Source of the DNA: Pseudomonas sp. P5_109
GTDB taxonomy: Bacteria; Pseudomonadota; Gammaproteobacteria; Pseudomonadales; Pseudomonadaceae
DNA length: 64,000 bases
Direction: 5' to 3'
Assembly (NCBI RefSeq): GCF_034009455.1
Contig: NZ_CP125380.1
Location: forward strand, 6,305,001 to 6,369,000
Shown: positions 1 to 64,000 of the stretch, piece after piece
Layout: every line of letters starts with the position of its first letter
Position numbering within the stretch: the first letter of the stretch is position 1
The notes under the pieces: model-generated
Told to the model about the DNA's origin: nothing
The model's input: the letters and a program-made list of their open reading frames with translations, nothing else
The model's database searches: none
Program-made: the position numbers and the translations under genes

Positions 1-1131
1 CGCATATATAAAGGTGCGATCGACAACCTCACCATCTATACGCACACCACCGGAACCGAGGAGATCACGAGCCACCGCCGAGTTCTTGACCAACCCCGCC
101 TTATTAAGGACAGCAGCGATCGGCATATCCTCGGCAGCAGTCAATTCGATTTCCGGCAGATCATCCGGCAGCTCACCATCCTTCATGCGGTTACCGGCGG
201 CACGATGAGCATTGGCAGCAGCCTCCTCACCATGGAAGCGCGCAACGATCTCTTCGGCCAGCTTGATCTTGATATCACGCGGGTTGGCACCTGCTTCGAC
301 ATCAGCACGGAACGCATTGATTTCATCCATGGAGCGGAAGCTGAGCAACTCGAAGTAACGCCACATCAGCGCATCCGGAATGGAAACCAGCTTGCTGTAC
401 ATCACGCCCGGCGCTTCCTGGATACCGACATAGTTGCCCAAGGACTTGGACATCTTCTTCACGCCATCCAAACCCTCAAGCAGCGGCATGGTCAAAATGC
501 ACTGGGCTTCCTGGCCATAACCACGCTGCAGTTCACGCCCCATCAGCAAGTTGAACTTCTGATCGGTGCCGCCGAGCTCGACGTCTGCGCGCAGGGCTAC
601 AGAGTCGTAACCCTGAACCAGCGGATACAGGAACTCGTGAATGGCGATCGGCTGATTGGTCGTGTAGCGCTTGTCGAAGTCATCGCGCTCGAGCATGCGA
701 GCCACGGTGTACTGCGAGGTCAGGCGAATGAAGTCAGCCGGCCCCATCTGATCCATCCAGGTGGAGTTGAAGGCCACTTCGGTTTTTGCCGGATCCAGAA
801 TCTTGAAGACCTGAGTCTTGTAGGTCTCGGCGTTCTCGAGGACTTGCTCGCGAGTGAGCGGTGGACGCGTAGCACTCTTGCCGCTCGGATCACCGATCAT
901 CCCGGTGAAGTCACCAATCAGGAAGATCACCTGATGCCCCAGCTCCTGGAACTGGCGCAGCTTATTAATAAGCACGGTGTGACCCAAGTGCAGATCCGGA
1001 GCCGTTGGATCGAAGCCTGCCTTAATACGTAGCGGCTGGCCACGCTTGAGCTTTTCAATCAGCTCGGACTCGACCAACAGTTCTTCCGCACCACGTTTGA
1101 TCAGCGCTAGCTGCTCTTCAACCGACTTCAT
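1..1131 (-). CDS. tyrS: tyrosyl-tRNA synthetase (TyrS), C-terminus cut by window edge
   Basis: Charges tRNA-Tyr with tyrosine in the cytoplasm (class I synthetase). The ATG is at 1131 on the minus strand and reads through to base 1, giving 377 codons of a protein usually near 400 residues, so only the last part of the C-terminal S4-like RNA-binding domain is missing. The class I signature HLGH is at about residues 48-51 after a GFDPTAPD stretch, and an intact KMSKS loop follows near residue 230. The extreme visible end ([12 protein letters not shown]) is the S4-like segment. It is divergent from the M23 peptidase gene. In P. aeruginosa a 16S rRNA gene lies just downstream of tyrS; here that would fall outside the window. 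Confidence 0.95.
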
Positions 1132-1243
1132 AACCAACCTGCAAGGCTCAGATTCAAAGGGAACCAACCATACAAGATCGCACGTCAAATACAAGGTTTG
1201 CCCGGCGCACGGACGCCAATCCGCAGGCAGAGCACCTATGGAC

Positions 1244-1272
1244 TTGCTTCAGAGATGATTTGGTTATATTTT
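1244..1272 (+). promoter_or_regulatory. candidate sigma70 promoter of the M23 peptidase gene
   Basis: A TTGCTT at 1244-1249 is followed after 15-17 bases by an AT-rich TATATTTT (1265-1272) in an otherwise GC-rich intergenic region. It lies about 70 bases upstream of the ATG at 1344. The spacing to the best -10 reading (TATATT) is only 15, so the exact hexamers are uncertain. Confidence 0.4.
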
Positions 1273-1343
1273 ATACAGTTATTTCATCTTCATCATGTCA
1301 TTCATCTTTTCCAATTCATCCTTTTTCAAAGTCAAAGCCACTT

Positions 1344-3856
<2,513 letters not shown>

Positions 3857-3870
3857 ACCCTCCAGACAGC

Positions 3871-3906
3871 AAAACGCCGCACGGCCCTGAGGCTGTGCGG
3901 CGTTCT
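3871..3906. terminator. bidirectional terminator between anmK and erpA
   Basis: A stem of AACGCCGCAC (3873-3882) pairs with GTGCGGCGTT (3895-3904), and an inner GGCC/GGCT pairing extends it. The genes converge here (anmK plus, erpA minus), as expected for a shared terminator. Confidence 0.8.
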
Positions 3907-3924
3907 GTGAAACAGATGCGCTGA

Positions 3925-4275
3925 TCAGATCGAGAACGAAGAACCGCAACCACAGGTGGTGGTCGCATTCGGGTTCTTGATGACGAAACGCGAACCTTCC
4001 AGGCCTTCCTGGTAGTCCACCTCGGCACCTGCCAGATACTGGTAGCTCATCGGATCGACCACCAGACTCACACCTTCGCGCTCGACGATGGTGTCGTCAT
4101 CGGCCACTTCTTCATCGAAGGTGAAGCCGTACTGAAAACCTGAACAACCGCCGCCCGTAACAAATACGCGCAGCTTCAAGCGATCATTCCCCTCTTCATC
4201 GACCAGGCTCTTCACCTTGTGCGCGGCACCGTGGGTGAATTGCAAAGCCGTGGGGGTGAAGGATTCGACGCTCAT
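3925..4275 (-). CDS. erpA: iron-sulfur cluster insertion protein ErpA
   Basis: A-type carrier that delivers Fe-S clusters to apoproteins. It has 116 residues, the usual size. The three cluster-ligand cysteines are present: Cys44 in [11 protein letters not shown] and Cys108/Cys110 in the C-terminal CGCGSSFSI. The start ATG at 4275 has a GGGAG ribosome site about ten bases upstream. It is a single-gene unit with its own promoter and a shared terminator with anmK. IscA and SufA have the same cysteine spacing, but the tail and the neighbourhood match ErpA. Confidence 0.95.
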
Positions 4276-4322
4276 GCTGACTATCTCCCGGCGTTACGCC
4301 GTCATATTGCGTGATGACGCGC

Positions 4323-4352
4323 ATTATCCGCTTCTCCTAGAAAAGCGGTCAA
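4323..4352 (-). promoter_or_regulatory. sigma70 promoter of erpA
   Basis: On the minus strand, TTGACC (complement of 4347-4352) is separated by 18 bases from GATAAT (complement of 4323-4328). Transcription would start about 40 bases before the erpA ATG. No IscR-type operator could be identified by eye. Confidence 0.65.
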
Positions 4353-4397
4353 CTATTGTTATGGTATATCAACCAATCCAATCGCTGGCCCGAAATG

Positions 4398-4425
4398 CAA
4401 AAAGGCCCGTCAGACGGGCCTTTTG
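4398..4425 (-). terminator. argC terminator
   Basis: AAAAGGCCCGTC and its complement GACGGGCCTTTT are separated by a single A, giving a short-loop GC stem flanked by A and T runs, just beyond the argC stop on the minus strand. Confidence 0.8.
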
Positions 4426-4441
4426 CTGTACGCGATTACGC

Positions 4442-5476
4442 TTACGGCAGCATGCCGGCGTGGGACAGGCCCAGACGCTCATCCAGCCCGAACAGAATAT
4501 TCATGTTCTGCACAGCCTGACCCGAAGCGCCCTTGACCAGGTTGTCGATCACCGACAGCACAACCACCAGATCACCATCCTGAGGGCGATGCACGGCAAT
4601 ACGGCAGACGTTGGCACCCCGTACGCTACGCGTCTCCGGATGGCTGCCGGCCGGCATGACGTCAACGAACGGTTCGTTGGCATAACGCTTTTCGAACAGC
4701 GCCTGCAGGTCCACCGAGCGATCAACAACGGTTGCGTAGAGCGTCGAGTGAATGCCGCGAATCATTGGCGTCAGGTGCGGAACGAAGGTCAGGCCGACGT
4801 CCTTGCCCGCTGCACGACGCAGGCCCTGGCGGATTTCCGGCAAATGACGGTGCCCTTTGACCGCATAGGCCTTCATGCTTTCCGACGTCTCGGAGTACAG
4901 CGAGCCTACGGAAGCACCACGGCCAGCACCGCTGACGCCGGATTTGCAGTCAGCAATCAGATGCGCAGTATCAGCCAGGCCCGCTTCGAGCAATGGCAGG
5001 AAACCCAATTGCGTCGCAGTTGGGTAGCAGCCAGGCACGGCAATCAGGCGTGCTTTCTTGATCTGCTCGCGATTGACTTCCGGCAAGCCGTAGACCGCCT
5101 CGTCCAGTAGTTCCGGCGCGCCGTGCGGCTGGCCGTACCATTTGGCCCACTCATTTGCATCTTGCAGACGGAAGTCGGCCGACAGGTCGATGACTTTGGT
5201 CCCGGCCGCCAGCAATTCGCCCGCCAACGCATGGGCAACACCGTGCGGCGTGGCGAAGAACACCACATCGCAAGCGCCCAGGGTCTTGATGTCCGGAACA
5301 CTGAATGCCAGGCCGTCGTAATGGCCTCGCAGGTTCGGGTACATGTCGGCTACGGCCAGGCCGGCCTCGGATCGGGAAGTGATGACTACCACTTCAGCTT
5401 GCGGATGCTGTGCCAACAGACGCAGCAGTTCGACACCGGTGTAACCCGTGCCGCCGACGATACCGACCTTGACCAT
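4442..5476 (-). CDS. argC: N-acetyl-gamma-glutamyl-phosphate reductase
   Basis: NADPH-dependent third step of arginine synthesis, reducing N-acetylglutamyl phosphate to the semialdehyde. The start is the ATG at 5476, giving 344 residues and placing the Rossmann motif [10 protein letters not shown] right at the N-terminus. The frame is open a further 24 codons, but those are not family-like. The catalytic cysteine is in [11 protein letters not shown] near residue 148, and the later [10 protein letters not shown] and HRHLPEI segments are also typical. It is transcribed divergently from hemJ. Confidence 0.95.
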
Positions 5477-5611
5477 AAACCTGCCCTCAACGAACCCACT
5501 GGAAAGCCGTCGATAATAGGGCCCGCGCGCCCCTGCGACAACCGGCAAGGTGACGTGCGGAGCGTCAAGCCTCTACTATTCCGGCTACCGTGAATTGGGG
5601 AATAACTAAAA

Positions 5612-6043
5612 ATGCTCTATCTGTGGCTCAAAGCGTTTCATATCGTCAGCGTCGTGTGCTGGTTTGCCGGCCTGTTCTACCTGCCAAGACTGTTCGTTTA
5701 TCACGCACAAAGTGAAGACACGATCAGCAAGGAACGCTTCAGCGTCATGGAGCGCAAGCTGTATCGGGGCATCATGGGGCCGGCGATGATCGCCACGCTG
5801 ATCTTTGGCGGCTGGTTGATCAGCCTCAATCCGAGTGCGTATTTCACCCAGGGTGGCTGGATGCACGCCAAGCTGACGCTGGTGGTGATTCTGATCGGCT
5901 ACCACCATATGTGCGGCGCGCAGGTAAAACGTTTTGCCCGTGGCGAAAACACCCGCAGCCATGTCTTTTTTCGCTGGTTCAATGAAGTGCCGGTTCTGAT
6001 ATTGCTGGCAATCGTAATTCTGGTCGTCGTTCGGCCGTTCTAA
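5612..6043 (+). CDS. hemJ: protoporphyrinogen IX oxidase HemJ
   Basis: Small inner-membrane enzyme that oxidises protoporphyrinogen IX to protoporphyrin IX in haem synthesis, replacing HemG/HemY. It has 143 residues with four predicted membrane segments. The N-terminal LWLKAFHIVSVVCWFAG carries the conserved histidine at residue 10, and YHHMCGAQVKRFARGEN is a typical cytoplasmic loop. Gene order (next to argC) matches PA0661 in P. aeruginosa. The CopD-like fold could suggest copper resistance, but length and histidines favour HemJ. Confidence 0.88.
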   Translation: MLYLWLKAFHIVSVVCWFAGLFYLPRLFVYHAQSEDTISKERFSVMERKLYRGIMGPAMIATLIFGGWLISLNPSAYFTQGGWMHAKLTLVVILIGYHHMCGAQVKRFARGENTRSHVFFRWFNEVPVLILLAIVILVVVRPF

Positions 6044-6076
6044 ATCCAACAGGCACAACTCACCGGGGTACTTCCA

Positions 6077-7045
6077 ATGTCGCTGCCCGCTCTGCTCGAA
6101 CAACGCTTGCGTCTGCCCGTGGTGGCAGCACCGATGTTCCTGATTTCCAATCCGCAATTGGTACTCGCCTGTTGTCGTCAGGGCGTGGTCGGCAGCTTTC
6201 CGGCGCTGAATCAGCGTGAAAGCAGCGGTTTCAAGGCCTGGCTGGAAGAAATCGAAGCCGGACTGGCGACACTGGAAAACCCCGCGCCTTATGCCGTGAA
6301 CCTGATCGTGCACAACAGCAATCCGCGGTTGCAGGCGGATCTGGATATCTGCGTCGAACACAAAGTGCCGATCGTGATCACCAGCCTTGGCGCTGTGAAA
6401 GAACTGGTCGACGCGGTGCACAGCTATGGCGGCCTGGTGTTCCATGATGTGACAACTCGTCGTCATGCCGAAAAAGCGGCCGAAGCAGGCGTCGATGGTT
6501 TGATTGCCGTGGCTGCCGGGGCCGGTGGACATGCCGGGACCTGGAGCCCGTTCTCGCTGATTGCCGAAATTCGCCAATTCTTCGACAAGACCCTGTTGCT
6601 GGCCGGCTGCCTCAACCATGGCCACGAAATTCTTGCCGCTCAATTGCTCGGCGCGGACCTGGCCTACTTTGGCACACGATTTATCGGCACAACCGAAAGT
6701 CACGCGCCCGACGCCTATAAAGAAATGCTGCTGACATCCAAAGCGGCAGACATCATCCATACTCCAGCGGTGTCAGGTGTTCCCGCGAGCTTCATGCGCC
6801 AGAGCCTGGAAGCCGCCGGTTTCGACATGGCCGCCTTGCAAGGCAAGGGCGAGATCAACTTCGGTTCCAAACTCAAACCTGTGAGCGATGAGGCCAAAGC
6901 CTGGAAAACCGTTTGGTCTGCAGGTCAGGGTGTAGGAGAAATCGAGGACTTGCCGAGTGTCGAGCAGTTGATTGCCCGTCTCGACGAGGAGTACCGCAAG
7001 GCCCTGGAAGATGCCGCCCGGTTGACCAAACGCTGGCCACGCTGA
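6077..7045 (+). CDS. nitronate monooxygenase (2-nitropropane dioxygenase family)
   Basis: FMN-dependent TIM-barrel protein that probably oxidises nitronates such as propionate-3-nitronate. It has 322 residues. Visible family features are the N-terminal RLPVVAAPMFLISNP, the central FHDVTTRRHAEKAAEAGVDG, the phosphate-binding region GAGGHAGTWSPFSLI (about residues 147-161), and GADLAYFGTRFIGT, where the flavin phosphate is gripped. It follows hemJ by 33 bases on the same strand. The real substrate cannot be read from sequence because enoyl-ACP reductase II (FabK) shares the fold. Confidence 0.85.
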   Translation: MSLPALLEQRLRLPVVAAPMFLISNPQLVLACCRQGVVGSFPALNQRESSGFKAWLEEIEAGLATLENPAPYAVNLIVHNSNPRLQADLDICVEHKVPIVITSLGAVKELVDAVHSYGGLVFHDVTTRRHAEKAAEAGVDGLIAVAAGAGGHAGTWSPFSLIAEIRQFFDKTLLLAGCLNHGHEILAAQLLGADLAYFGTRFIGTTESHAPDAYKEMLLTSKAADIIHTPAVSGVPASFMRQSLEAAGFDMAALQGKGEINFGSKLKPVSDEAKAWKTVWSAGQGVGEIEDLPSVEQLIARLDEEYRKALEDAARLTKRWPR

Positions 7046-7138
7046 CAGCAAACCTTGCCCAGTCTCGCCCGACTGACCTTACAGTCGCCCGGGCACAACC
7101 TTCTTCTTTCAACCTCTCGCGACAAGGATGCTTCGCAC

Positions 7139-8104
7139 ATGGGCGAAAATCATTTCAAGATCGTATTCGAAGGCGCCTTGCTGCCCGGTGTCGACATCAC
7201 CACGGCAAAACTCAATCTCGCCGAGTTGTTCAAAAGTGATGTCTCGGCCATCGAGCGCTTGTTCTCCGGGCGTCCGGTAGCGCTCAAACGCAACCTGTCG
7301 CAAGCCGATGCCCAGACCTACCTCCAGGCGCTGAGTAAAACCGGTATCGATGCCCGCATCGAAGCCGAAACACCGATCGAGTTGAACCTCGCCGACGTGC
7401 ATGACCACATTCCGGCCAGCAGCCAGGCCACACCGGCAGATCCGCAGTCCCCTTACGCCCCGCCTCGCGCCCCCGTCGGCGAAGCCGTGGCGGAATTCGC
7501 CACACTCAAGCCATTCAGTTTCGATGGCCGTATCGGCCGCTTGCGTTACCTTGCCTGGACCCTGGTACTGACGCTTGTGCTCTCGGCAGTTTGCGGGGTG
7601 TTTGCCTTGGTTGCCCTGGCCCTCATCAGCGCGGATTCTACCGCCGGCCTGATATTGGGCGGCTTGCTGGCCTTGATCCTGTTTGTCGGATTTGCCTTCG
7701 TCAGCATCCAGATCACCGTTCAACGTTTGCACGATGCTGGCTGGTCCGGCTGGCTGTGGCTGTTGAACCTGGTGCCGTTTGTTGGCAGTTTCTTTCCGTT
7801 TGTGGTCATGGCCGTGCCGGGCAACGAACTGGCCAACCGCTACGGTCCGCCGCCTCCACCGAACAGCACCGCAGTCAAGGTATTGTCCTCGCTCTGGCTG
7901 GTCGTTATTGCGCTGATTCTGTTTGGCGCGATGGCAGGTGGCCTCTCGGCGATACAGGAAGAATACGAAAACGCCGCACAGAGCAGTTACGAAAGCAGCT
8001 CGGTCATCACCGATGAAATCGACGTCGAGGCCGAACCGGCGCCAAATTCCACCGACGATGCAGCCGAAAAGGCCCAGCCCCCTGTAGACTCTGCGAAAGA
8101 ATGA
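7139..8104 (+). CDS. DUF805 inner-membrane protein with extra N-terminal domain
   Basis: Function unknown. The start chosen is the ATG at 7139 (321 residues); an upstream ATG at 7055 would add 28 codons that look non-coding. Residues 1-95 form a soluble, charged domain beginning MGENHFKIVFEGALLPG, which looks like a small sensor or regulatory module. From about residue 125 a DUF805 domain begins with FSFDGRIGRLRYLAW and contains four hydrophobic segments around the RLHDAGWSGWLWLL loop. A Pro-rich linker and an acidic tail (EIDVEAEPAP) close the protein. It sits between the nitronate monooxygenase and the dehydrogenase on the same strand. Confidence 0.8.
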   Translation: MGENHFKIVFEGALLPGVDITTAKLNLAELFKSDVSAIERLFSGRPVALKRNLSQADAQTYLQALSKTGIDARIEAETPIELNLADVHDHIPASSQATPADPQSPYAPPRAPVGEAVAEFATLKPFSFDGRIGRLRYLAWTLVLTLVLSAVCGVFALVALALISADSTAGLILGGLLALILFVGFAFVSIQITVQRLHDAGWSGWLWLLNLVPFVGSFFPFVVMAVPGNELANRYGPPPPPNSTAVKVLSSLWLVVIALILFGAMAGGLSAIQEEYENAAQSSYESSSVITDEIDVEAEPAPNSTDDAAEKAQPPVDSAKE

Positions 8105-8165
8105 ACAGCGCTCCTGGCCCGTGACACCTGCGTCGCGGCGCGGAGCTGTTGCGATGGAGAACTGC

Positions 8166-8954
8166 ATGACCCGTTACGCTCTGATCACTGGTGCCTCCAG
8201 CGGCATCGGCCTGGCAATGGCCGAAGCGCTGGCCCGGCGCGGCCGCAGCCTGATTCTGGTGGCCCGACAGCGTGATCAGCTGGAAAGTATTGCGATTGAA
8301 CTGACCCAAAGGTTCGGCGTGGAAGTGTTGTTCCGTGCCTGCGACCTGGGCGAACCGCTGCGCCTGTCCGGATTCCTGCTGGAGCTGGAAGAAGGCGACA
8401 GGCAGATCGATCTGCTGGTCAACTGCGCCGGTATCGGTACATGCGGCCCGTTTCTGGCCCAGGACTGGATGACCGAGCAAGATCTGATCGAAGTCAACAT
8501 CCTCGCCCTCACCCGCCTGTGCCACGCCATCGGCAACAGCATGGCCCTGCAAGGCGGCGGGCAGATTCTGAATGTGGCCTCGATGGCGGCGTTTCAACCG
8601 GGGCCGTGGATGAGCACCTATTACGCCAGCAAGGCGTATGTGCTGCACTTTTCCGAAGGATTGCGCGTCGAGCTGAAAAAGTGCGCGGTCAAGGTTTCCG
8701 TGCTCTGCCCTGGACCGACCCGCACGGCGTTTTTCCGCACCGCGCAACTCAACAGCGAAAAACTGACCAACAGCAAACTGCTGATGAGCCCCGAGGAAGT
8801 GGCGCTCTACACCGTGCGCGCACTGGAAAAGAATCAAGCGATCATTATTCCCGGACGGCGCAACCGCTGGTTCGCCTTCCTGCCAAGGCTCGGCTCGCGC
8901 TGGCTGACTCGCACAATCGCCGGCATGGTCAACAAGGCCTACTGCCCGCGCTGA
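8166..8954 (+). CDS. short-chain dehydrogenase/reductase
   Basis: NAD(P)-dependent oxidoreductase of the classical SDR family, substrate unknown. The ATG at 8166 is preferred because GGAG lies six bases upstream; an in-frame ATG at 8154 is possible. The 262 residues carry the cofactor motif TGASSGIG near the N-terminus, NCAG in the middle and the catalytic Ser with YYASK. The YASKAYVLHFSEGL segment resembles DltE/YqjQ-like SDRs. The C-terminal basic stretch RNRWFAFLPRLGSRWL could be a membrane-associating helix, as in several lipid-linked SDRs; that is an inference. Confidence 0.85.
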   Translation: MTRYALITGASSGIGLAMAEALARRGRSLILVARQRDQLESIAIELTQRFGVEVLFRACDLGEPLRLSGFLLELEEGDRQIDLLVNCAGIGTCGPFLAQDWMTEQDLIEVNILALTRLCHAIGNSMALQGGGQILNVASMAAFQPGPWMSTYYASKAYVLHFSEGLRVELKKCAVKVSVLCPGPTRTAFFRTAQLNSEKLTNSKLLMSPEEVALYTVRALEKNQAIIIPGRRNRWFAFLPRLGSRWLTRTIAGMVNKAYCPR

Positions 8955-9034
8955 TCCAACTCAAGGTAAAAGGCTGGGCGCTGGCATACGCCATGAGTAC
9001 ACTCAGCCCAGCTCAAACAACGGAGAAAAAAGCT

Positions 9035-9373
9035 GTGGATACTCTGTTCACCAAGATCATCAACCGGGAAATCCCGGCAAAGATCATTTACGAGGACGAC
9101 CAGGTACTGGCCTTCCACGACATTGCCCCACAGGCACCGGTACATTTTCTGGTGATCCCGAAGAAGCCGGTTCGCACCTTGAACGACCTGACCGAGGACG
9201 ACAAGGCATTGGCCGGGCACATTCTGTTCACCGCCCAGCGCCTGGCACTGGAGCTGGGCTGTGAAAAAGGCTTCCGCGTCGTCATGAACTGCAATGAAGA
9301 AGGTGGGCAAACCGTCTACCACATTCATATGCACGTACTGGGTCAGCGCCAGATGCACTGGCCGCCGGGCTGA
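9035..9373 (+). CDS. HIT family purine nucleoside phosphoramidase (HinT-like)
   Basis: Histidine-triad hydrolase of AMP-amidates. The annotated start is the GTG at 9035, preceded by GGAG at 9022-9025, giving 112 residues that begin VDTLFTKIINREIPAK. A longer open frame exists upstream (to 8441) but overlaps the dehydrogenase gene and is not HIT-like. The triad HIHMHV is intact near the C-terminus (QTVYHIHMHVLG). It is followed immediately by a REPIN that may also serve as its 3-prime end structure. Confidence 0.92.
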   Translation: MDTLFTKIINREIPAKIIYEDDQVLAFHDIAPQAPVHFLVIPKKPVRTLNDLTEDDKALAGHILFTAQRLALELGCEKGFRVVMNCNEEGGQTVYHIHMHVLGQRQMHWPPG

Positions 9374-9386
9374 TTACCCCCTCCCC

Positions 9387-9481
9387 TTTGTGGGAGCGGG
9401 CTTGCTCGCGAAGAGGGTCTCACCTTCAACATCTTTGTTGACTGATACTCCGTCTTCGCGAGCAAGCCCGCTCCCACAAAA
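9387..9481. repeat. REPIN: inverted pair of GGGAGCGGGCTTGCTCGCGA elements
   Basis: The left arm TGGGAGCGGGCTTGCTCGCG (from 9391) and right arm CGCGAGCAAGCCCGCTCCCA (to about 9476) are perfect complements separated by about 40 bases. This is a REP doublet (REPIN) of the Pseudomonas type, placed just beyond the HIT gene and before coq7. Confidence 0.9.
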
Positions 9482-9589
9482 AGAATGGCTTCACAGCACT
9501 GTCACAACCTCTGCTTCACAATGACCCAGCGCAAACCTTCCCTGGCCGATTGGGTTAAACTGGCCACCGAAATTCCCCCGGAGGTCAGC

Positions 9590-10237
9590 ATGACTACCCA
9601 ACGTCACTACTCGCCGATTGACCGCCTTCTGCTGCAAGCCGATGCCGCGATGCGCACCCTGCTGCCCTTCAGTGGCCAGCCGTACCGTCCGTCGCCCGCC
9701 ATCGTGCAGCCGGATGCGAAAATGAGCGATGAAGACACGCGCCACGTTGCCGGCCTGATGCGCATCAACCATACCGGCGAAGTCTGCGCCCAGGCGCTGT
9801 ACCAGGGGCAGGCGCTGACCGCCAAACTGCCGCAGGTACGTGCCGCGATGGAACATGCCGCCGAAGAAGAAATCGACCACCTGGTCTGGTGCGAACAACG
9901 CATCCATCAGTTGGGCAGCCACACCAGCATTCTCAATCCGCTGTTTTATGGCATGTCGTTCGGGATTGGCGCAGTGGCCGGCCTGATCAGCGACAAGGTC
10001 AGCCTGGGGTTCGTCGCGGCAACGGAAGACCAGGTGTGCAAACACTTGAACGAACACCTGGAGCAATTGCCCGCCGAGGACGAGAAATCCCGGGCAATTC
10101 TTGAGCAGATGCGCATCGATGAAGAACAGCATGCCGAAAGTGCGCTGAAGGCTGGCGGGTTCCGCTTTCCGGCACCGGTGAAATTCGGGATGAGTTTGAT
10201 GGCCAAGGTGATGACCAAGAGTACTTATCGGATCTGA
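9590..10237 (+). CDS. coq7: demethoxyubiquinone hydroxylase Coq7
   Basis: Membrane-associated di-iron monooxygenase for the late C6 hydroxylation in ubiquinone synthesis. The ATG at 9590 has a strong GGAGGT ribosome site five bases upstream and gives 215 residues. A longer frame back to 9485 runs into the REPIN and is not used. Iron-ligand segments are visible: [16 protein letters not shown] and [10 protein letters not shown]. aeruginosa PA0655 is the counterpart by gene order. Many enteric bacteria use the flavoprotein UbiF for this step. Confidence 0.95.
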
Positions 10238-10254
10238 TTTCCAGGTCGCCTGAT

Positions 10255-10291
10255 AGGGCCTCTTCGCTGGCAAGCCAGCTCCTACCAGGAA
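10255..10291. repeat. degenerate single REP-like element
   Basis: CTTCGCTGGCAAGCCAGCTCCTACC resembles one half of the GGAGC-CGGCTTGC-TGGCGA REP family seen at 27741-27809. No partner copy was found nearby. Confidence 0.55.
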
Positions 10292-10304
10292 TGTAATTGG
10301 CAAT

Positions 10305-10340
10305 AAAAAAGGCGACTGCCGTGAGGTAGTCGCCTTTTTT
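10305..10340. terminator. bidirectional terminator between coq7 and speD
   Basis: AAAAAAGGCGACT (10305-10317) and AGTCGCCTTTTTT (10328-10340) form a perfect stem with a ten-base loop, with A and T runs on both sides. The flanking genes converge. Confidence 0.95.
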
Positions 10341-10353
10341 GTGTTCGAAAATT

Positions 10354-11145
10354 TTACGCCATATTGCGCGCGTAGAAGATTTCGAGCATTTCGTGTTTCA
10401 CCCGCTCGGTCACCTGGGCACGTTGCTCAGAGGACAGGCTGCTGGTGGCGTCGCCGAACAGGTAGTTATCCAGTTCGAAGTTCTTCAGCAGCATTTTGGT
10501 GTGGAACAGGTTTTCCTGGTACACGTTCACGTCGGTCATCTGGTACGCGTCGCGAGTGTCTTCGGAGAGGTAGTTCTGGATCGAATTGATCTCGTGGTCG
10601 ATGAAGTGCTTTTTGCCTTCAACGTCACGAGTGAAGCCGCGCACACGGTAATCCACGGTCACGATGTCCGAATCGAACTGGTGAATCAGGAAGTTGAGCG
10701 CTTTAAGCGGTGAAATGACCCCGCAAGTCGACACGTCGATGTCCACACGGAAAGTTGCAATACCGCTGACCGGATGGATCTCCGGGTAGGTGTGCACCGT
10801 GATGTGGCTCTTGTCGAGGTGGGCCAGAATGATTTCGGGCAGCGGGCCCGGGGACTCTTCGATCTGACTGTCGGTCGGGGTGACCGGCTCTTCCGAGATC
10901 AGGATCGTTACGCTGGCGCCCTGCGGCTCATAATCCTGACTGGCGATGTTCAGGATATTGGCACCAATGATATCGACAACTTCCGTGAGGATCTGCGTCA
11001 GGCGTTTCGCGTTGTACTCTTTATTGATGTACTCAACGTAAGCCTGCTGGTCTTGCGGGGTTTCCGCGTAGCAGATGTCATAGATGTTGAAGCTCAAGGT
11101 CTTTGTCAGGTTATTGAACCCGTGGAGCTTGAGTTTGCTTTTCAC
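10354..11145 (-). CDS. speD: S-adenosylmethionine decarboxylase proenzyme
   Basis: Makes decarboxylated SAM, the aminopropyl donor for spermidine. The likely start is the GTG at 11145 ([13 protein letters not shown]), giving 263 residues, close to the E. coli enzyme. An ATG at 11217 would add 24 unrelated residues. The self-cleavage Lys-Ser pair is in [12 protein letters not shown] at about residues 112-113, where the Ser becomes the pyruvoyl group. The acidic and cysteine-bearing segment [16 protein letters not shown] follows. It is the E. coli-type long proenzyme, not the short archaeal/Bacillus type. No spermidine synthase gene is adjacent. Confidence 0.93.
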
Positions 11146-11384
11146 CGTTAAAAACTCTCTATGTGCTTGCGGCCCGGCCGCGTGATCAAGCATGCCCGTC
11201 AGATGCGAACAACGCACCTGCGTAGGACGGTTAACACCTCTTCGCGATGGCGATTTTGGTTGTCTGTTCGGGTGCGCGGCCTGTCGGTTGACGGGCCACT
11301 ACCCTGAAAAAAGTGGCGCATTATGCAGACGTCAGCTTGGGTTCGCCAGAGTCTGCACTGCTTTTATGATAGTTGAATGTCGAT

Positions 11385-11807
11385 TCAACCGAGTTCGATG
11401 ATCTCGTAGTCGTGGGTAATTGCCACGCCTGCCGCGCCGAGCATGATCGAGGCCGAGCAATATTTTTCGGCAGACAATTCGATGGCGCGCTTGACCTGGG
11501 CTTCTTTCAGCCCGCGACCCTTGACCACGAAATGCATGTGGATCTTGGTGAAAACCTTTGGATCTTCGCTCGCACGCTCGGCTTCAAGGAAAGCTTCACA
11601 GCTCTCGACCGCCTGGCGGGACTTCTTGAGGATGCTGACCACATCGAAATTGCTGCAACCACCAACACCCAGCAGCAGCATTTCCATCGGCCGGACACCC
11701 AGGTTACGTCCACCGGCATCGGGCGGCCCGTCCATGACCACGACATGACCACTACCGGATTCGCCGAGGAACATGGCTTCGCCAGCCCATTGGATGCGTG
11801 CCTTCAT
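11385..11807 (-). CDS. OsmC-like peroxiredoxin family protein
   Basis: Predicted thiol-dependent hydroperoxide reductase of the OsmC/Ohr superfamily. The ATG at 11807 follows a GGAG site by about eight bases and gives 140 residues; the frame opens two codons earlier at a TTG. Two cysteines at family positions are visible: GVGGCSNFDVVSIL and AEKYCSASIML. It resembles the YhfA subgroup more than classic OsmC because the N-terminus lacks the long OsmC extension. It lies back to back with vfr. Confidence 0.85.
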   Translation of the reverse strand: MKARIQWAGEAMFLGESGSGHVVVMDGPPDAGGRNLGVRPMEMLLLGVGGCSNFDVVSILKKSRQAVESCEAFLEAERASEDPKVFTKIHMHFVVKGRGLKEAQVKRAIELSAEKYCSASIMLGAAGVAITHDYEIIELG

Positions 11808-12035
11808 CGCCAAGACTCCACTGTATAAAAAAGGGTCGCCAGCTTAGCACAGGCCCCGTGATTGACAGCGCCCGGCGTCCTAGGACATATCCCACAGCCT
11901 TGTAGGTAAATGCTCGAATTTTTCAGGAAGTGTCTGGTAAGCTGACGCCAATTCAATGGCGCATGGCCAGCCTCACTCCAGCGTTCACTATTTATAAAAA
12001 CCAAACATACCGTGCAGTCTTTTCGGGATACAACC

Positions 12036-12680
12036 ATGGTTGCTATTGCCCCCACCCCCAAGATCAAGAACCTCGACAAGCTGTTGATGCATTGCCAGCG
12101 CCGCCGCTATCAGGCCAAGAGCAACATTATTTGCGCCGGCGACCGCTCGGAAACGCTGTTCTTCATCATCAAAGGCTCAGTCACCATCCTGATCGAAGAT
12201 GACGATGGCCGGGAAATGATCATTTCCTACCTGAACGCCGGGGACTTTTTCGGTGAGCTGGGCCTGTTTGAGCAAGCCGGTCTGGAGCAAGAGCGCAGCG
12301 CCTGGGTGCGGGCCAAGGTTGAATGCGAAGTTGCGGAAATCAGCTACGCAAAATTCCGCGAGTTATCCCTGCAGGATCCGGACATTCTTTACGTCCTCAG
12401 CGGACAAATCGCACAGCGCCTGCGCAACACCACGCGCAAGGTCGGTGACCTGGCATTCTTCGACGTGACCGGTCGCGTCGCCCGCTGCCTGCTGGAGCTG
12501 TGCAAACAGCCAGACGCCATGACTCATCCCGACGGCATGCAAATCAAGGTAACCCGTCAGGAAATCGGGCGGATTGTCGGTTGTTCCCGGGAAATGGTCG
12601 GTCGGGTGCTCAAGGATCTGGAAGAGCGCAACCTCGTGGACGTCAAAGGCAAGACCATGGTGGTCTTCGGTACGCGATAA
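12036..12680 (+). CDS. vfr: cAMP-responsive global regulator Vfr (CRP family)
   Basis: Transcription factor of the CRP/FNR superfamily that in P. aeruginosa controls virulence, twitching and quorum-sensing genes. The start at 12036 ([17 protein letters not shown]) gives 214 residues, the same as Vfr; an upstream ATG at 12012 is less likely. The cyclic-nucleotide-binding barrel contains [10 protein letters not shown] and [13 protein letters not shown]. The C-terminal helix-turn-helix [20 protein letters not shown] matches the CRP recognition helix. No obvious CRP-type palindrome was recognised in its own upstream region. Confidence 0.95.
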
Positions 12681-12690
12681 GCTCGCAAAC

Positions 12691-13392
12691 CTAGCCGCTG
12701 AACATCTGCGCCAGCATCAACCGGTAGAGTTCGTCGAGACGTGCCAGCGCATCGGGCGCGGCGAACTTCTCATGCAGGGCAATATGGCTTTCGGCGCGTA
12801 CTCGTTGTTCCAGACCGCAGGCCTCGTTGAAACGATTGACCGCAGCGACCATCGCCTCTCGCTCGTTATCCACCAGCATCGCCCCATGTACCAGTCCCAC
12901 CGGACGCTGCCCCCCCTGACTCTGACGCCAGCGCTGGGCGGTACCGACCATCTTGCGCCCATCGAGATTGACGTTGAAGCGACCGTCACAGAAAGCACCT
13001 TCGATTTCACCCAGCGACGAAGTGCCACCCAGTTCATCCAGCAACTGGCAAATCGGGTCGCACAGACGACGGTAACCGGACTCGATGCGGTTCAGGTCGC
13101 CTTCGCTGCGGGGCGGCGCATAAACCAGCGCGATGTTGATCGTGGTGGCGGATTGCGGCACCGGTTCGCCGCCGGTATCGCGTAACAACACAGGCCAACC
13201 CGCCGCAGCCGACACTTCGCAGGCGGCTTCGAAGCCTGGCAAGCGGTTCAGGCGACGGGGCATCACGAGTGCCTGGTCACTGGGTTGCCAGAACAGCAGG
13301 CCGAATTCCCCATTGCCAGCGCAGACCGAGGCCAACAGATCCTGTTCGGCTTGCAGGCCGGCTTCGATGGTGAGGGCGGTTGGCAGTGACAT
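12691..13392 (-). CDS. lipoate-protein ligase A family protein
   Basis: A BPL/LplA-LipB catalytic fold of 233 residues. The ATG at 13392 has a GGAG site and replaces the longer frame that starts at 13461 inside a REPIN. The key lysine motif of lipoate ligases is visible as GRKMVGTAQRW near residue 150, and FNVNLDGRK precedes it. The RRLNRLPGF region replaces the usual RR-SGGG-V motif, so substrate recognition may differ from LplA. It could ligate lipoate or octanoate, or act as an amidotransferase like LipL; the sequence alone does not decide. It converges with vfr, leaving only ten bases between stop codons. Confidence 0.75.
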   Translation of the reverse strand: MSLPTALTIEAGLQAEQDLLASVCAGNGEFGLLFWQPSDQALVMPRRLNRLPGFEAACEVSAAAGWPVLLRDTGGEPVPQSATTINIALVYAPPRSEGDLNRIESGYRRLCDPICQLLDELGGTSSLGEIEGAFCDGRFNVNLDGRKMVGTAQRWRQSQGGQRPVGLVHGAMLVDNEREAMVAAVNRFNEACGLEQRVRAESHIALHEKFAAPDALARLDELYRLMLAQMFSG

Positions 13393-13438
13393 GAAGAACT
13401 CCGACAGGCATGAGGTCTTTGGGGAATTTTCGGGCCCC

Positions 13439-13503
13439 TTCGCGAAAAAGCCCGCTTCCACATTTGATCGCGGTCTAATGTGGGAGCGGGCTTGCTCGCG
13501 AAG
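13439..13503. repeat. REPIN with one degenerate arm
   Basis: The right arm TGTGGGAGCGGGCTTGCTCG is canonical. The left arm (CGCGAAAAAGCCCGCTTCCA) carries several substitutions. It lies between trpC and the lipoate ligase-like gene. Confidence 0.85.
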
Positions 13504-13526
13504 GAGTCGCCTCGGTCTGCGGGCGA

Positions 13527-14363
13527 TCAGTCGAGGGTCGAACCGCTGACAGGCACGCCGCGCTCAGGGAAGAACAGACGCTGCAACTCGGTACCCGGGC
13601 TTTCGGCGCGCATGAATGCCTCGCCGACCAGGAATGCGTAGACGTCGCTGATTTCCATCAGTTCGACATCGGCGCGATTGAGAATGCCGCTCTCGGTGAT
13701 GACCAGACGATCACGCGGAATACGCGGCAACAGGTCGAGAGTGGTTTCCAGGCTGACTTCGAAGGTGTGCAGGTTGCGGTTGTTCACGCCAACCAGCGGA
13801 GTGTCGAGGGTTTTCAGGGCCCGCTCCAGCTCGTCGCCGTCGTGGACCTCAACCAGCACGTCCAGGTTGACGCTTTTGGCCACGGCTGCCAGTTCGGCCA
13901 TTTTCACGTCATCCAGCGCGGACACGATCAACAACACGCAATCGGCACCCAGGGCTCGGGCTTCGACGATCTGGTACGGATCGATCATGAAGTCCTTGCG
14001 GATCACCGGTAGCTGGCACGCCGCGCGGGCCTGCTGCAGGTAGGCGTCAGCGCCCTGAAAGTAGTCGATGTCGGTGAGTACCGACAGGCAAGTCGCGCCG
14101 CCCTTCTCGTAGCTTCTGGCGATATCGGCGGGAACGAAGTTCTCGCGGATCACGCCTTTGCTCGGCGAGGCTTTCTTGATTTCGGCAATGACTGCCGGCT
14201 GCTTCATCTTGGCCTGAGCCAGCAAGGCCTTGGCAAAACCACGGGGTGCATCGGCCGCCTTGGCCAGGTTTTCCAGCTCGGCAAGGCTCACGCGAGCGCT
14301 ACGCTCGGCGACCTCCTCGACCTTGCGCGCCAGAATCTTTTCCAGAACCGTCGGCACACTCAT
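13527..14363 (-). CDS. trpC: indole-3-glycerol phosphate synthase
   Basis: TIM-barrel enzyme that closes the indole ring in tryptophan synthesis. It has 278 residues, the usual length for pseudomonads. Characteristic strands are [15 protein letters not shown] (catalytic lysine), [36 protein letters not shown] and VITESGI. Its ATG overlaps the trpD stop by four bases (ATGA), so translation is coupled. It is not fused to trpF, unlike in enteric bacteria. Confidence 0.97.
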
Positions 14364-15409
14364 CCTTCATTCTCCACTTTGAATACCGCGGTAAACGCAC
14401 CCAGCTCCTCGAGCTTTTCTCGAGCGAGGCCGGTGTGCAGCGCATCGTGCGCCAAGGCAACGCCTTCTTTCAGGCTGCTGGCATGGTCCGCCGCGTAAAG
14501 TGCGGCACCGGCATTGAGCATGATCATCTCGGCCGCCTTCTGACCGTTCTCGGTCTTGCGCTTGCCCAGGGCATCGCGAATCAATTCCAGGGACGCCGCC
14601 GGGCTATCCACCGCCAGGCCATGCAGGCTCTGGCTCTTCATGCCGAGGTCTTCCGGCTCGACCCAATACTCGGTGATCTGGTCGTTTTTCAGTTCTGCCA
14701 CGAAGGTCGGTGCTGCCAGGCTGAACTCATCCAGGCCATCCTTCGAATGCACCACCAGCACATGCTTGCTGCCCAGACGCTGCAACACTTCCGCCAGCGG
14801 TCGGCACAAGGCCTGGGTGAATACGCCAACTACCTGATGCTTCACACCGGCCGGATTCGTAAGCGGGCCGAGCATGTTGAACAAGGTGCGCAAGCCCAGG
14901 TCACGACGCGGGCTTGCGGCGTATTTCATCGCAGAGTGATGCGTCTGGGCAAACATGAAACCAATACCAACGTTGTCAATGCAGCGCGCCACTTGCACCG
15001 GCGTCAGGTTCAGGTAGATGCCAGCCGCCTCCAGCAGGTCGGCGCTGCCGCTCTTGCCCGAAACAGCACGGTTGCCGTGTTTGGCCACCGTACAGCCGGC
15101 CGCCGAAACCACGAAAGCGGAAGCGGTCGACACGTTGAAGATGTTGGCACCGTCACCGCCGGTGCCCACCACATCGACCACACCGTCGAGGGTCTTGAGC
15201 TCGACCTTGTCCGCCAGCTCGCGCATCACCGACACCGCGCCGACGATCTCGTCGATGCTTTCGCTCTTCATGCGCATGGCCATCATGAACGCGCCAATCT
15301 GCGCGTCCGAGCATTGCCCGGTCATGATTTCGCGCATGACATCGCGCATTTCATCGGTGCTGAGGTCGAGGTGATCGACGATACGGCTCAGGGCTGTCTT
15401 GATGTTCAT
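14360..15409 (-). CDS. trpD: anthranilate phosphoribosyltransferase
   Basis: Transfers phosphoribosyl from PRPP to anthranilate. It has 349 residues. The PRPP-binding loop [14 protein letters not shown] is intact at about residues 82-95, and [19 protein letters not shown] follows. It is a stand-alone TrpD, not fused to TrpG. It lies between trpG (nine-base gap) and trpC (four-base overlap) in the trpGDC operon. Confidence 0.97.
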
Positions 15410-15418
15410 GATAAGTCC

Positions 15419-16012
15419 TTAGCGCGTGCCGCCGGTTTGTTTGAGGAAGTTGGCGAAAAGCTCGTGGCCCTGCTCGGTGAGGATCGACTCAGGGTGGAAC
15501 TGCACGCCTTCGATGTTCAGGGTCTTGTGACGCAGGCCCATGATCTCGTCGACCGAGCCGTCTTCGAGTTGGGTCCAGGCCGTCAGCTCCAGGCAATCGG
15601 GCAGGGTTTCGCGCTTGACGATCAATGAATGATAGCGGGTCACCGTCAGCGGACGATTCAGGCCTGCGAAGACACCCTTGTCCTCGTGAAATACCGGGCT
15701 AGTCTTACCGTGCATCACTTGACGGGCGCGCACCACATCACCGCCAAAGGCCTGGCCGATGGATTGGTGGCCGAGGCAGACGCCAAGAATCGGCAGCTTG
15801 CCGGCGAAATGCTTGATCGCTTCAATCGAGATGCCGGCTTCGGTCGGGGTGCAAGGACCGGGGGACACAACGATGCGCTCGGGGTTGAGGGCTTCGATTT
15901 CAGCGATGGTCAGTTCATCGTTGCGCACGACCTTGACCTCGGAGCCGAGCTCGCCCAGGTACTGCACAACGTTGTAGGTAAAGGAGTCGTAGTTATCGAT
16001 CATCAGCAACAT
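15419..16012 (-). CDS. trpG: anthranilate synthase component II (glutamine amidotransferase)
   Basis: Hydrolyses glutamine and passes ammonia to TrpE for anthranilate synthesis. It has 197 residues with the class I triad: nucleophile Cys in [11 protein letters not shown] near residue 79, and His-Glu in [10 protein letters not shown] near the C-terminus. It is the first gene of trpGDC. Its partner trpE lies 2.5 kb away behind estA. A PabA function for 4-aminobenzoate synthesis is possible as a second role, as in some bacteria. Confidence 0.96.
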
Positions 16013-16177
16013 GGCGTTTAGAACCTCTTGAATTCACTGACTTTTAAGATGGCCTTCGAATGATTGACCCGCAGAGCGCTGCGCTTTGTCAGGTGCTGGA
16101 GTAGCGCCAGCAAAGCGGCATTTCAAACGGGTGAAGAAGGCGAAGCGGTACAGGTCCGGCGAAGCCGGCAAAAGAAT
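16013..16177 (-). promoter_or_regulatory. trpGDC untranslated leader with two hairpins
   Basis: This stretch lies between the leader peptide stop and the trpG ATG on the minus strand. Eight bases after the stop is a GC hairpin, CCGGC/GCCGG with loop TTC (plus-strand 16156-16168). Further on is a larger hairpin, CGCTTTG-CTGG paired with CCAG and CAAAGCG. Neither is followed by a U-tract, so a classic Rho-independent attenuator is not evident. Confidence 0.45.
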
Positions 16178-16246
16178 TCAGGCGCGCCAACGCCAGCGGG
16201 CGTGTGCCTTGATGACTTGATCCAGGAGTTTACTGATGATCAACAC
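16178..16246 (-). CDS. probable trp leader peptide upstream of trpGDC
   Basis: A short reading frame on the minus strand ends ...HARWRWRA-stop and carries two near-adjacent Trp codons (TGG CGT TGG). The start is unclear: GTG at 16246 gives 22 codons, a GTG at 16276 gives 32, and neither has a strong ribosome site. Its last 18 codons match the last 18 codons of gph at 45 of 54 bases by my count, with the final 24 bases identical. Regulation of trpE and trpGDC by attenuation has been reported in P. putida, which supports a leader role; the mechanism here is inferred. Confidence 0.55.
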   Translation of the reverse strand: MLIISKLLDQVIKAHARWRWRA

Positions 16247-16420
16247 GGGGAAGGTCTCGTTCGTACGTCCCGGCACAGTAACTTAGCTGGGCAGAGCGTG
16301 CAATATCGCCGGGGGTACTGCCCGCGAAACTCTTAAAGGCTTCGCGACAGATGGCAAAAGGCCGAACGTTTTTGGTACTGTCGTTTCGTTCACTAAAACA
16401 ATAAATAAACGGACTTGCTC

Positions 16421-18331
16421 ATGATCAAACAGTCGTTGTTTGTACCGCTCGCAGGATGCTTGCTCGCGATGGCATGCGCCCAGGCGAACGCCGCACCCAA
16501 TCCTTATACAAGCTTCGTGGTCTTCGGGGACAGCCTCAACGATGCCGGGACCTTTGCCGACACCGGCGGGCCTGCCGGGTCGACGCAGCGCTTTACCAAC
16601 CGGACGGGGCCGGTGTACCTGGATGGCAGCGGCGAAGTCCGCTCGCTCAACTCCACACAGATACTGGGCGGAAAACTGGGGTTCTCGGCGGACCAGACCG
16701 CATCTTCATCGTCGGCGGTGCGCGTCAGCAACGGCCAGCCCGATGGTAACAACTGGGCTGTGGGTGGCTACCGTACCGACCAGATTCTGGATTCGATCAC
16801 CAGCACCTCCGCCACCGGCGAACGCACCCGGGCCGGCTATCTACCATCCAATAACTTCCGCGCCGACCCGAACGCGCTGTATTACCTGTCGGGTGGCGGC
16901 AACGACTTCCTGCAAGGTCGCGTCACCAGCCTGCCCCAGGCCAGTGCCGCCGCCGACCGCCTGGCCGACAGCGTGCAGACTCTGCAAACCGCAGGCGCCA
17001 AATACGTCATGGTCTGGTTGCTGCCCGATATCGGCTTTACCCCGGCGTTCAACGGCACCCCGCTGCAAGCCTTCACGTCCCAGCTCAGCGCCCAGTTCAA
17101 CACTGAACTGGTGAGCCGACTGCAGAACATCAATGCCGAAGTCATCCCGCTCAACATTCCGGTACTGCTCAAAGAGACGTTCGCCAACCCGGCGCAGTTT
17201 GGCCTGGCCACCGACCAGAACCTCATCGCCACCTGCTTCAGCGGTAACGGTTGTACCGAGAATGCCCGCTTCGGCATCAACAGCGCCACGCCGGACCCGA
17301 CCAAGCTGATCTTCAACGACTCGGTGCACCCCACCGAAGCCGGACAGCGCCTGATTGCCGATTACGCGTATTCCCTGCTGGCGGCGCCGTGGGAGCTCAC
17401 CCTGCTGCCGGAAATGGCCCAGGGCACTGTACGCGCGCACCAGGATGAACTGCGCAATCAATGGCTGGCCGATTGGGAAAACTGGCAGGGCGTCGGTCAA
17501 TGGCGAGCCATTGTTTCGGGGGGCGGACAGCACCAGGACTTTGACAGTCAGGACAGCGCGGTCAGTGCCGACGGCAACGGAGCCAACCTGAACATCGGTG
17601 GCAGCTACCGTATCGATGATGCCTGGCGCGTCGGCTTGGCGGCCGGGTTCTATAACCAGAAGCTCGAGGCCGGCAGCAACGACTCCGACTACAAGCTCAA
17701 CACCTACCTGGGCACGGCATTCGCCCAATACCAGCAAAACCGTGTCTGGGCTGACGTGGCATTGACGGCAGGGCATCTGGATTACGACAGCCTCAAGCGC
17801 AAGTTCCAGCTGGGCGTCAACGAACGCGGTGAAAAAGGCGATACCAGTGGCTACGTCGAGGCCTTCAGCGCTCGCCTGGGTTACGACATTGCGCAACAAG
17901 CCAGCAGCCCTTGGCATGTGTCGCCGTTTATCAGCGCTGATTTCTCCAAGGCGAAAGTCGACGGCTACTCGGAGGACGGCAACAATTCCACGGCGCTGAC
18001 CTTTGCCGATCAGGAGGTTATTTCCCGACGCCTGGGCGCTGGCCTGCAGGGTAAATACCAGATTACCCCGCAAACCCAGGTGTTCGGCGAAGCGGCAATC
18101 GAGCGTGAGTACAACGACGATACCCAGGATGTGGGCATCAACCTCAACACCTTGCCGAACAACCAGTTCACTCTGGAAGGCTACACCCCGCAAAGCCACT
18201 TGCAGCGGGTGAACCTGGGCGTGAGCCATAACCTCACCCGCGATCTGGCATTGCGCGCCAGCTACAACATCCGCAAGGACGACGACTTCACCCAACAGGG
18301 CATCAACGTAGGTGTTGCGCTGGACTTCTGA
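16421..18331 (+). CDS. estA: GDSL esterase autotransporter (EstA/EstP)
   Basis: Outer-membrane-anchored esterase, linked in P. aeruginosa to rhamnolipid production and motility. The ATG at 16421 gives 636 residues, near the 646 of EstA. A signal peptide ends about residue 24 (AQANA). The catalytic Ser38 is in the GDSLN block, other SGNH blocks are GGGNDFLQG, and Asp-His are in DSVHPTEAG near residue 300. Residues from about 350 form a type V autotransporter beta-barrel ending in a terminal Phe (VGVALDF). It is the only plus-strand gene between minus-strand trpG and trpE. Confidence 0.93.
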
Positions 18332-18340
18332 TGTGCAGGC

Positions 18341-18382
18341 AATAAAAAACGCGGCGCCCTTACAGGCGCCGCGTTTTTTATT
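18341..18382. terminator. strong bidirectional terminator after estA
   Basis: An 18-base perfect stem runs from AATAAAAAACGCGGCGCC (18341-18358) to its complement ending at 18382, with loop CTTACA. A and T runs flank the GC core in both directions, serving estA and the convergent trpE. Confidence 0.95.
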
Positions 18383-18393
18383 GGGGTGAATAC

Positions 18394-18530
18394 TTTTGTG
18401 GCGAGGGGGCTTGCCCCCGCTGGGTCGCGAAGCGGCCCCAAGATCTGCAGTCGCGGTGTATCAGGTACACCGAGTGCGAGGTTTGCGACTGCTTCGCAGC
18501 CGAACGGGGGCAAGCCCCCTCGCCACAAAA
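18394..18530. repeat. long nested inverted repeat (about 137 bp)
   Basis: The outer 26-base arms (18394-18419 and 18505-18530) are perfect complements with core GCGAGGGGGCTTGCCCCC. Inside, GCGAAGC and GCTTCGC pair imperfectly, and GTGTATCAGGTACAC lies at the centre. It differs from the GGGAGCGGGCTTGC REP family and is a second intergenic palindrome type in this genome. Confidence 0.85.
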
Positions 18531-18549
18531 GCTCCCTCACCACGTGAGC

Positions 18550-20031
18550 TCAGCTTTCCGGGGTTTGTTCGGCCAGGGCAACGGCGCGGAACATCGCGCG
18601 GCGCTTGTTCAGGGTTTCTTCCCATTCCAGTGCCGGTACCGAGTCGGCAACGATGCCGCCACCGGCCTGCACGTGCAGCTCACCGTTCTTGATCACCGCC
18701 GTGCGGATCGCAATGGCGGTGTCCATGTTGCCGTTCCAGGCGAAGTAGCCGACGGCACCGCCGTAGACGCCACGCTTGACCGGTTCCAGTTCGTCGATGA
18801 TTTCCATCGCGCGGATTTTCGGCGCACCGGACAAGGTGCCCGCCGGCAGAATCGCCCGCAGTGCATCCATCGCCGTCAGTCCGGCTTTCAGTTGCCCGGT
18901 GACGTTGGACACGATGTGCATCACGTTGGAGTAACGCTCGATGACCATTTTCTCGGTGAGCTTCACCGAGCCGATTTCCGATACCCGCCCGGTGTCGTTG
19001 CGACCGAGGTCGATCAGCATCAAGTGTTCGGCGATTTCCTTGTCATCCGACAGCAGGTCTTGTTCCAGCGCCAGGTCAGCCTCTTCGCTGGCGCCCCGCG
19101 GACGGGTGCCGGCAATCGGGCGCACGGTGATGAGGTTGTCTTCGACCCGCACCAGCACTTCCGGCGAGCTGCCGACGACGTGGAAGTCGCCGAAGTTGAA
19201 GAAGTACATGTAAGGCGTCGGGTTGAAGCAACGCAGCGCCCGGTACAGATCGATCGGCGCCGCCTTGAAGTCGATCGACATGCGCTGGGACGGCACGACC
19301 TGCATGCAGTCACCGGCCAGGATGTATTCCTTGATCGTGTCGACGGCTTTTTCGTAATCGTCCTGGGTGAAGCTGGAGCGAAACACCGGGTCTGCCGCTT
19401 GTTGCTTGCTGAAGTCCAGGCCACGACGCGGGGTGATCGGCTGACGGAGTTGTTCCAGCAGCTCTTCCAGGCGGGCGCGACCTTGCTCGAAAGCATCTTC
19501 CTGAGCCGGGTCAGCCAGGACGATGGCGTGCATCTTGCCAGCCAGGTTATCGAACACCACGACGGCATCGGAGACCATCAGCAGAATGTCCGGCACGCCC
19601 AGCGGATCCGGGTTCGGGCATTTGCCCAGGCGCTTTTCCACATAACGCACGCAGTCATAGCCGAAATACCCTACCAGGCCACCGTTGAAGCGCGGCAGGC
19701 CGGCAATGGTCGGCACGTTGTAGCGAGCCTTGAAGGCCTCGACGAAGGCCAGCGGGTCTTCCACGTCGTGACTTTCGGTCTCGACGCCATCGACGGTCAC
19801 GCTGATGTGATGGTCGTGAACCCGCAGCACGGTGCGGCACGGCAGGCCGATGATCGAGTAACGGCCCCACTTCTCGCCACCCTGTACGGACTCCAGCAAG
19901 TAGGAATTGGGCTCGTCAGCCAGCTTCAGGTAGATCGACAGCGGTGTGTCAAAGTCGGCCAGGGTTTCGCAGGCAAGCGGAATGCGGTTGTAGCCGGCAG
20001 CGGCCAAACGCAGGAATTCTTCGCGGATCAT
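18550..20031 (-). CDS. trpE: anthranilate synthase component I
   Basis: Chorismate-binding subunit that makes anthranilate with ammonia from TrpG. It has 493 residues. The N-terminal feedback-inhibition region carries [18 protein letters not shown], whose LLES element binds tryptophan in known TrpE proteins. The C-terminal catalytic core contains [18 protein letters not shown] and [21 protein letters not shown]. It starts 70 bases after the gph stop and is likely in the rpe-gph-trpE transcript. Tryptophan codons at the end of gph lie just upstream, a possible attenuation signal. Confidence 0.97.
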
Positions 20032-20155
20032 GAGGTGCCTCGTGGCTTGAGGGTCGAACAGTCAGGTATGCAAACGCGCCGGATAACCGGCCAGGATCAA
20101 GTCAGGCGCGCCAACGCCAGCGGGCCAGGGCCTTGATGACTTTCATCCAGAGTTT
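20032..20155 (-). promoter_or_regulatory. candidate trpE attenuation leader overlapping the end of gph
   Basis: The last codons of gph read [21 protein letters not shown], with three Trp codons in 17. Nine bases after the stop is a GC hairpin, GCCGG/CCGGC with loop TTAT (plus-strand 20078-20091), then the trpE ribosome site. The arrangement copies the trpGDC leader at 16156-16246. That ribosomes finishing gph act as tryptophan sensor for trpE is an inference. Confidence 0.45.
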
Positions 20156-20920
20156 GCGAGTGACCACCACGATGGCGTTTCCAGAAGGGGGTTGGACAGC
20201 GTCGGCCAACGTTATCTCAGCGGCCGGATCCAGGCAACCGGGAATTAGTTTGCGCAAGTCGTCGATGACCAGCGCCGGCGACTCTTCGGCTATCGGCCGG
20301 CCGTGGTTATAGCCGTAGCTCAGGGCCACGCACTTGACCCCCGCCGCTTTCGCCGCCAGCACATCGCTGCGCGAGTCACCAACGAACAACGACTGCGAAG
20401 CCGGAATGTTGGCCATCTTCATCACGAAAAACAGCGCGGCCGGATCGGGTTTTTTCTGTGGCAAGGTATCGCCGCCGATGATCCAGCGGAAATAGCGGCC
20501 GATCTTCATCTGATCCAGCAGCGGCGCGACGAAACGCTCCGGCTTGTTGGTGATCAGTGCCATCTCGACACCCTGCTTTTTCAACCATCTGAGGGTGTCG
20601 CGCACGCCGGGGTAAACCACGGTCAACTCATGGCTCTCGCCATAAGCCTGCATGAAATACTCCAGCGCCCGATCGGCCTCGGCGTCATCGACCGCCGAAT
20701 GATCAATAGCGCCAGCCAGCGCACGACGCACCAGTACCGGCGCGCCATTGCCGACCCACTCGCGCACCGCTTCCAGACCGGCGGGTTGGCGACCGAGATT
20801 GAGCAGCATCTTGTCCACAGCCACTGCCAGGTCCGGGACCGAGTCGATCAGAGTACCGTCCAGATCGAACATCACCAGCCGCGGCAGTTGCCCCGGGAAC
20901 AGCTGCTCAAAGCCACTCAT
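20102..20920 (-). CDS. gph: phosphoglycolate phosphatase
   Basis: HAD-superfamily phosphatase that removes 2-phosphoglycolate. It has 272 residues. Motif [10 protein letters not shown] has the nucleophile Asp19 and Asp21, motif II is in LITNKPE, and motif III/IV is in [11 protein letters not shown] and [16 protein letters not shown]. Its ATG overlaps the rpe stop by four bases. The last 30 or so residues, after the HAD fold, form an appended tail ending [10 protein letters not shown]. That tail is duplicated as a short reading frame ahead of trpG, suggesting it is kept for regulation as well as, or instead of, catalysis. Confidence 0.93.
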
Positions 20921-21591
20921 GGGCGAGCCAGCGCCAGTTCGGAACGCATCTTGTCGATGACTTCCTGATAGTTCGGTGCATTGAAGATGGCCGAGCCGGC
21001 GACGAAGGTGTCAGCACCGGCCGCAGCGATTTCGCGGATGTTGTTCACGTTCACGCCACCGTCGATTTCCAGGCGAATGTCGCGGCCCGAAGCATCGATC
21101 AGTGCCCGCGCTTCGCGCAGCTTGTCGAGGGTACCGGGGATGAACTTCTGCCCACCAAAGCCCGGGTTGACGCTCATCAGCAGGATCATGTCGACCTTGT
21201 CCATCACGTACTTGAGCACGTCCAGCGGGGTCGCCGGGTTGAACACCAGACCCGACTTGCAGCCGCCCTCGCGGATCAATTGCAGGGAACGGTCAACGTG
21301 CTGCGAGGCTTCCGGGTGGAAGGTGATGTAGGTCGCGCCGGCTTCGATGAAGTCACCGACGATGCGGTCCACCGGGCTGACCATCAGGTGCGCGTCGATC
21401 GGTGCGGTAACGCCGTACTTGCGCAATGCCGAGCAGACCATCGGGCCGATGGTCAGGTTCGGTACGTAATGGTTGTCCATGACATCGAAATGCACGAAGT
21501 CGGCGCCGGCGGCCAGGACGTTGTCCACTTCTTCACCCAGGCGGGCGAAGTCGGCGGAGAGAATCGACGGAGCAATTACGAAGGGCTGCAT
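20917..21591 (-). CDS. rpe: ribulose-phosphate 3-epimerase
   Basis: Interconverts ribulose-5-P and xylulose-5-P in the pentose phosphate pathway. The ATG at 21591 ([15 protein letters not shown]) gives 224 residues, the normal length; a frame start at 21657 is not family-like. Metal and catalytic residues lie in [31 protein letters not shown] and EIDGGVN. It opens the rpe-gph-trpE cluster, with gph overlapping by four bases. Confidence 0.96.
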
Positions 21592-21671
21592 GACGCACCT
21601 TTTCTGAGCAGAATCACGATGGCGCGCATTGTATACCTCATGCTTTGACGCGCGCACCGTGAGCGCGATGA

Positions 21672-22820
21672 TCAGTAGGCAGCGCGGTAGATCTTCTCGA
21701 TATCAATCGCGCTCAATTTGCGCGGATTGTTGCGCATCAAGCGCTCAATGCCCGCGGCTTCCACTGCCATGGCGGGGATGGCGTCTTCGGGAACCCCAAA
21801 ACTGCGCAGGCCCTGAGGAATTTCCACAGCCGCACACAATTCGGTCATGGCCTCCACGGCTTTGTCGGCCGCTTCATTGACACTCAGATGAGCGGTCTTC
21901 ACCCCCATGGCTTCGGCAATATCCTGCATGCGTTCGATGCAGGCCATCTTGTTCCAGGTCATGACATAGGGCAGTAGCAAGGCATTACTGACCCCGTGGG
22001 CAATATTGAAACGCCCGCCCAACGGATACGCCAGCGCATGCACCGCGCCAACCCCGGCATTGCCGAACGCCATGCCGGCCATCAGGCTGGCGGTGGCCAT
22101 GTCTTCCCGGGCTTGCAGGTTCGACGGGTTGGCGTAGGCCTTGGGCAGCGCCTTGGCGATCAGCTTGATGGCGCCGATGGCCAGTGAATCGGTAATCGGC
22201 GAAGCGTTGACCGACAGATAGGACTCGATGGCATGTACCAGCGCATCGACGCCACTGGCCGCCGTGACGCTGCGCGGACAGGTCAGGGTCATTTGCGGAC
22301 TGACCAGCGCCACGTCCGGCAACAGGTAGTCGCTGACGATACCCTTCTTCAATTGCGCGACCTTGTCGGAAAGGATGGCGACGTTGGTCACTTCCGAACC
22401 GGTGCCGGCTGTGGTGGGGATGGCAATCAGCGGCGGACCTTTGCGCGGCACCTGATCGATACCGAACAGATCCTCCAGCGCGCCGTGGTAGCCGGCATAG
22501 GCCGCCACGCTCTTGGCGATGTCGATGGCACTGCCGCCGCCCAGGCCGATCAGGCCGTCATGCCCGCCTTCGCGGTAGACCCGCATGCAGTCTTCGACGA
22601 TGGCGATTTCCGGATCGGGCAGTACCCGATCGAAGATCTCGTAAGTCCGATCCCCCAGCTGTGCCAGTGCCAGTTCTACCGTGCCGGATTTGACCAGGGC
22701 GGCATCGGTGACGATCAGCGGGTGGTCGATGTCCAGGCGCGTCAGTTCGGCGGACAGCTGCTCGATGGCACCTGCGCCGGTGATCAGTTTGTGAGCAATT
22801 TTGAAAGAGGAAAGACTCAT
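21672..22820 (-). CDS. iron-containing alcohol dehydrogenase
   Basis: Group III NAD-dependent alcohol dehydrogenase with 382 residues. The cofactor motif [12 protein letters not shown] is near residue 95, and metal ligands lie in [12 protein letters not shown] and [16 protein letters not shown], so the active site looks complete. Close family members include 1,3-propanediol dehydrogenase, ErcA and lactaldehyde/ethanol dehydrogenases; the substrate is not decided. It lies directly downstream of agtD on the same strand across a REPIN. As I recall the P. aeruginosa map, no such gene sits between agtD and rpe, so it may be an insertion in this lineage. Confidence 0.88.
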
Positions 22821-22913
22821 GTGCGCAGCCTCTTATAGGTAGGGGAGCTGGGCACAATAGTAGCTGGGGAATGGGGTTTGTCTGCCATTCAGGTCGTGAA
22901 TGACCGAGATCCA

Positions 22914-23007
22914 ATGTGGGAGCGGGCTTGCTCGCGAAGGCGGTGTGTCATTCAACTGATACATCAACTGACACTCCGCTTTCGCGAGCAAGCCCGCTCC
23001 CACATTT
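22914..23007. repeat. REPIN between agtD and the iron alcohol dehydrogenase
   Basis: Canonical inverted pair: TGTGGGAGCGGGCTTGCTCG on the left and its complement ending near 23006, separated by about 45 bases. It covers nearly half of the 202-base gap. Confidence 0.9.
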
Positions 23008-23022
23008 TTACCGGGTTCGGCT

Positions 23023-23847
23023 TCAGACCTGCGCGGTACGCAGTTTCTCGCTACGCCCACGCAGCCATTCCAGGGTCAGCAGCAGGATCACCGAGAAGGC
23101 AATCAGCAGCGTCGCGGCGGCGGCGATGGTCGGACTGAGGTTCTCGCGGATACCGCTGAACATCTGCCGTGGCAGGGTCGCTTGCTCGGGACCTGCGAGG
23201 AACAGCGTCACCACCACCTCATCGAACGACGTCGCGAAGGCAAACAACGCCCCCGAGATCACGCCCGGGGCAATCAGCGGCAAGGTCACCCGGCGGAACG
23301 TAGTCAGCGGCGAAGCGCCCAGGCTCGCGGCGGCCCGTACCAGATTGTGGTTGAACCCCTGCAAGGTCGCCGACACGGTAATGATCACGAACGGCACACC
23401 CAACACCGCATGCACCACGATCAGCGAGAAGAAGCTGTTGCCCAACCCCAGCGGTGCGAAGAACAAGTAACTGGCCACACCGATGATCACCACCGGCACC
23501 ACCATTGGCGAAATGACCAGCGCCATCACCAGCGCCTTGCCAGGGAAGTCGCCACGGGTCAGGCCAATGGCCGCCAACGTACCGAAGACCATCGCCAGCA
23601 CCGTGGCCGCCGGGGCGACGATGATGCTGTTCTTCAGGGCGCGCATCCATTCCGCCGAAGCGAAGAAGTCGTGATACCACTGCAGCGAGAAGCCCTGCAG
23701 CGGGTACACCAGGAAGCTGCCGGAGTTGAACGACAGTGGAATGATCACCAGCACCGGCAGGATCAGGAACAACAGAATCAAGCCGCAGAGAATCCGCAAG
23801 CTGTAGAACCACACCCGTTCGATGGGCGACATATAAGGACTCAGCAT
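23023..23847 (-). CDS. agtD: ABC transporter permease (AgtD, PotI type)
   Basis: Inner-membrane permease of a polyamine/GABA-type importer. It has 274 residues and about six membrane helices. The EAA loop that docks with the ATPase is visible as RAAASLGASPLTTFRRVTLP near residue 185. It is the last of four agt genes and starts 12 bases after agtC. Assignment as agtD comes from family type and gene order matching P. aeruginosa PA0603-PA0606, an importer reported for 4-aminobutyrate and 5-aminovalerate. Confidence 0.87.
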   Translation of the reverse strand: MLSPYMSPIERVWFYSLRILCGLILLFLILPVLVIIPLSFNSGSFLVYPLQGFSLQWYHDFFASAEWMRALKNSIIVAPAATVLAMVFGTLAAIGLTRGDFPGKALVMALVISPMVVPVVIIGVASYLFFAPLGLGNSFFSLIVVHAVLGVPFVIITVSATLQGFNHNLVRAAASLGASPLTTFRRVTLPLIAPGVISGALFAFATSFDEVVVTLFLAGPEQATLPRQMFSGIRENLSPTIAAAATLLIAFSVILLLTLEWLRGRSEKLRTAQV

Positions 23848-23859
23848 TTCGTTCTCCCC

Positions 23860-25107
23860 TTAGCTCAGGCGCAGGCGGCTCGCGCCCACCAGCCAGCTGT
23901 AAATCAGATAAAGCACGACTGTCGCGAGCAACAGCAGCCCACCGAGTGCGGTCGCCATACCCCAGTTGATGCTGGTGTTGGTGTAGAAGGCGACGAAGTA
24001 GCTGACCATTTGATCGTTCGGGCTACCCAGCAAAGCCGGGGTGATGTAGTAGCCGATGGCGAGGATGAACACCAACAGGCAACCGGCGCCGACACCGGCA
24101 TAGGTCTGCGGGAAGTACACCCGCCAGAAGCTGGCGAACGGATGGCAGCCGAGGGAAATCGCGGCGCGCATGTAGGTCGGCGAAATGCCTTTCATCACGC
24201 TGTAAATCGGCAGGATCATGAACGGCAGCAGGATGTGCACCATCGAGATGTAGACACCGACGCGGTTGAACACCAGCTCGATCGGCTTATCAATGATGCC
24301 CATGGCCATCAGGCCGCTGTTGATCAACCCGCCCGATTGCAGCAACACGATCCACGCCGCGACCCGAACAAGGATCGAGGTCCAGAACGGCAACAGCACC
24401 AGGATCATCAGCAGGTTGCTCTGCCGCGACGGCAAGTTCGCCAGCAGGTAAGCCAGTGGATACGCCAACACCAGGCAGATCACGGTGATGATCAGGCCCA
24501 TCCAGAAGGTGCGAGCGAAGATGTCGAGGTAGATCGCCTGATCCGGGGTGGCCGGGGCGATTTCGCCGAGGTCGTCGATGCGATGATCGACGGCCGCCAG
24601 CAGGTAATACGGAGTGATGCTGCTGGTGTTGCGGCGCACCGCTTGCCAGTAGGCCGGGTCGCCCCAGCGCTCATCGAGACCTTCCAGCGCTTCTTTATAA
24701 GAAGCCGGCTCAGTGGCGAGCGGCAAGGCGCGGGCGGTTTTGGTCAGCAGGCTGCGGTAGCCGGCCAGTTCCATGTTCAGGCGCTTGGACAGATCGCCCA
24801 GGGTCTGATTCTTGCGAGCCTCGGCGAGGTCTTCGGCCGCTGCTTTGTAAACCGGTTCAGCGGGCAGGCCGCGGCCGTCCCAACTGGCGATGGCCGTCAC
24901 GGTGCGCGGCATGCCGCCGACCACTTCCGGATTGCCAACGCTTTTGTAGAGCAGCGCCACGATCGGCACCAGGAACACCAGCAACAGAAACAGCACCAGC
25001 GGCGCGATCAACGCCTGGGCCTTCCAGCGGTTGACCCGCTCGGCGTGCTTGAGCCGCTGCTTCAAGGTGGGGCTGGTGCCCTCGTTCAGGGGAACGGCGA
25101 TAGCCAT
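23860..25107 (-). CDS. agtC: ABC transporter permease (AgtC, PotH type)
   Basis: Second inner-membrane permease of the importer. The ATG at 25107 has a GGAG site and gives 415 residues, long for a PotH-like protein. The excess is a periplasmic loop of roughly 150 residues between helix 1 (about 30-55) and helix 2 (about 200), rich in charged and helical sequence (AAAEDLAEARKNQTLGDL). The EAA motif is in MRAAISLGCHPFASFWRVYF. A REPIN separates it from the upstream agtB, so these permeases may be expressed less than the binding protein. Confidence 0.87.
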   Translation of the reverse strand: MAIAVPLNEGTSPTLKQRLKHAERVNRWKAQALIAPLVLFLLLVFLVPIVALLYKSVGNPEVVGGMPRTVTAIASWDGRGLPAEPVYKAAAEDLAEARKNQTLGDLSKRLNMELAGYRSLLTKTARALPLATEPASYKEALEGLDERWGDPAYWQAVRRNTSSITPYYLLAAVDHRIDDLGEIAPATPDQAIYLDIFARTFWMGLIITVICLVLAYPLAYLLANLPSRQSNLLMILVLLPFWTSILVRVAAWIVLLQSGGLINSGLMAMGIIDKPIELVFNRVGVYISMVHILLPFMILPIYSVMKGISPTYMRAAISLGCHPFASFWRVYFPQTYAGVGAGCLLVFILAIGYYITPALLGSPNDQMVSYFVAFYTNTSINWGMATALGGLLLLATVVLYLIYSWLVGASRLRLS

Positions 25108-25163
25108 GACGTACTCCGGGAATCTTTGATCGTTACAGAGATGGGAAACCACCTCGATCGTTA

Positions 25164-25256
25164 TTGTGGGAGCGGACTTGCTCGCGAAGGCGGAGTGTCA
25201 GTCAACAATGATGCTGAAGGTGCTGACGTCTTCGCGAGCAAGCCCGCTCTCACAGG
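25164..25256. repeat. REPIN inside the agt operon (agtB-agtC gap)
   Basis: The left arm TGTGGGAGCGGACTTGCTCG has one substitution from consensus, and the right arm (25230-25255) has one as well. The two pair across about 40 bases. It occupies half of the 179-base gap between the binding-protein gene and the first permease gene. Confidence 0.9.
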
Positions 25257-25286
25257 TGGGGCAAGCCCACCATTACAAGGTTTTGC

Positions 25287-26330
25287 TTATTTCGCAGCCC
25301 AGGCATTGAAGCGCTGTTCCAGTTGCTCGCCGTTGTCAGCCCAGAAGCTGACGTCGATCTGCACCTGGTTGGCGATGTTTTCCGGGGTGGTCGGCATGTC
25401 TTTCAGGACATCCTTGGCCAGCAACGGTACGGCTTGGGTGTTAGCCGGGCCGTAGGCGATGTTTTCCGAGTAGGTCTTCTGCTGCTGTGGCTGTACCGAG
25501 TAAGCGATGAATTTCTTCGCCGCTTCAGCACGCTTGGCGTCCAGGCCTTTTGGAATGGCCCATGCGTCGAAGTCGTAGATGCCGCCGTTCCACACCACTT
25601 TCAGATTGCTTTCTTTCTGCACGGCTGCGATACGACCGTTGTACGCCGAGCTCATGACCACGTCACCGGAGGCGAGGTATTGCGGCGGTTGTGCGCCGGC
25701 TTCCCACCACTGGATGTTCGGCTTGAGTTCATCGAGCTTCTTGAACGCGCGGTCCTGACCGTCTTTGCCGGCCAGCACTTTGTAGACGTCTTTGGGCGCA
25801 ACGCCGTCGGCCATCAGTGCGAATTCCAGGGTGTACTTGGCGCCTTTACGCAGGCCACGCTTGCCCGGAAACTGCTTGGTATCCCAGAAATCCGCCCAGC
25901 TGGTCGGCGCGGTTTTCAGCTTGTCGGCGTTGTAGGCCAGCACGGTCGACCATACGAAGAAGCCCACGCCGCAAGGCTGGATGGCGCCCTTGACGTAGTC
26001 TTCGGTCTTGCCGAACAACGCAGGGTCCAGTTGCTCGAACATGTCTTCGTCGCAACCACGGGACAGTTCTGGCGATTCAACCTCTACCAGATCCCAGGAC
26101 ACGCTCTTGGTGTCGACCATGGCCTTGACCTTGGCCATTTCGCCGTTGTACTCACCGGCCACGATCTTGCCGTTGCCTGCCGCTTCCCACGGTGCGTAGA
26201 AGGCTTTGACCTGAGCCGCCTTGTTCGCCCCGCCAAAGGACACCACGGTCAGGTCCGGGCCGGCCGCCATTGCGTGTGCCGCGCCCATCATGCCCAGTGC
26301 CAAAGCGGTGAATTTCAGGGATCTCAACAT
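25287..26330 (-). CDS. agtB: periplasmic substrate-binding protein of the agt importer
   Basis: Extracellular solute-binding protein, PotD/PotF-like, with 347 residues. A signal peptide of about 23 residues ends AAHAMAAG. The mature protein begins PDLTVVSFGGANKAAQVKAFY, typical of this cluster. Ligand is inferred as 4-aminobutyrate/5-aminovalerate from the homologous P. aeruginosa system. It lies 48 bases after agtA. P. aeruginosa carries a further binding-protein gene (PA0602) between agtR and agtA; none is present here. Confidence 0.87.
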   Translation of the reverse strand: MLRSLKFTALALGMMGAAHAMAAGPDLTVVSFGGANKAAQVKAFYAPWEAAGNGKIVAGEYNGEMAKVKAMVDTKSVSWDLVEVESPELSRGCDEDMFEQLDPALFGKTEDYVKGAIQPCGVGFFVWSTVLAYNADKLKTAPTSWADFWDTKQFPGKRGLRKGAKYTLEFALMADGVAPKDVYKVLAGKDGQDRAFKKLDELKPNIQWWEAGAQPPQYLASGDVVMSSAYNGRIAAVQKESNLKVVWNGGIYDFDAWAIPKGLDAKRAEAAKKFIAYSVQPQQQKTYSENIAYGPANTQAVPLLAKDVLKDMPTTPENIANQVQIDVSFWADNGEQLEQRFNAWAAK

Positions 26331-26378
26331 TTATTGTTCTCTCCACGTGCAGGGTTGGTGTTGGTATTGCCGGGGCGA

Positions 26379-27503
26379 TCAGTTCGCCTCTAGAAGCGGA
26401 TCGAGTGCACGAACGTGCTCGACCTGCCAGCCAAGCGGTACCACGTCGCCGACCGCAAGCGAGGGATCAAGCTCGGCAATCGGTTGTTTCACGAAGAAGT
26501 CGGTCTTGCCGCAGACTTCCATGCGCACCCGGACGTGGTCGCCCAGATAGATGAATTCCTCGACCCGCCCGGAGAAGCGGTTGACGCATTGGTCGCTGGA
26601 GCCATTGAGGCTCACTCGCTCCGGACGAATGGACAGGGTCACCGGCTCGCCGGTCTGGCCGACGTTGACCGCCAGGGCTTCGACTTTTTCACCGCGTCCG
26701 AGCTCGACAATGCAACGGTCGCCGGTTTGGCTGTGCAGTCGGCCATTGAGGCGGTTGTTCTCGCCGATGAAGTTGGCGACGAAGGTGTTTTTCGGCTCTT
26801 CATAGAGAGTGCGCGGCGGCGCGATCTGCTGGATTTCGCCCTGATGGAACACCGCCACACGGTCGGACATGGTCAAGGCTTCGCCCTGATCGTGGGTCAC
26901 GTAGACCACGGTGACGCCCAGGCGCTGGTGCAGGTGCTTGATTTCCATCTGCATGTGTTCACGCAGTTGTTTGTCGAGTGCGCCGAGGGGTTCGTCCATC
27001 AGCACCAGTTGCGGCTCGAACACCAGCGCGCGGGCCAATGCCACACGCTGTTGCTGACCGCCGGAAAGCTGCGCCGGGTAGCGCTGGGCAAAGGCATCGA
27101 GCTGGACCATGCTCAGCACGCGCTTGACCCGCGCACTGACGTCGCTCTTGTTCATGCCGCGCACGGTCAGCGGGAACGCCAGGTTCTCGGCCACCGTCAT
27201 GTGCGGGAACAATGCGTAGTTCTGGAACACCATGCCGATGTCGCGCTTGTGCGGCGGCACGTTGTTGATGGCGCGCCCGGCCAACAGGATCTCGCCCGCG
27301 GTCGGCGTTTCAAAGCCGGCGAGCATCATCAGGCTGGTGGTCTTGCCGGAACCGGACGGCCCGAGCAACGTGAGGAATTCGCCTTTGCGAATGTCCAGGT
27401 TGAGGTCCTTGACGATCAGGTTCTCGCCGTCGTAGCTCTTCTGCACTCCACGAAAGCTGACCAGAACATCATTGGCCCCTGCGCTTGAATCAACCTGGCT
27501 CAT
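26379..27503 (-). CDS. agtA: ABC transporter ATPase (AgtA, PotA type)
   Basis: Energises the importer. The ATG at 27503 is used because AAAGGTG lies about five bases upstream; the frame also opens two codons earlier at a GTG. The 374 residues carry Walker A GPSGSGKTT, signature LSGGQQQRVALARAL, Walker B LVLMDEP and the H-loop VYVTHDQGEAL. A C-terminal TOBE domain (about 285-365) is present. It is the first gene of agtABCD and is preceded by a palindrome at 27615-27630. Confidence 0.9.
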   Translation of the reverse strand: MSQVDSSAGANDVLVSFRGVQKSYDGENLIVKDLNLDIRKGEFLTLLGPSGSGKTTSLMMLAGFETPTAGEILLAGRAINNVPPHKRDIGMVFQNYALFPHMTVAENLAFPLTVRGMNKSDVSARVKRVLSMVQLDAFAQRYPAQLSGGQQQRVALARALVFEPQLVLMDEPLGALDKQLREHMQMEIKHLHQRLGVTVVYVTHDQGEALTMSDRVAVFHQGEIQQIAPPRTLYEEPKNTFVANFIGENNRLNGRLHSQTGDRCIVELGRGEKVEALAVNVGQTGEPVTLSIRPERVSLNGSSDQCVNRFSGRVEEFIYLGDHVRVRMEVCGKTDFFVKQPIAELDPSLAVGDVVPLGWQVEHVRALDPLLEAN

Positions 27504-27614
27504 ACCCACACCTTTGTTATTGATGACTGCTGTGGGATTAAGCCTAGTGGACGCTGGGGACCGCGCAAATCGGGGGGCAAGAGAGATTCGCCTCAGCCGG
27601 ATGGAAGGCTGGGG

Positions 27615-27630
27615 GTAGGGATTGCCCTAC
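27615..27630. promoter_or_regulatory. candidate operator upstream of agtA
   Basis: GTAGGG-ATTG-CCCTAC is a perfect 6-4-6 palindrome centred about 120 bases upstream of the agtA ATG. The geometry suits a NarL/FixJ-type response regulator dimer, and the adjacent agtR encodes such a protein. Direct binding is inferred. Confidence 0.4.
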
Positions 27631-27740
27631 AAGGATGGCGCGTTTTGGCAAATGCACGGGCAGCGCTCAGCTACAAGCCGTAAGTAATGGCAAAAGCGGT
27701 TGTTCGGCATGTCGTAAATGGATATGGCGTCGCGTTATCC

Positions 27741-27809
27741 CTGTAGGAGCCGGCTTGCTGGCGATAGCGACCTCAAGAACGCCATCGCCAGCAAGCCGGC
27801 TCCTACAGG
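27741..27809. repeat. REPIN of a second subfamily
   Basis: Arms CTGTAGGAGCCGGCTTGCTG and complement CAGCAAGCCGGCTCCTACAG are perfect, with about 25 bases between them. The sequence differs from the GGGAGCGGGCTTGCTCGCGA type. It is located just after the agtR stop. Confidence 0.9.
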
Positions 27810-27821
27810 GGATCAGCGGTA

Positions 27822-28451
27822 TCAGAGGAGTTTGTGCTCCATCGCGTACTTCACCAGTTCCGCCAGCGAGGTGATGTTGAGCTTTTGCATCAGCCGCGCC
27901 TTGTGGGTGCTGATGGTCTTGCTGCTCAGCGCCAGTTGCTGGGCTATGTCGTTGACGTTGGCGCCCTGGGCCAGGCGCTCGAACACGGAAAATTCGCGCT
28001 CGGAGAGCAACGAGTGCAATGGACGCGAGTCGGTCAGGCCGACCTCGAAAACCATGCGGTCGGCCAGTTCCGGGTCGATGTAACGCCCGCCTGCCGCCAC
28101 CTTGCGAATGGCCGTCAGCAGCAGCGCCGGGTCGCTGTCCTTGGTCGCATAACCCGCCGCCCCAACCTTGAGTGCCCGGGCAGCCATCTGTGCTTCGTCG
28201 TGCATCGACAACACCAGGATCGCCGGCGGATTGTTCAGGGCGCGAATCCGCGGAATGGCTTCCAGGCCGTTGACGCCCGGCATGGAGATGTCCAGCAACA
28301 CCACTTCGCAGGGCACATGACGCAAGGTGTCGAGTAACTGCTCGCCATTGCTCGCCTCCCCCACCACCAGCAAGTCCTTGGCCAGGCCGATCAACTGCTT
28401 GATGCCTTCACGGACGATGGTGTGGTCTTCGGCTACCAGTACACGGATCAC
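27822..28451 (-). CDS. agtR: NarL/FixJ-family response regulator (AgtR)
   Basis: Receiver plus LuxR-type helix-turn-helix. The GTG at 28451 is chosen because GGAGAA lies six bases upstream and the protein then begins VIRVLVAEDHTIVREG (209 residues). Upstream ATGs at 28475 and 28514 run into the REPIN. The phosphoacceptor Asp is in VVLLDISMPG near residue 53. The DNA-binding domain spans about 145-205 (LSEREFSVFERLAQGA, then VNDIAQQLALSSKTISTHKA). Paired with agtS, and by gene order the regulator of agtABCD as described in P. aeruginosa. Confidence 0.88.
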   Translation of the reverse strand: MIRVLVAEDHTIVREGIKQLIGLAKDLLVVGEASNGEQLLDTLRHVPCEVVLLDISMPGVNGLEAIPRIRALNNPPAILVLSMHDEAQMAARALKVGAAGYATKDSDPALLLTAIRKVAAGGRYIDPELADRMVFEVGLTDSRPLHSLLSEREFSVFERLAQGANVNDIAQQLALSSKTISTHKARLMQKLNITSLAELVKYAMEHKLL

Positions 28452-28473
28452 GTTCTTCTCCAGATTCAAGATC

Positions 28474-28551
28474 ATTCGCGAGCAAGCCCGCTCCCACAGG
28501 GGATTTGTGAGCAACTCAACGCCAATGTGGGAGCGGGCTTGCTCGCGAAAG
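28474..28551. repeat. REPIN between agtS and agtR
   Basis: The left arm CGCGAGCAAGCCCGCTCCCA and the right arm TGGGAGCGGGCTTGCTCGCG are inverted copies separated by about 26 bases. It overlaps the upstream frame extension of agtR, an argument for the shorter agtR start. Confidence 0.9.
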
Positions 28552-28576
28552 CGTCGGTACAGTCAACCCAACCTGT

Positions 28577-30973
28577 TCAGGCAGCATCCAGCGGCACTCG
28601 CACACTCAGGCTCGTGCCCTCACCCGGCTCACTCTCCAGCGACAACTCACCACCCATGATCAACACCCGCTCACGCATTCCGACAATCCCAAAGGACGTT
28701 GGCCTGCCAGGCGCAGCGACAAATCCTACGCCATCATCGGCAACAGTCAGGCACAACTCGTCGCCTTCCAGCGCCAGTGTCAGTTCGACAGTATGCGCCT
28801 GGGCATGGCGCATGACATTGGTCAGCGCTTCCTGAAGGATTCGGAACAGGCCGATGGCCTTGGCGTCGCTGAGCACCGGCAGATTGTCCGGCACCTGCAC
28901 CAGGCACGGAATCTGCGTACGCGCCTCGAAACGCCGAGCCTGCCATTCGATGGCCGAGGCGATACCGGCATCGAGAATCGGTGGGCGCAATGCGGTCGCC
29001 ACGTCGCGAACCAATTGGAACAGTTGAGCGATCAGGCGCTTCATGCTGCCAAGGCGCTCGTTAAGGCCGGGATCCAGTTGTGCGTAAGCCAGTTCGCACA
29101 TGGAGGTTTCCAGTTTGAGCACGGTCAGCATCTGGCCCAGTTCATCGTGAACTTCCCGGGCGATGCGCGCTTTTTCTTCTTCGCGCACGCTTTCCAGGTG
29201 CGCGGACAACTCACGCAGTTGTGCCCGGGAGCTGGCCAGTTCAAGTTCGACGCGCTTGCTCTCGCTGATGTCCCAGACGATGCCGTCCCAGACATAGGCG
29301 CCGTCTTCCAGCTGACGGGTGATGGCCTTGATTTCCGCCCAACGCTGCTCGCCCTGACGCGTAAGGATTCGCCCCTGCCACGACCAGTCGCTGTCGGTAT
29401 CCAGCGCATGATCCTGGGTCTGGTGATAGCTGGCCTTGTCATCCGGATGCACAAGGCTGCGCAGCCCTTTGTCGCGATGCGCCAGCGTGGCCGGCGAGTA
29501 ACCCACCAGGCTTTCGCTGCCTTCGCTGATGTAGGCAAAGTCGATCTGGCCGGTCACCGGCGCCCGTTCCAGCCGGAAAACCAACCCCGGAACGTTGGCG
29601 GCGATGCCTTGCAGCCGTGCCTCGCTTTCCTGCAAGGCCGCCAGGGCGCGGCGCCGCTCGGTGACGTCGTTGAGGTAAACCACCAGGTATTCGCCATCGC
29701 GAAAGCGCAGAAAGCTCAACGAGACATCGGCCGGCAGAATGCTGCCATCGGCGCGCACGCAGTTGGTTTCGAAGCTTTGCGGACCGTCCTCACTGGATCG
29801 GGCGCGCTTCCACAGATTGAGCCAGCGGTCCATGTGCAGGCCGGGTTCGAAATCGATCAAGGGCCGATCGATGATCCCGCCGGGCGGGTAGCCGAGCATG
29901 CCTTCCGCCGCACGGTTGGCGTAGCGCACGTGACTGTCCCAGTTGACCCAGAGGATGCCGACGGTGCTTTGATCGATGGAAAACTGGGTGAGCCGCAACG
30001 CCTCTTCGCTGGCGGCGCGCAAGGCAATGTCTTCCTGCGCAGCCATCAAGCGCTGCTCCAGGTTGTGCTGCTGGCGACGCTGCCAGAACACGATGGCCAT
30101 GCAACTCAACGCCAGCACGACCAGCAACAGGCAGAGGTTCTGCCAGAACCCCGGGGACTCGGTGAGCCGCGGATACTTGGGTTGCAGCCATTGATTGTGC
30201 AGTTGCTCCAGATCCTTGGCCGGGATCGCCCGCAAAGCACTTTCGACGATGCCCGCCAGTTCCGGTTTGTCACGCCGCGTGGCCACCCGCAACAGCTGCG
30301 GCAAGCCGACATCCCCCACCACTACCAATCCGGTGAACTCCGGTTCGACGGACAGGCGCCCCAATTGCGCCTCATCGACCACCGCATAAGCCGCCTGCTG
30401 GCCAGCCAACAATTGCAATGCCTGGCGTTCCATCGGGACGCCTTGCAAATTCAGGTGCGGATAGTTGCTGTGCAGGTAATCGGCGATGGCGCTGGGCATG
30501 CGCACGGCGACGCGGGTCTGGCTGTCGAGCTTTTCCAGTTCGACCGCCCCGGCGCTTTTCTGGTCGCTGACCACCAGTTGCGGTACTCGCATGTAGGGGT
30601 CGGTAAATTGCCAGAGGCGCAACCCGCCAGGGGTTTGGGTCAGCCCGGGGGCAATGTCGATTTCGCCCTCGCGTGCAGCCGCCTCAAGTTGTTCAAGGTC
30701 GGGAAAGTTGCGCCAGCTCAGTTCGACGTTGAGAGTCTTTGCCAGCCACTTCATCAAGTCGACATTCACCCCGGACAGGCGCTGCAAGCGGCGATCGTAT
30801 TGCGCATAGGGCGCCTGCAACACCAGGCCGACGCGCAACTCGCTCTGTTGCGCCAGCCAGTGCTGTTGCTTCGGGGTCAACTGGGCAACGTGCGCCGGGG
30901 GCACGGCCGCCGCCCAGCCCATCAAGGGAAACCACAAACAGCCGATAACCCACAGGCAGCGAAAACGCATCAT
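28577..30973 (-). CDS. agtS: hybrid-input sensor histidine kinase (AgtS)
   Basis: Membrane kinase of 798 residues from the ATG at 30973 (GAGAG site upstream; a second ATG follows immediately). After a signal peptide, residues about 30-265 form a bacterial solute-binding (SBP_bac_3) sensor domain. One membrane helix follows near 275-300, then two PAS/PAC regions, a HisKA_3 dimerisation domain with the phospho-His in REVHDELGQMLTVL, and a C-terminal ATPase with DDGVGF and FGIVGMRERV. The build matches a NarX-type kinase for a NarL-type regulator. The periplasmic domain suggests direct sensing of an amino-acid-like ligand, consistent with the importer next door. Confidence 0.88.
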   Translation of the reverse strand: MMRFRCLWVIGCLWFPLMGWAAAVPPAHVAQLTPKQQHWLAQQSELRVGLVLQAPYAQYDRRLQRLSGVNVDLMKWLAKTLNVELSWRNFPDLEQLEAAAREGEIDIAPGLTQTPGGLRLWQFTDPYMRVPQLVVSDQKSAGAVELEKLDSQTRVAVRMPSAIADYLHSNYPHLNLQGVPMERQALQLLAGQQAAYAVVDEAQLGRLSVEPEFTGLVVVGDVGLPQLLRVATRRDKPELAGIVESALRAIPAKDLEQLHNQWLQPKYPRLTESPGFWQNLCLLLVVLALSCMAIVFWQRRQQHNLEQRLMAAQEDIALRAASEEALRLTQFSIDQSTVGILWVNWDSHVRYANRAAEGMLGYPPGGIIDRPLIDFEPGLHMDRWLNLWKRARSSEDGPQSFETNCVRADGSILPADVSLSFLRFRDGEYLVVYLNDVTERRRALAALQESEARLQGIAANVPGLVFRLERAPVTGQIDFAYISEGSESLVGYSPATLAHRDKGLRSLVHPDDKASYHQTQDHALDTDSDWSWQGRILTRQGEQRWAEIKAITRQLEDGAYVWDGIVWDISESKRVELELASSRAQLRELSAHLESVREEEKARIAREVHDELGQMLTVLKLETSMCELAYAQLDPGLNERLGSMKRLIAQLFQLVRDVATALRPPILDAGIASAIEWQARRFEARTQIPCLVQVPDNLPVLSDAKAIGLFRILQEALTNVMRHAQAHTVELTLALEGDELCLTVADDGVGFVAAPGRPTSFGIVGMRERVLIMGGELSLESEPGEGTSLSVRVPLDAA

Positions 30974-31046
30974 TGAACTCTCACACACTGACAAACACTG
31001 ACCAACCCATTAGGCTGCCGGAACCACTTCTGGCCTGGAATATCCG

Positions 31047-32036
31047 ATGCTCCCTGTCTATCGCCTGGCACTGCCAGCATTGTGCCTGTCGTTGATCCTG
31101 CCTTGCGCTTTTTCCGTCGAGGCGGCCGACCCGGCGCCTGCCGCAGCGGACAAAACCACCGAAGAAAAACCGCTCGAACGTCAGCCGCTGCCTGAGCGTA
31201 GTCAGGAAGAAGCGACTGCACTTGAGCGAAAAATCCCGGTTCAGGAACAGCAGCAACTGCAAGCGGGCACCGACACGTTTCTGGCCTTGTGGAAACCCGC
31301 CAATAGCGCCGAACCCAAAGGCGCGGTGATTATCATCCCGGGCGCCGGCGAAAGCGTTGACTGGCCGCAAGCAGTCGGTCCTTTGCGGCGTAAATTGCCG
31401 GACGCCGAGTGGAGCAGCCTGAGTATCACCTTGCCCGACCTGCAAAGCGATGCCATTGCACCACGAGTCGTGGAGGCCGCGCCGGCGCCCAAGGCCCCCG
31501 AGACCGCGAGCAAAGACTCGACCACCGCGGCCCCCATCGAACAGGTGGCCGGTGGCGAGGCCGATGTGGCCGACAAGGCCATCGTCGAAAGTACCGAAGA
31601 ACAGTCCAAGGCAGATGCCGAGCGCATTTTTTCCCGGATCGACGCCGCGATCGCGTTCGCTGAACAGCAAAGCGCACGCAGCATCGTGGTGCTGGGGCAT
31701 GGCACGGGCGCTTACTGGGCGGCGCGCTACCTGAGCGAGAAACAGCCGTCGCAAGTCGAAAAGCTGATGATGGTTGCCGCGCAGACACCGGTGACGGCGA
31801 AACCGGAACTGGCGGAGCTGACCCCGACTTTGAAGCTGCCGACCGCCGATATCTTCTATAACGACAAAGTGCTGGATCGCAACGCGGCGCTGGCCCGTCT
31901 GCAGGCCAGCAAGCGCTTGAAGTCATCGGCATTCAGCCAGGTTTCGCTCAAGGCGTTGCCGGACAACAAGGCAGAGCAGGAACAATTGTTCCGGCGGGTG
32001 CGGGGCTGGTTGAATCCGCAGAACACGGCGGACTGA
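31047..32036 (+). CDS. DUF3530 exported alpha/beta-hydrolase-like protein
   Basis: Protein of 329 residues with a signal peptide ending near AFSVEA (about residues 20-26). The body has a hydrolase-like framework: AVIIIPGAGESVDWP, where an oxyanion loop would lie, and SIVVLGHGTGAYWAARYL, where the nucleophile elbow would normally read GxSxG. Here the elbow is GHGTG, without the serine, so ordinary serine-hydrolase chemistry is doubtful. A low-complexity Ala/Glu/Lys insert (about residues 145-185) separates the halves. It is divergent from agtS and convergent with the djlA-like gene. Confidence 0.75.
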   Translation: MLPVYRLALPALCLSLILPCAFSVEAADPAPAAADKTTEEKPLERQPLPERSQEEATALERKIPVQEQQQLQAGTDTFLALWKPANSAEPKGAVIIIPGAGESVDWPQAVGPLRRKLPDAEWSSLSITLPDLQSDAIAPRVVEAAPAPKAPETASKDSTTAAPIEQVAGGEADVADKAIVESTEEQSKADAERIFSRIDAAIAFAEQQSARSIVVLGHGTGAYWAARYLSEKQPSQVEKLMMVAAQTPVTAKPELAELTPTLKLPTADIFYNDKVLDRNAALARLQASKRLKSSAFSQVSLKALPDNKAEQEQLFRRVRGWLNPQNTAD

Positions 32037-32052
32037 TAGACCGAGTCGCCTC

Positions 32053-32130
32053 ATTCGCGAGCAAGCCCGCTCCCACACTGAAACTTCTAACGCCCAAGAT
32101 CCAGTGTGGGAGCGGGCTTGCTCGCGAAGG
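32053..32130. repeat. REPIN between convergent genes
   Basis: The left arm CGCGAGCAAGCCCGCTCCCA and its inverted partner TGGGAGCGGGCTTGCTCGCG are separated by about 26 bases. It fills the gap between the DUF3530 and djlA-like 3-prime ends. Confidence 0.9.
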
Positions 32131-32160
32131 GGCCATCACATCCAACGCATACATTCCTGA

Positions 32161-32928
32161 CTAGCGAAAATCCCGCCGCTCCCGAATCAGCGTATAGGCG
32201 CTATGCAGCTCACGCGTTCGCTCTGTCGCCTCACGAACCTGCAAAGCCGTCGCCCCACTGCCGGCAATCTTGTCCGGGTGATGGCGACTGAGCAGGCGCC
32301 GGTAAGCACGCTTGATCTGCGCCGGTTCAGTGGTGGCCGACACCCCCAGAAGCCTCAAGGCGTCCTGATAACTTGGCACACTGTTGCCCACGGGCCGCTT
32401 CTGCGGTTCATAGTCATGAGCCAGCGCCTGTACCTGATAGGTCGTCCAGCCCAGCCACTGGCCCCATTGGCCGATCAGCTCGCGCTCACTGCTACCGGCC
32501 CGACCATCGGCCCATACCATCCGCCAACAGGCGCGCAACACGCCTTCTGCCGCATGGGGTTGGGCACTCAGGCGACGCAGATAACCGCGCAACCGGTCGC
32601 GGCCCGACTTGCCGCGATTGAACGCGGCAATCGCACGACGCTGGGCCGGCCCGGACATGTCCAGCGCGCGCATTTCCGCCCGGGCCTGATCAATGTGCCC
32701 GGCCATCACCTGGCCGTCGCACTTGGCCAGGCGCCCCAACAAGACAAACAGTAATTCATCGTTACGCAATACCGGGCGACCGCCCAGCTTTTCCCGCAAC
32801 TGCCCCCAGCTCTGCAGGTGCAAGCGCCGATCCAGCGCCTGCCCCAACAACGCGCCAAGAATGGCCCCCGGAATGCTGGCTATGGCAAAACCCGCTCCGG
32901 CTCCGATCAGAGTCCCTGGCCACAGCAT
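32161..32928 (-). CDS. DjlA-like J-domain co-chaperone with TerB domain
   Basis: Predicted membrane-tethered DnaK partner of 255 residues. The N-terminus is a Gly/Ala-rich hydrophobic segment (GAGAGFAIASIPGAILG) like the dimerising helix of DjlA. A TerB-type domain covers about 60-165, and a C-terminal J domain about 190-255 has the essential HPD in SRHHPDKIAG. It ends one base before murU begins downstream on the same strand, so amgK-murU-djlA-like form one transcript read from 34617 downward. P. aeruginosa PA0598 is the positional counterpart. Confidence 0.85.
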   Translation of the reverse strand: MLWPGTLIGAGAGFAIASIPGAILGALLGQALDRRLHLQSWGQLREKLGGRPVLRNDELLFVLLGRLAKCDGQVMAGHIDQARAEMRALDMSGPAQRRAIAAFNRGKSGRDRLRGYLRRLSAQPHAAEGVLRACWRMVWADGRAGSSERELIGQWGQWLGWTTYQVQALAHDYEPQKRPVGNSVPSYQDALRLLGVSATTEPAQIKRAYRRLLSRHHPDKIAGSGATALQVREATERTRELHSAYTLIRERRDFR

Positions 32929-32929
32929 G

Positions 32930-34617
<1,688 letters not shown>

Positions 34618-34747
34618 TGCAAGGGTCTCCGACGGCGCTAGCCGTCAAGCGGGTCATGCTTTATTATCCAGCATCTTTTTCAGACCATCGAGAGGCGTGC
34701 GGCCCACACCGCGGGCAGATGGCACGCAGGAAGCCCGGACTAATAAG

Positions 34748-37561
34748 ATGGCATTGAAATCCCCCGCGTTTCGTAAAAAATTTCCGTTGTTGGTTACCGG
34801 CAGTTTGCTGGCCCTGCAACCCCTCGCCACTTCCTATGTGGTCGCCGCGGAACAGTTTGACTGCTCAGTCTCTGCTTCGGGTTCCTGGGACTGTGCGCCA
34901 AAGGCGCCGGCGGCTGCATTGCCACCGCGTCCCGTGCATGACGGCAGCGCAGTTTCCGCCACCGGCGAAGCCCCGGCCGAGAATGGTTCCAGTGAAGACA
35001 CTGGCGCCAAGCCGGTACTGGTCACCGAATCCAAAGGCCGTGGCCTGAAGTCGCGTAGCGCAGACTACAGTCACCTCGACTGGGTTCCCCGCGAGCAGCT
35101 CACCGCCGCACAATTGGCCGAAACCGGTCCTTATTGCTCTGGTTCCTATATCGAACCGATTCGTCCTGGCATGAATGACAAGACGAATAAAAGTGACGCA
35201 CCTACCTTTATCGGCGCAAAAGCCTCCCGCTATAAGCAGGATGAGCAGGTCGCGACCCTGGCCGGTGACGTTGTCATGCGTCAGGGCAGCATGCAGGTCG
35301 AAGCCGACGAAGCCAACCTTTACCAGGCCGAGAGCCGTGGCGAACTGAGCGGCAACGTGCGCATTCGCGACAATGGCGCGTTGATCGTCGGCGACCACGC
35401 CGACGTGCAGCTCGACACCGGTGAAGCCAAGGTCGACAACGCCGAATACGTGATGCACAAATCACGCATCCGCGGTAATGCGCTGTACGCCAAACGTGCC
35501 GAGAACGCGATCATCCGCCTCAAGGATGGTACGTACACCACGTGCGAACCGAACAGCAACGCCTGGCAACTCAAGGGCAACAACGTCACGCTGAACCCGG
35601 CCACCGGTTTCGGTACGGCGACCAACGTGACACTGCGGGTCAAGGACATTCCGGTCCTGTACACGCCGTACATCTATTTCCCGATCGATGACCGTCGCCA
35701 GTCCGGCTTCCTGCCGCCGACCATTGGCACCGGCAGCGATACCGGCTTCATGCTGGTCACCCCGTACTACTTCAACCTGGCGCCGAACTACGATGCCACG
35801 TTGTACCCGCGCTACATGGAAAAGCACGGCTTGTTGATGGAAGGCGAATTCCGCTACCTGACCAAGTCCAGCGAAGGCCAGTTCGGTGCGGCGTACCTCA
35901 ACGACGAAAGCAACGATCGCGACAAGCAGAGCGACGCCGAAAAAACCCGCTACATGTACAACTGGCAGCACAAGGGTGGTCTCGACTCGCGAGTGCTCAC
36001 GCAAGTCGACTACACCAAGATCAGCGATCCGTATTACTTCCAGGATCTGCAGACCGACCAGATTGGCATAAAAAACAACGACTACGTGAACCAGCAGGGT
36101 TCCGTGACCTATCGCGGCGAGAGCTATACCGCTCGCGCGAATGCCCAGGCGTACGAATTGGCGAGCGTATCGAACATTACGCCGTACGACCGCCTGCCGC
36201 AGCTCACCCTCGACGGCATGCTGCCTTACCATCCGGAAGGCCTGGATTTCACTTACAACACCGAACTTGTGCGGTTTGATCGCGATCTGCAGAGCGGGAC
36301 ATACTTTGACGAGGACGGCGTCGGCAGTCCTCGCCTCGATAACAACGTTCAAGGCCTGGCTCGCGCCAACGGCGACCGCCTGAATCTCGCGCCCGCCATC
36401 AGCCTGCCGATGAACACGACGTACGGTTTCCTGACGCCGAAGCTCAAGTACCAGTACACCCAGTACCAACTGGACCTGGACGGCCTCGGCAAAAGCCAGA
36501 TCGCGGCTCAGAATCAAGCCGCAGCTGCAAACGGGACTCAAAACCTCAACGGCCAGTTCGACAGCAACCAGAACCGCGGCGTACCGATCGCCAGCATCGA
36601 CAGCGGCCTGTACTTCGATCGCAATACCCAGTATTTCGGCAAGAACTACCGCCAGACTCTCGAGCCGCGCCTGTTCTACCTGTACGTGCCCGAGGTCGAC
36701 CAGGAAGACATCCCGGTATTCGATACCAGCGAATACACCTTCAACTATGCGTCGCTGTTCCGTGACAACCGCTTCTCCGGTTCCGACCGTGTCGGCGACG
36801 AGAATAAACTGTCCCTGGGCGTGACCAGCCGCTGGATCGAAGACGACGGTTTCGAGCGTCAACGCATCAGTGTCGGCCAGGCCTTGTACTTCAAGGACCG
36901 CGAAGTTCAGTTGCCGGGTATCGATGCAAAGACCCGCAAGGATACGCAAGCCAGCGTTTCACCTTACGCCCTGGAATACGAGTATCGTTGGAACCGCGAC
37001 TGGCGTACCACGGCCGACTACAACTGGGACCCGGACAGCCGCAGCCCTCGCTCGGGCAGCGCGATGTTCCACTACCAGCCTGAAGACAACCCGAACAAGG
37101 TGGTCAACGTCGGCTATCGCTATCGCAACGACCAGATCCGTTACGACCAGAACACCGGTCAATGGACTGTGGGCGGCGGTGACTACGGCACCCCTGGCCA
37201 GCCTGGCTATGTGAAGGATTACTACAAGATCGAACAGCACGACTTCTCGGTGATCTGGCCGATCGTGCCGCAATGGAGCGCTATCAGCCGTTGGCAGTAT
37301 GACTACAACCGCAACCGTACCCTGGAAGCCTTCGGTGGTTTCGAGTACGACAACTGCTGCTGGAAGCTGCGCCTGATCAACCGCTACTTCGTTGATTACG
37401 ACGAGTTCAGCCAGGAAGCACCGCAAAACGAAAAAGGCGACCATGGCGTCTTCCTCCAAATTGTTCTGAAGGGACTCGGCGGCGTGACTGGCGCCAAGGT
37501 AGAGAGCTTCCTCGACAAAGGCATTCAAGGTTATCGTGAACGTGAAGACCAAGCTTTCTGA
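34748..37561 (+). CDS. lptD: LPS-assembly outer membrane protein LptD
   Basis: Outer-membrane translocon that inserts lipopolysaccharide with LptE. The ATG at 34748 ([12 protein letters not shown]) gives 937 residues; a start at 34697 would spoil the signal peptide. A signal sequence ends near VVAAEQF. The N-terminal OstA domain spans about 150-270 ([19 protein letters not shown]), then a large beta-barrel follows. Cysteines for the rearranging disulfides are visible: an early pair in [13 protein letters not shown] and the late Cys-Cys in DNCCWKLRL. It is followed by surA with overlap, a sensible pairing because SurA chaperones LptD. Confidence 0.95.
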
Positions 37562-38858
37562 TTGTCTGCGCCCGCTGATGCTGGGCGCGCTGTTCCTGAC
37601 TACGGCGGCCAGTGCTGCCGTACAGTCCATCGATAAAGTGGTGGCCATCGTCGACAACGACGTGGTCATGCAGAGCCAACTGGACCACCGTGTCCGTGAA
37701 GTTCAGCAAACCATTGCCAAGCGTGGTTCTGCCGTGCCGCCGTCCAGCGTGCTGGAGCAGCAGGTACTTGAACGCCTGATCGTCGAAAACCTGCAATTGC
37801 AGATCGGCGAGCGCTCCGGCATCCGCATTACCGATGAAGAGCTGAACCAGGCTGTCGGCACCATTGCCCAACGCAACAACATGTCGGTCGAGCAGTTCCG
37901 CGCCGCCCTGACTCGCGACGGCCTGTCCTACGACGACGCACGTGAGCAGATTCGCCGCGAAATGGTCATCAGCCGCGTGCGCCAGCGTCGGGTCGCCGAA
38001 CGCATTCAGGTCTCCGAGCAGGAAGTGAAGAACTTCCTGGCATCGGACCTTGGCAAGATGCAGCTGTCCGAAGAGTTTCACCTTGCCAACATCCTGATTC
38101 CAACGCCGGAAAGCGCCAATTCCGAAGCGATTCAGAATGCAGCCAAACAGGCCGATGCGATTTACCAGCAGCTCAAGCAAGGCGCTGACTTCGGTCAGTT
38201 GGCAATCGCCAAGTCCGCCAGCGAAACCGCACTGGAAGGTGGCGACATGGGCTGGCGTAAAGCCGCTCAACTGCCTCCGCCGTTCGATCGCCTGCTGAGC
38301 ACCATGCCGGTGGGTGACGTCACCCAGCCAATGCGTACCCCGGGCGGCTTCATCATCCTGAAGATCCTCGACAAGCGTGGCGGCGAGACCCAGATGCGCG
38401 ATGAAGTGCATGTGCGTCACATCCTGGTCAAACCGAGCCCGATCCGCGACGAAGCGAAAACCAAGGCCCTGGCCGAATCGCTCTACAGCCGTATCGCGGC
38501 TGGCGAAGACTTCGGCGAGCTGGCGAAAAGCTATTCGGAAGACCCGGGTTCGGCCCTCAACGGCGGCGACCTGAACTGGATCGACCCGAACGCGCTGGTG
38601 CCCGAGTTCCGCGAAGTGATGGCCAAGACCCCGCAAGGTCAGCTGTCCAAGCCGTTCCAGACTCAATACGGCTGGCACGTTCTGGAAGTCCTTGGCCGTC
38701 GCGCCACCGACAGCACCTCCCAGGCTCGCGAGCAGCAAGCCATGACCGTATTGCGTAACCGTAAATACGACGAAGAGCTGCAAACCTGGCTGCGTCAGAT
38801 CCGTGACGAAGCGTACGTGGAAATCAAACTCCCTGGCGCCGACCAGGCAGCGCAGTGA
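37536..38858 (+). CDS. surA: periplasmic chaperone/peptidyl-prolyl isomerase SurA
   Basis: Chaperone for outer-membrane barrels. The start is a GTG, either 37536 (used; AAGG lies six bases upstream; 440 residues) or 37542 (438 residues). The gene overlaps the lptD end by about 26 bases. After a signal peptide ending TTAASA, an N-terminal chaperone domain (about 30-175) is followed by two parvulin repeats at about 178-280 and 290-390 ([13 protein letters not shown] marks the second). It is in the lptD-surA-pdxA-ksgA run. Confidence 0.95.
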
Positions 38859-39844
38859 AACCCCAACGTTTCGCGCTGACACCCGGTGAACCAGCCGGCA
38901 TAGGTCCCGACCTGTGCCTGCTGCTCGCCTCGCAAGCCCAGCCCCACCCCCTGATTGCCATTACCAGCCGCGACCTGCTCATCGAGCGGGCCGCGCAACT
39001 GGGCGTGGCTGTCGACTTGCTGCCGGTCTCCCCGGACAACTGGCCGGATGCACCCGCGCCCGCCAACAGCCTGTATGTCTGGGATACACCGCTCAATGCC
39101 AAGGTCGTCGCCGGGCAACTGGACAAGGCCAACGCTGCCTTTGTCCTCGAAACCCTGACCCGCGCCGGCCAAGGCTGCCTGGACGGGGATTTCGCCGGCA
39201 TGATCACCGCCCCCGTGCACAAAGGCGTGATCAACGAATCCGGCATCGCCTTTTCCGGGCACACCGAATTCCTCGCTGACCTGACCCACACCGCGCAAGT
39301 GGTGATGATGCTAGCCACTCGCGGCTTGCGCGTGGCCCTGGTGACCACTCACTTGCCCCTGCGCGAGATTGCCGATGCGATCACGCCAGAGCGCCTGGAG
39401 CGCGTCACGCGGATCCTGCACGCCGACCTGCAAAACAAATTCGGCATCGCCCAGCCACGCATCCTGGTGTGCGGGCTCAACCCGCATGCCGGCGAAGGCG
39501 GACACCTGGGCCATGAAGAAATCGATATCATCGAACCCACATTAGAGCGCTTGCGCGGCGAGGGCATGGACCTACGTGGCCCCCTGCCCGCCGACACTCT
39601 GTTTACCCCCAAATATCTGGAGCACTGCGATGCGGTGCTGGCGATGTACCACGACCAGGGCCTGCCGGTGCTGAAGTACAAAGGCTTCGGCGCGGCAGTC
39701 AACGTGACTCTCGGCTTGCCGATCATCCGCACCTCGGTCGACCACGGCACAGCCCTGGACCTGGCCGGCAGCGGCAAGATCGACACCGGCAGCCTGCAAG
39801 TCGCCCTGGAAACCGCCTACCAGATGGCCGAGACCCGTTTATGA
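38855..39844 (+). CDS. pdxA: 4-hydroxythreonine-4-phosphate dehydrogenase
   Basis: Oxidises 4-phosphohydroxy-threonine in pyridoxal-5-phosphate synthesis. It starts with GTG, overlapping the surA stop by four bases (GTGA), and has 329 residues. Family blocks are [28 protein letters not shown] (substrate binding), GHTEFLAD and [18 protein letters not shown], whose histidine binds metal. It overlaps ksgA by four bases, a strongly conserved neighbourhood. Confidence 0.96.
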
Positions 39845-40659
39845 CCGAGCAATACCAACACAAGGCGCGCAAGCGCTTTGGCCAGAACTTCCTGCACGAT
39901 GCCGGCGTTATCGACCGCATCCTGCGCTCCATCCATGCCAAGAGCGACGACCGCCTGCTGGAAATCGGCCCTGGCCAGGGCGCACTGACCCAGGGCCTGC
40001 TCAGCAGCGGCGCGCAACTCGACGTGGTGGAGTTGGACAAGGACCTGATCCCGATCCTCAACCAGCAGTTTGCCGGCAAGAGCAACTTCAACCTGCATCA
40101 GGGCGATGCGCTGAAGTTCGACTTCAACAGCCTGAACGCCGCGCCAGGCAGCCTGCGAGTGGTCGGCAACCTGCCGTACAACATCTCCACGCCGCTGATT
40201 TTTCACCTTTTGCATAACTCGCACCTGATTCGCGACATGCACTTCATGCTGCAAAAGGAAGTGGTCGAGCGTCTGGCTGCCGGCCCGGGCGGTGGTGACT
40301 GGGGCCGCCTGTCGATCATGGTTCAGTACCATTGCCGGGTCGAGCACCTGTTCAACGTTGGCCCGGGCGCGTTCAACCCGCCACCGAAAGTCGACTCGGC
40401 CATCGTGCGCCTGGTGCCCCACGCGGTACTGCCGCACCCGGCCAAGGATCACCGCTTGCTGGAGCGCGTCGTGCGCGAAGCGTTCAACCAGCGCCGCAAA
40501 ACCCTGCGCAACACCCTCAAGCTGCTGCTGAGCAATGCCGAAATCGAAGCCGCTGGCGTCGATGGCAGCCTGCGTCCCGAGCAGCTCGACCTGGCCGCCT
40601 TCGTGCGCCTGGCCGACAAGCTCAGCGAGCAAGCGCCACAAAAGCCTGCCACTGACTGA
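39841..40659 (+). CDS. rsmA: 16S rRNA dimethyladenosine methyltransferase
   Basis: KsgA/RsmA, which dimethylates two adenosines in helix 45 of 16S rRNA. It has 272 residues. The SAM-binding motif ILEIGPG appears here as [15 protein letters not shown] (about residues 39-53), and catalytic motif IV is NLPYNIS near residue 115. ATGA overlap with pdxA signals coupled translation. A ten-base-pair hairpin follows the stop before apaG. Confidence 0.96.
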
Positions 40660-40673
40660 CAAGCGATGAGCGC

Positions 40674-40710
40674 TATCGGGTAGGACGCCACTCTGGTCTA
40701 CTACCCGATA
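40674..40710. repeat. intercistronic inverted repeat between rsmA and apaG
   Basis: TATCGGGTAG (40674-40683) and CTACCCGATA (40701-40710) are perfect complements around a 17-base loop. There is no following T-run, so it may be an mRNA-stability or processing structure more than a terminator. Confidence 0.7.
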
Positions 40711-40774
40711 CTTGGCCTAGACTGAACTCCATCAGCTACGCCCCGCGTCCCGCTTCGTTTTTAAGGCCCCTTGC

Positions 40775-41155
40775 ATGTCCGATCCTCGCTATCAGGTCGA
40801 CGTCAGCGTCGTCACCCGCTATCTGGCAGAACAATCGCAACCCGAGCACGACCGCTTTGCCTTCGCCTACACCATCACCGTGCAAAACAATGGCGAAATG
40901 CCCGCCAAACTGCTTTCACGGCACTGGGTCATCACCGATGGTGACGGGCATGTCGAAGAAGTGCGCGGCGCAGGCGTAGTCGGCCAGCAACCATTGATCG
41001 ACCCCGGCAAGAGCCATACCTATAGCAGCGGCACGGTCATGACCACCAAGGTCGGCACCATGCAAGGCACCTATCAGATGCTTTCCGACGACGGCAAACA
41101 TTTCGATGCCATCATTGCGCCCTTCCGCCTGGCGGTGCCCGGAGCCCTGCACTGA
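40775..41155 (+). CDS. apaG: ApaG/CorD domain protein
   Basis: Small protein of 126 residues with the ApaG fibronectin-like fold. Visible blocks are [21 protein letters not shown], where the fold begins, [19 protein letters not shown] and the glycine-rich [11 protein letters not shown]. Function is unsettled; proposals include pyrophosphate binding, and E. coli corD affects Co2+/Mg2+ efflux. Its stop overlaps the apaH start by one base (TGATG). Confidence 0.93.
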
Positions 41156-42036
41156 TGGCAACGTACGCTGTCGGCGACCTGCAAGGCTGCCTTCAAGCCC
41201 TGCAATGCCTGCTCAAGCAAGTGGCGTTCGACCCTCAACGGGATCGCCTGTGGTTGGTGGGCGATCTGGTCAACCGCGGCCCGCAGTCGCTGGAAACCCT
41301 GCGCTTCCTCTATAGCATCCGCGAATCGCTGGTTTGCGTGCTCGGCAACCACGACCTGCACCTGCTGGCGGCCGGACGCAACATCGAACGCCTGAAGAAG
41401 GCCGACACCCTGCGCGAGATCATTGAAGCGCCCGATAGCGCCGAACTGCTCGAATGGCTGCGCCAGCAAAAGCTCATGCACTACGACGAACAGCGCAACG
41501 TTGCACTGGTCCATGCCGGCATTCCACCGCAGTGGTCGTTGCGCAAAGCCTTGAAATGTGCCGCCGAAGTCGAGACTGCCTTGCGTGACGACAACCTGTT
41601 GCCACCCTACCTCGATGGCATGTACGGCAACGACCCGGCGAAATGGGACAACGACCTCAAAGGCGTGACGCGCCTGCGAGTGATCACCAACTATTTCACG
41701 CGCATGCGCTTTTGCACCGCCGAAGGCAAACTCGATCTCAAGAGCAAGGAAGGCCTCGATACCGCGCCACCTGGGTACAAGCCCTGGTTCCAGCACAAGG
41801 ATCGCAAGACCAAGGATGTGAAAATCATCTTCGGCCACTGGGCCGCGCTTGAAGGTAACGTCCATGAGCCGGGTATCTCGGCCCTCGACACCGGCTGCGT
41901 CTGGGGCGGCGCCCTGACCCTGATGGACGTCGACAGCCTTGAGCGCCTGTCCTGCAAATGCGACGAACACGGCCATGCCGTGCCGCCAGTCGCCTCATCC
42001 ATTTCCCAAACATCGCCAGCCAGCGCGCCGCGCTAG
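41155..42036 (+). CDS. apaH: symmetrical diadenosine tetraphosphatase ApaH
   Basis: Cleaves Ap4A to two ADP and removes Np4 caps from RNA. It has 293 residues. Calcineurin-type metal motifs are intact: GDLQGCL at residues 7-13, GDLVNRGP near 37-44 and [10 protein letters not shown] near 62-71. Later histidines are in [12 protein letters not shown] and [12 protein letters not shown]. Translational coupling to apaG is conserved among proteobacteria. Confidence 0.96.
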
Positions 42037-42069
42037 ACTGCCCATTCAGCCGAGCCACAGGAGCCCGCC

Positions 42070-42399
42070 ATGAGCGAATTCAAACGTATCCCCCCGGAAC
42101 AGGCCCAGACCCTGCGCGAACAAGGCGCAGTGGTGGTCGACGTCCGCGACCCGGCCACTTTTGCCGCCCTGCACATCGCAGGCTCCAAGCATCTGGACAA
42201 TCATTCCCTGCACGCTTTCATCCAAGGCGCCGACCTCGATGCACCGACCGTAGTGGTCTGTTATCACGGCAATTCCAGCCAGGGTGCGGCCGCCTACCTG
42301 ATCAGCCAGGGCTTCTCCGACGTCTACAGCATGGATGGCGGATTCGAGTTGTGGCGTACGACCTATCCTGCGGAAACGGCGCAAGCCACTTCCGAATAA
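42070..42399 (+). CDS. glpE: thiosulfate sulfurtransferase GlpE
   Basis: Single-domain rhodanese of 109 residues that transfers sulfane sulfur from thiosulfate. The catalytic Cys is in [13 protein letters not shown] near residue 64, with [14 protein letters not shown] in the N-terminal half. A GGAG ribosome site lies eight bases upstream. It is the last gene of the run that began with lptD. The active-site loop of six residues after the Cys favours sulfur transfer over phosphatase chemistry. Confidence 0.93.
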
Positions 42400-42696
42400 T
42401 TTTTTTGTAACGTTGCAGGCCCCGGCTCCCGCGGGCTAGCGCGGTGGCAGACGAACGGTCTGCCACAACTAATTACGTATCTCGCCTTTACCTCCCGAAT
42501 TCCCAACTATCCTTAAGCCCAGGCCATCCAAAACAGGGGAGAGCCGGTACACCGGCGCACGGGTCATCGGGAGTAGCTTTCGGAGTCGTCAGCTCCGGGA
42601 GAGTTCTGGGGGGTAAACAGCAATCGCCTGTACGGTTGCTGCCAGCATCGACTGAGTGATCCGGCGTCGGCTCCACGTATCGAGCGAGGTGACGTC
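42400..42696. other. glpE-prkA intergenic region
   Basis: About 300 bases without a credible gene. It contains the hairpin at 42444-42466, a short GC palindrome GCCGGTACACCGGC near 42545-42560, and the prkA ribosome site GAGGTG. It probably carries the prkA promoter; no convincing sigma54 (GG-N10-GC) or sigma70 pair was found by eye. Confidence 0.55.
42444..42466 (+). terminator. hairpin after glpE, probable terminator
   Basis: GTGGCAGAC (42444-42452) and GTCTGCCAC (42458-42466) form a perfect nine-base stem with loop GAACG. The downstream sequence AACTAATTA is AT-rich but lacks a pure T-run. Confidence 0.55.
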
Positions 42697-44619
42697 ATGA
42701 GTATCTTTAGCCACTTCCAACAACGCTTCGAGTCCACACGCCAGGAAGAACTCTCTCTGCAGGAGTATCTTGAGCTGTGCAAAAAGGACCGCAGCGCCTA
42801 CGTATCCGCCGCCGAGCGTCTGCTGCTGGCCATCGGTGAACCGGAACTGCTCGACACCTCGACCAACTCGAGACTGTCGCGCATCTTCTCCAACAAGGTC
42901 ATCCGCCGCTATCCGGCCTTTGAAGACTTCCACGGGATGGAAGAATGCATCGACCAGATCGTGTCGTATTTCCGCCACGCCGCTCAAGGTCTGGAAGAGA
43001 AGAAACAGATCCTTTACCTGCTCGGCCCTGTCGGTGGCGGTAAATCGTCCCTGGCCGAGAAGCTGAAACAACTGATTGAAAAAGTGCCCTTCTATGCGAT
43101 CAAGGGCTCGCCGGTGTTCGAGTCGCCCCTGGGTCTGTTCAACTCCACTGAAGATGGAGCGATCCTCGAGGAAGATTTCGGCATTCCACGGCGCTACCTC
43201 AACACCATCATGTCGCCATGGGCGACCAAGCGCCTGGCCGAATTCGGTGGCGACATCAGCCAGTTCCGCGTGGTGAAACTCTACCCGTCGATCCTCAACC
43301 AGATCGCTGTGGCCAAGACCGAACCTGGTGACGAAAACAACCAGGACATCTCGGCGCTGGTGGGCAAGGTCGATATCCGCAAACTGGAGGAGTTCCCGCA
43401 GAACGACGCCGACGCCTACAGCTACTCGGGCGCCCTGTGCCGGGCCAACCAGGGCCTGATGGAGTTCGTGGAGATGTTCAAGGCACCGATCAAGGTGCTG
43501 CACCCACTGCTGACCGCCACCCAGGAAGGTAACTACAACAGTACCGAAGGCCTCGGCGCGATTCCGTTCACCGGGATCCTGCTGGCTCACTCCAACGAAT
43601 CGGAGTGGCACACCTTCCGCAACAACAAGAACAACGAAGCCTTCATCGACCGGATCTATATCGTCAAGGTGCCGTACTGCCTGCGGGTCAGTGACGAAGT
43701 GAAGATCTACGACAAGCTGCTGTTCAACAGTTCGCTGGCCAAGGCGCACTGCGCGCCGGACACCCTGAAGATGCTGGCCCAGTTCACCGTGCTCTCGCGC
43801 CTCAAGGAGCCGGAAAACTCCAACATCTATTCGAAAATGCGCGTGTACGACGGTGAGAACCTCAAGGATACCGATCCGAAAGCCAAGTCGATCCAGGAAT
43901 ACCGCGACAACGCCGGTGTCGACGAAGGCATGAACGGTCTCTCCACCCGCTTCGCGTTCAAGATCCTGTCGAAGGTGTTCAACTTCGACCCGCACGAAAT
44001 CGCCGCCAACCCGGTGCATCTGCTCTATGTGCTGGAGCAACAGATCGAACAGGAACAGTTCCAGGCCGAGACCCGCGAACGCTATCTGCGCTTCCTCAAG
44101 GAGTACCTGGCACCGCGCTACATCGAATTCATCGGCAAGGAGATCCAGACCGCCTACCTCGAGTCCTATAGCGAGTACGGCCAGAACATCTTCGATCGTT
44201 ATGTGCTGTACGCCGACTTCTGGATCCAGGACCAGGAATACCGCGATCCGGAAACCGGCGAAATCCTCAACCGCGTAGCCCTGAACGAAGAACTGGAGAA
44301 AATCGAGAAACCGGCCGGCATCAGCAATCCGAAGGATTTCCGCAACGAAATCGTCAACTTCGTCCTGCGTGCCCGGGCCAACAACAACGGCAAGAACCCT
44401 ACCTGGCTCAGCTACGAAAAACTGCGGGTGGTTATCGAGAAGAAAATGTTCTCCAACACCGAGGACCTGCTGCCAGTCATCAGCTTCAATGCCAAGGCCA
44501 GCAAAGAGGACCAGCAGAAACACAACGACTTCGTCACACGGATGGTCGAGCGGGGCTACACCGACAAACAGGTACGACTGCTGTCCGAGTGGTACTTGCG
44601 GGTCAGAAAATCACAATAA
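42697..44619 (+). CDS. prkA: PrkA/YeaG serine protein kinase family
   Basis: AAA-type ATPase fused to a kinase-like C-terminal domain; E. coli YeaG is induced by stationary phase and nitrogen starvation. It has 640 residues. Walker A GPVGGGKSSLAEKLK begins near residue 109, and the AAA_PrkA region extends to about 380. The C-terminal PrkA kinase-like domain covers about 390-640. It is the first gene of the conserved yeaG-yeaH-ycgB (spoVR) set. An inverted repeat lies in the 204-base gap to yeaH. Confidence 0.95.
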   Translation: MSIFSHFQQRFESTRQEELSLQEYLELCKKDRSAYVSAAERLLLAIGEPELLDTSTNSRLSRIFSNKVIRRYPAFEDFHGMEECIDQIVSYFRHAAQGLEEKKQILYLLGPVGGGKSSLAEKLKQLIEKVPFYAIKGSPVFESPLGLFNSTEDGAILEEDFGIPRRYLNTIMSPWATKRLAEFGGDISQFRVVKLYPSILNQIAVAKTEPGDENNQDISALVGKVDIRKLEEFPQNDADAYSYSGALCRANQGLMEFVEMFKAPIKVLHPLLTATQEGNYNSTEGLGAIPFTGILLAHSNESEWHTFRNNKNNEAFIDRIYIVKVPYCLRVSDEVKIYDKLLFNSSLAKAHCAPDTLKMLAQFTVLSRLKEPENSNIYSKMRVYDGENLKDTDPKAKSIQEYRDNAGVDEGMNGLSTRFAFKILSKVFNFDPHEIAANPVHLLYVLEQQIEQEQFQAETRERYLRFLKEYLAPRYIEFIGKEIQTAYLESYSEYGQNIFDRYVLYADFWIQDQEYRDPETGEILNRVALNEELEKIEKPAGISNPKDFRNEIVNFVLRARANNNGKNPTWLSYEKLRVVIEKKMFSNTEDLLPVISFNAKASKEDQQKHNDFVTRMVERGYTDKQVRLLSEWYLRVRKSQ

Positions 44620-44649
44620 CCCGCTGCCGGTCAGACCGGTTGTCGTCAG

Positions 44650-44691
44650 CCAGAGACCTGTGTGCGCTTTTTCTGTTACACAGGCCTCTGG
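44650..44691 (+). repeat. large inverted repeat between prkA and yeaH
   Basis: CCAGAG-A-CCTGTGT (44650-44663) pairs with ACACAGG-C-CTCTGG (44678-44691), giving 13 pairs around one mismatch with a 14-base loop containing TTTTT. The T-run is in the loop, so this is more likely a stability or processing structure than a classic terminator. Confidence 0.7.
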
Positions 44692-44823
44692 AAGGTGTTC
44701 GAAAGTCGGTAGCGAGTTCAGGCAGCATCCAAAGCGCTTGGGGGAGCGTTCAATATCCCTCGGCTCTCGGTTCGATGCTGTATCACCGCTCGCCCCTTTC
44801 AGGACAGCTTCTAAGGAGCAGTC

Positions 44824-46095
44824 ATGAGCTATGTGATCGACCGACGTCTCAATGGCAAGAACAAGAGCACGGTAAACCGCCAGCGGTTTCTGCGACGCTA
44901 CCGTGATCACATCAAGAAGGCTGTCGAAGAGGCGGTCAGTCGGCGTTCCATTACCGATATGGAACACGGCGAACAAATCAGCATTCCCGGCCGCGACATC
45001 GACGAGCCGGTGCTCCACCACGGGCGCGGCGGCAAGCAAACGGTCGTGCACCCGGGCAACAAGGAATTCACCAGCGGCGAACATATCGCCCGCCCACCGG
45101 GAGGTGGTGGCGGTCGAGGTCCCGGCAAGGCCGGCAATTCCGGCGAAGGGATGGATGAGTTTGTCTTCCAGATCACCCAGGAAGAGTTCCTCGAATTCAT
45201 GTTCGAGGACCTTGAGCTGCCAAACCTGGTCAAGCGCAACCTGACCGGCACCGATACCTTCAAGACCGTACGTGCCGGGATCAGCAGCGAGGGCAACCCG
45301 TCGCGGATCAACATCATCCGTACCCTGCGTTCAGCCCATGCCCGACGGATCGCCCTGTCCGGCAGCAGCCGGGCAAAACTGCGCGAAGCCAAGGAAGAAC
45401 TTCTGCGACTCAAGCAGGAAGAACCCGATAACTTCGGCGATATTCAGAAAGTCGAAGAAGAAATCGAAAAACTCAGTGCGCGCATTCATCGCATCCCGTT
45501 CCTCGACACGTTCGACCTCAAGTACAACCTGCTGATCAAACAACCCAATCCCAGCTCCAAGGCCGTGATGTTCTGCCTGATGGACGTGTCCGGCTCAATG
45601 ACCCAGGCGACCAAGGACATCGCCAAGCGCTTCTTTATCCTGCTGTATCTGTTTCTCAAGCGTAACTACGACAAAATCGACGTCGTATTCATCCGCCATC
45701 ACACCAGTGCCCGCGAAGTGGATGAAGAGGAGTTTTTCTACTCCCGGGAGACCGGCGGCACCATTGTCTCCAGCGCCCTGAAACTGATGCAGGAAATCAT
45801 GGCCGAGCGTTACCCGAGCAACGAGTGGAACATCTACGCCGCCCAGGCTTCCGACGGTGACAACTGGAACGACGACTCGCCGATCTGCCGTGACATCCTG
45901 ATCAACCAGATCATGCCGTTCGTGCAGTACTACACTTACGTTGAGATCACCCCGCGCGAACACCAGGCCCTATGGTTCGAATACGAGCGCATCGCCGAAG
46001 CCTTTTCCGACACGTTTGCCCAGCAACAACTGGTCTCGGCCGGGGATATCTATCCGGTCTTCCGTGAACTCTTCCAGCGCAGGTTAGTGACATGA
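44824..46095 (+). CDS. YeaH/YhbH family protein (DUF444)
   Basis: Conserved partner of PrkA with 423 residues. The N-terminal third is basic and glycine-rich ([19 protein letters not shown]). The C-terminal half is a von Willebrand factor A-like domain with the MIDAS-type motif [13 protein letters not shown] near residue 257. Its role is thought to be with PrkA in stress or nitrogen-limitation responses; the biochemical activity is unknown. Its last four bases overlap the spoVR start (ATGA). Confidence 0.92.
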
Positions 46096-47654
46096 CCGCC
46101 AAAGAGCAGAAGCGCCAACCCATTTCCACCGGCTCCGAATGGACGTTCGAGCTGATCCAGGCGTACGACCGCGAAATCAGTCGTATTGCGGCCGGTTATG
46201 CCCTCGATACGTACCCCAACCAGATCGAAGTGATCACCGCCGAACAGATGATGGACGCCTACGCCTCGGTCGGTATGCCGCTGGGTTATCACCACTGGTC
46301 CTACGGCAAACACTTCCTCAGCACTGAAAAGTCCTACAGCCGCGGCCAGATGGGGCTGGCCTACGAGATCGTGATCAACTCCGACCCGTGCATCGCCTAC
46401 CTGATGGAAGAAAACACCATCTGCATGCAGGCGCTGGTGGTGGCCCATGCCTGCTACGGCCACAACAGCTTTTTCAAAGGCAATTACCTGTTCCGCACCT
46501 GGACCGACGCCAGCTCAATCATCGATTACCTGGTCTTTGCCAAGCAGTACATCATGCAGTGCGAAGAACGCCACGGTATCGACGCGGTCGAGGACCTGCT
46601 CGACTCCTGCCATGCGCTGATGAACTATGGTGTCGACCGCTACAAACGCCCCTATCCGATCTCTGCGGAAGAAGAACGTCGCCGACAAAAGGACCGGGAG
46701 GAGCATTTACAGAAACAGATCAACGATCTGTGGCGCACCATTCCCAAGGGCGCGGACAAGTACAGCGACAAGGACAACGCACGCTTCCCCGCCGAACCTC
46801 AGGAAAACATCCTGTATTTCATCGAAAAACATGCACCGCTGCTGGAGCCATGGCAACGGGAAATCGTGCGCATCGTGCGCAAGATCGCCCAGTATTTTTA
46901 TCCACAGCGTCAGACCCAGGTGATGAACGAGGGTTGGGCCACGTTCTGGCACTACACCCTGATGAACGACCTGTACGACGAGGGCCTGGTCACCGACGGC
47001 TTCATGATGGAGTTCCTGACGTCCCACACCAGCGTGGTGTTCCAGCCGGGCTTCGATAGCCCTTACTACAGCGGTATCAACCCCTACGCCTTGGGTTTTG
47101 CCATGTACCGCGACATCCGGCGCATGTGCGAAGAACCTACGGAAGAAGATCGCCGCTGGTTCCCTGACATTGCCGGTACCGACTGGCTTGCAGCCATCAA
47201 GTTCGCCATGAGCAGCTTCAAGGATGAGAGCTTCATCCTGCAGTACCTGTCGCCCAAGGTGATCCGCGACCTGAAGCTGTTCAGCATTCTCGATGACGAC
47301 CAGAAGGACGACCTGCTGGTACCCGCCATTCATGACGAAGGTGGCTACCGCATCATCCGAGAAACCCTCGCGGCGCAGTACAACCTGGGCAATCGCGAAC
47401 CCAACGTGCAGATCTACAGCATCGACCGGCGTGGTGACCGCTCCCTAACCCTGCGTCACCAGCAACACGACCGCAAACCGCTAGGGGAGTCGACCGAAGA
47501 AGTACTCAAACACTTGCACCGCTTGTGGGGATTCGACATTCACCTGGAAACCCTGCAAGGGGAAACCGTGATGAAAACCCACCATGTACCACCCAGAAAC
47601 GAGCACAGCGAAGGTGATTACGGGCGCCTGGACCTGGCTGTCATCCATCTTTGA
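46092..47654 (+). CDS. SpoVR family protein (YcgB)
   Basis: SpoVR/YcgB homologue of 520 residues. The family's HHWSYGKHF and [14 protein letters not shown] regions with multiple His/Glu ([20 protein letters not shown]) suggest a metal site like gluzincin folds, but activity is unproven. The protein is required for spore cortex in Bacillus, a role it cannot have here. Overlap with yeaH shows coupled translation, so prkA-yeaH-spoVR act as one unit. Confidence 0.93.
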
Positions 47655-47717
47655 TCCGGCTTGTACCTCCGAAAGCTCGATGCAACGGTTATCCTGTCGA
47701 GCTAACGGAGGTTTTTT

Positions 47718-48947
47718 ATGCGTATTTATAAAGTCGGTGGCGCGGTTCGTGATCGCCTGCTGGGCAAACCGGTTACCGATATCGACTGGGTCGTGGTCGG
47801 CGCCACCACCGAAGAAATGCTCGCCAAGGGTTTCCGCCCGGTAGGTGCGGATTTCCCGGTGTTCCTTCATCCAAAAAGCGGTGAGGAATACGCCCTTGCC
47901 CGCACCGAGCGCAAAAGCGGACGCGGTTACGGCGGATTCACCTTTCACGCCAGCCCTGAGGTCACCCTCGAAGAAGATCTGATCCGTCGCGACCTGACCA
48001 TCAATGCCATGGCCGAAGACGATCAGCAGAACCTGACCGACCCGTACCACGGCCAGCGGGATCTCGAAGCACGTCTGCTTCGCCATGTTTCCCCGGCATT
48101 TGCCGAAGATCCACTCCGTGTCCTGCGTGTTGCCCGCTTTGCGGCGCGTTATGCGGCGCTGGGCTTTACCGTCGCCCCGGAAACCCTGGAACTGATGCGC
48201 CAACTCAGCGACTCAGGCGAGCTTGAAGCACTGACCCCGGAGCGCAGCTGGAAGGAAATCTCCCGCGCCCTGATGGAAGATCAGCCGCAGGTATTCGTTG
48301 AGGTTTTGCGCGCCTGCGGCGCCCTCAAGGTGCTGATGCCGGAGGTAGATGCACTGTTTGGGGTACCGCAACCACCCGCCCATCACCCCGAAATCGATAC
48401 AGGCGCGCATACCCTGGGTGTGTTGCAGCAAGCCGCCACTCACAAACAACCGCTGACCGTGCGCTGGGCCTGCCTGCTGCACGACCTGGGCAAAGGCCTG
48501 ACGCCAGAGCAAGAATGGCCGCGACACATTGCCCACGAGTTCAAGGGCCTGAAGCTGATCAAAGCGGTCAATGAACGCTTCAAGGTGCCGAGGGACTGCC
48601 AGGAACTGGCGCTGCTGGTGGGCGAGTATCACACCCATGGCCATCGCGCCCTTGAGCTGAAGCCATCGACGCTGTTGGAGTTGCTGCAGAGCTTCGACAT
48701 TTACCGTCGGCCACAACGGTTTGAGGAGTTCATCGCGGCATGCGAGATGGATGCGCGTGGGCGCGAAGGGCTGGAAGAAAGAAGTTATCCACAGGCGGAT
48801 TATTTGCGCGGCGCGGCAACTGCGGCTCGTAGCGTGGCGGTTCAGCCCTTGCTGGAGAAAGGCTTCAAGGGGCCGGAGTTGGGTGAGGCGATCAAGCGTG
48901 AGCGGCTAAAAGCCTTGAAGGCTTACAAAGAGACTGCGTCGACCTGA
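47718..48947 (+). CDS. cca: CCA-adding tRNA nucleotidyltransferase
   Basis: Adds or repairs the 3-prime CCA of tRNAs without a template. It has 409 residues. The nucleotidyltransferase motif [20 protein letters not shown] is at residues 7-26, the [10 protein letters not shown] motif near 90-99 selects ribonucleotides, and a C-terminal HD domain ([13 protein letters not shown] near residue 255) indicates an added phosphohydrolase activity, as in E. coli. A strong GGAGG ribosome site precedes the ATG. Confidence 0.96.
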
Positions 48948-48954
48948 CTGACGC

Positions 48955-49020
48955 CATCGCGGGCAAGCCCGCTCCTACAGGGATCGCATCGTACCTGTGG
49001 GAGCGGGCTTGCTCGCGAAG
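48955..49020. repeat. REPIN between convergent cca and folK
   Basis: The left arm GCGGGCAAGCCCGCTCCTAC is a diverged copy, and the right arm TGTGGGAGCGGGCTTGCTCG is canonical. The arms belong to two related REP types, making this a mixed doublet. Confidence 0.8.
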
Positions 49021-49032
49021 AGGCCGGTCAGG

Positions 49033-49551
49033 TCACAACAAATCTGAAGGCGTCAATTGCTCGCCACGCCACTCGAAAGCTACCGGCGCCAGCACCTGAT
49101 CAATCTGCGCTTCACTCCACAAGGTCGCAAAGTTCTTGCCTACGCCCGGGTGCACGCGATCCGGCGCTATCAACGACAACGGCCACAGAACGAACGCATT
49201 TTTCAGGATTTCTGCCCGAGGCAAGACCAGGCCATCGAAGTTGCCCACCAGGTCACCGAACAACAACACGTCGATATCCAGAGGCAATCCTCGGCGATCA
49301 GGTGCATAACGACCGTTATCCGCCTCGATGAACTTCAATCGACGATCAAGCTCAATCAGCGGCAGATCGGTATAAGCCGACACCACGAAATTGAAGAACG
49401 GCCCGCTCTTGATGCCCACAGGCTGACTTTCGAACACCGCGGAACAACGGATATCCACAAGAAACGCCGCCAATGCATCGAGCCCAGCCTGCAAATGGGT
49501 TTCACGCTCGATATTGCTACCGAGCCCGAGGTACACCTGAGTCAGCGACAT
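49033..49551 (-). CDS. folK: 6-hydroxymethyl-7,8-dihydropterin pyrophosphokinase
   Basis: Pyrophosphorylates the pterin in folate synthesis. It has 172 residues with YLGLGSNIERE at the N-terminus, where the substrate loop sits, and the metal/ATP signature DRRGLPLDIDVLLFGD near 84-100. It is the second gene of a folB-folK pair, its start overlapping the end of folB by ten bases. Confidence 0.94.
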   Translation of the reverse strand: MSLTQVYLGLGSNIERETHLQAGLDALAAFLVDIRCSAVFESQPVGIKSGPFFNFVVSAYTDLPLIELDRRLKFIEADNGRYAPDRRGLPLDIDVLLFGDLVGNFDGLVLPRAEILKNAFVLWPLSLIAPDRVHPGVGKNFATLWSEAQIDQVLAPVAFEWRGEQLTPSDLL

Positions 49552-49898
49552 CCGCGCTCGATCTCCACACCCACACCGCCAATGGCAGCCGGGACGGCAC
49601 CGGGCTTGGTCAGCTTCAGGCGCATCCAGGTGATTTTGAATTCGCTCATCAGCACTTCAACCAGGCGTTCGGCGAAGGTTTCGACCAGCAGGAATTGCGC
49701 CTGCTCGGCAAATGCCTGGATGCGCGAGGAAACACTGGCGTAGTCGAGCGCCAGGGTCAGGTCATCACCGGCTGCGGCCGGGCGATTATCCCAGGCGAAG
49801 CTCAGATCAAGACGCAAGCACTGTCGGATGCCTCGCTCCCAGTCGTAGGCACCGATCACCGTGTCGACTTCCAGGCCCTCGATAAACACTCTGTCCAA
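49542..49898 (-). CDS. folB: dihydroneopterin aldolase
   Basis: Cleaves 7,8-dihydroneopterin to the hydroxymethyl pterin and glycolaldehyde. The start is a TTG at 49898, since GGAGAG lies six bases upstream and the family N-terminus ([16 protein letters not shown]) begins there, giving 118 residues. An ATG at 49922 would add eight non-family residues. The catalytic glutamate is in [19 protein letters not shown] context and the conserved lysine in KLTKPGAVP. It overlaps folK by ten bases. Confidence 0.93.
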
Positions 49899-49972
49899 GC
49901 ACTTCTCTCCGCTACACGACAAGGGCGCAATGCGCCGTTAGAATCAGGGCGTCCTCGCCCGGAATAGTTAGC

Positions 49973-50542
49973 ATGTTTTGGTTACTGGCGATCCTCGCCT
50001 ACCTGCTCGGCTCTCTGTCCTTTGCCATTTTGCTCAGCCGCCTGACCGGTAACCCCGATCCGCGAATGAGTGGCTCGGGCAATGCCGGCGCCACCAACAT
50101 GTTGCGCCTGGCCGGCAAGAAACTCGCCATCCTGACCCTGCTCGGCGACCTTTGCAAAGGCCTGCTGCCGGTATTGATTGCGCGTCTTGCCGGTCTTTCG
50201 CAGCAGGAACAGGCCTGGATCGGCGTCTATGCCGTTATCGGCCATCTGTTTCCGTTGTACTTCCGCTTTCGCGGCGGCAAAGGTGTCGCCACCGCGGCCG
50301 GCATGCTGCTGGGGCTATACCCGCCCGCAGCCCTTCTGGCGGTCTGCGCCTGGCTCCTGACGTTCTACCTGACCCGCACCAGCTCCCTGGCCGCCCTGAT
50401 CGCCACGCCCCTGACCCTGCCGTTGCTGGCCTGGCAAGAGCCGGCCGCCCTGCTGCCCATGAGCACGCTCACCGGGCTGATCGTCTGGCGTCATCGCGGC
50501 AATCTACGCGACCTGTTCGCCGGGCGCGAACGGCATTTCTAG
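49973..50542 (+). CDS. plsY: acyl-phosphate glycerol-3-phosphate acyltransferase
   Basis: Inner-membrane enzyme that acylates glycerol-3-phosphate with acyl-phosphate from PlsX. It has 189 residues and about five membrane helices. Conserved cytoplasmic motifs are [20 protein letters not shown] and the phosphate-binding [12 protein letters not shown] near 100-111. It is divergent from folB with 74 bases between starts and convergent with tsaD. Confidence 0.95.
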
Positions 50543-50565
50543 CGACCAGACACGAGCACCGCTCA

Positions 50566-51591
50566 TCACAACGCCGACAACTGCTCCATCGGCCAGCGCG
50601 CCTGTACGCTGATCGCCAGGCTTTCCTGCTGGCCGGCCTGCAAGCGCTGGCAGCCGGCAAAGGCGATCATCGCGCCGTTATCGGTGCAGAACTGCGGACG
50701 GGCATAAAAAACATCGCCCTTCATATCGCCGAGCATTTTTTCCAGGGAAGTGCGCAACGCCTTGTTGGCACTGACGCCCCCAGCGATCACCAGGCGCTTC
50801 ATGCCGGCGGCCTTCAGGGCACGCTTGCACTTGATGGTCAAAGTCTCCACCACGGCCTGCTGGAACGCCAGCGCGATGTCGCATTGGGCTTGCTCGCCGT
50901 CGTCCCCAGCGCTGACACACTGTTGCCAGGTGTTCAACGCAAAGGTTTTCAAGCCACTGAAGCTGAAATCCAGGCCCGGGCGGTCGCACATCGGACGCGG
51001 GAAGACGAAACGTCCTGCAACGCCCTGCTCTGCAAGGCGAGCGATCTCCGGTCCGCCCGGATAATTGAGGCCCATCATCTTGGCCGTCTTGTCGAAAGCT
51101 TCGCCGGCAGCGTCATCAAGGGTCTCGCCCAAGAGCGTGTACTGACCAATTCCGTCGACCTGAACCAGTTGCGTATGGCCACCGGACACCAACAAAGCGA
51201 CGAACGGGAATTCTGGCGGTTGCGACTCCAGCATCGGCGCCAGCAAGTGGCCTTCCATGTGATGCACGCCGAGGGCTGGAATGCCCCAGGCAAAGGCCAG
51301 CGCCTGGGCGCAGGAAGCCCCTACCAGCAAGGCACCGACCAGGCCAGGACCCGCGGTGTAGGCGATCGCATCGATCTCGGTCGGCACGCAGTCGGCCTCG
51401 GCCAACACCTGACGAATCAAGGGCAGCATGCGCTTGACGTGATCGCGTGAAGCCAGCTCCGGCACCACGCCACCATAGGCGCGGTGCAGGTCGATCTGAC
51501 TGAACAGCGCGTCGGCCAGCAGGCCGCGTTCACTGTCATATAATGCGACACCAGTTTCGTCGCAGGAGGTTTCTAATCCCAGTACTAGCAT
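50566..51591 (-). CDS. tsaD: tRNA threonylcarbamoyladenosine synthase subunit TsaD
   Basis: Transfers threonylcarbamoyl to A37 of ANN-decoding tRNAs with TsaB and TsaE. It has 341 residues. The ASKHA fold shows [16 protein letters not shown] at the N-terminus, the metal-binding [10 protein letters not shown] near 110-119 and VSGGHTQLV. Conserved next to rpsU in many proteobacteria, and divergent from it here. Confidence 0.96.
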
Positions 51592-51605
51592 GGGTTTGCG
51601 CCTTG

Positions 51606-51634
51606 TTTAGGCTGAATTCGAAGGCGCGCATAAT
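51606..51634 (+). promoter_or_regulatory. candidate promoter of rpsU
   Basis: TTTAGG and CATAAT are spaced by 17 bases about 160 bases upstream of rpsU, in the rpsU-tsaD divergent gap. The -10 is good and the -35 weak. Confidence 0.35.
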
Positions 51635-51790
51635 AGTCGTCGCGTGATGCCCCGACCAGCGGTTTTCGATCAGAGGCTTTGCATTCCGAGCGATGAGGGG
51701 TTAACATCCGCAACCCTTAAAAACCGACGTCTTCAAGTGCTCTTTTGCCGCGAGGATGTTGACCCCGGTAATGAATGAAGGTAGCTCTGG

Positions 51791-52006
51791 ATGCCAGCCG
51801 TCAAAGTAAAAGAGAACGAACCCTTCGACGTAGCTCTGCGTCGTTTCAAGCGCTCCTGCGAAAAAGCCGGTGTACTGGCTGAAGTTCGTAGCCGCGAATT
51901 TTACGAGAAGCCAACTTCTGAGCGTAAGCGCAAAGCAGCAGCCGCTGTTAAGCGTCACGCCAAGAAAGTTCAGCGCGAACAGCGCCGCGCCGTTCGTCTG
52001 TACTAA
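51791..52006 (+). CDS. rpsU: 30S ribosomal protein S21
   Basis: Small-subunit protein helping initiation. It has 71 residues, the normal size, and is very basic: [20 protein letters not shown] at the start and [19 protein letters not shown] near the end. First gene of the classical rpsU-dnaG-rpoD macromolecular synthesis operon, here with a 480-base gap before dnaG. Confidence 0.97.
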
Positions 52007-52486
52007 TACACAGACGATCGTAGCAAGCTTCTGCCAAGCCCGGCCCTCAGCCGGGCTTATGGCATTTGCGTAAAACGCTTGATGCTTCACTGTCGAAGCC
52101 GCAGACGCGACCGAGACAAATCTGCTTCACCGCGTCAGACCTGGCTCTTTTGCCAGCGGTGCACGTCTTTTCTGACGAGCCTTTCAAGGCTACTGACGAG
52201 CACACCCACTGATTCCTCTCACGACGATCAGCCCAAGGCGCCTGCTTGCGTGCCAAATGATGAGCTATCCGAGGCCTGTTACTGGCCGCAGCCGGATTCA
52301 GCGCAACACATTCGAACAGTCGAATACTGATGGCATTAACGTCAGTGGATTTTCGGCAGATACACTTCCCGACAGCGATTACGCAGACGACACTGGTCGA
52401 GCCGCACACTTTGCGCGCCTCAAGCAATGACCGCGTTCGGTCGCCGTACGTTTCGGGTCCCTTTCAGCGCAGATGACGAGAACGCC
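52007..52486 (+). other. rpsU-dnaG intergenic region
   Basis: A 480-base stretch without a credible gene. It starts with the hairpin at 52036-52058 and contains a small stem AGCCTT-TC-AAGGCT near 52180-52195. In P. aeruginosa a YqeY-like gene (PA0578) sits at this position as I recall; nothing YqeY-like is seen here. It probably holds a dnaG promoter and mRNA processing sites. Confidence 0.6.
52036..52058 (+). terminator. hairpin after rpsU, terminator or attenuator
   Basis: AAGCCCGGC (52036-52044) and GCCGGGCTT (52050-52058) form a nine-base stem with a five-base loop. Only a short A/T stretch follows, which suits the partial terminator known between rpsU and dnaG in E. coli. Confidence 0.7.
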
Positions 52487-54454
52487 ATGGCCGGGTTAAT
52501 TCCCCAGAGCTTCATTGACGACCTTCTGAACCGCACCGACATCGTCGACGTGGTCAGCTCGCGCCTGCAACTGAAAAAAGCCGGCAAGAACCACACTGCC
52601 TGCTGTCCGTTCCATAAAGAAAAGACTCCGTCGTTCAGCGTCAGCCCCGACAAGCAGTTCTATTACTGCTTCGGCTGCGGCGCTGGCGGCAACGCCCTCG
52701 GCTTCATCATGGACCACGACAACCTGGATTTCGTCCAGGCTGTCGAAGAACTGGCCAAAGCCGCCGGCATGGAAATCCCCCGCGAAGAAAGCGGCCGACC
52801 GCATAAACCACGGCAGCCGACCGATTCGCCGCTGTACCCGCTCCTGAGCGCCGCTGCCGACTTTTATCGCCAGGCCCTGAAAAGCCATCCATCGCGCAAG
52901 GCCGCCGTGGAATACCTGAAAGGTCGCGGGCTGACCGGCGAAATCGCCCGGGACTTCGGCCTCGGCTTTGCGCCACCTGGCTGGGACAACCTGTTCAAGC
53001 ACTTGAGCAGCGATACCCTGCAACAAAAAGCCATGATCGATGCCGGCTTGCTGATCGAAAACGCCGAAAGCGGTAAACGCTACGACCGCTTCCGCGACCG
53101 CGTGATGTTTCCGATCCGCGACAGTCGCGGGCGCGTCATCGCCTTTGGCGGCCGGGTATTGGGCGACGACAAGCCGAAATACCTGAACTCCCCGGAAACC
53201 CCGGTTTTCCATAAAGGCCAGGAACTCTACGGCCTGTACGAAGCGCGCAAGACCAACCGCAACCTCGACGAGATCATCGTCGTCGAGGGCTACATGGACG
53301 TCATTGCCCTGGCCCAGCAAGGCCTGCGCAATGCCGTCGCGACCCTGGGCACCGCCACCAGCGAGGAGCACCTCAAGCGACTGTTTCGTGTCGTACCGAG
53401 CGTGCTGTTCTGTTTCGACGGTGACCAGGCCGGCCGCAATGCCGCATGGCGGGCGCTGGAGGCGACACTGTCGAGCTTGCAGGACGGTCGCCGTGCACGT
53501 TTCCTGTTCCTGCCCGAAGGCGAAGACCCGGACACCCTGGTGCGCTCCGAAGGCACCGACGCCTTCCGCGCACGGATCAACCAGCATGCGCAGCCTCTGG
53601 CCGATTACTTCTTCCAGCAATTGACCGAAGAAGCCGATCCGCGCTCGCTCGAGGGCAAGGCGCACATGGCCACCCTCGCCGCGCCGCTGATCGACAAAGT
53701 CCCGGGCGCCAACCTGCGCACCCTGATGCGTCAGCGCCTGAGCGAAATCACCGGCCTTAGTGGCGAAGCGGTGAGCCAGTTGGCACAAAGCGCCCCGCAG
53801 GAAGCACCGCCGGCCTACGACCCGGGCATCGATTACGACGCAATGCCCGATTACAGCGACTATCATCAGCCGCAGGCACAGGAAATGTATGTGCCGCAGC
53901 AGGAATGGACGCCGAAGAAGCCCGGTGCAGGAGGCAAGAAATGGGACAAGAAACCGTGGGACAAGAATGGCAAACGGGGCGGTGATCGTGATCAACCCCG
54001 CGCGCCACGGGTGCCCGCCGCCGTAGAACCGCCAACCCTCGCCGCCTTGCGCACGTTGCTGCATCACCCGCAACTGGCCGAAAAAGTCGAGGATGCCGGG
54101 CACTTCGCCGCCGAGGATCACACCAACACACAATTGCTGGTGGCGCTGCTCGAAGCCGTGCAGAAGAATCCCAAGCTAAACTCAATTCAGCTGATTGCCC
54201 GTTGGCACGGCACAGAACAAGGCCGCCTGCTCAAGGCCCTGGCGGAAAAGGAATGGCTGATTGATGGAGATAACCTTGAACAACAGTTTTTCGACACCAT
54301 TACTAGCTTGTCAGCCCGCCAACGCGAGCGAAACCTGGAACAACTTCTCAGAAAAGCGCGTCAAAGCGAATTGACCAGCGAAGAGAAAAATCAACTGCGC
54401 GACCTCTTGAGTCGCAATGTTTCCGCATCAAACCCGACCTCAACTGGCGCGTGA
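52487..54454 (+). CDS. dnaG: DNA primase
   Basis: Makes RNA primers for replication. The ATG at 52487 (MAGLIPQSFIDDLL) gives 655 residues; a frame start at 52427 is upstream sequence. The zinc-binding CHC2 domain has CCPFHKEKTPSF and YYCFGCGAGG (about 39-66). The TOPRIM core shows VVEGYMDVIAL near 265 and FCFDGDQAGRNAA near 308. A low-complexity linker rich in Pro, Lys, Gly and Asp (about 455-515) precedes the C-terminal helicase-binding domain. It lies 67 bases before rpoD. Confidence 0.97.
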   Translation: MAGLIPQSFIDDLLNRTDIVDVVSSRLQLKKAGKNHTACCPFHKEKTPSFSVSPDKQFYYCFGCGAGGNALGFIMDHDNLDFVQAVEELAKAAGMEIPREESGRPHKPRQPTDSPLYPLLSAAADFYRQALKSHPSRKAAVEYLKGRGLTGEIARDFGLGFAPPGWDNLFKHLSSDTLQQKAMIDAGLLIENAESGKRYDRFRDRVMFPIRDSRGRVIAFGGRVLGDDKPKYLNSPETPVFHKGQELYGLYEARKTNRNLDEIIVVEGYMDVIALAQQGLRNAVATLGTATSEEHLKRLFRVVPSVLFCFDGDQAGRNAAWRALEATLSSLQDGRRARFLFLPEGEDPDTLVRSEGTDAFRARINQHAQPLADYFFQQLTEEADPRSLEGKAHMATLAAPLIDKVPGANLRTLMRQRLSEITGLSGEAVSQLAQSAPQEAPPAYDPGIDYDAMPDYSDYHQPQAQEMYVPQQEWTPKKPGAGGKKWDKKPWDKNGKRGGDRDQPRAPRVPAAVEPPTLAALRTLLHHPQLAEKVEDAGHFAAEDHTNTQLLVALLEAVQKNPKLNSIQLIARWHGTEQGRLLKALAEKEWLIDGDNLEQQFFDTITSLSARQRERNLEQLLRKARQSELTSEEKNQLRDLLSRNVSASNPTSTGA

Positions 54455-54468
54455 GGTCATAGCTCAGG

Positions 54469-54474
54469 TATAAT
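54469..54474 (+). promoter_or_regulatory. possible -10 element ahead of rpoD
   Basis: TATAAT stands alone about 48 bases before the rpoD ATG, in the 67-base dnaG-rpoD gap. No good -35 lies 16-18 bases upstream, so an independent promoter is only suggested. Confidence 0.3.
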
Positions 54475-54521
54475 CCTCGGCTTGTTTTTTGCCCGCCAAG
54501 ACCTTCAGTGGATAGGGTGTT

Positions 54522-56369
<1,848 letters not shown>

Positions 56370-56375
56370 TACCAG

Positions 56376-56406
56376 AACCCCCGGCCCAAGCCGGGGGTTT
56401 TGTTTT
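56376..56406 (+). terminator. rpoD terminator
   Basis: AACCCCCGGC (56376-56385), loop CCAA and GCCGGGGGTT (56390-56399) are followed by TTGTTTTAT, a classic Rho-independent terminator. Confidence 0.95.
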
Positions 56407-56492
56407 ATGGCAGATTAATATCTCAGCACCTCCCCTCCGCCTCGTAGCCCGTCTACACTCGAAACATTCCCCCGAGCCATAACGAGACCGTT

Positions 56493-59400
56493 ATGCCCAG
56501 ACTGCCGACCGTGCTTTTTTTGCTGTCGCTGATGACCTGGACCGCAACGGCTGGCGCTCTGACTCTCACTGACGATGAACGTAGCTGGCTGGCGGCTCAC
56601 CCGGACTTGCGCCTGGGTGTCGATGCGTCGTGGCCGCCTTTCGAGTTTCGTGACGATGGAGGCCGCTACCAGGGCCTTGCCGCGGATTACATCGAGGTCA
56701 TCCGCAAAAGGCTGGCGACCCGGCTTACGCCCATCGAGCCGGTGAGCTGGACCGTCGTCCTGGAGCAAGCCAAAAAGGGCAAAATTGACCTGCTGCCCGG
56801 CATCATGTCGACCCCAGAGCGTCAGAACTACCTGTCATTCACCCGCCCCTACCTGGACTTTCCGATTGTCATCCTGGCCCACGTCGGGGGCCCCCAGCCA
56901 CACAACCTGGAAGACTTGTACGGCCTGAAAATCGCCGTGGTGGAAAACTACGCCCCCCACGAACTGTTGCGCACCCATAATCCCGACCTGAACCTGGTGG
57001 CGATGCCCAACGTCAGCTCGGCGTTGCAGGCGCTGGCCACCGACGCAGTGGATGCCGTGGTGGGCGATCTGGCGTCCAGCGTCTGGAGCCTGCGCCAACT
57101 CAAGCTCGACGGGTTGTATGTCAGCGGTGAAACCCCCTATCGCTATCAAATGGCCATGGCTGTGCCACGCGACAACACAATACTCGTTGGCATTCTCGAC
57201 AAAGTCCTGGCGGACATGAGTCCCGCCGAAATCAGCGCCATTCAGGAGCATTGGGTCGGCAACGTCCTCGATCATCGAACATTCTGGAATGACCTGCTGG
57301 TGTATGGCCTGCCCGGATTGCTGCTGTTGACCATGGTGCTGGCGGCAGTTATCCGCATCAACCGCCGCTTGAGTTCAGAAATCGCCCGCCGGGTCGATCT
57401 TGAACAGGAACTGCGCAGCAGCGAGTACCACTACCGCGGCCTGGTGGAGAGCCTGTCAGCCATCGCCTGGGAAGCCAAAGTCACCGACTACACCTACAGC
57501 TATGTATCGCCCCACGCCGAAGACCTTCTCGGTTATCCCCTGTCCCATTGGCTGATTCCGGGCTTTTGGCGCAACATCATTCACCCCGCCGACCTGATCC
57601 GCGCCCAGACTTTCTGTGATCACGAAGTGCTGGCCGGACGCGATCACAGCCTCGATTACCGGGTGATCACCGCCGACGGCCGCTGCCTGTGGGTACGCGA
57701 TATCGTCAGCCTGATCGAACACGGGCATGAGCCGGTGATGCGCGGGCTGATGATCGACATCACCGAGGCCAAGCGCACCGAAGAAGCGCTGCGCCTGTCG
57801 GAACAGAAATTCGCTTCCGTGTTCCAGCAATGCCCTGACATTCTGGTGATCGCGCGCCTGAGCGACGGTTGCCTGCTGGAGGTCAACGAAGCGTTCGAAG
57901 AACAGATCGGCCTGAAGGCCGAGGACGTCATTGGCCAGACCGCCACCAACCTGAACATCTGGGGGATTCCCGGTGTCGGGCCAGGCCTGCTGCAACGCTT
58001 GCAGGCCGGCAGCATCCGCAACCTGGAAATGCCCTTTCGGCGCAGCAACGGCCAGGTGTTTACCGGCCTGATCTCCGCCGAGCCCTTTGACCTGGACATG
58101 ACACCGGCGCTGGTGGTCGTGGTGCGGGACATCACCCAGCTCAAGGAAACCCAGCAACAACTGCAAACGTCCGAAGAAAAGTTCGCCAAGGCCTTCCATG
58201 CATCCCCCGACGGCCTGCTGCTGTCGCGGCAAAGTGACGGTTTGCTGCTGGAGGTCAACGAGGGTTTCAGCCGCATCACCGGATTCAATAGCGCCATGTC
58301 GGTGGATCGCTCGGTGCTGGAACTGGGGATCTGGGTCAACCTCAATGAACGCAAGCAAATGCTCGACCTGCTGCACCGGGACGGTTTTGTCCGTGACTTC
58401 AGCTGCCATATCCGCCGCAGCGACGGACAGATCCGCCTCTGCGAAGTGTCCAGCCGTCCGCTGCCGATTGGCGATGAGGACTGCATGTTGACCATCGCCC
58501 GGGACATCACCGAGCGGCACTTGATGCAGGAAAAACTGCAGCAGGCCGCCACCGTGTTCGAAAGCACCGCCGAAGGCGTGTTGATCACCGACACTCAGCA
58601 GCACATCAGCGCAGTCAACCGGGCCTTCACCGAAATCACCGGTTACAGCGAAAGCGAAGCGCTGGGCCACACACCGCGCCTGCTCGCCTCGGGCCTGCAT
58701 GACAGCGCGTTCTATGCGGCCATGTGGCATCAATTGACCGCTGAAGGTCACTGGCAGGGCGAAATTTCCAATCGGCGCAAGAATGGCGAGCTGTACCCGA
58801 GCTGGCTGACCATCAGTGCCGTGCGCAACCGCGACAAGTTCATCACCCACTTTGTCGCGGTGTTCGCCGACATATCCAGCCTCAAGCATGCTCAGGCCAA
58901 ACTCGACTACCAGGCGCACCACGACCCGCTGACCGGCCTGCCGAACCGCACGCTGTTCGAAAGCCGCCTGCTGACGGCACTCACCAGCCAGCAGGAACAT
59001 GGCGGCCAGGGCGCCGTGCTGTTCCTCGACCTTGACCGCTTCAAACACATCAACGACAGCCTCGGCCACCCGGTCGGCGACCTGCTGCTCAAGGGCATCG
59101 CCGTACGTCTCCGGGAGCAGCTGCGTGACATCGACACCGTGGCACGCCTGGGCGGTGACGAGTTCATTATCCTGCTGCCGGGCCTGCAACAACCCAGTGA
59201 TGCCGACAATATCGCCACCAAACTGCTCAATTGTTTCGCCGCGCCGTTCCAGGCCGGCGAACACGAGTTTTTCATCAGTGCCAGCATCGGCACCAGCCTC
59301 TATCCGAAAGATGGCTGCGACGTTGCCACACTGATCAAGAACGCCGACGCCGCGATGTACCGCTCCAAGGCCAAGGGTCGCAACCGCGTCGAAAGCTACA

Positions 59401-60239
59401 CCCGCGACCTCACCGCCCAGGCCAGCGAACGCGTGGCGCTGGAACACGAACTGCGCCGCGCCATCGAACGCAACGAGTTGCACCTGTGCTACCAACCGAA
59501 AATCAGCCTCGAAGACTACAGCCTGGTCGGCGCCGAAGCCCTGATCCGCTGGCGTCATCCGACCTTTGGCGACGTGCCGCGGGAACACTTCATCCCGCTG
59601 GCTGAAGAAAACGGCATGATCCTGCAGATCGGCGACTGGGTCCTGGAAACCGCCTGCCGGCAGATGGCCGAATGGCACCGGCTGTACGAAAGTCCCGGAC
59701 CGCTGTCGGTCAACCTTGCCGGCGCCCAATTGCGCCAGCCCAACCTGCTGGGTCGTATCGAACAGTTGCTCAAGGACAACGGTCTCAACCCGGGTTTCCT
59801 GCAACTGGAAATCACCGAAAACTTCATCATGAGCCAGGCCGAAGAAGCGCTGGCGGTACTGCATCAACTCAAAAATCTGGGCGTACAACTGGCCATCGAT
59901 GACTTCGGCACCGGTTACTCCTCCTTGAGTTACCTCAAGCGCCTGCCGCTGGATATCCTCAAGATCGACCAGTCCTTCGTCCGCGGCCTGCCAGACGATC
60001 CCCACGACGCGGCGATCGTCCGCGCCATCATCGCCCTTGGCCGCAGCATGCAATTCACCGTCATTGCCGAAGGAGTCGAGACCCAGGCGCAGCAGCAATT
60101 CCTGGCCTATGAGGGGTGTTCGCAAATCCAGGGCTACATCGTCAGCCTGCCCCTGCCCGCCGACGAATTTGCCGCAACGTTTCTTCGTACAACAGTAATG
60201 GCTTTTTCGGATAGCACAGCCGCGAAACCGTCGCTATAA
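56493..60239 (+). CDS. rmcA: multi-PAS GGDEF/EAL c-di-GMP enzyme (RmcA)
   Basis: Membrane-bound c-di-GMP regulator of 1248 residues; PA0575/RmcA in P. aeruginosa has the same position and build and links redox state to biofilm structure. A signal peptide is followed by an SBP_bac_3 periplasmic domain (about 25-255), one membrane helix (about 272-292), four PAS repeats (about 305-805), a GGDEF domain (about 810-970) and an EAL domain (about 985-1235). The cyclase motif GGDEF is intact, with an RxxD inhibition site exactly five residues before it (RDID-TVARL-GGDEF). The phosphodiesterase motif EALIRW, DDFGTGYSSLSYLKRL and EGVET are also intact, so both activities are possible. It follows the rpoD terminator. 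Confidence 0.93.
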   Translation: MPRLPTVLFLLSLMTWTATAGALTLTDDERSWLAAHPDLRLGVDASWPPFEFRDDGGRYQGLAADYIEVIRKRLATRLTPIEPVSWTVVLEQAKKGKIDLLPGIMSTPERQNYLSFTRPYLDFPIVILAHVGGPQPHNLEDLYGLKIAVVENYAPHELLRTHNPDLNLVAMPNVSSALQALATDAVDAVVGDLASSVWSLRQLKLDGLYVSGETPYRYQMAMAVPRDNTILVGILDKVLADMSPAEISAIQEHWVGNVLDHRTFWNDLLVYGLPGLLLLTMVLAAVIRINRRLSSEIARRVDLEQELRSSEYHYRGLVESLSAIAWEAKVTDYTYSYVSPHAEDLLGYPLSHWLIPGFWRNIIHPADLIRAQTFCDHEVLAGRDHSLDYRVITADGRCLWVRDIVSLIEHGHEPVMRGLMIDITEAKRTEEALRLSEQKFASVFQQCPDILVIARLSDGCLLEVNEAFEEQIGLKAEDVIGQTATNLNIWGIPGVGPGLLQRLQAGSIRNLEMPFRRSNGQVFTGLISAEPFDLDMTPALVVVVRDITQLKETQQQLQTSEEKFAKAFHASPDGLLLSRQSDGLLLEVNEGFSRITGFNSAMSVDRSVLELGIWVNLNERKQMLDLLHRDGFVRDFSCHIRRSDGQIRLCEVSSRPLPIGDEDCMLTIARDITERHLMQEKLQQAATVFESTAEGVLITDTQQHISAVNRAFTEITGYSESEALGHTPRLLASGLHDSAFYAAMWHQLTAEGHWQGEISNRRKNGELYPSWLTISAVRNRDKFITHFVAVFADISSLKHAQAKLDYQAHHDPLTGLPNRTLFESRLLTALTSQQEHGGQGAVLFLDLDRFKHINDSLGHPVGDLLLKGIAVRLREQLRDIDTVARLGGDEFIILLPGLQQPSDADNIATKLLNCFAAPFQAGEHEFFISASIGTSLYPKDGCDVATLIKNADAAMYRSKAKGRNRVESYTRDLTAQASERVALEHELRRAIERNELHLCYQPKISLEDYSLVGAEALIRWRHPTFGDVPREHFIPLAEENGMILQIGDWVLETACRQMAEWHRLYESPGPLSVNLAGAQLRQPNLLGRIEQLLKDNGLNPGFLQLEITENFIMSQAEEALAVLHQLKNLGVQLAIDDFGTGYSSLSYLKRLPLDILKIDQSFVRGLPDDPHDAAIVRAIIALGRSMQFTVIAEGVETQAQQQFLAYEGCSQIQGYIVSLPLPADEFAATFLRTTVMAFSDSTAAKPSL

Positions 60240-60254
60240 TCCGCGACCTACTGA

Positions 60255-60331
60255 GGGCCTATAGCTCAGTTGGTTAGAGCAGAGGACTCATAATCCTTTG
60301 GTCCACGGTTCAAGTCCGTGTGGGCCCACCA
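60255..60331 (+). tRNA. tRNA with CAU anticodon, probably Ile2 (lysidine type)
   Basis: A 77-base gene folds into a cloverleaf: acceptor GGGCCTA/TGGGCCC, D arm GCTC-AGTTGGTTA-GAGC, anticodon loop CTCATAA, T arm CACGG-TTCAAGT-CCGTG, encoded CCA. The CAU anticodon reads AUG as elongator tRNA-Met, or AUA after lysidine modification as tRNA-Ile2. The acceptor and anticodon stem look more like Ile2; this is a judgement by eye. Confidence 0.95.
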
Positions 60332-60337
60332 AACAAG

Positions 60338-60365
60338 AAAGCCGCGTTTTTACGCGGCTTTTTCG
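60338..60365 (+). terminator. tRNA terminator
   Basis: AAAGCCGCGT (60338-60347) and ACGCGGCTTT (60352-60361) pair across TTTT and are followed by TTTCG. It lies seven bases after the tRNA CCA. Confidence 0.9.
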
Positions 60366-60736
60366 TGTCTGACGTTTAGTTTTGTTTACTTGAGGTCTCG
60401 TTTTATCGGATGACGCCTTGGGACCTTGTAGGCAAACTCCGAATCTTGCTGTTGGGCACTTTGCCGCCTTGTTACGCTTTTCTTCGACGGGATAGTCTCC
60501 GACCGTCGCTGACCATTCAGCGATCGGGCTTGGAAACCCGTCGAACCGTAACGCAACCGCTCCCCATCACGACTGCAGAAGTCTTAAGACTTTGTTCCCG
60601 TGTTATGGCAGCTGTGCGTGGGACGCCTTCGGGCGTGCCGGTTTCCCTGGTTCCCGGTTTTCCAACCTGCGCACAGCCGCCACCCATTCGCTTGGAAACG
60701 AATGTGGCGGTTTATCGAACTACAGGGAGCAACAAC
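60366..60736 (+). promoter_or_regulatory. long, multi-hairpin leader of the DUF3077 gene
   Basis: 371 bases between the tRNA terminator and the ATG at 60737. Hairpins in order: TCGCTGA/TCAGCGA (60506-60523), CGGG/CCCG with loop CTTGGAAA (60525-60540), a closed domain GCTGTGCG/CGCACAGC (60611-60677) enclosing ACGCC-TTCG-GGCGT and a GGTT/AACC arm, then CCGCCAC-ATTCG with loop CTTGGAAA (60677-60710). A ribosome site AGGGAG follows at 60724. An open frame crosses the region, but its protein is not family-like there. Confidence 0.55.
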
Positions 60737-61045
60737 ATGCCTCAATCAAACCCACCGTCAGCATCAGAACTAAAAACCGTCGGCTTCACCCCCTTCCTCT
60801 ATCTCTCGAACCAACCCCTATTCCACGTCTGCCGCGACGTCCCCATCGCCGACGCTCTGGCCCAAGCCTCCGACCTGCTCTTCCTCGCCAAGTCCCTCAC
60901 CGTGGACGCCGCCTACGCCCAAGACTCCGACCGTCACGCCTGGGCCGCGCATTACCTGACGACGATGAGCAAAGCGGTTATTGATGATGTAGTGAAGGTG
61001 TTGACGCGCAAACCTGCTCAAACGAGAACGCATGCAGATCAATAA
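60737..61045 (+). CDS. DUF3077 family small protein
   Basis: Small protein of unknown function, 102 residues from the ATG at 60737, which has AGGGAG at 60724-60729. An alternative start at 60410 would translate the hairpin-rich leader and is rejected. The body (TVGFTPFLYLSNQPLFHVCR, then VPIADALAQASDLLFLAKSL) matches the short DUF3077 pattern found repeatedly in Pseudomonas genomes; I recognise it from memory, not by search. A basic, disordered tail ends the protein. It is an accessory gene with no operon partners. Confidence 0.7.
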   Translation: MPQSNPPSASELKTVGFTPFLYLSNQPLFHVCRDVPIADALAQASDLLFLAKSLTVDAAYAQDSDRHAWAAHYLTTMSKAVIDDVVKVLTRKPAQTRTHADQ

Positions 61046-61064
61046 AACAAACAGAGCCTGAACA

Positions 61065-61100
61065 TTCCCAAACAGGGACCGAGCGTTCCCTTTTTGGGAC
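61065..61100. terminator. inverted repeat between the DUF3077 and peptidase genes
   Basis: TCCCAAA-C-AGGGA (61066-61078) pairs with TCCCT-T-TTTGGGA (61087-61099), 12 pairs with a one-base mismatch and loop CCGAGCG. It lies between convergent genes and may terminate either, although T-runs are inside the stem. Confidence 0.55.
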
Positions 61101-61140
61101 TGATTAGAGCCAGATGCTTCGGTTCTTCAGTTCAAACACA

Positions 61141-61773
61141 TCATGAAGGCATGGCCTGCACGACCAGCCGCCGCTCCAGCACCTGCCCCGTCAGCATGCC
61201 CTCATACGTATCTGCGGGCCGTCCCCACTGCTCCACGATGACCATGCCGTCCACCAGCGCCACAGCCAATTCGGCAATCGTCTCGGCCTGATCTTCTATG
61301 ATTTTTTGAGTCCGAAGCCACAGCCGATCTGTCATCGTTTTAAGCTGCACTGCTATGCGCTCACCCGACGTGGGATCGGTATCTGGATGGGTGATGTTGC
61401 GTAGCAGATGCTGTAACTCTCTAACTTTCGCGTAATCCTGCTCCGCCCCCTGCTCACCTTTGAGGATGGCCGTGGCTTTCGCTTTATCGACGCGTTTGGC
61501 GGCTGAAGGTTTTGAAGGGAGTGTCTGCGCCATTGCGCCAGCCAGAAGGACCATCATCCGGGCTTCCAGATATTCCTTCATGGTGTCCATCGAAGCGATT
61601 GGCCGCACCAGGGAAACGGACGCGCCACCTTGATGCCGCAGATCCATCGTCACGGTCAAGGTCACACCACCTGTTTCAAACCCCAGCGTGCGGGCCACTA
61701 TGTAGTGACCCATTTCGTGATGGGCGATCTGCAAGGCGTGGTCTCGTACAGCGGCAGGCAGTTTTGTCGTCAT
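61141..61773 (-). CDS. orphan M41-like zinc peptidase
   Basis: A 210-residue protein with a HEMGH zinc-peptidase motif at residues 19-23 inside HALQIAHHEMGHYIVARTLG. The pattern fits the FtsH (M41) peptidase domain: LEARMMVLLAGAMAQTL resembles the FtsH GGRAAEE helix, Asp113 in GAEQDYAKVRELQ sits where FtsH has its third zinc ligand, and the C-terminal helices follow. No AAA ATPase domain is present, and no signal peptide or membrane segment is seen, so it would be a free cytoplasmic protease domain. GAGG lies eight bases upstream of the ATG. Function unknown; homology to M41 is inferred from motifs. Confidence 0.7.
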   Translation of the reverse strand: MTTKLPAAVRDHALQIAHHEMGHYIVARTLGFETGGVTLTVTMDLRHQGGASVSLVRPIASMDTMKEYLEARMMVLLAGAMAQTLPSKPSAAKRVDKAKATAILKGEQGAEQDYAKVRELQHLLRNITHPDTDPTSGERIAVQLKTMTDRLWLRTQKIIEDQAETIAELAVALVDGMVIVEQWGRPADTYEGMLTGQVLERRLVVQAMPS

Positions 61774-61862
61774 GTCTTTCGCCTCGCCCCCCTTGATTAC
61801 CTCAATGCTAGCCGACGTCGCGCAACGGCGTAGTGCTGAGCAATCAAGGCATCAGGCGCCTT

Positions 61863-61965
61863 CTGTAGGAGCGAGCTCGCTCGCGATGAACTCAAGTACG
61901 ACGCGTTTACTCAGCGAGCACGCGTAATCGTTGACGTCCATCGCGAGCGAGCTCGCTCCTACAAA
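61863..61965. repeat. REPIN of a third subfamily
   Basis: Arms TAGGAGCGAGCTCGCTCGCG (from 61866) and complement CGCGAGCGAGCTCGCTCCTA (to 61961) are perfect, separated by about 56 bases that include a GCGAGCACGCG-like piece. It lies beyond the gcd stop. Confidence 0.88.
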
Positions 61966-61978
61966 GGTTCACCGTGCC

Positions 61979-64000
61979 TTATTTGGGCAAAGCGTAGGCA
62001 ATCACATAATCCCCACGATCCGTCGACTGACGCGCACCACCCACCGTCAGCAGAATGTACTGCTTGCCGGTTTTCGGCGACACATAAGTCATCGGCCCGG
62101 ACTGGCTGCCCACCGGCAAACGCGATTTCCAGATTTCGTTGCCGTTGCCGGTGTCGAAGGCGCGCAGGTAGAAGTCCTGGGTGCCGGCGAAGAACAGCAG
62201 GCCGGACTGGGTGGCGAGCGATGCGCCGAGGGTCGGCATGCCGATCGGGATCGGCAGATGCATGCGGATGCCCAGCGGGCCGGTGTCCTGCACGGTGCCG
62301 ACCGGGACTTGCCACATCAGTTTGTGGGTCTTGAGGTCGATGGCCGACATGGTGCCGAACGGTGGTTTCTGGCACGGAATGCCGCCTGCCGAGAGGAAGC
62401 GTTCGCGCATGGCGCCGAACGGAGTGCCTTCCTGCGGTACCACGCCCATTTCGATACCACTGGCCCCGGCTTTGATCTTGTCGCGCGGGATCATGTAGTT
62501 GGCCAGGCCCAGGCGCATGTCGTTGACGAACATGTAGTGGGTGTTCGGGTCGACCGAGACGCTGCCCCAGTTCATGCCGCCCAGCGAGCCCGGGAATTGC
62601 AGGGCGCGGTCCATGCCCGGCGGGGTGTAGACGCCTTCGTGGCGCATGCCTTTGAACTGGATGCGGCACATCAACTGATCAAACGGTGTGGCGCCCCACA
62701 TGTCGGATTCGGTCAGGGTCTTGTTGCCGATTGACGGCATGTCCACCGAGAACGGCTGGGTTGGCGAGTAGCGCTCGCCGGGCACCTTGCCTTGCGGCAC
62801 CGGACGCTCTTCGACGCGGGCGATAGGCACGCCGGTTTCGCGGTTGAGCAGGAAGATCTCGCCCTGCTTGGTGACTTGCGCCAGGGCTGGCTGGATGCCG
62901 CCCTTGTCGTCCGGCACATCGTACAGCAGCGGCTGTGCTGGCAGGTCGAAGTCCCACAGGTCGTGGTGGGTGGTCTGGAAATGCCAGCGCACCTGGCCGG
63001 TCTTCACATCGATGGCGACGATGGACGAGTTCCACTTGTCGTCGAACTCGGTGCGTTGACCGCCGAAGAAGTCAGGCGTCGCGTTGCCGGTTGGCAGGTA
63101 GACCAGACCGAGCTTGGCGTCGTAGGACATGGCCGACCACACGTTCGGCGTACCACGGGTATAAGTCTCACCGGCCGGCGGACGTTTGGTGGTGTTCGGA
63201 TTACCCGGATCCCACGCCCACACCAGCTCACCACTGCGCACGTCGTAGGCACGCACCACGCCCGGCGGTTCGCCAGTGGAGTAGTTATCCGCCACGCGAC
63301 CGCCGACGATCACCACGTCACCTGCGACCAATGGAGTCGAGGTTTGCTGGTAGTAACCGGGCTTCACTTCACCCATGTCGGTGGTCAGGTCGACAGTGCC
63401 CTTGTTGCCGAACTCTTCGCAGGGCTTGCCGGTGTCGGCATTGATGGCGATCAGGCGTGCATCGCCGGTCGGCAGAAACAGACGTTTCGTACAGGCGGTT
63501 GGCTGATTGTCTGCAGCCACTGGGGTTTCGGAATAGCCCAGCCCACGGCAGCGCTGCCAGTTCGGCGCGGTGCCTTGCGGATCGAACTTCCAGCGCTGGG
63601 CGCCGGTGTCGGCATCGAGGGCGAAGACTTTGCCGTAGGCGGTGCAGGTGTAGACCGTGTCACCGATTTGCAGCGGGGTGTTCTGGTCTTCGGCGCCAGC
63701 GCCGGTGCTTTGCGGGATGTCGCCGGTGCGGAAGGTCCAGGCCACCTGCAACTTGTCGATATTGCCCTTGTTGATCTGGTCCAGCGCGGCAAAGCGGTTG
63801 CCGGCGGTGGTGTTGCCCCAGTGGGCCCAGTCTTTCTGTTCGGTGCCCGGAGTGACCGGCGTTACCGCAGGTACAGTGGTGTTTTTGACCACGTGGGTCG
63901 GCACGAACATGTAGGCCATCGTCGCAACGACGCCCACGCCCAGAATACCGGCCAAACCGTAAGCACCACGGCCGCCGGTCGCGCCCGAAGCGCGGACCAG
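61979..64000 (-). CDS. gcd: membrane-bound PQQ-dependent glucose dehydrogenase, N-terminus cut by window edge
   Basis: Oxidises glucose to gluconolactone in the periplasm and feeds electrons to ubiquinone. 673 codons plus stop are visible of about 800 expected; the missing part is most of the N-terminal membrane region, of which one helix (GILGVGVVATMAYMFVP) is seen. The PQQ propeller begins with DWAHWGNTTAGNRFAALDQI and includes FQTTHHDLWDFDLPAQPLLYD, EGVYTPPGMDRALQFPGS and WGSVSVDPNTHYMFVNDMR. The quinate/shikimate dehydrogenase QuiA shares this family, so glucose is a probable, not proven, substrate. Confidence 0.88.
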   Translation of the reverse strand: MVRASGATGGRGAYGLAGILGVGVVATMAYMFVPTHVVKNTTVPAVTPVTPGTEQKDWAHWGNTTAGNRFAALDQINKGNIDKLQVAWTFRTGDIPQSTGAGAEDQNTPLQIGDTVYTCTAYGKVFALDADTGAQRWKFDPQGTAPNWQRCRGLGYSETPVAADNQPTACTKRLFLPTGDARLIAINADTGKPCEEFGNKGTVDLTTDMGEVKPGYYQQTSTPLVAGDVVIVGGRVADNYSTGEPPGVVRAYDVRSGELVWAWDPGNPNTTKRPPAGETYTRGTPNVWSAMSYDAKLGLVYLPTGNATPDFFGGQRTEFDDKWNSSIVAIDVKTGQVRWHFQTTHHDLWDFDLPAQPLLYDVPDDKGGIQPALAQVTKQGEIFLLNRETGVPIARVEERPVPQGKVPGERYSPTQPFSVDMPSIGNKTLTESDMWGATPFDQLMCRIQFKGMRHEGVYTPPGMDRALQFPGSLGGMNWGSVSVDPNTHYMFVNDMRLGLANYMIPRDKIKAGASGIEMGVVPQEGTPFGAMRERFLSAGGIPCQKPPFGTMSAIDLKTHKLMWQVPVGTVQDTGPLGIRMHLPIPIGMPTLGASLATQSGLLFFAGTQDFYLRAFDTGNGNEIWKSRLPVGSQSGPMTYVSPKTGKQYILLTVGGARQSTDRGDYVIAYALPK

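Follow-up and report, generated by a model that had tools for sequence, protein, structure and literature searches.

The two tryptophan-rich segments that precede trpE and trpGDC in this DNA are best read as leader-peptide attenuators of tryptophan synthesis, a reading to which we give a probability of about 0.8. The window, that is the whole stretch of 64,000 nucleotides that was analysed, covers positions 6305001-6369000 of a 6.96-Mb single-contig genome (Table 1). Each putative leader is a 22-codon ORF that would start from GTG, with Trp at codons 18 and 20, and a GC hairpin lies beyond it. Under a shortage of charged tRNA-Trp, the ribosome would stall at the Trp codons and the downstream genes would stay on; with an ample supply, it would complete the leader and expression would be cut early. 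We infer the stalling, its direction and the step that follows it; the ORFs, Trp codons, GTG starts, promoter-like pairs and hairpins are conserved by comparison. Near-identical leaders before both halves of the split tryptophan genes point to a portable tryptophan-sensing switch, and would lay out, at the sequence level, how most of the Pseudomonas family controls its two Trp operons.

Table 1. Features of the two leader regions and their surroundings (positions of the window).
Feature	Position	Strand	Remark
trpG, first gene of trpGDC	15419..16012	-	
GC hairpin after trpG leader	16156..16168	-	9 nt past stop
trpG leader ORF	16178..16246	-	GTG at 16246-16244; VLIISKLLDQVIKAHARWRWRA-stop
GAGA, probable ribosome-binding site of trpG leader	16255..16258	-	by eye; conserved in alignment
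Promoter-like TTGCAC-17-TACTGT upstream of trpG leader	16275..16303	-	conserved in alignment
estP	16421..18331	+	NF041609 esterase EstP; separates trpE from trpGDC here
trpE	18550..20031	-	
P1 candidate helix, 3' arm GUUUGC	20070..20075	-	after hairpin
GC hairpin after trpE leader/gph stop	20078..20091	-	10 nt past stop
trpE leader ORF	20102..20170	-	in frame inside gph; GTG at 20170-20168
gph, phosphoglycolate phosphatase	20102..20920	-	last 22 codons = trpE leader
P1 candidate helix, 5' arm GCAAAC	20152..20157	-	leader codons 5-7
GGAAA, probable ribosome-binding site of nested leader	20178..20182	-	by eye
Promoter-like TTGCCT-17-TAACGT within gph	20209..20237	-	same pair in separate-gph loci

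The sequence-only reading had reported that minus-strand segments 16178-16231 and 20102-20155 share 45 of 54 bases in the same frame, both ending in RWRWRA-stop with the final 24 bases identical, and all of this was confirmed. Over the complete 69-base leader ORFs (22 codons plus stop, from GTG), 54 of 69 bases are identical. The best other ungapped 54-base match within the window reaches 29 on the minus and 32 on the plus strand, and aligning the two control regions locally gives a score of 82, the maximum over 1000 simple base shuffles of one partner being 29. In addition, the exact 21-mer CGCTGGCGTTGGCGCGCCTGA occurs in the whole genome at the twin sites only, with five further places at three mismatches. 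Nor is the likeness of the twin segments due to chance, since a looser leader pattern, AARGCNNNNGCNCGNTGGCGNTGGCG, recurs, mostly with one or two copies each, in 147 of 149 genomes of the genus and in 174 of 198 of the family, and its reversed-pattern control gave 0 among the matches listed. As a single exact motif, the pattern overlooks divergent leaders. Among eight genomes negative for this pattern, five have a divergent leader (ending GRWRWRV in L235, L237 and L238, and WHRWRCCA in L241 and L242), L239 keeps one Trp, and in L236 and L240 no trpE leader was seen. One motif match, L226, sits in another kind of gene and was set aside.

For a wider survey we compared 212 trpE loci, comprising the window and two pieces of its own genome, genus and family loci, 80 named genome contigs and 15 loci from other families. 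In this set, which was not thinned for near copies, a Trp-rich ORF end lies ahead of trpE in 203 loci, sharing the gph stop in 157 and belonging to a separate ORF in 46. These 46 comprise 39 family loci and 7 of the 15 from other families, whose ORFs are shorter and end in RWRW, RWWR and similar. No Trp-rich ORF pattern was found ahead of trpE in the nine other loci, namely L058 and eight from other families; the contig of L058, the sole family locus failing the leader pattern, starts 45 bases before trpE. Trp 18 and 20 are present in all 82 distinct trpE and all 39 distinct trpG leaders, partly by construction since the detection pattern requires RWRW. Conservation of the Trp codons in relatives had been set beforehand as a test, and they are unchanged in all 97 of the thinned set of fused gph tails. 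Homologous Trp-codon leaders stand where the sequence-only reading had placed Trp leaders, ahead of both split operons. An Rfam covariance search of positions 10000-26000 returned no trp leader among seven matches up to E 1, all of them under gathering scores.

Within gph the predicted trpE leader forms a nested ORF, whose GTG and upstream promoter-like bases are conserved. The nested-ORF codon test used 137 fused gph of 272 aa, thinned to 97, in which synonymous codon identity was 0.57 for codons 21-220, 0.91 from codon 251 onward, and 0.91 for codons 229-250, this last figure counting just the few codons whose residue is mostly shared. The top 22-codon window starting before codon 229 also reaches 0.91; this control is not clean, because such windows extend into the 229-250 stretch. 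At codons 231-249 many residues are common to fewer than half of the pairs. By contrast, the promoter-like TTGCCT and TAACGT lie in codons 228, 229 and 236-238, whose synonymous identity is 1.00, and codon 251 is GTG in 95 of the 97. Furthermore, a similar promoter-like pair lies ahead of the leader in loci with a separate gph. Since a strict sigma-70 promoter scan found no site in either leader (1.0 expected), the leader promoters are proposed on the basis of conservation.

These data bear directly on the part played by gph. It had been proposed that gph is itself the trpE leader and that its translation senses tryptophan; the overlap of the leader with the end of gph holds, and gph translation does not seem to be needed as the sensor, because the leader is a separate ORF outside the gph frame in 39 family loci and the GTG and promoter-like bases are conserved. 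A stricter version, in which ribosomes translating gph do the sensing along a gph-trpE transcript without use of the internal GTG, would agree with the stop common to gph and leader in 157 of 212 loci. However, it accounts poorly for those 39 loci and for bases kept at synonymous sites while the intervening protein varies, and we consider it improbable. Translation of gph could still act on read-through transcripts. A further explanation, to which we give hardly any credence, is that the gph tail is a mere conserved Gph C-terminus and the trpG copy a relic. The tail does fall within NCBI model NF009698 (272 positions), but many gph frames lack it while the ORF persists, the synonymous sites are constrained and the trpG copy follows the operon layout. 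Among the separate loci listed, gph frames end at about 226-239 aa, with L138 at 252; L181 has no gph nearby. With attenuation by a nested leader as the preferred reading, a leader gene would be hidden within an annotated enzyme C-terminus and built into NCBI's Gph model.

The trpG leader opens with GTG TTG ATC, compared to GTG GTG GTC at the matching gph codons in the trpE leader. Across genera, KAH is found mostly in trpG leaders and KAL mostly in trpE leaders, a contrast that fits an old duplication, and the leader duplication is common to several genera. In the P. aeruginosa record OQ658366 the ORF VIHLSSIITSLIKAFARWRWRA, with a GTG start, lies ahead of trpG, and distant trpG genes (L224, L227) are still preceded by leaders. 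The relation to operon layout was analysed in 190 distinct trpE rows (151 fused), 146 of them with trpG on the same stretch and the 44 without it left uncounted; loci were called joined when trpG starts less than 300 nt after trpE, and the trpG leader was sought within 420 nt. Of the 77 split loci, 75 have a homologous trpG leader, and none of the 69 joined loci does. Traced on a tree made by a quick method from TrpE DNA, there were at least 18 layout changes, 16 changes in leader presence and 9 between fused and separate gph. Among 14 independent pairs on supported branches, an average of 12.5 set the leader against joining, 0 set it with joining and 1.5 were undecided (median p 0.0005). By these comparisons the trpG copy is an element that accompanies trpG when it is apart from trpE, its presence or absence tracking operon layout, and the layout changes act as natural replicates that tie the putative attenuator to operon splitting. 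As for the two split exceptions, L113 has an unrelated Trp-rich ORF, MCNATTLTQQWWRFQ, ahead of trpG, and no leader was seen before trpG in L163. Joined loci such as L013 and L052 retain, by eye, the end of the split-type trpG untranslated region, which suggests that the leader was lost by deletion when trpE and trpG rejoined.

The hairpins lie at 16156-16168 and 20078-20091, as the sequence-only reading had them, although 9 and 10 nt past the stops rather than the 8 or 9 nt it had counted. Of the distinct segments, 158 of 160 for trpE have their best stem within 42 nt of the stop starting 7-12 nt downstream, and all 62 for trpG have it starting 8-12 nt downstream. A stem score of at least 12 was reached by 0.90 of trpE and 0.95 of trpG segments, compared to 0.20 and 0.05 of base-shuffled ones, with 33 (trpE) and 11 (trpG) different stems. 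In L211 the leader is kept and the hairpin lost, by eye. A second candidate helix, P1, would pair leader codons 5-7 with bases after the hairpin. Across 68 aligned trpE rows, 84.5% of P1 cells and 70.3% of hairpin cells were paired (78.2% together), and sliding both by one column lowered pairing to 51.5% and 44.7%. Pairs changed on both sides numbered 8 (reached by 34 of 500 shuffles) and the covariation score was 0.110 (11 of 500). The support for P1 is mainly retained pairing, because the 20 cells with two-sided change did not exceed the counts obtained after sliding (one column gave 28 and 35), and further pair types were ordinary (110 of 500 shuffles). Additionally, 129 of 166 trpE and 52 of 76 trpG cases have both GCAAA and TTTGC, the others missing one or both; the trpG copy of the window has GTAAA and TTCGC, with one P1 pair broken.

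The absence of a classic U-tract terminator, already remarked from the sequence alone, was upheld, as a T-rich tract (at least 5 T in the 8 nt after the hairpin) was found in 0 of 174 trpE and 1 of 79 trpG segments. A terminator scan gave one terminator-like site, 16181-16194, which is the trpG leader end itself (4.6 expected in shuffles). The step after stalling is thus probably not a U-tract terminator, and Rho-type termination or a ribosome-binding switch fits better. Between stop and Shine-Dalgarno sequence, C exceeds G (0.38 vs 0.24 for trpE, 0.31 vs 0.25 for trpG). How a Trp leader might attenuate without a U-tract terminator becomes testable here. If the leader governed ribosome binding at trpE and trpG instead of transcription, the leader RNA would hide the Shine-Dalgarno sequence unless a ribosome stalls. 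An earlier RNAalifold run (60 trpE and 48 trpG rows) suggested such pairing of leader and ribosome sites, as did single folds, and the mean pairing of the Shine-Dalgarno with the leader was 0.45 (73 sequences). However, masking the ribosome footprint left the site unfreed (0.25 vs 0.24-0.25), with no fold switch in the 73 sequences modelled, for which reason we did not rely on the alifold pairing. We regard control at ribosome binding instead of transcription as less likely than not. For alignments of 68 trpE and 31 trpG rows, RNAalifold predicted weak folds of 8 and 12 pairs, mostly in invariant leader codons.

The attenuator reading has parallels in known systems. A 2001 study by Olekhnovich and Gussin (J Bacteriol 183:3256), known by title alone, reportedly deals with attenuation of P. 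putida trpE and trpGDC, the same two operons in the same genus as the leaders described here. The E. coli trp attenuator uses the leader peptide TrpL, which likewise is short, precedes trpE and has two Trp codons close to its end; here, in contrast, an Arg lies between the Trp codons, no U-tract terminator was found, the ORF overlaps another gene and there are two copies. Control by tnaC-type leaders is Rho-dependent and also involves a ribosome on a short Trp-containing ORF near its stop, with a strong U-tract absent, but tna genes are induced by excess tryptophan, whereas the biosynthetic genes would be induced by its lack. For P. aeruginosa trpGDC, one study describes premature 3' ends beside a GTG uORF, which reach that paper's cut-off in azithromycin-treated biofilm only (PMC8297930). 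In the literature searched, with most subscription journals outside its scope, no title or abstract start dealt with a gph-nested leader.

Lastly, integrase-bearing elements appear to enter the start of trpG and seem to supply their own leader copy. One genome, G322, holds three leader copies: L228 has a leader and untranslated region resembling those of L171 (by eye) and keeps only some 18 bases of the trpG start, where the sequence diverges and a tyrosine integrase follows; L230, 44.6 kb further on, has an intact trpG preceded by a diverged leader. Scanning viral contigs yielded 68 leader stretches, some of them near copies; TrpG follows in 33, with 6 more under a second, unchecked label, in 17 no trp gene comes after the leader, 9 stop too early and 3 are others. 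When these stretches were classed together with L228 and L230, 37 had intact trpG starts, 22 were cut and 11 had no recognised start; three of those called cut (L301, L304, L308) are intact by eye, leaving 19. Two GCGGGTA repeats lie soon past the cut in 17 of the 19, and one repeat in the other 2. Such a pair also lies between leader and trpG in nine stretches (L230, L251, L260, L265, L269, L279, L292, L301, L304), whereas of the genome loci 61 have no such repeat and 20 have one. Entry into the start of a host gene with replacement of its upstream control is also seen in SXT-like elements, which insert at the 5' end of prfC and bring a new promoter with them; the replacement here differs in that it seems to include an amino-acid leader. 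We put at roughly even odds a broader proposal, in which the Trp leader is a portable cassette of promoter, leader ORF and hairpin, lacking an intrinsic terminator, that can lie in frame over part of an enzyme gene and remains with trpG after the operon has split. In this proposal, integrative elements would carry the cassette: they would enter the first trpG codons, sever the gene from its own leader and place a diverged leader before the intact gene at their far end, so keeping tryptophan control. Searched with the element-borne leader, the plasmid collection gave no match and the phage collection one, and phage records held distant integrases only, all below 60% identity. Both forms, L269 with repeats and an intact trpG start and L300 with a cut start, share one 18.4-kb contig, and L300 carries an integrase, with a domain model match below the cut-off.

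The Gph model of NCBI (NCBIfam NF009698) incorporates the Trp-rich trpE leader that lies nested in gph. The isolated trpE leader peptide matched positions 252-272 of this model with an E value of 1.5e-8, and the trpG leader peptide also matched it (E 8e-4).

Features of the window and their positions
Feature	Position	Strand	Remark
trpE leader	20102-20170	-	nested in gph
Gap between estP and trpE	18341-18540		GC-rich stretches, inverted, as judged by eye

Several of the compared loci departed from the usual arrangement. A natural variant, L211, keeps the trpE leader and the CGTTTGC motif and, by eye, has no hairpin after the leader stop. In three family members with small genomes (L236, L239 and L240) the trpE leader was either lost or reduced to one Trp. 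Another locus, L113, has a Trp-rich ORF of unrelated sequence, MCNATTLTQQWWRFQ, upstream of trpG where the usual leader would stand. Additionally, the assembly G051 (L219, L225), whose contamination rating is 9%, carries a partial tandem copy in which trpE codons 1-205 continue directly into gph from its residue 61 onward, with two leader copies spaced 1.3 kb apart.

Lastly, elements bearing an integrase seem to insert in the first codons of trpG, as judged from L228/L230 of the genome G322, from L269/L300 and from the leader-bearing stretches, mostly viral contigs, where trpG breaks off after its first codons. At the far end of these elements an intact trpG appears to be preceded by a diverged Trp leader belonging to the element itself.
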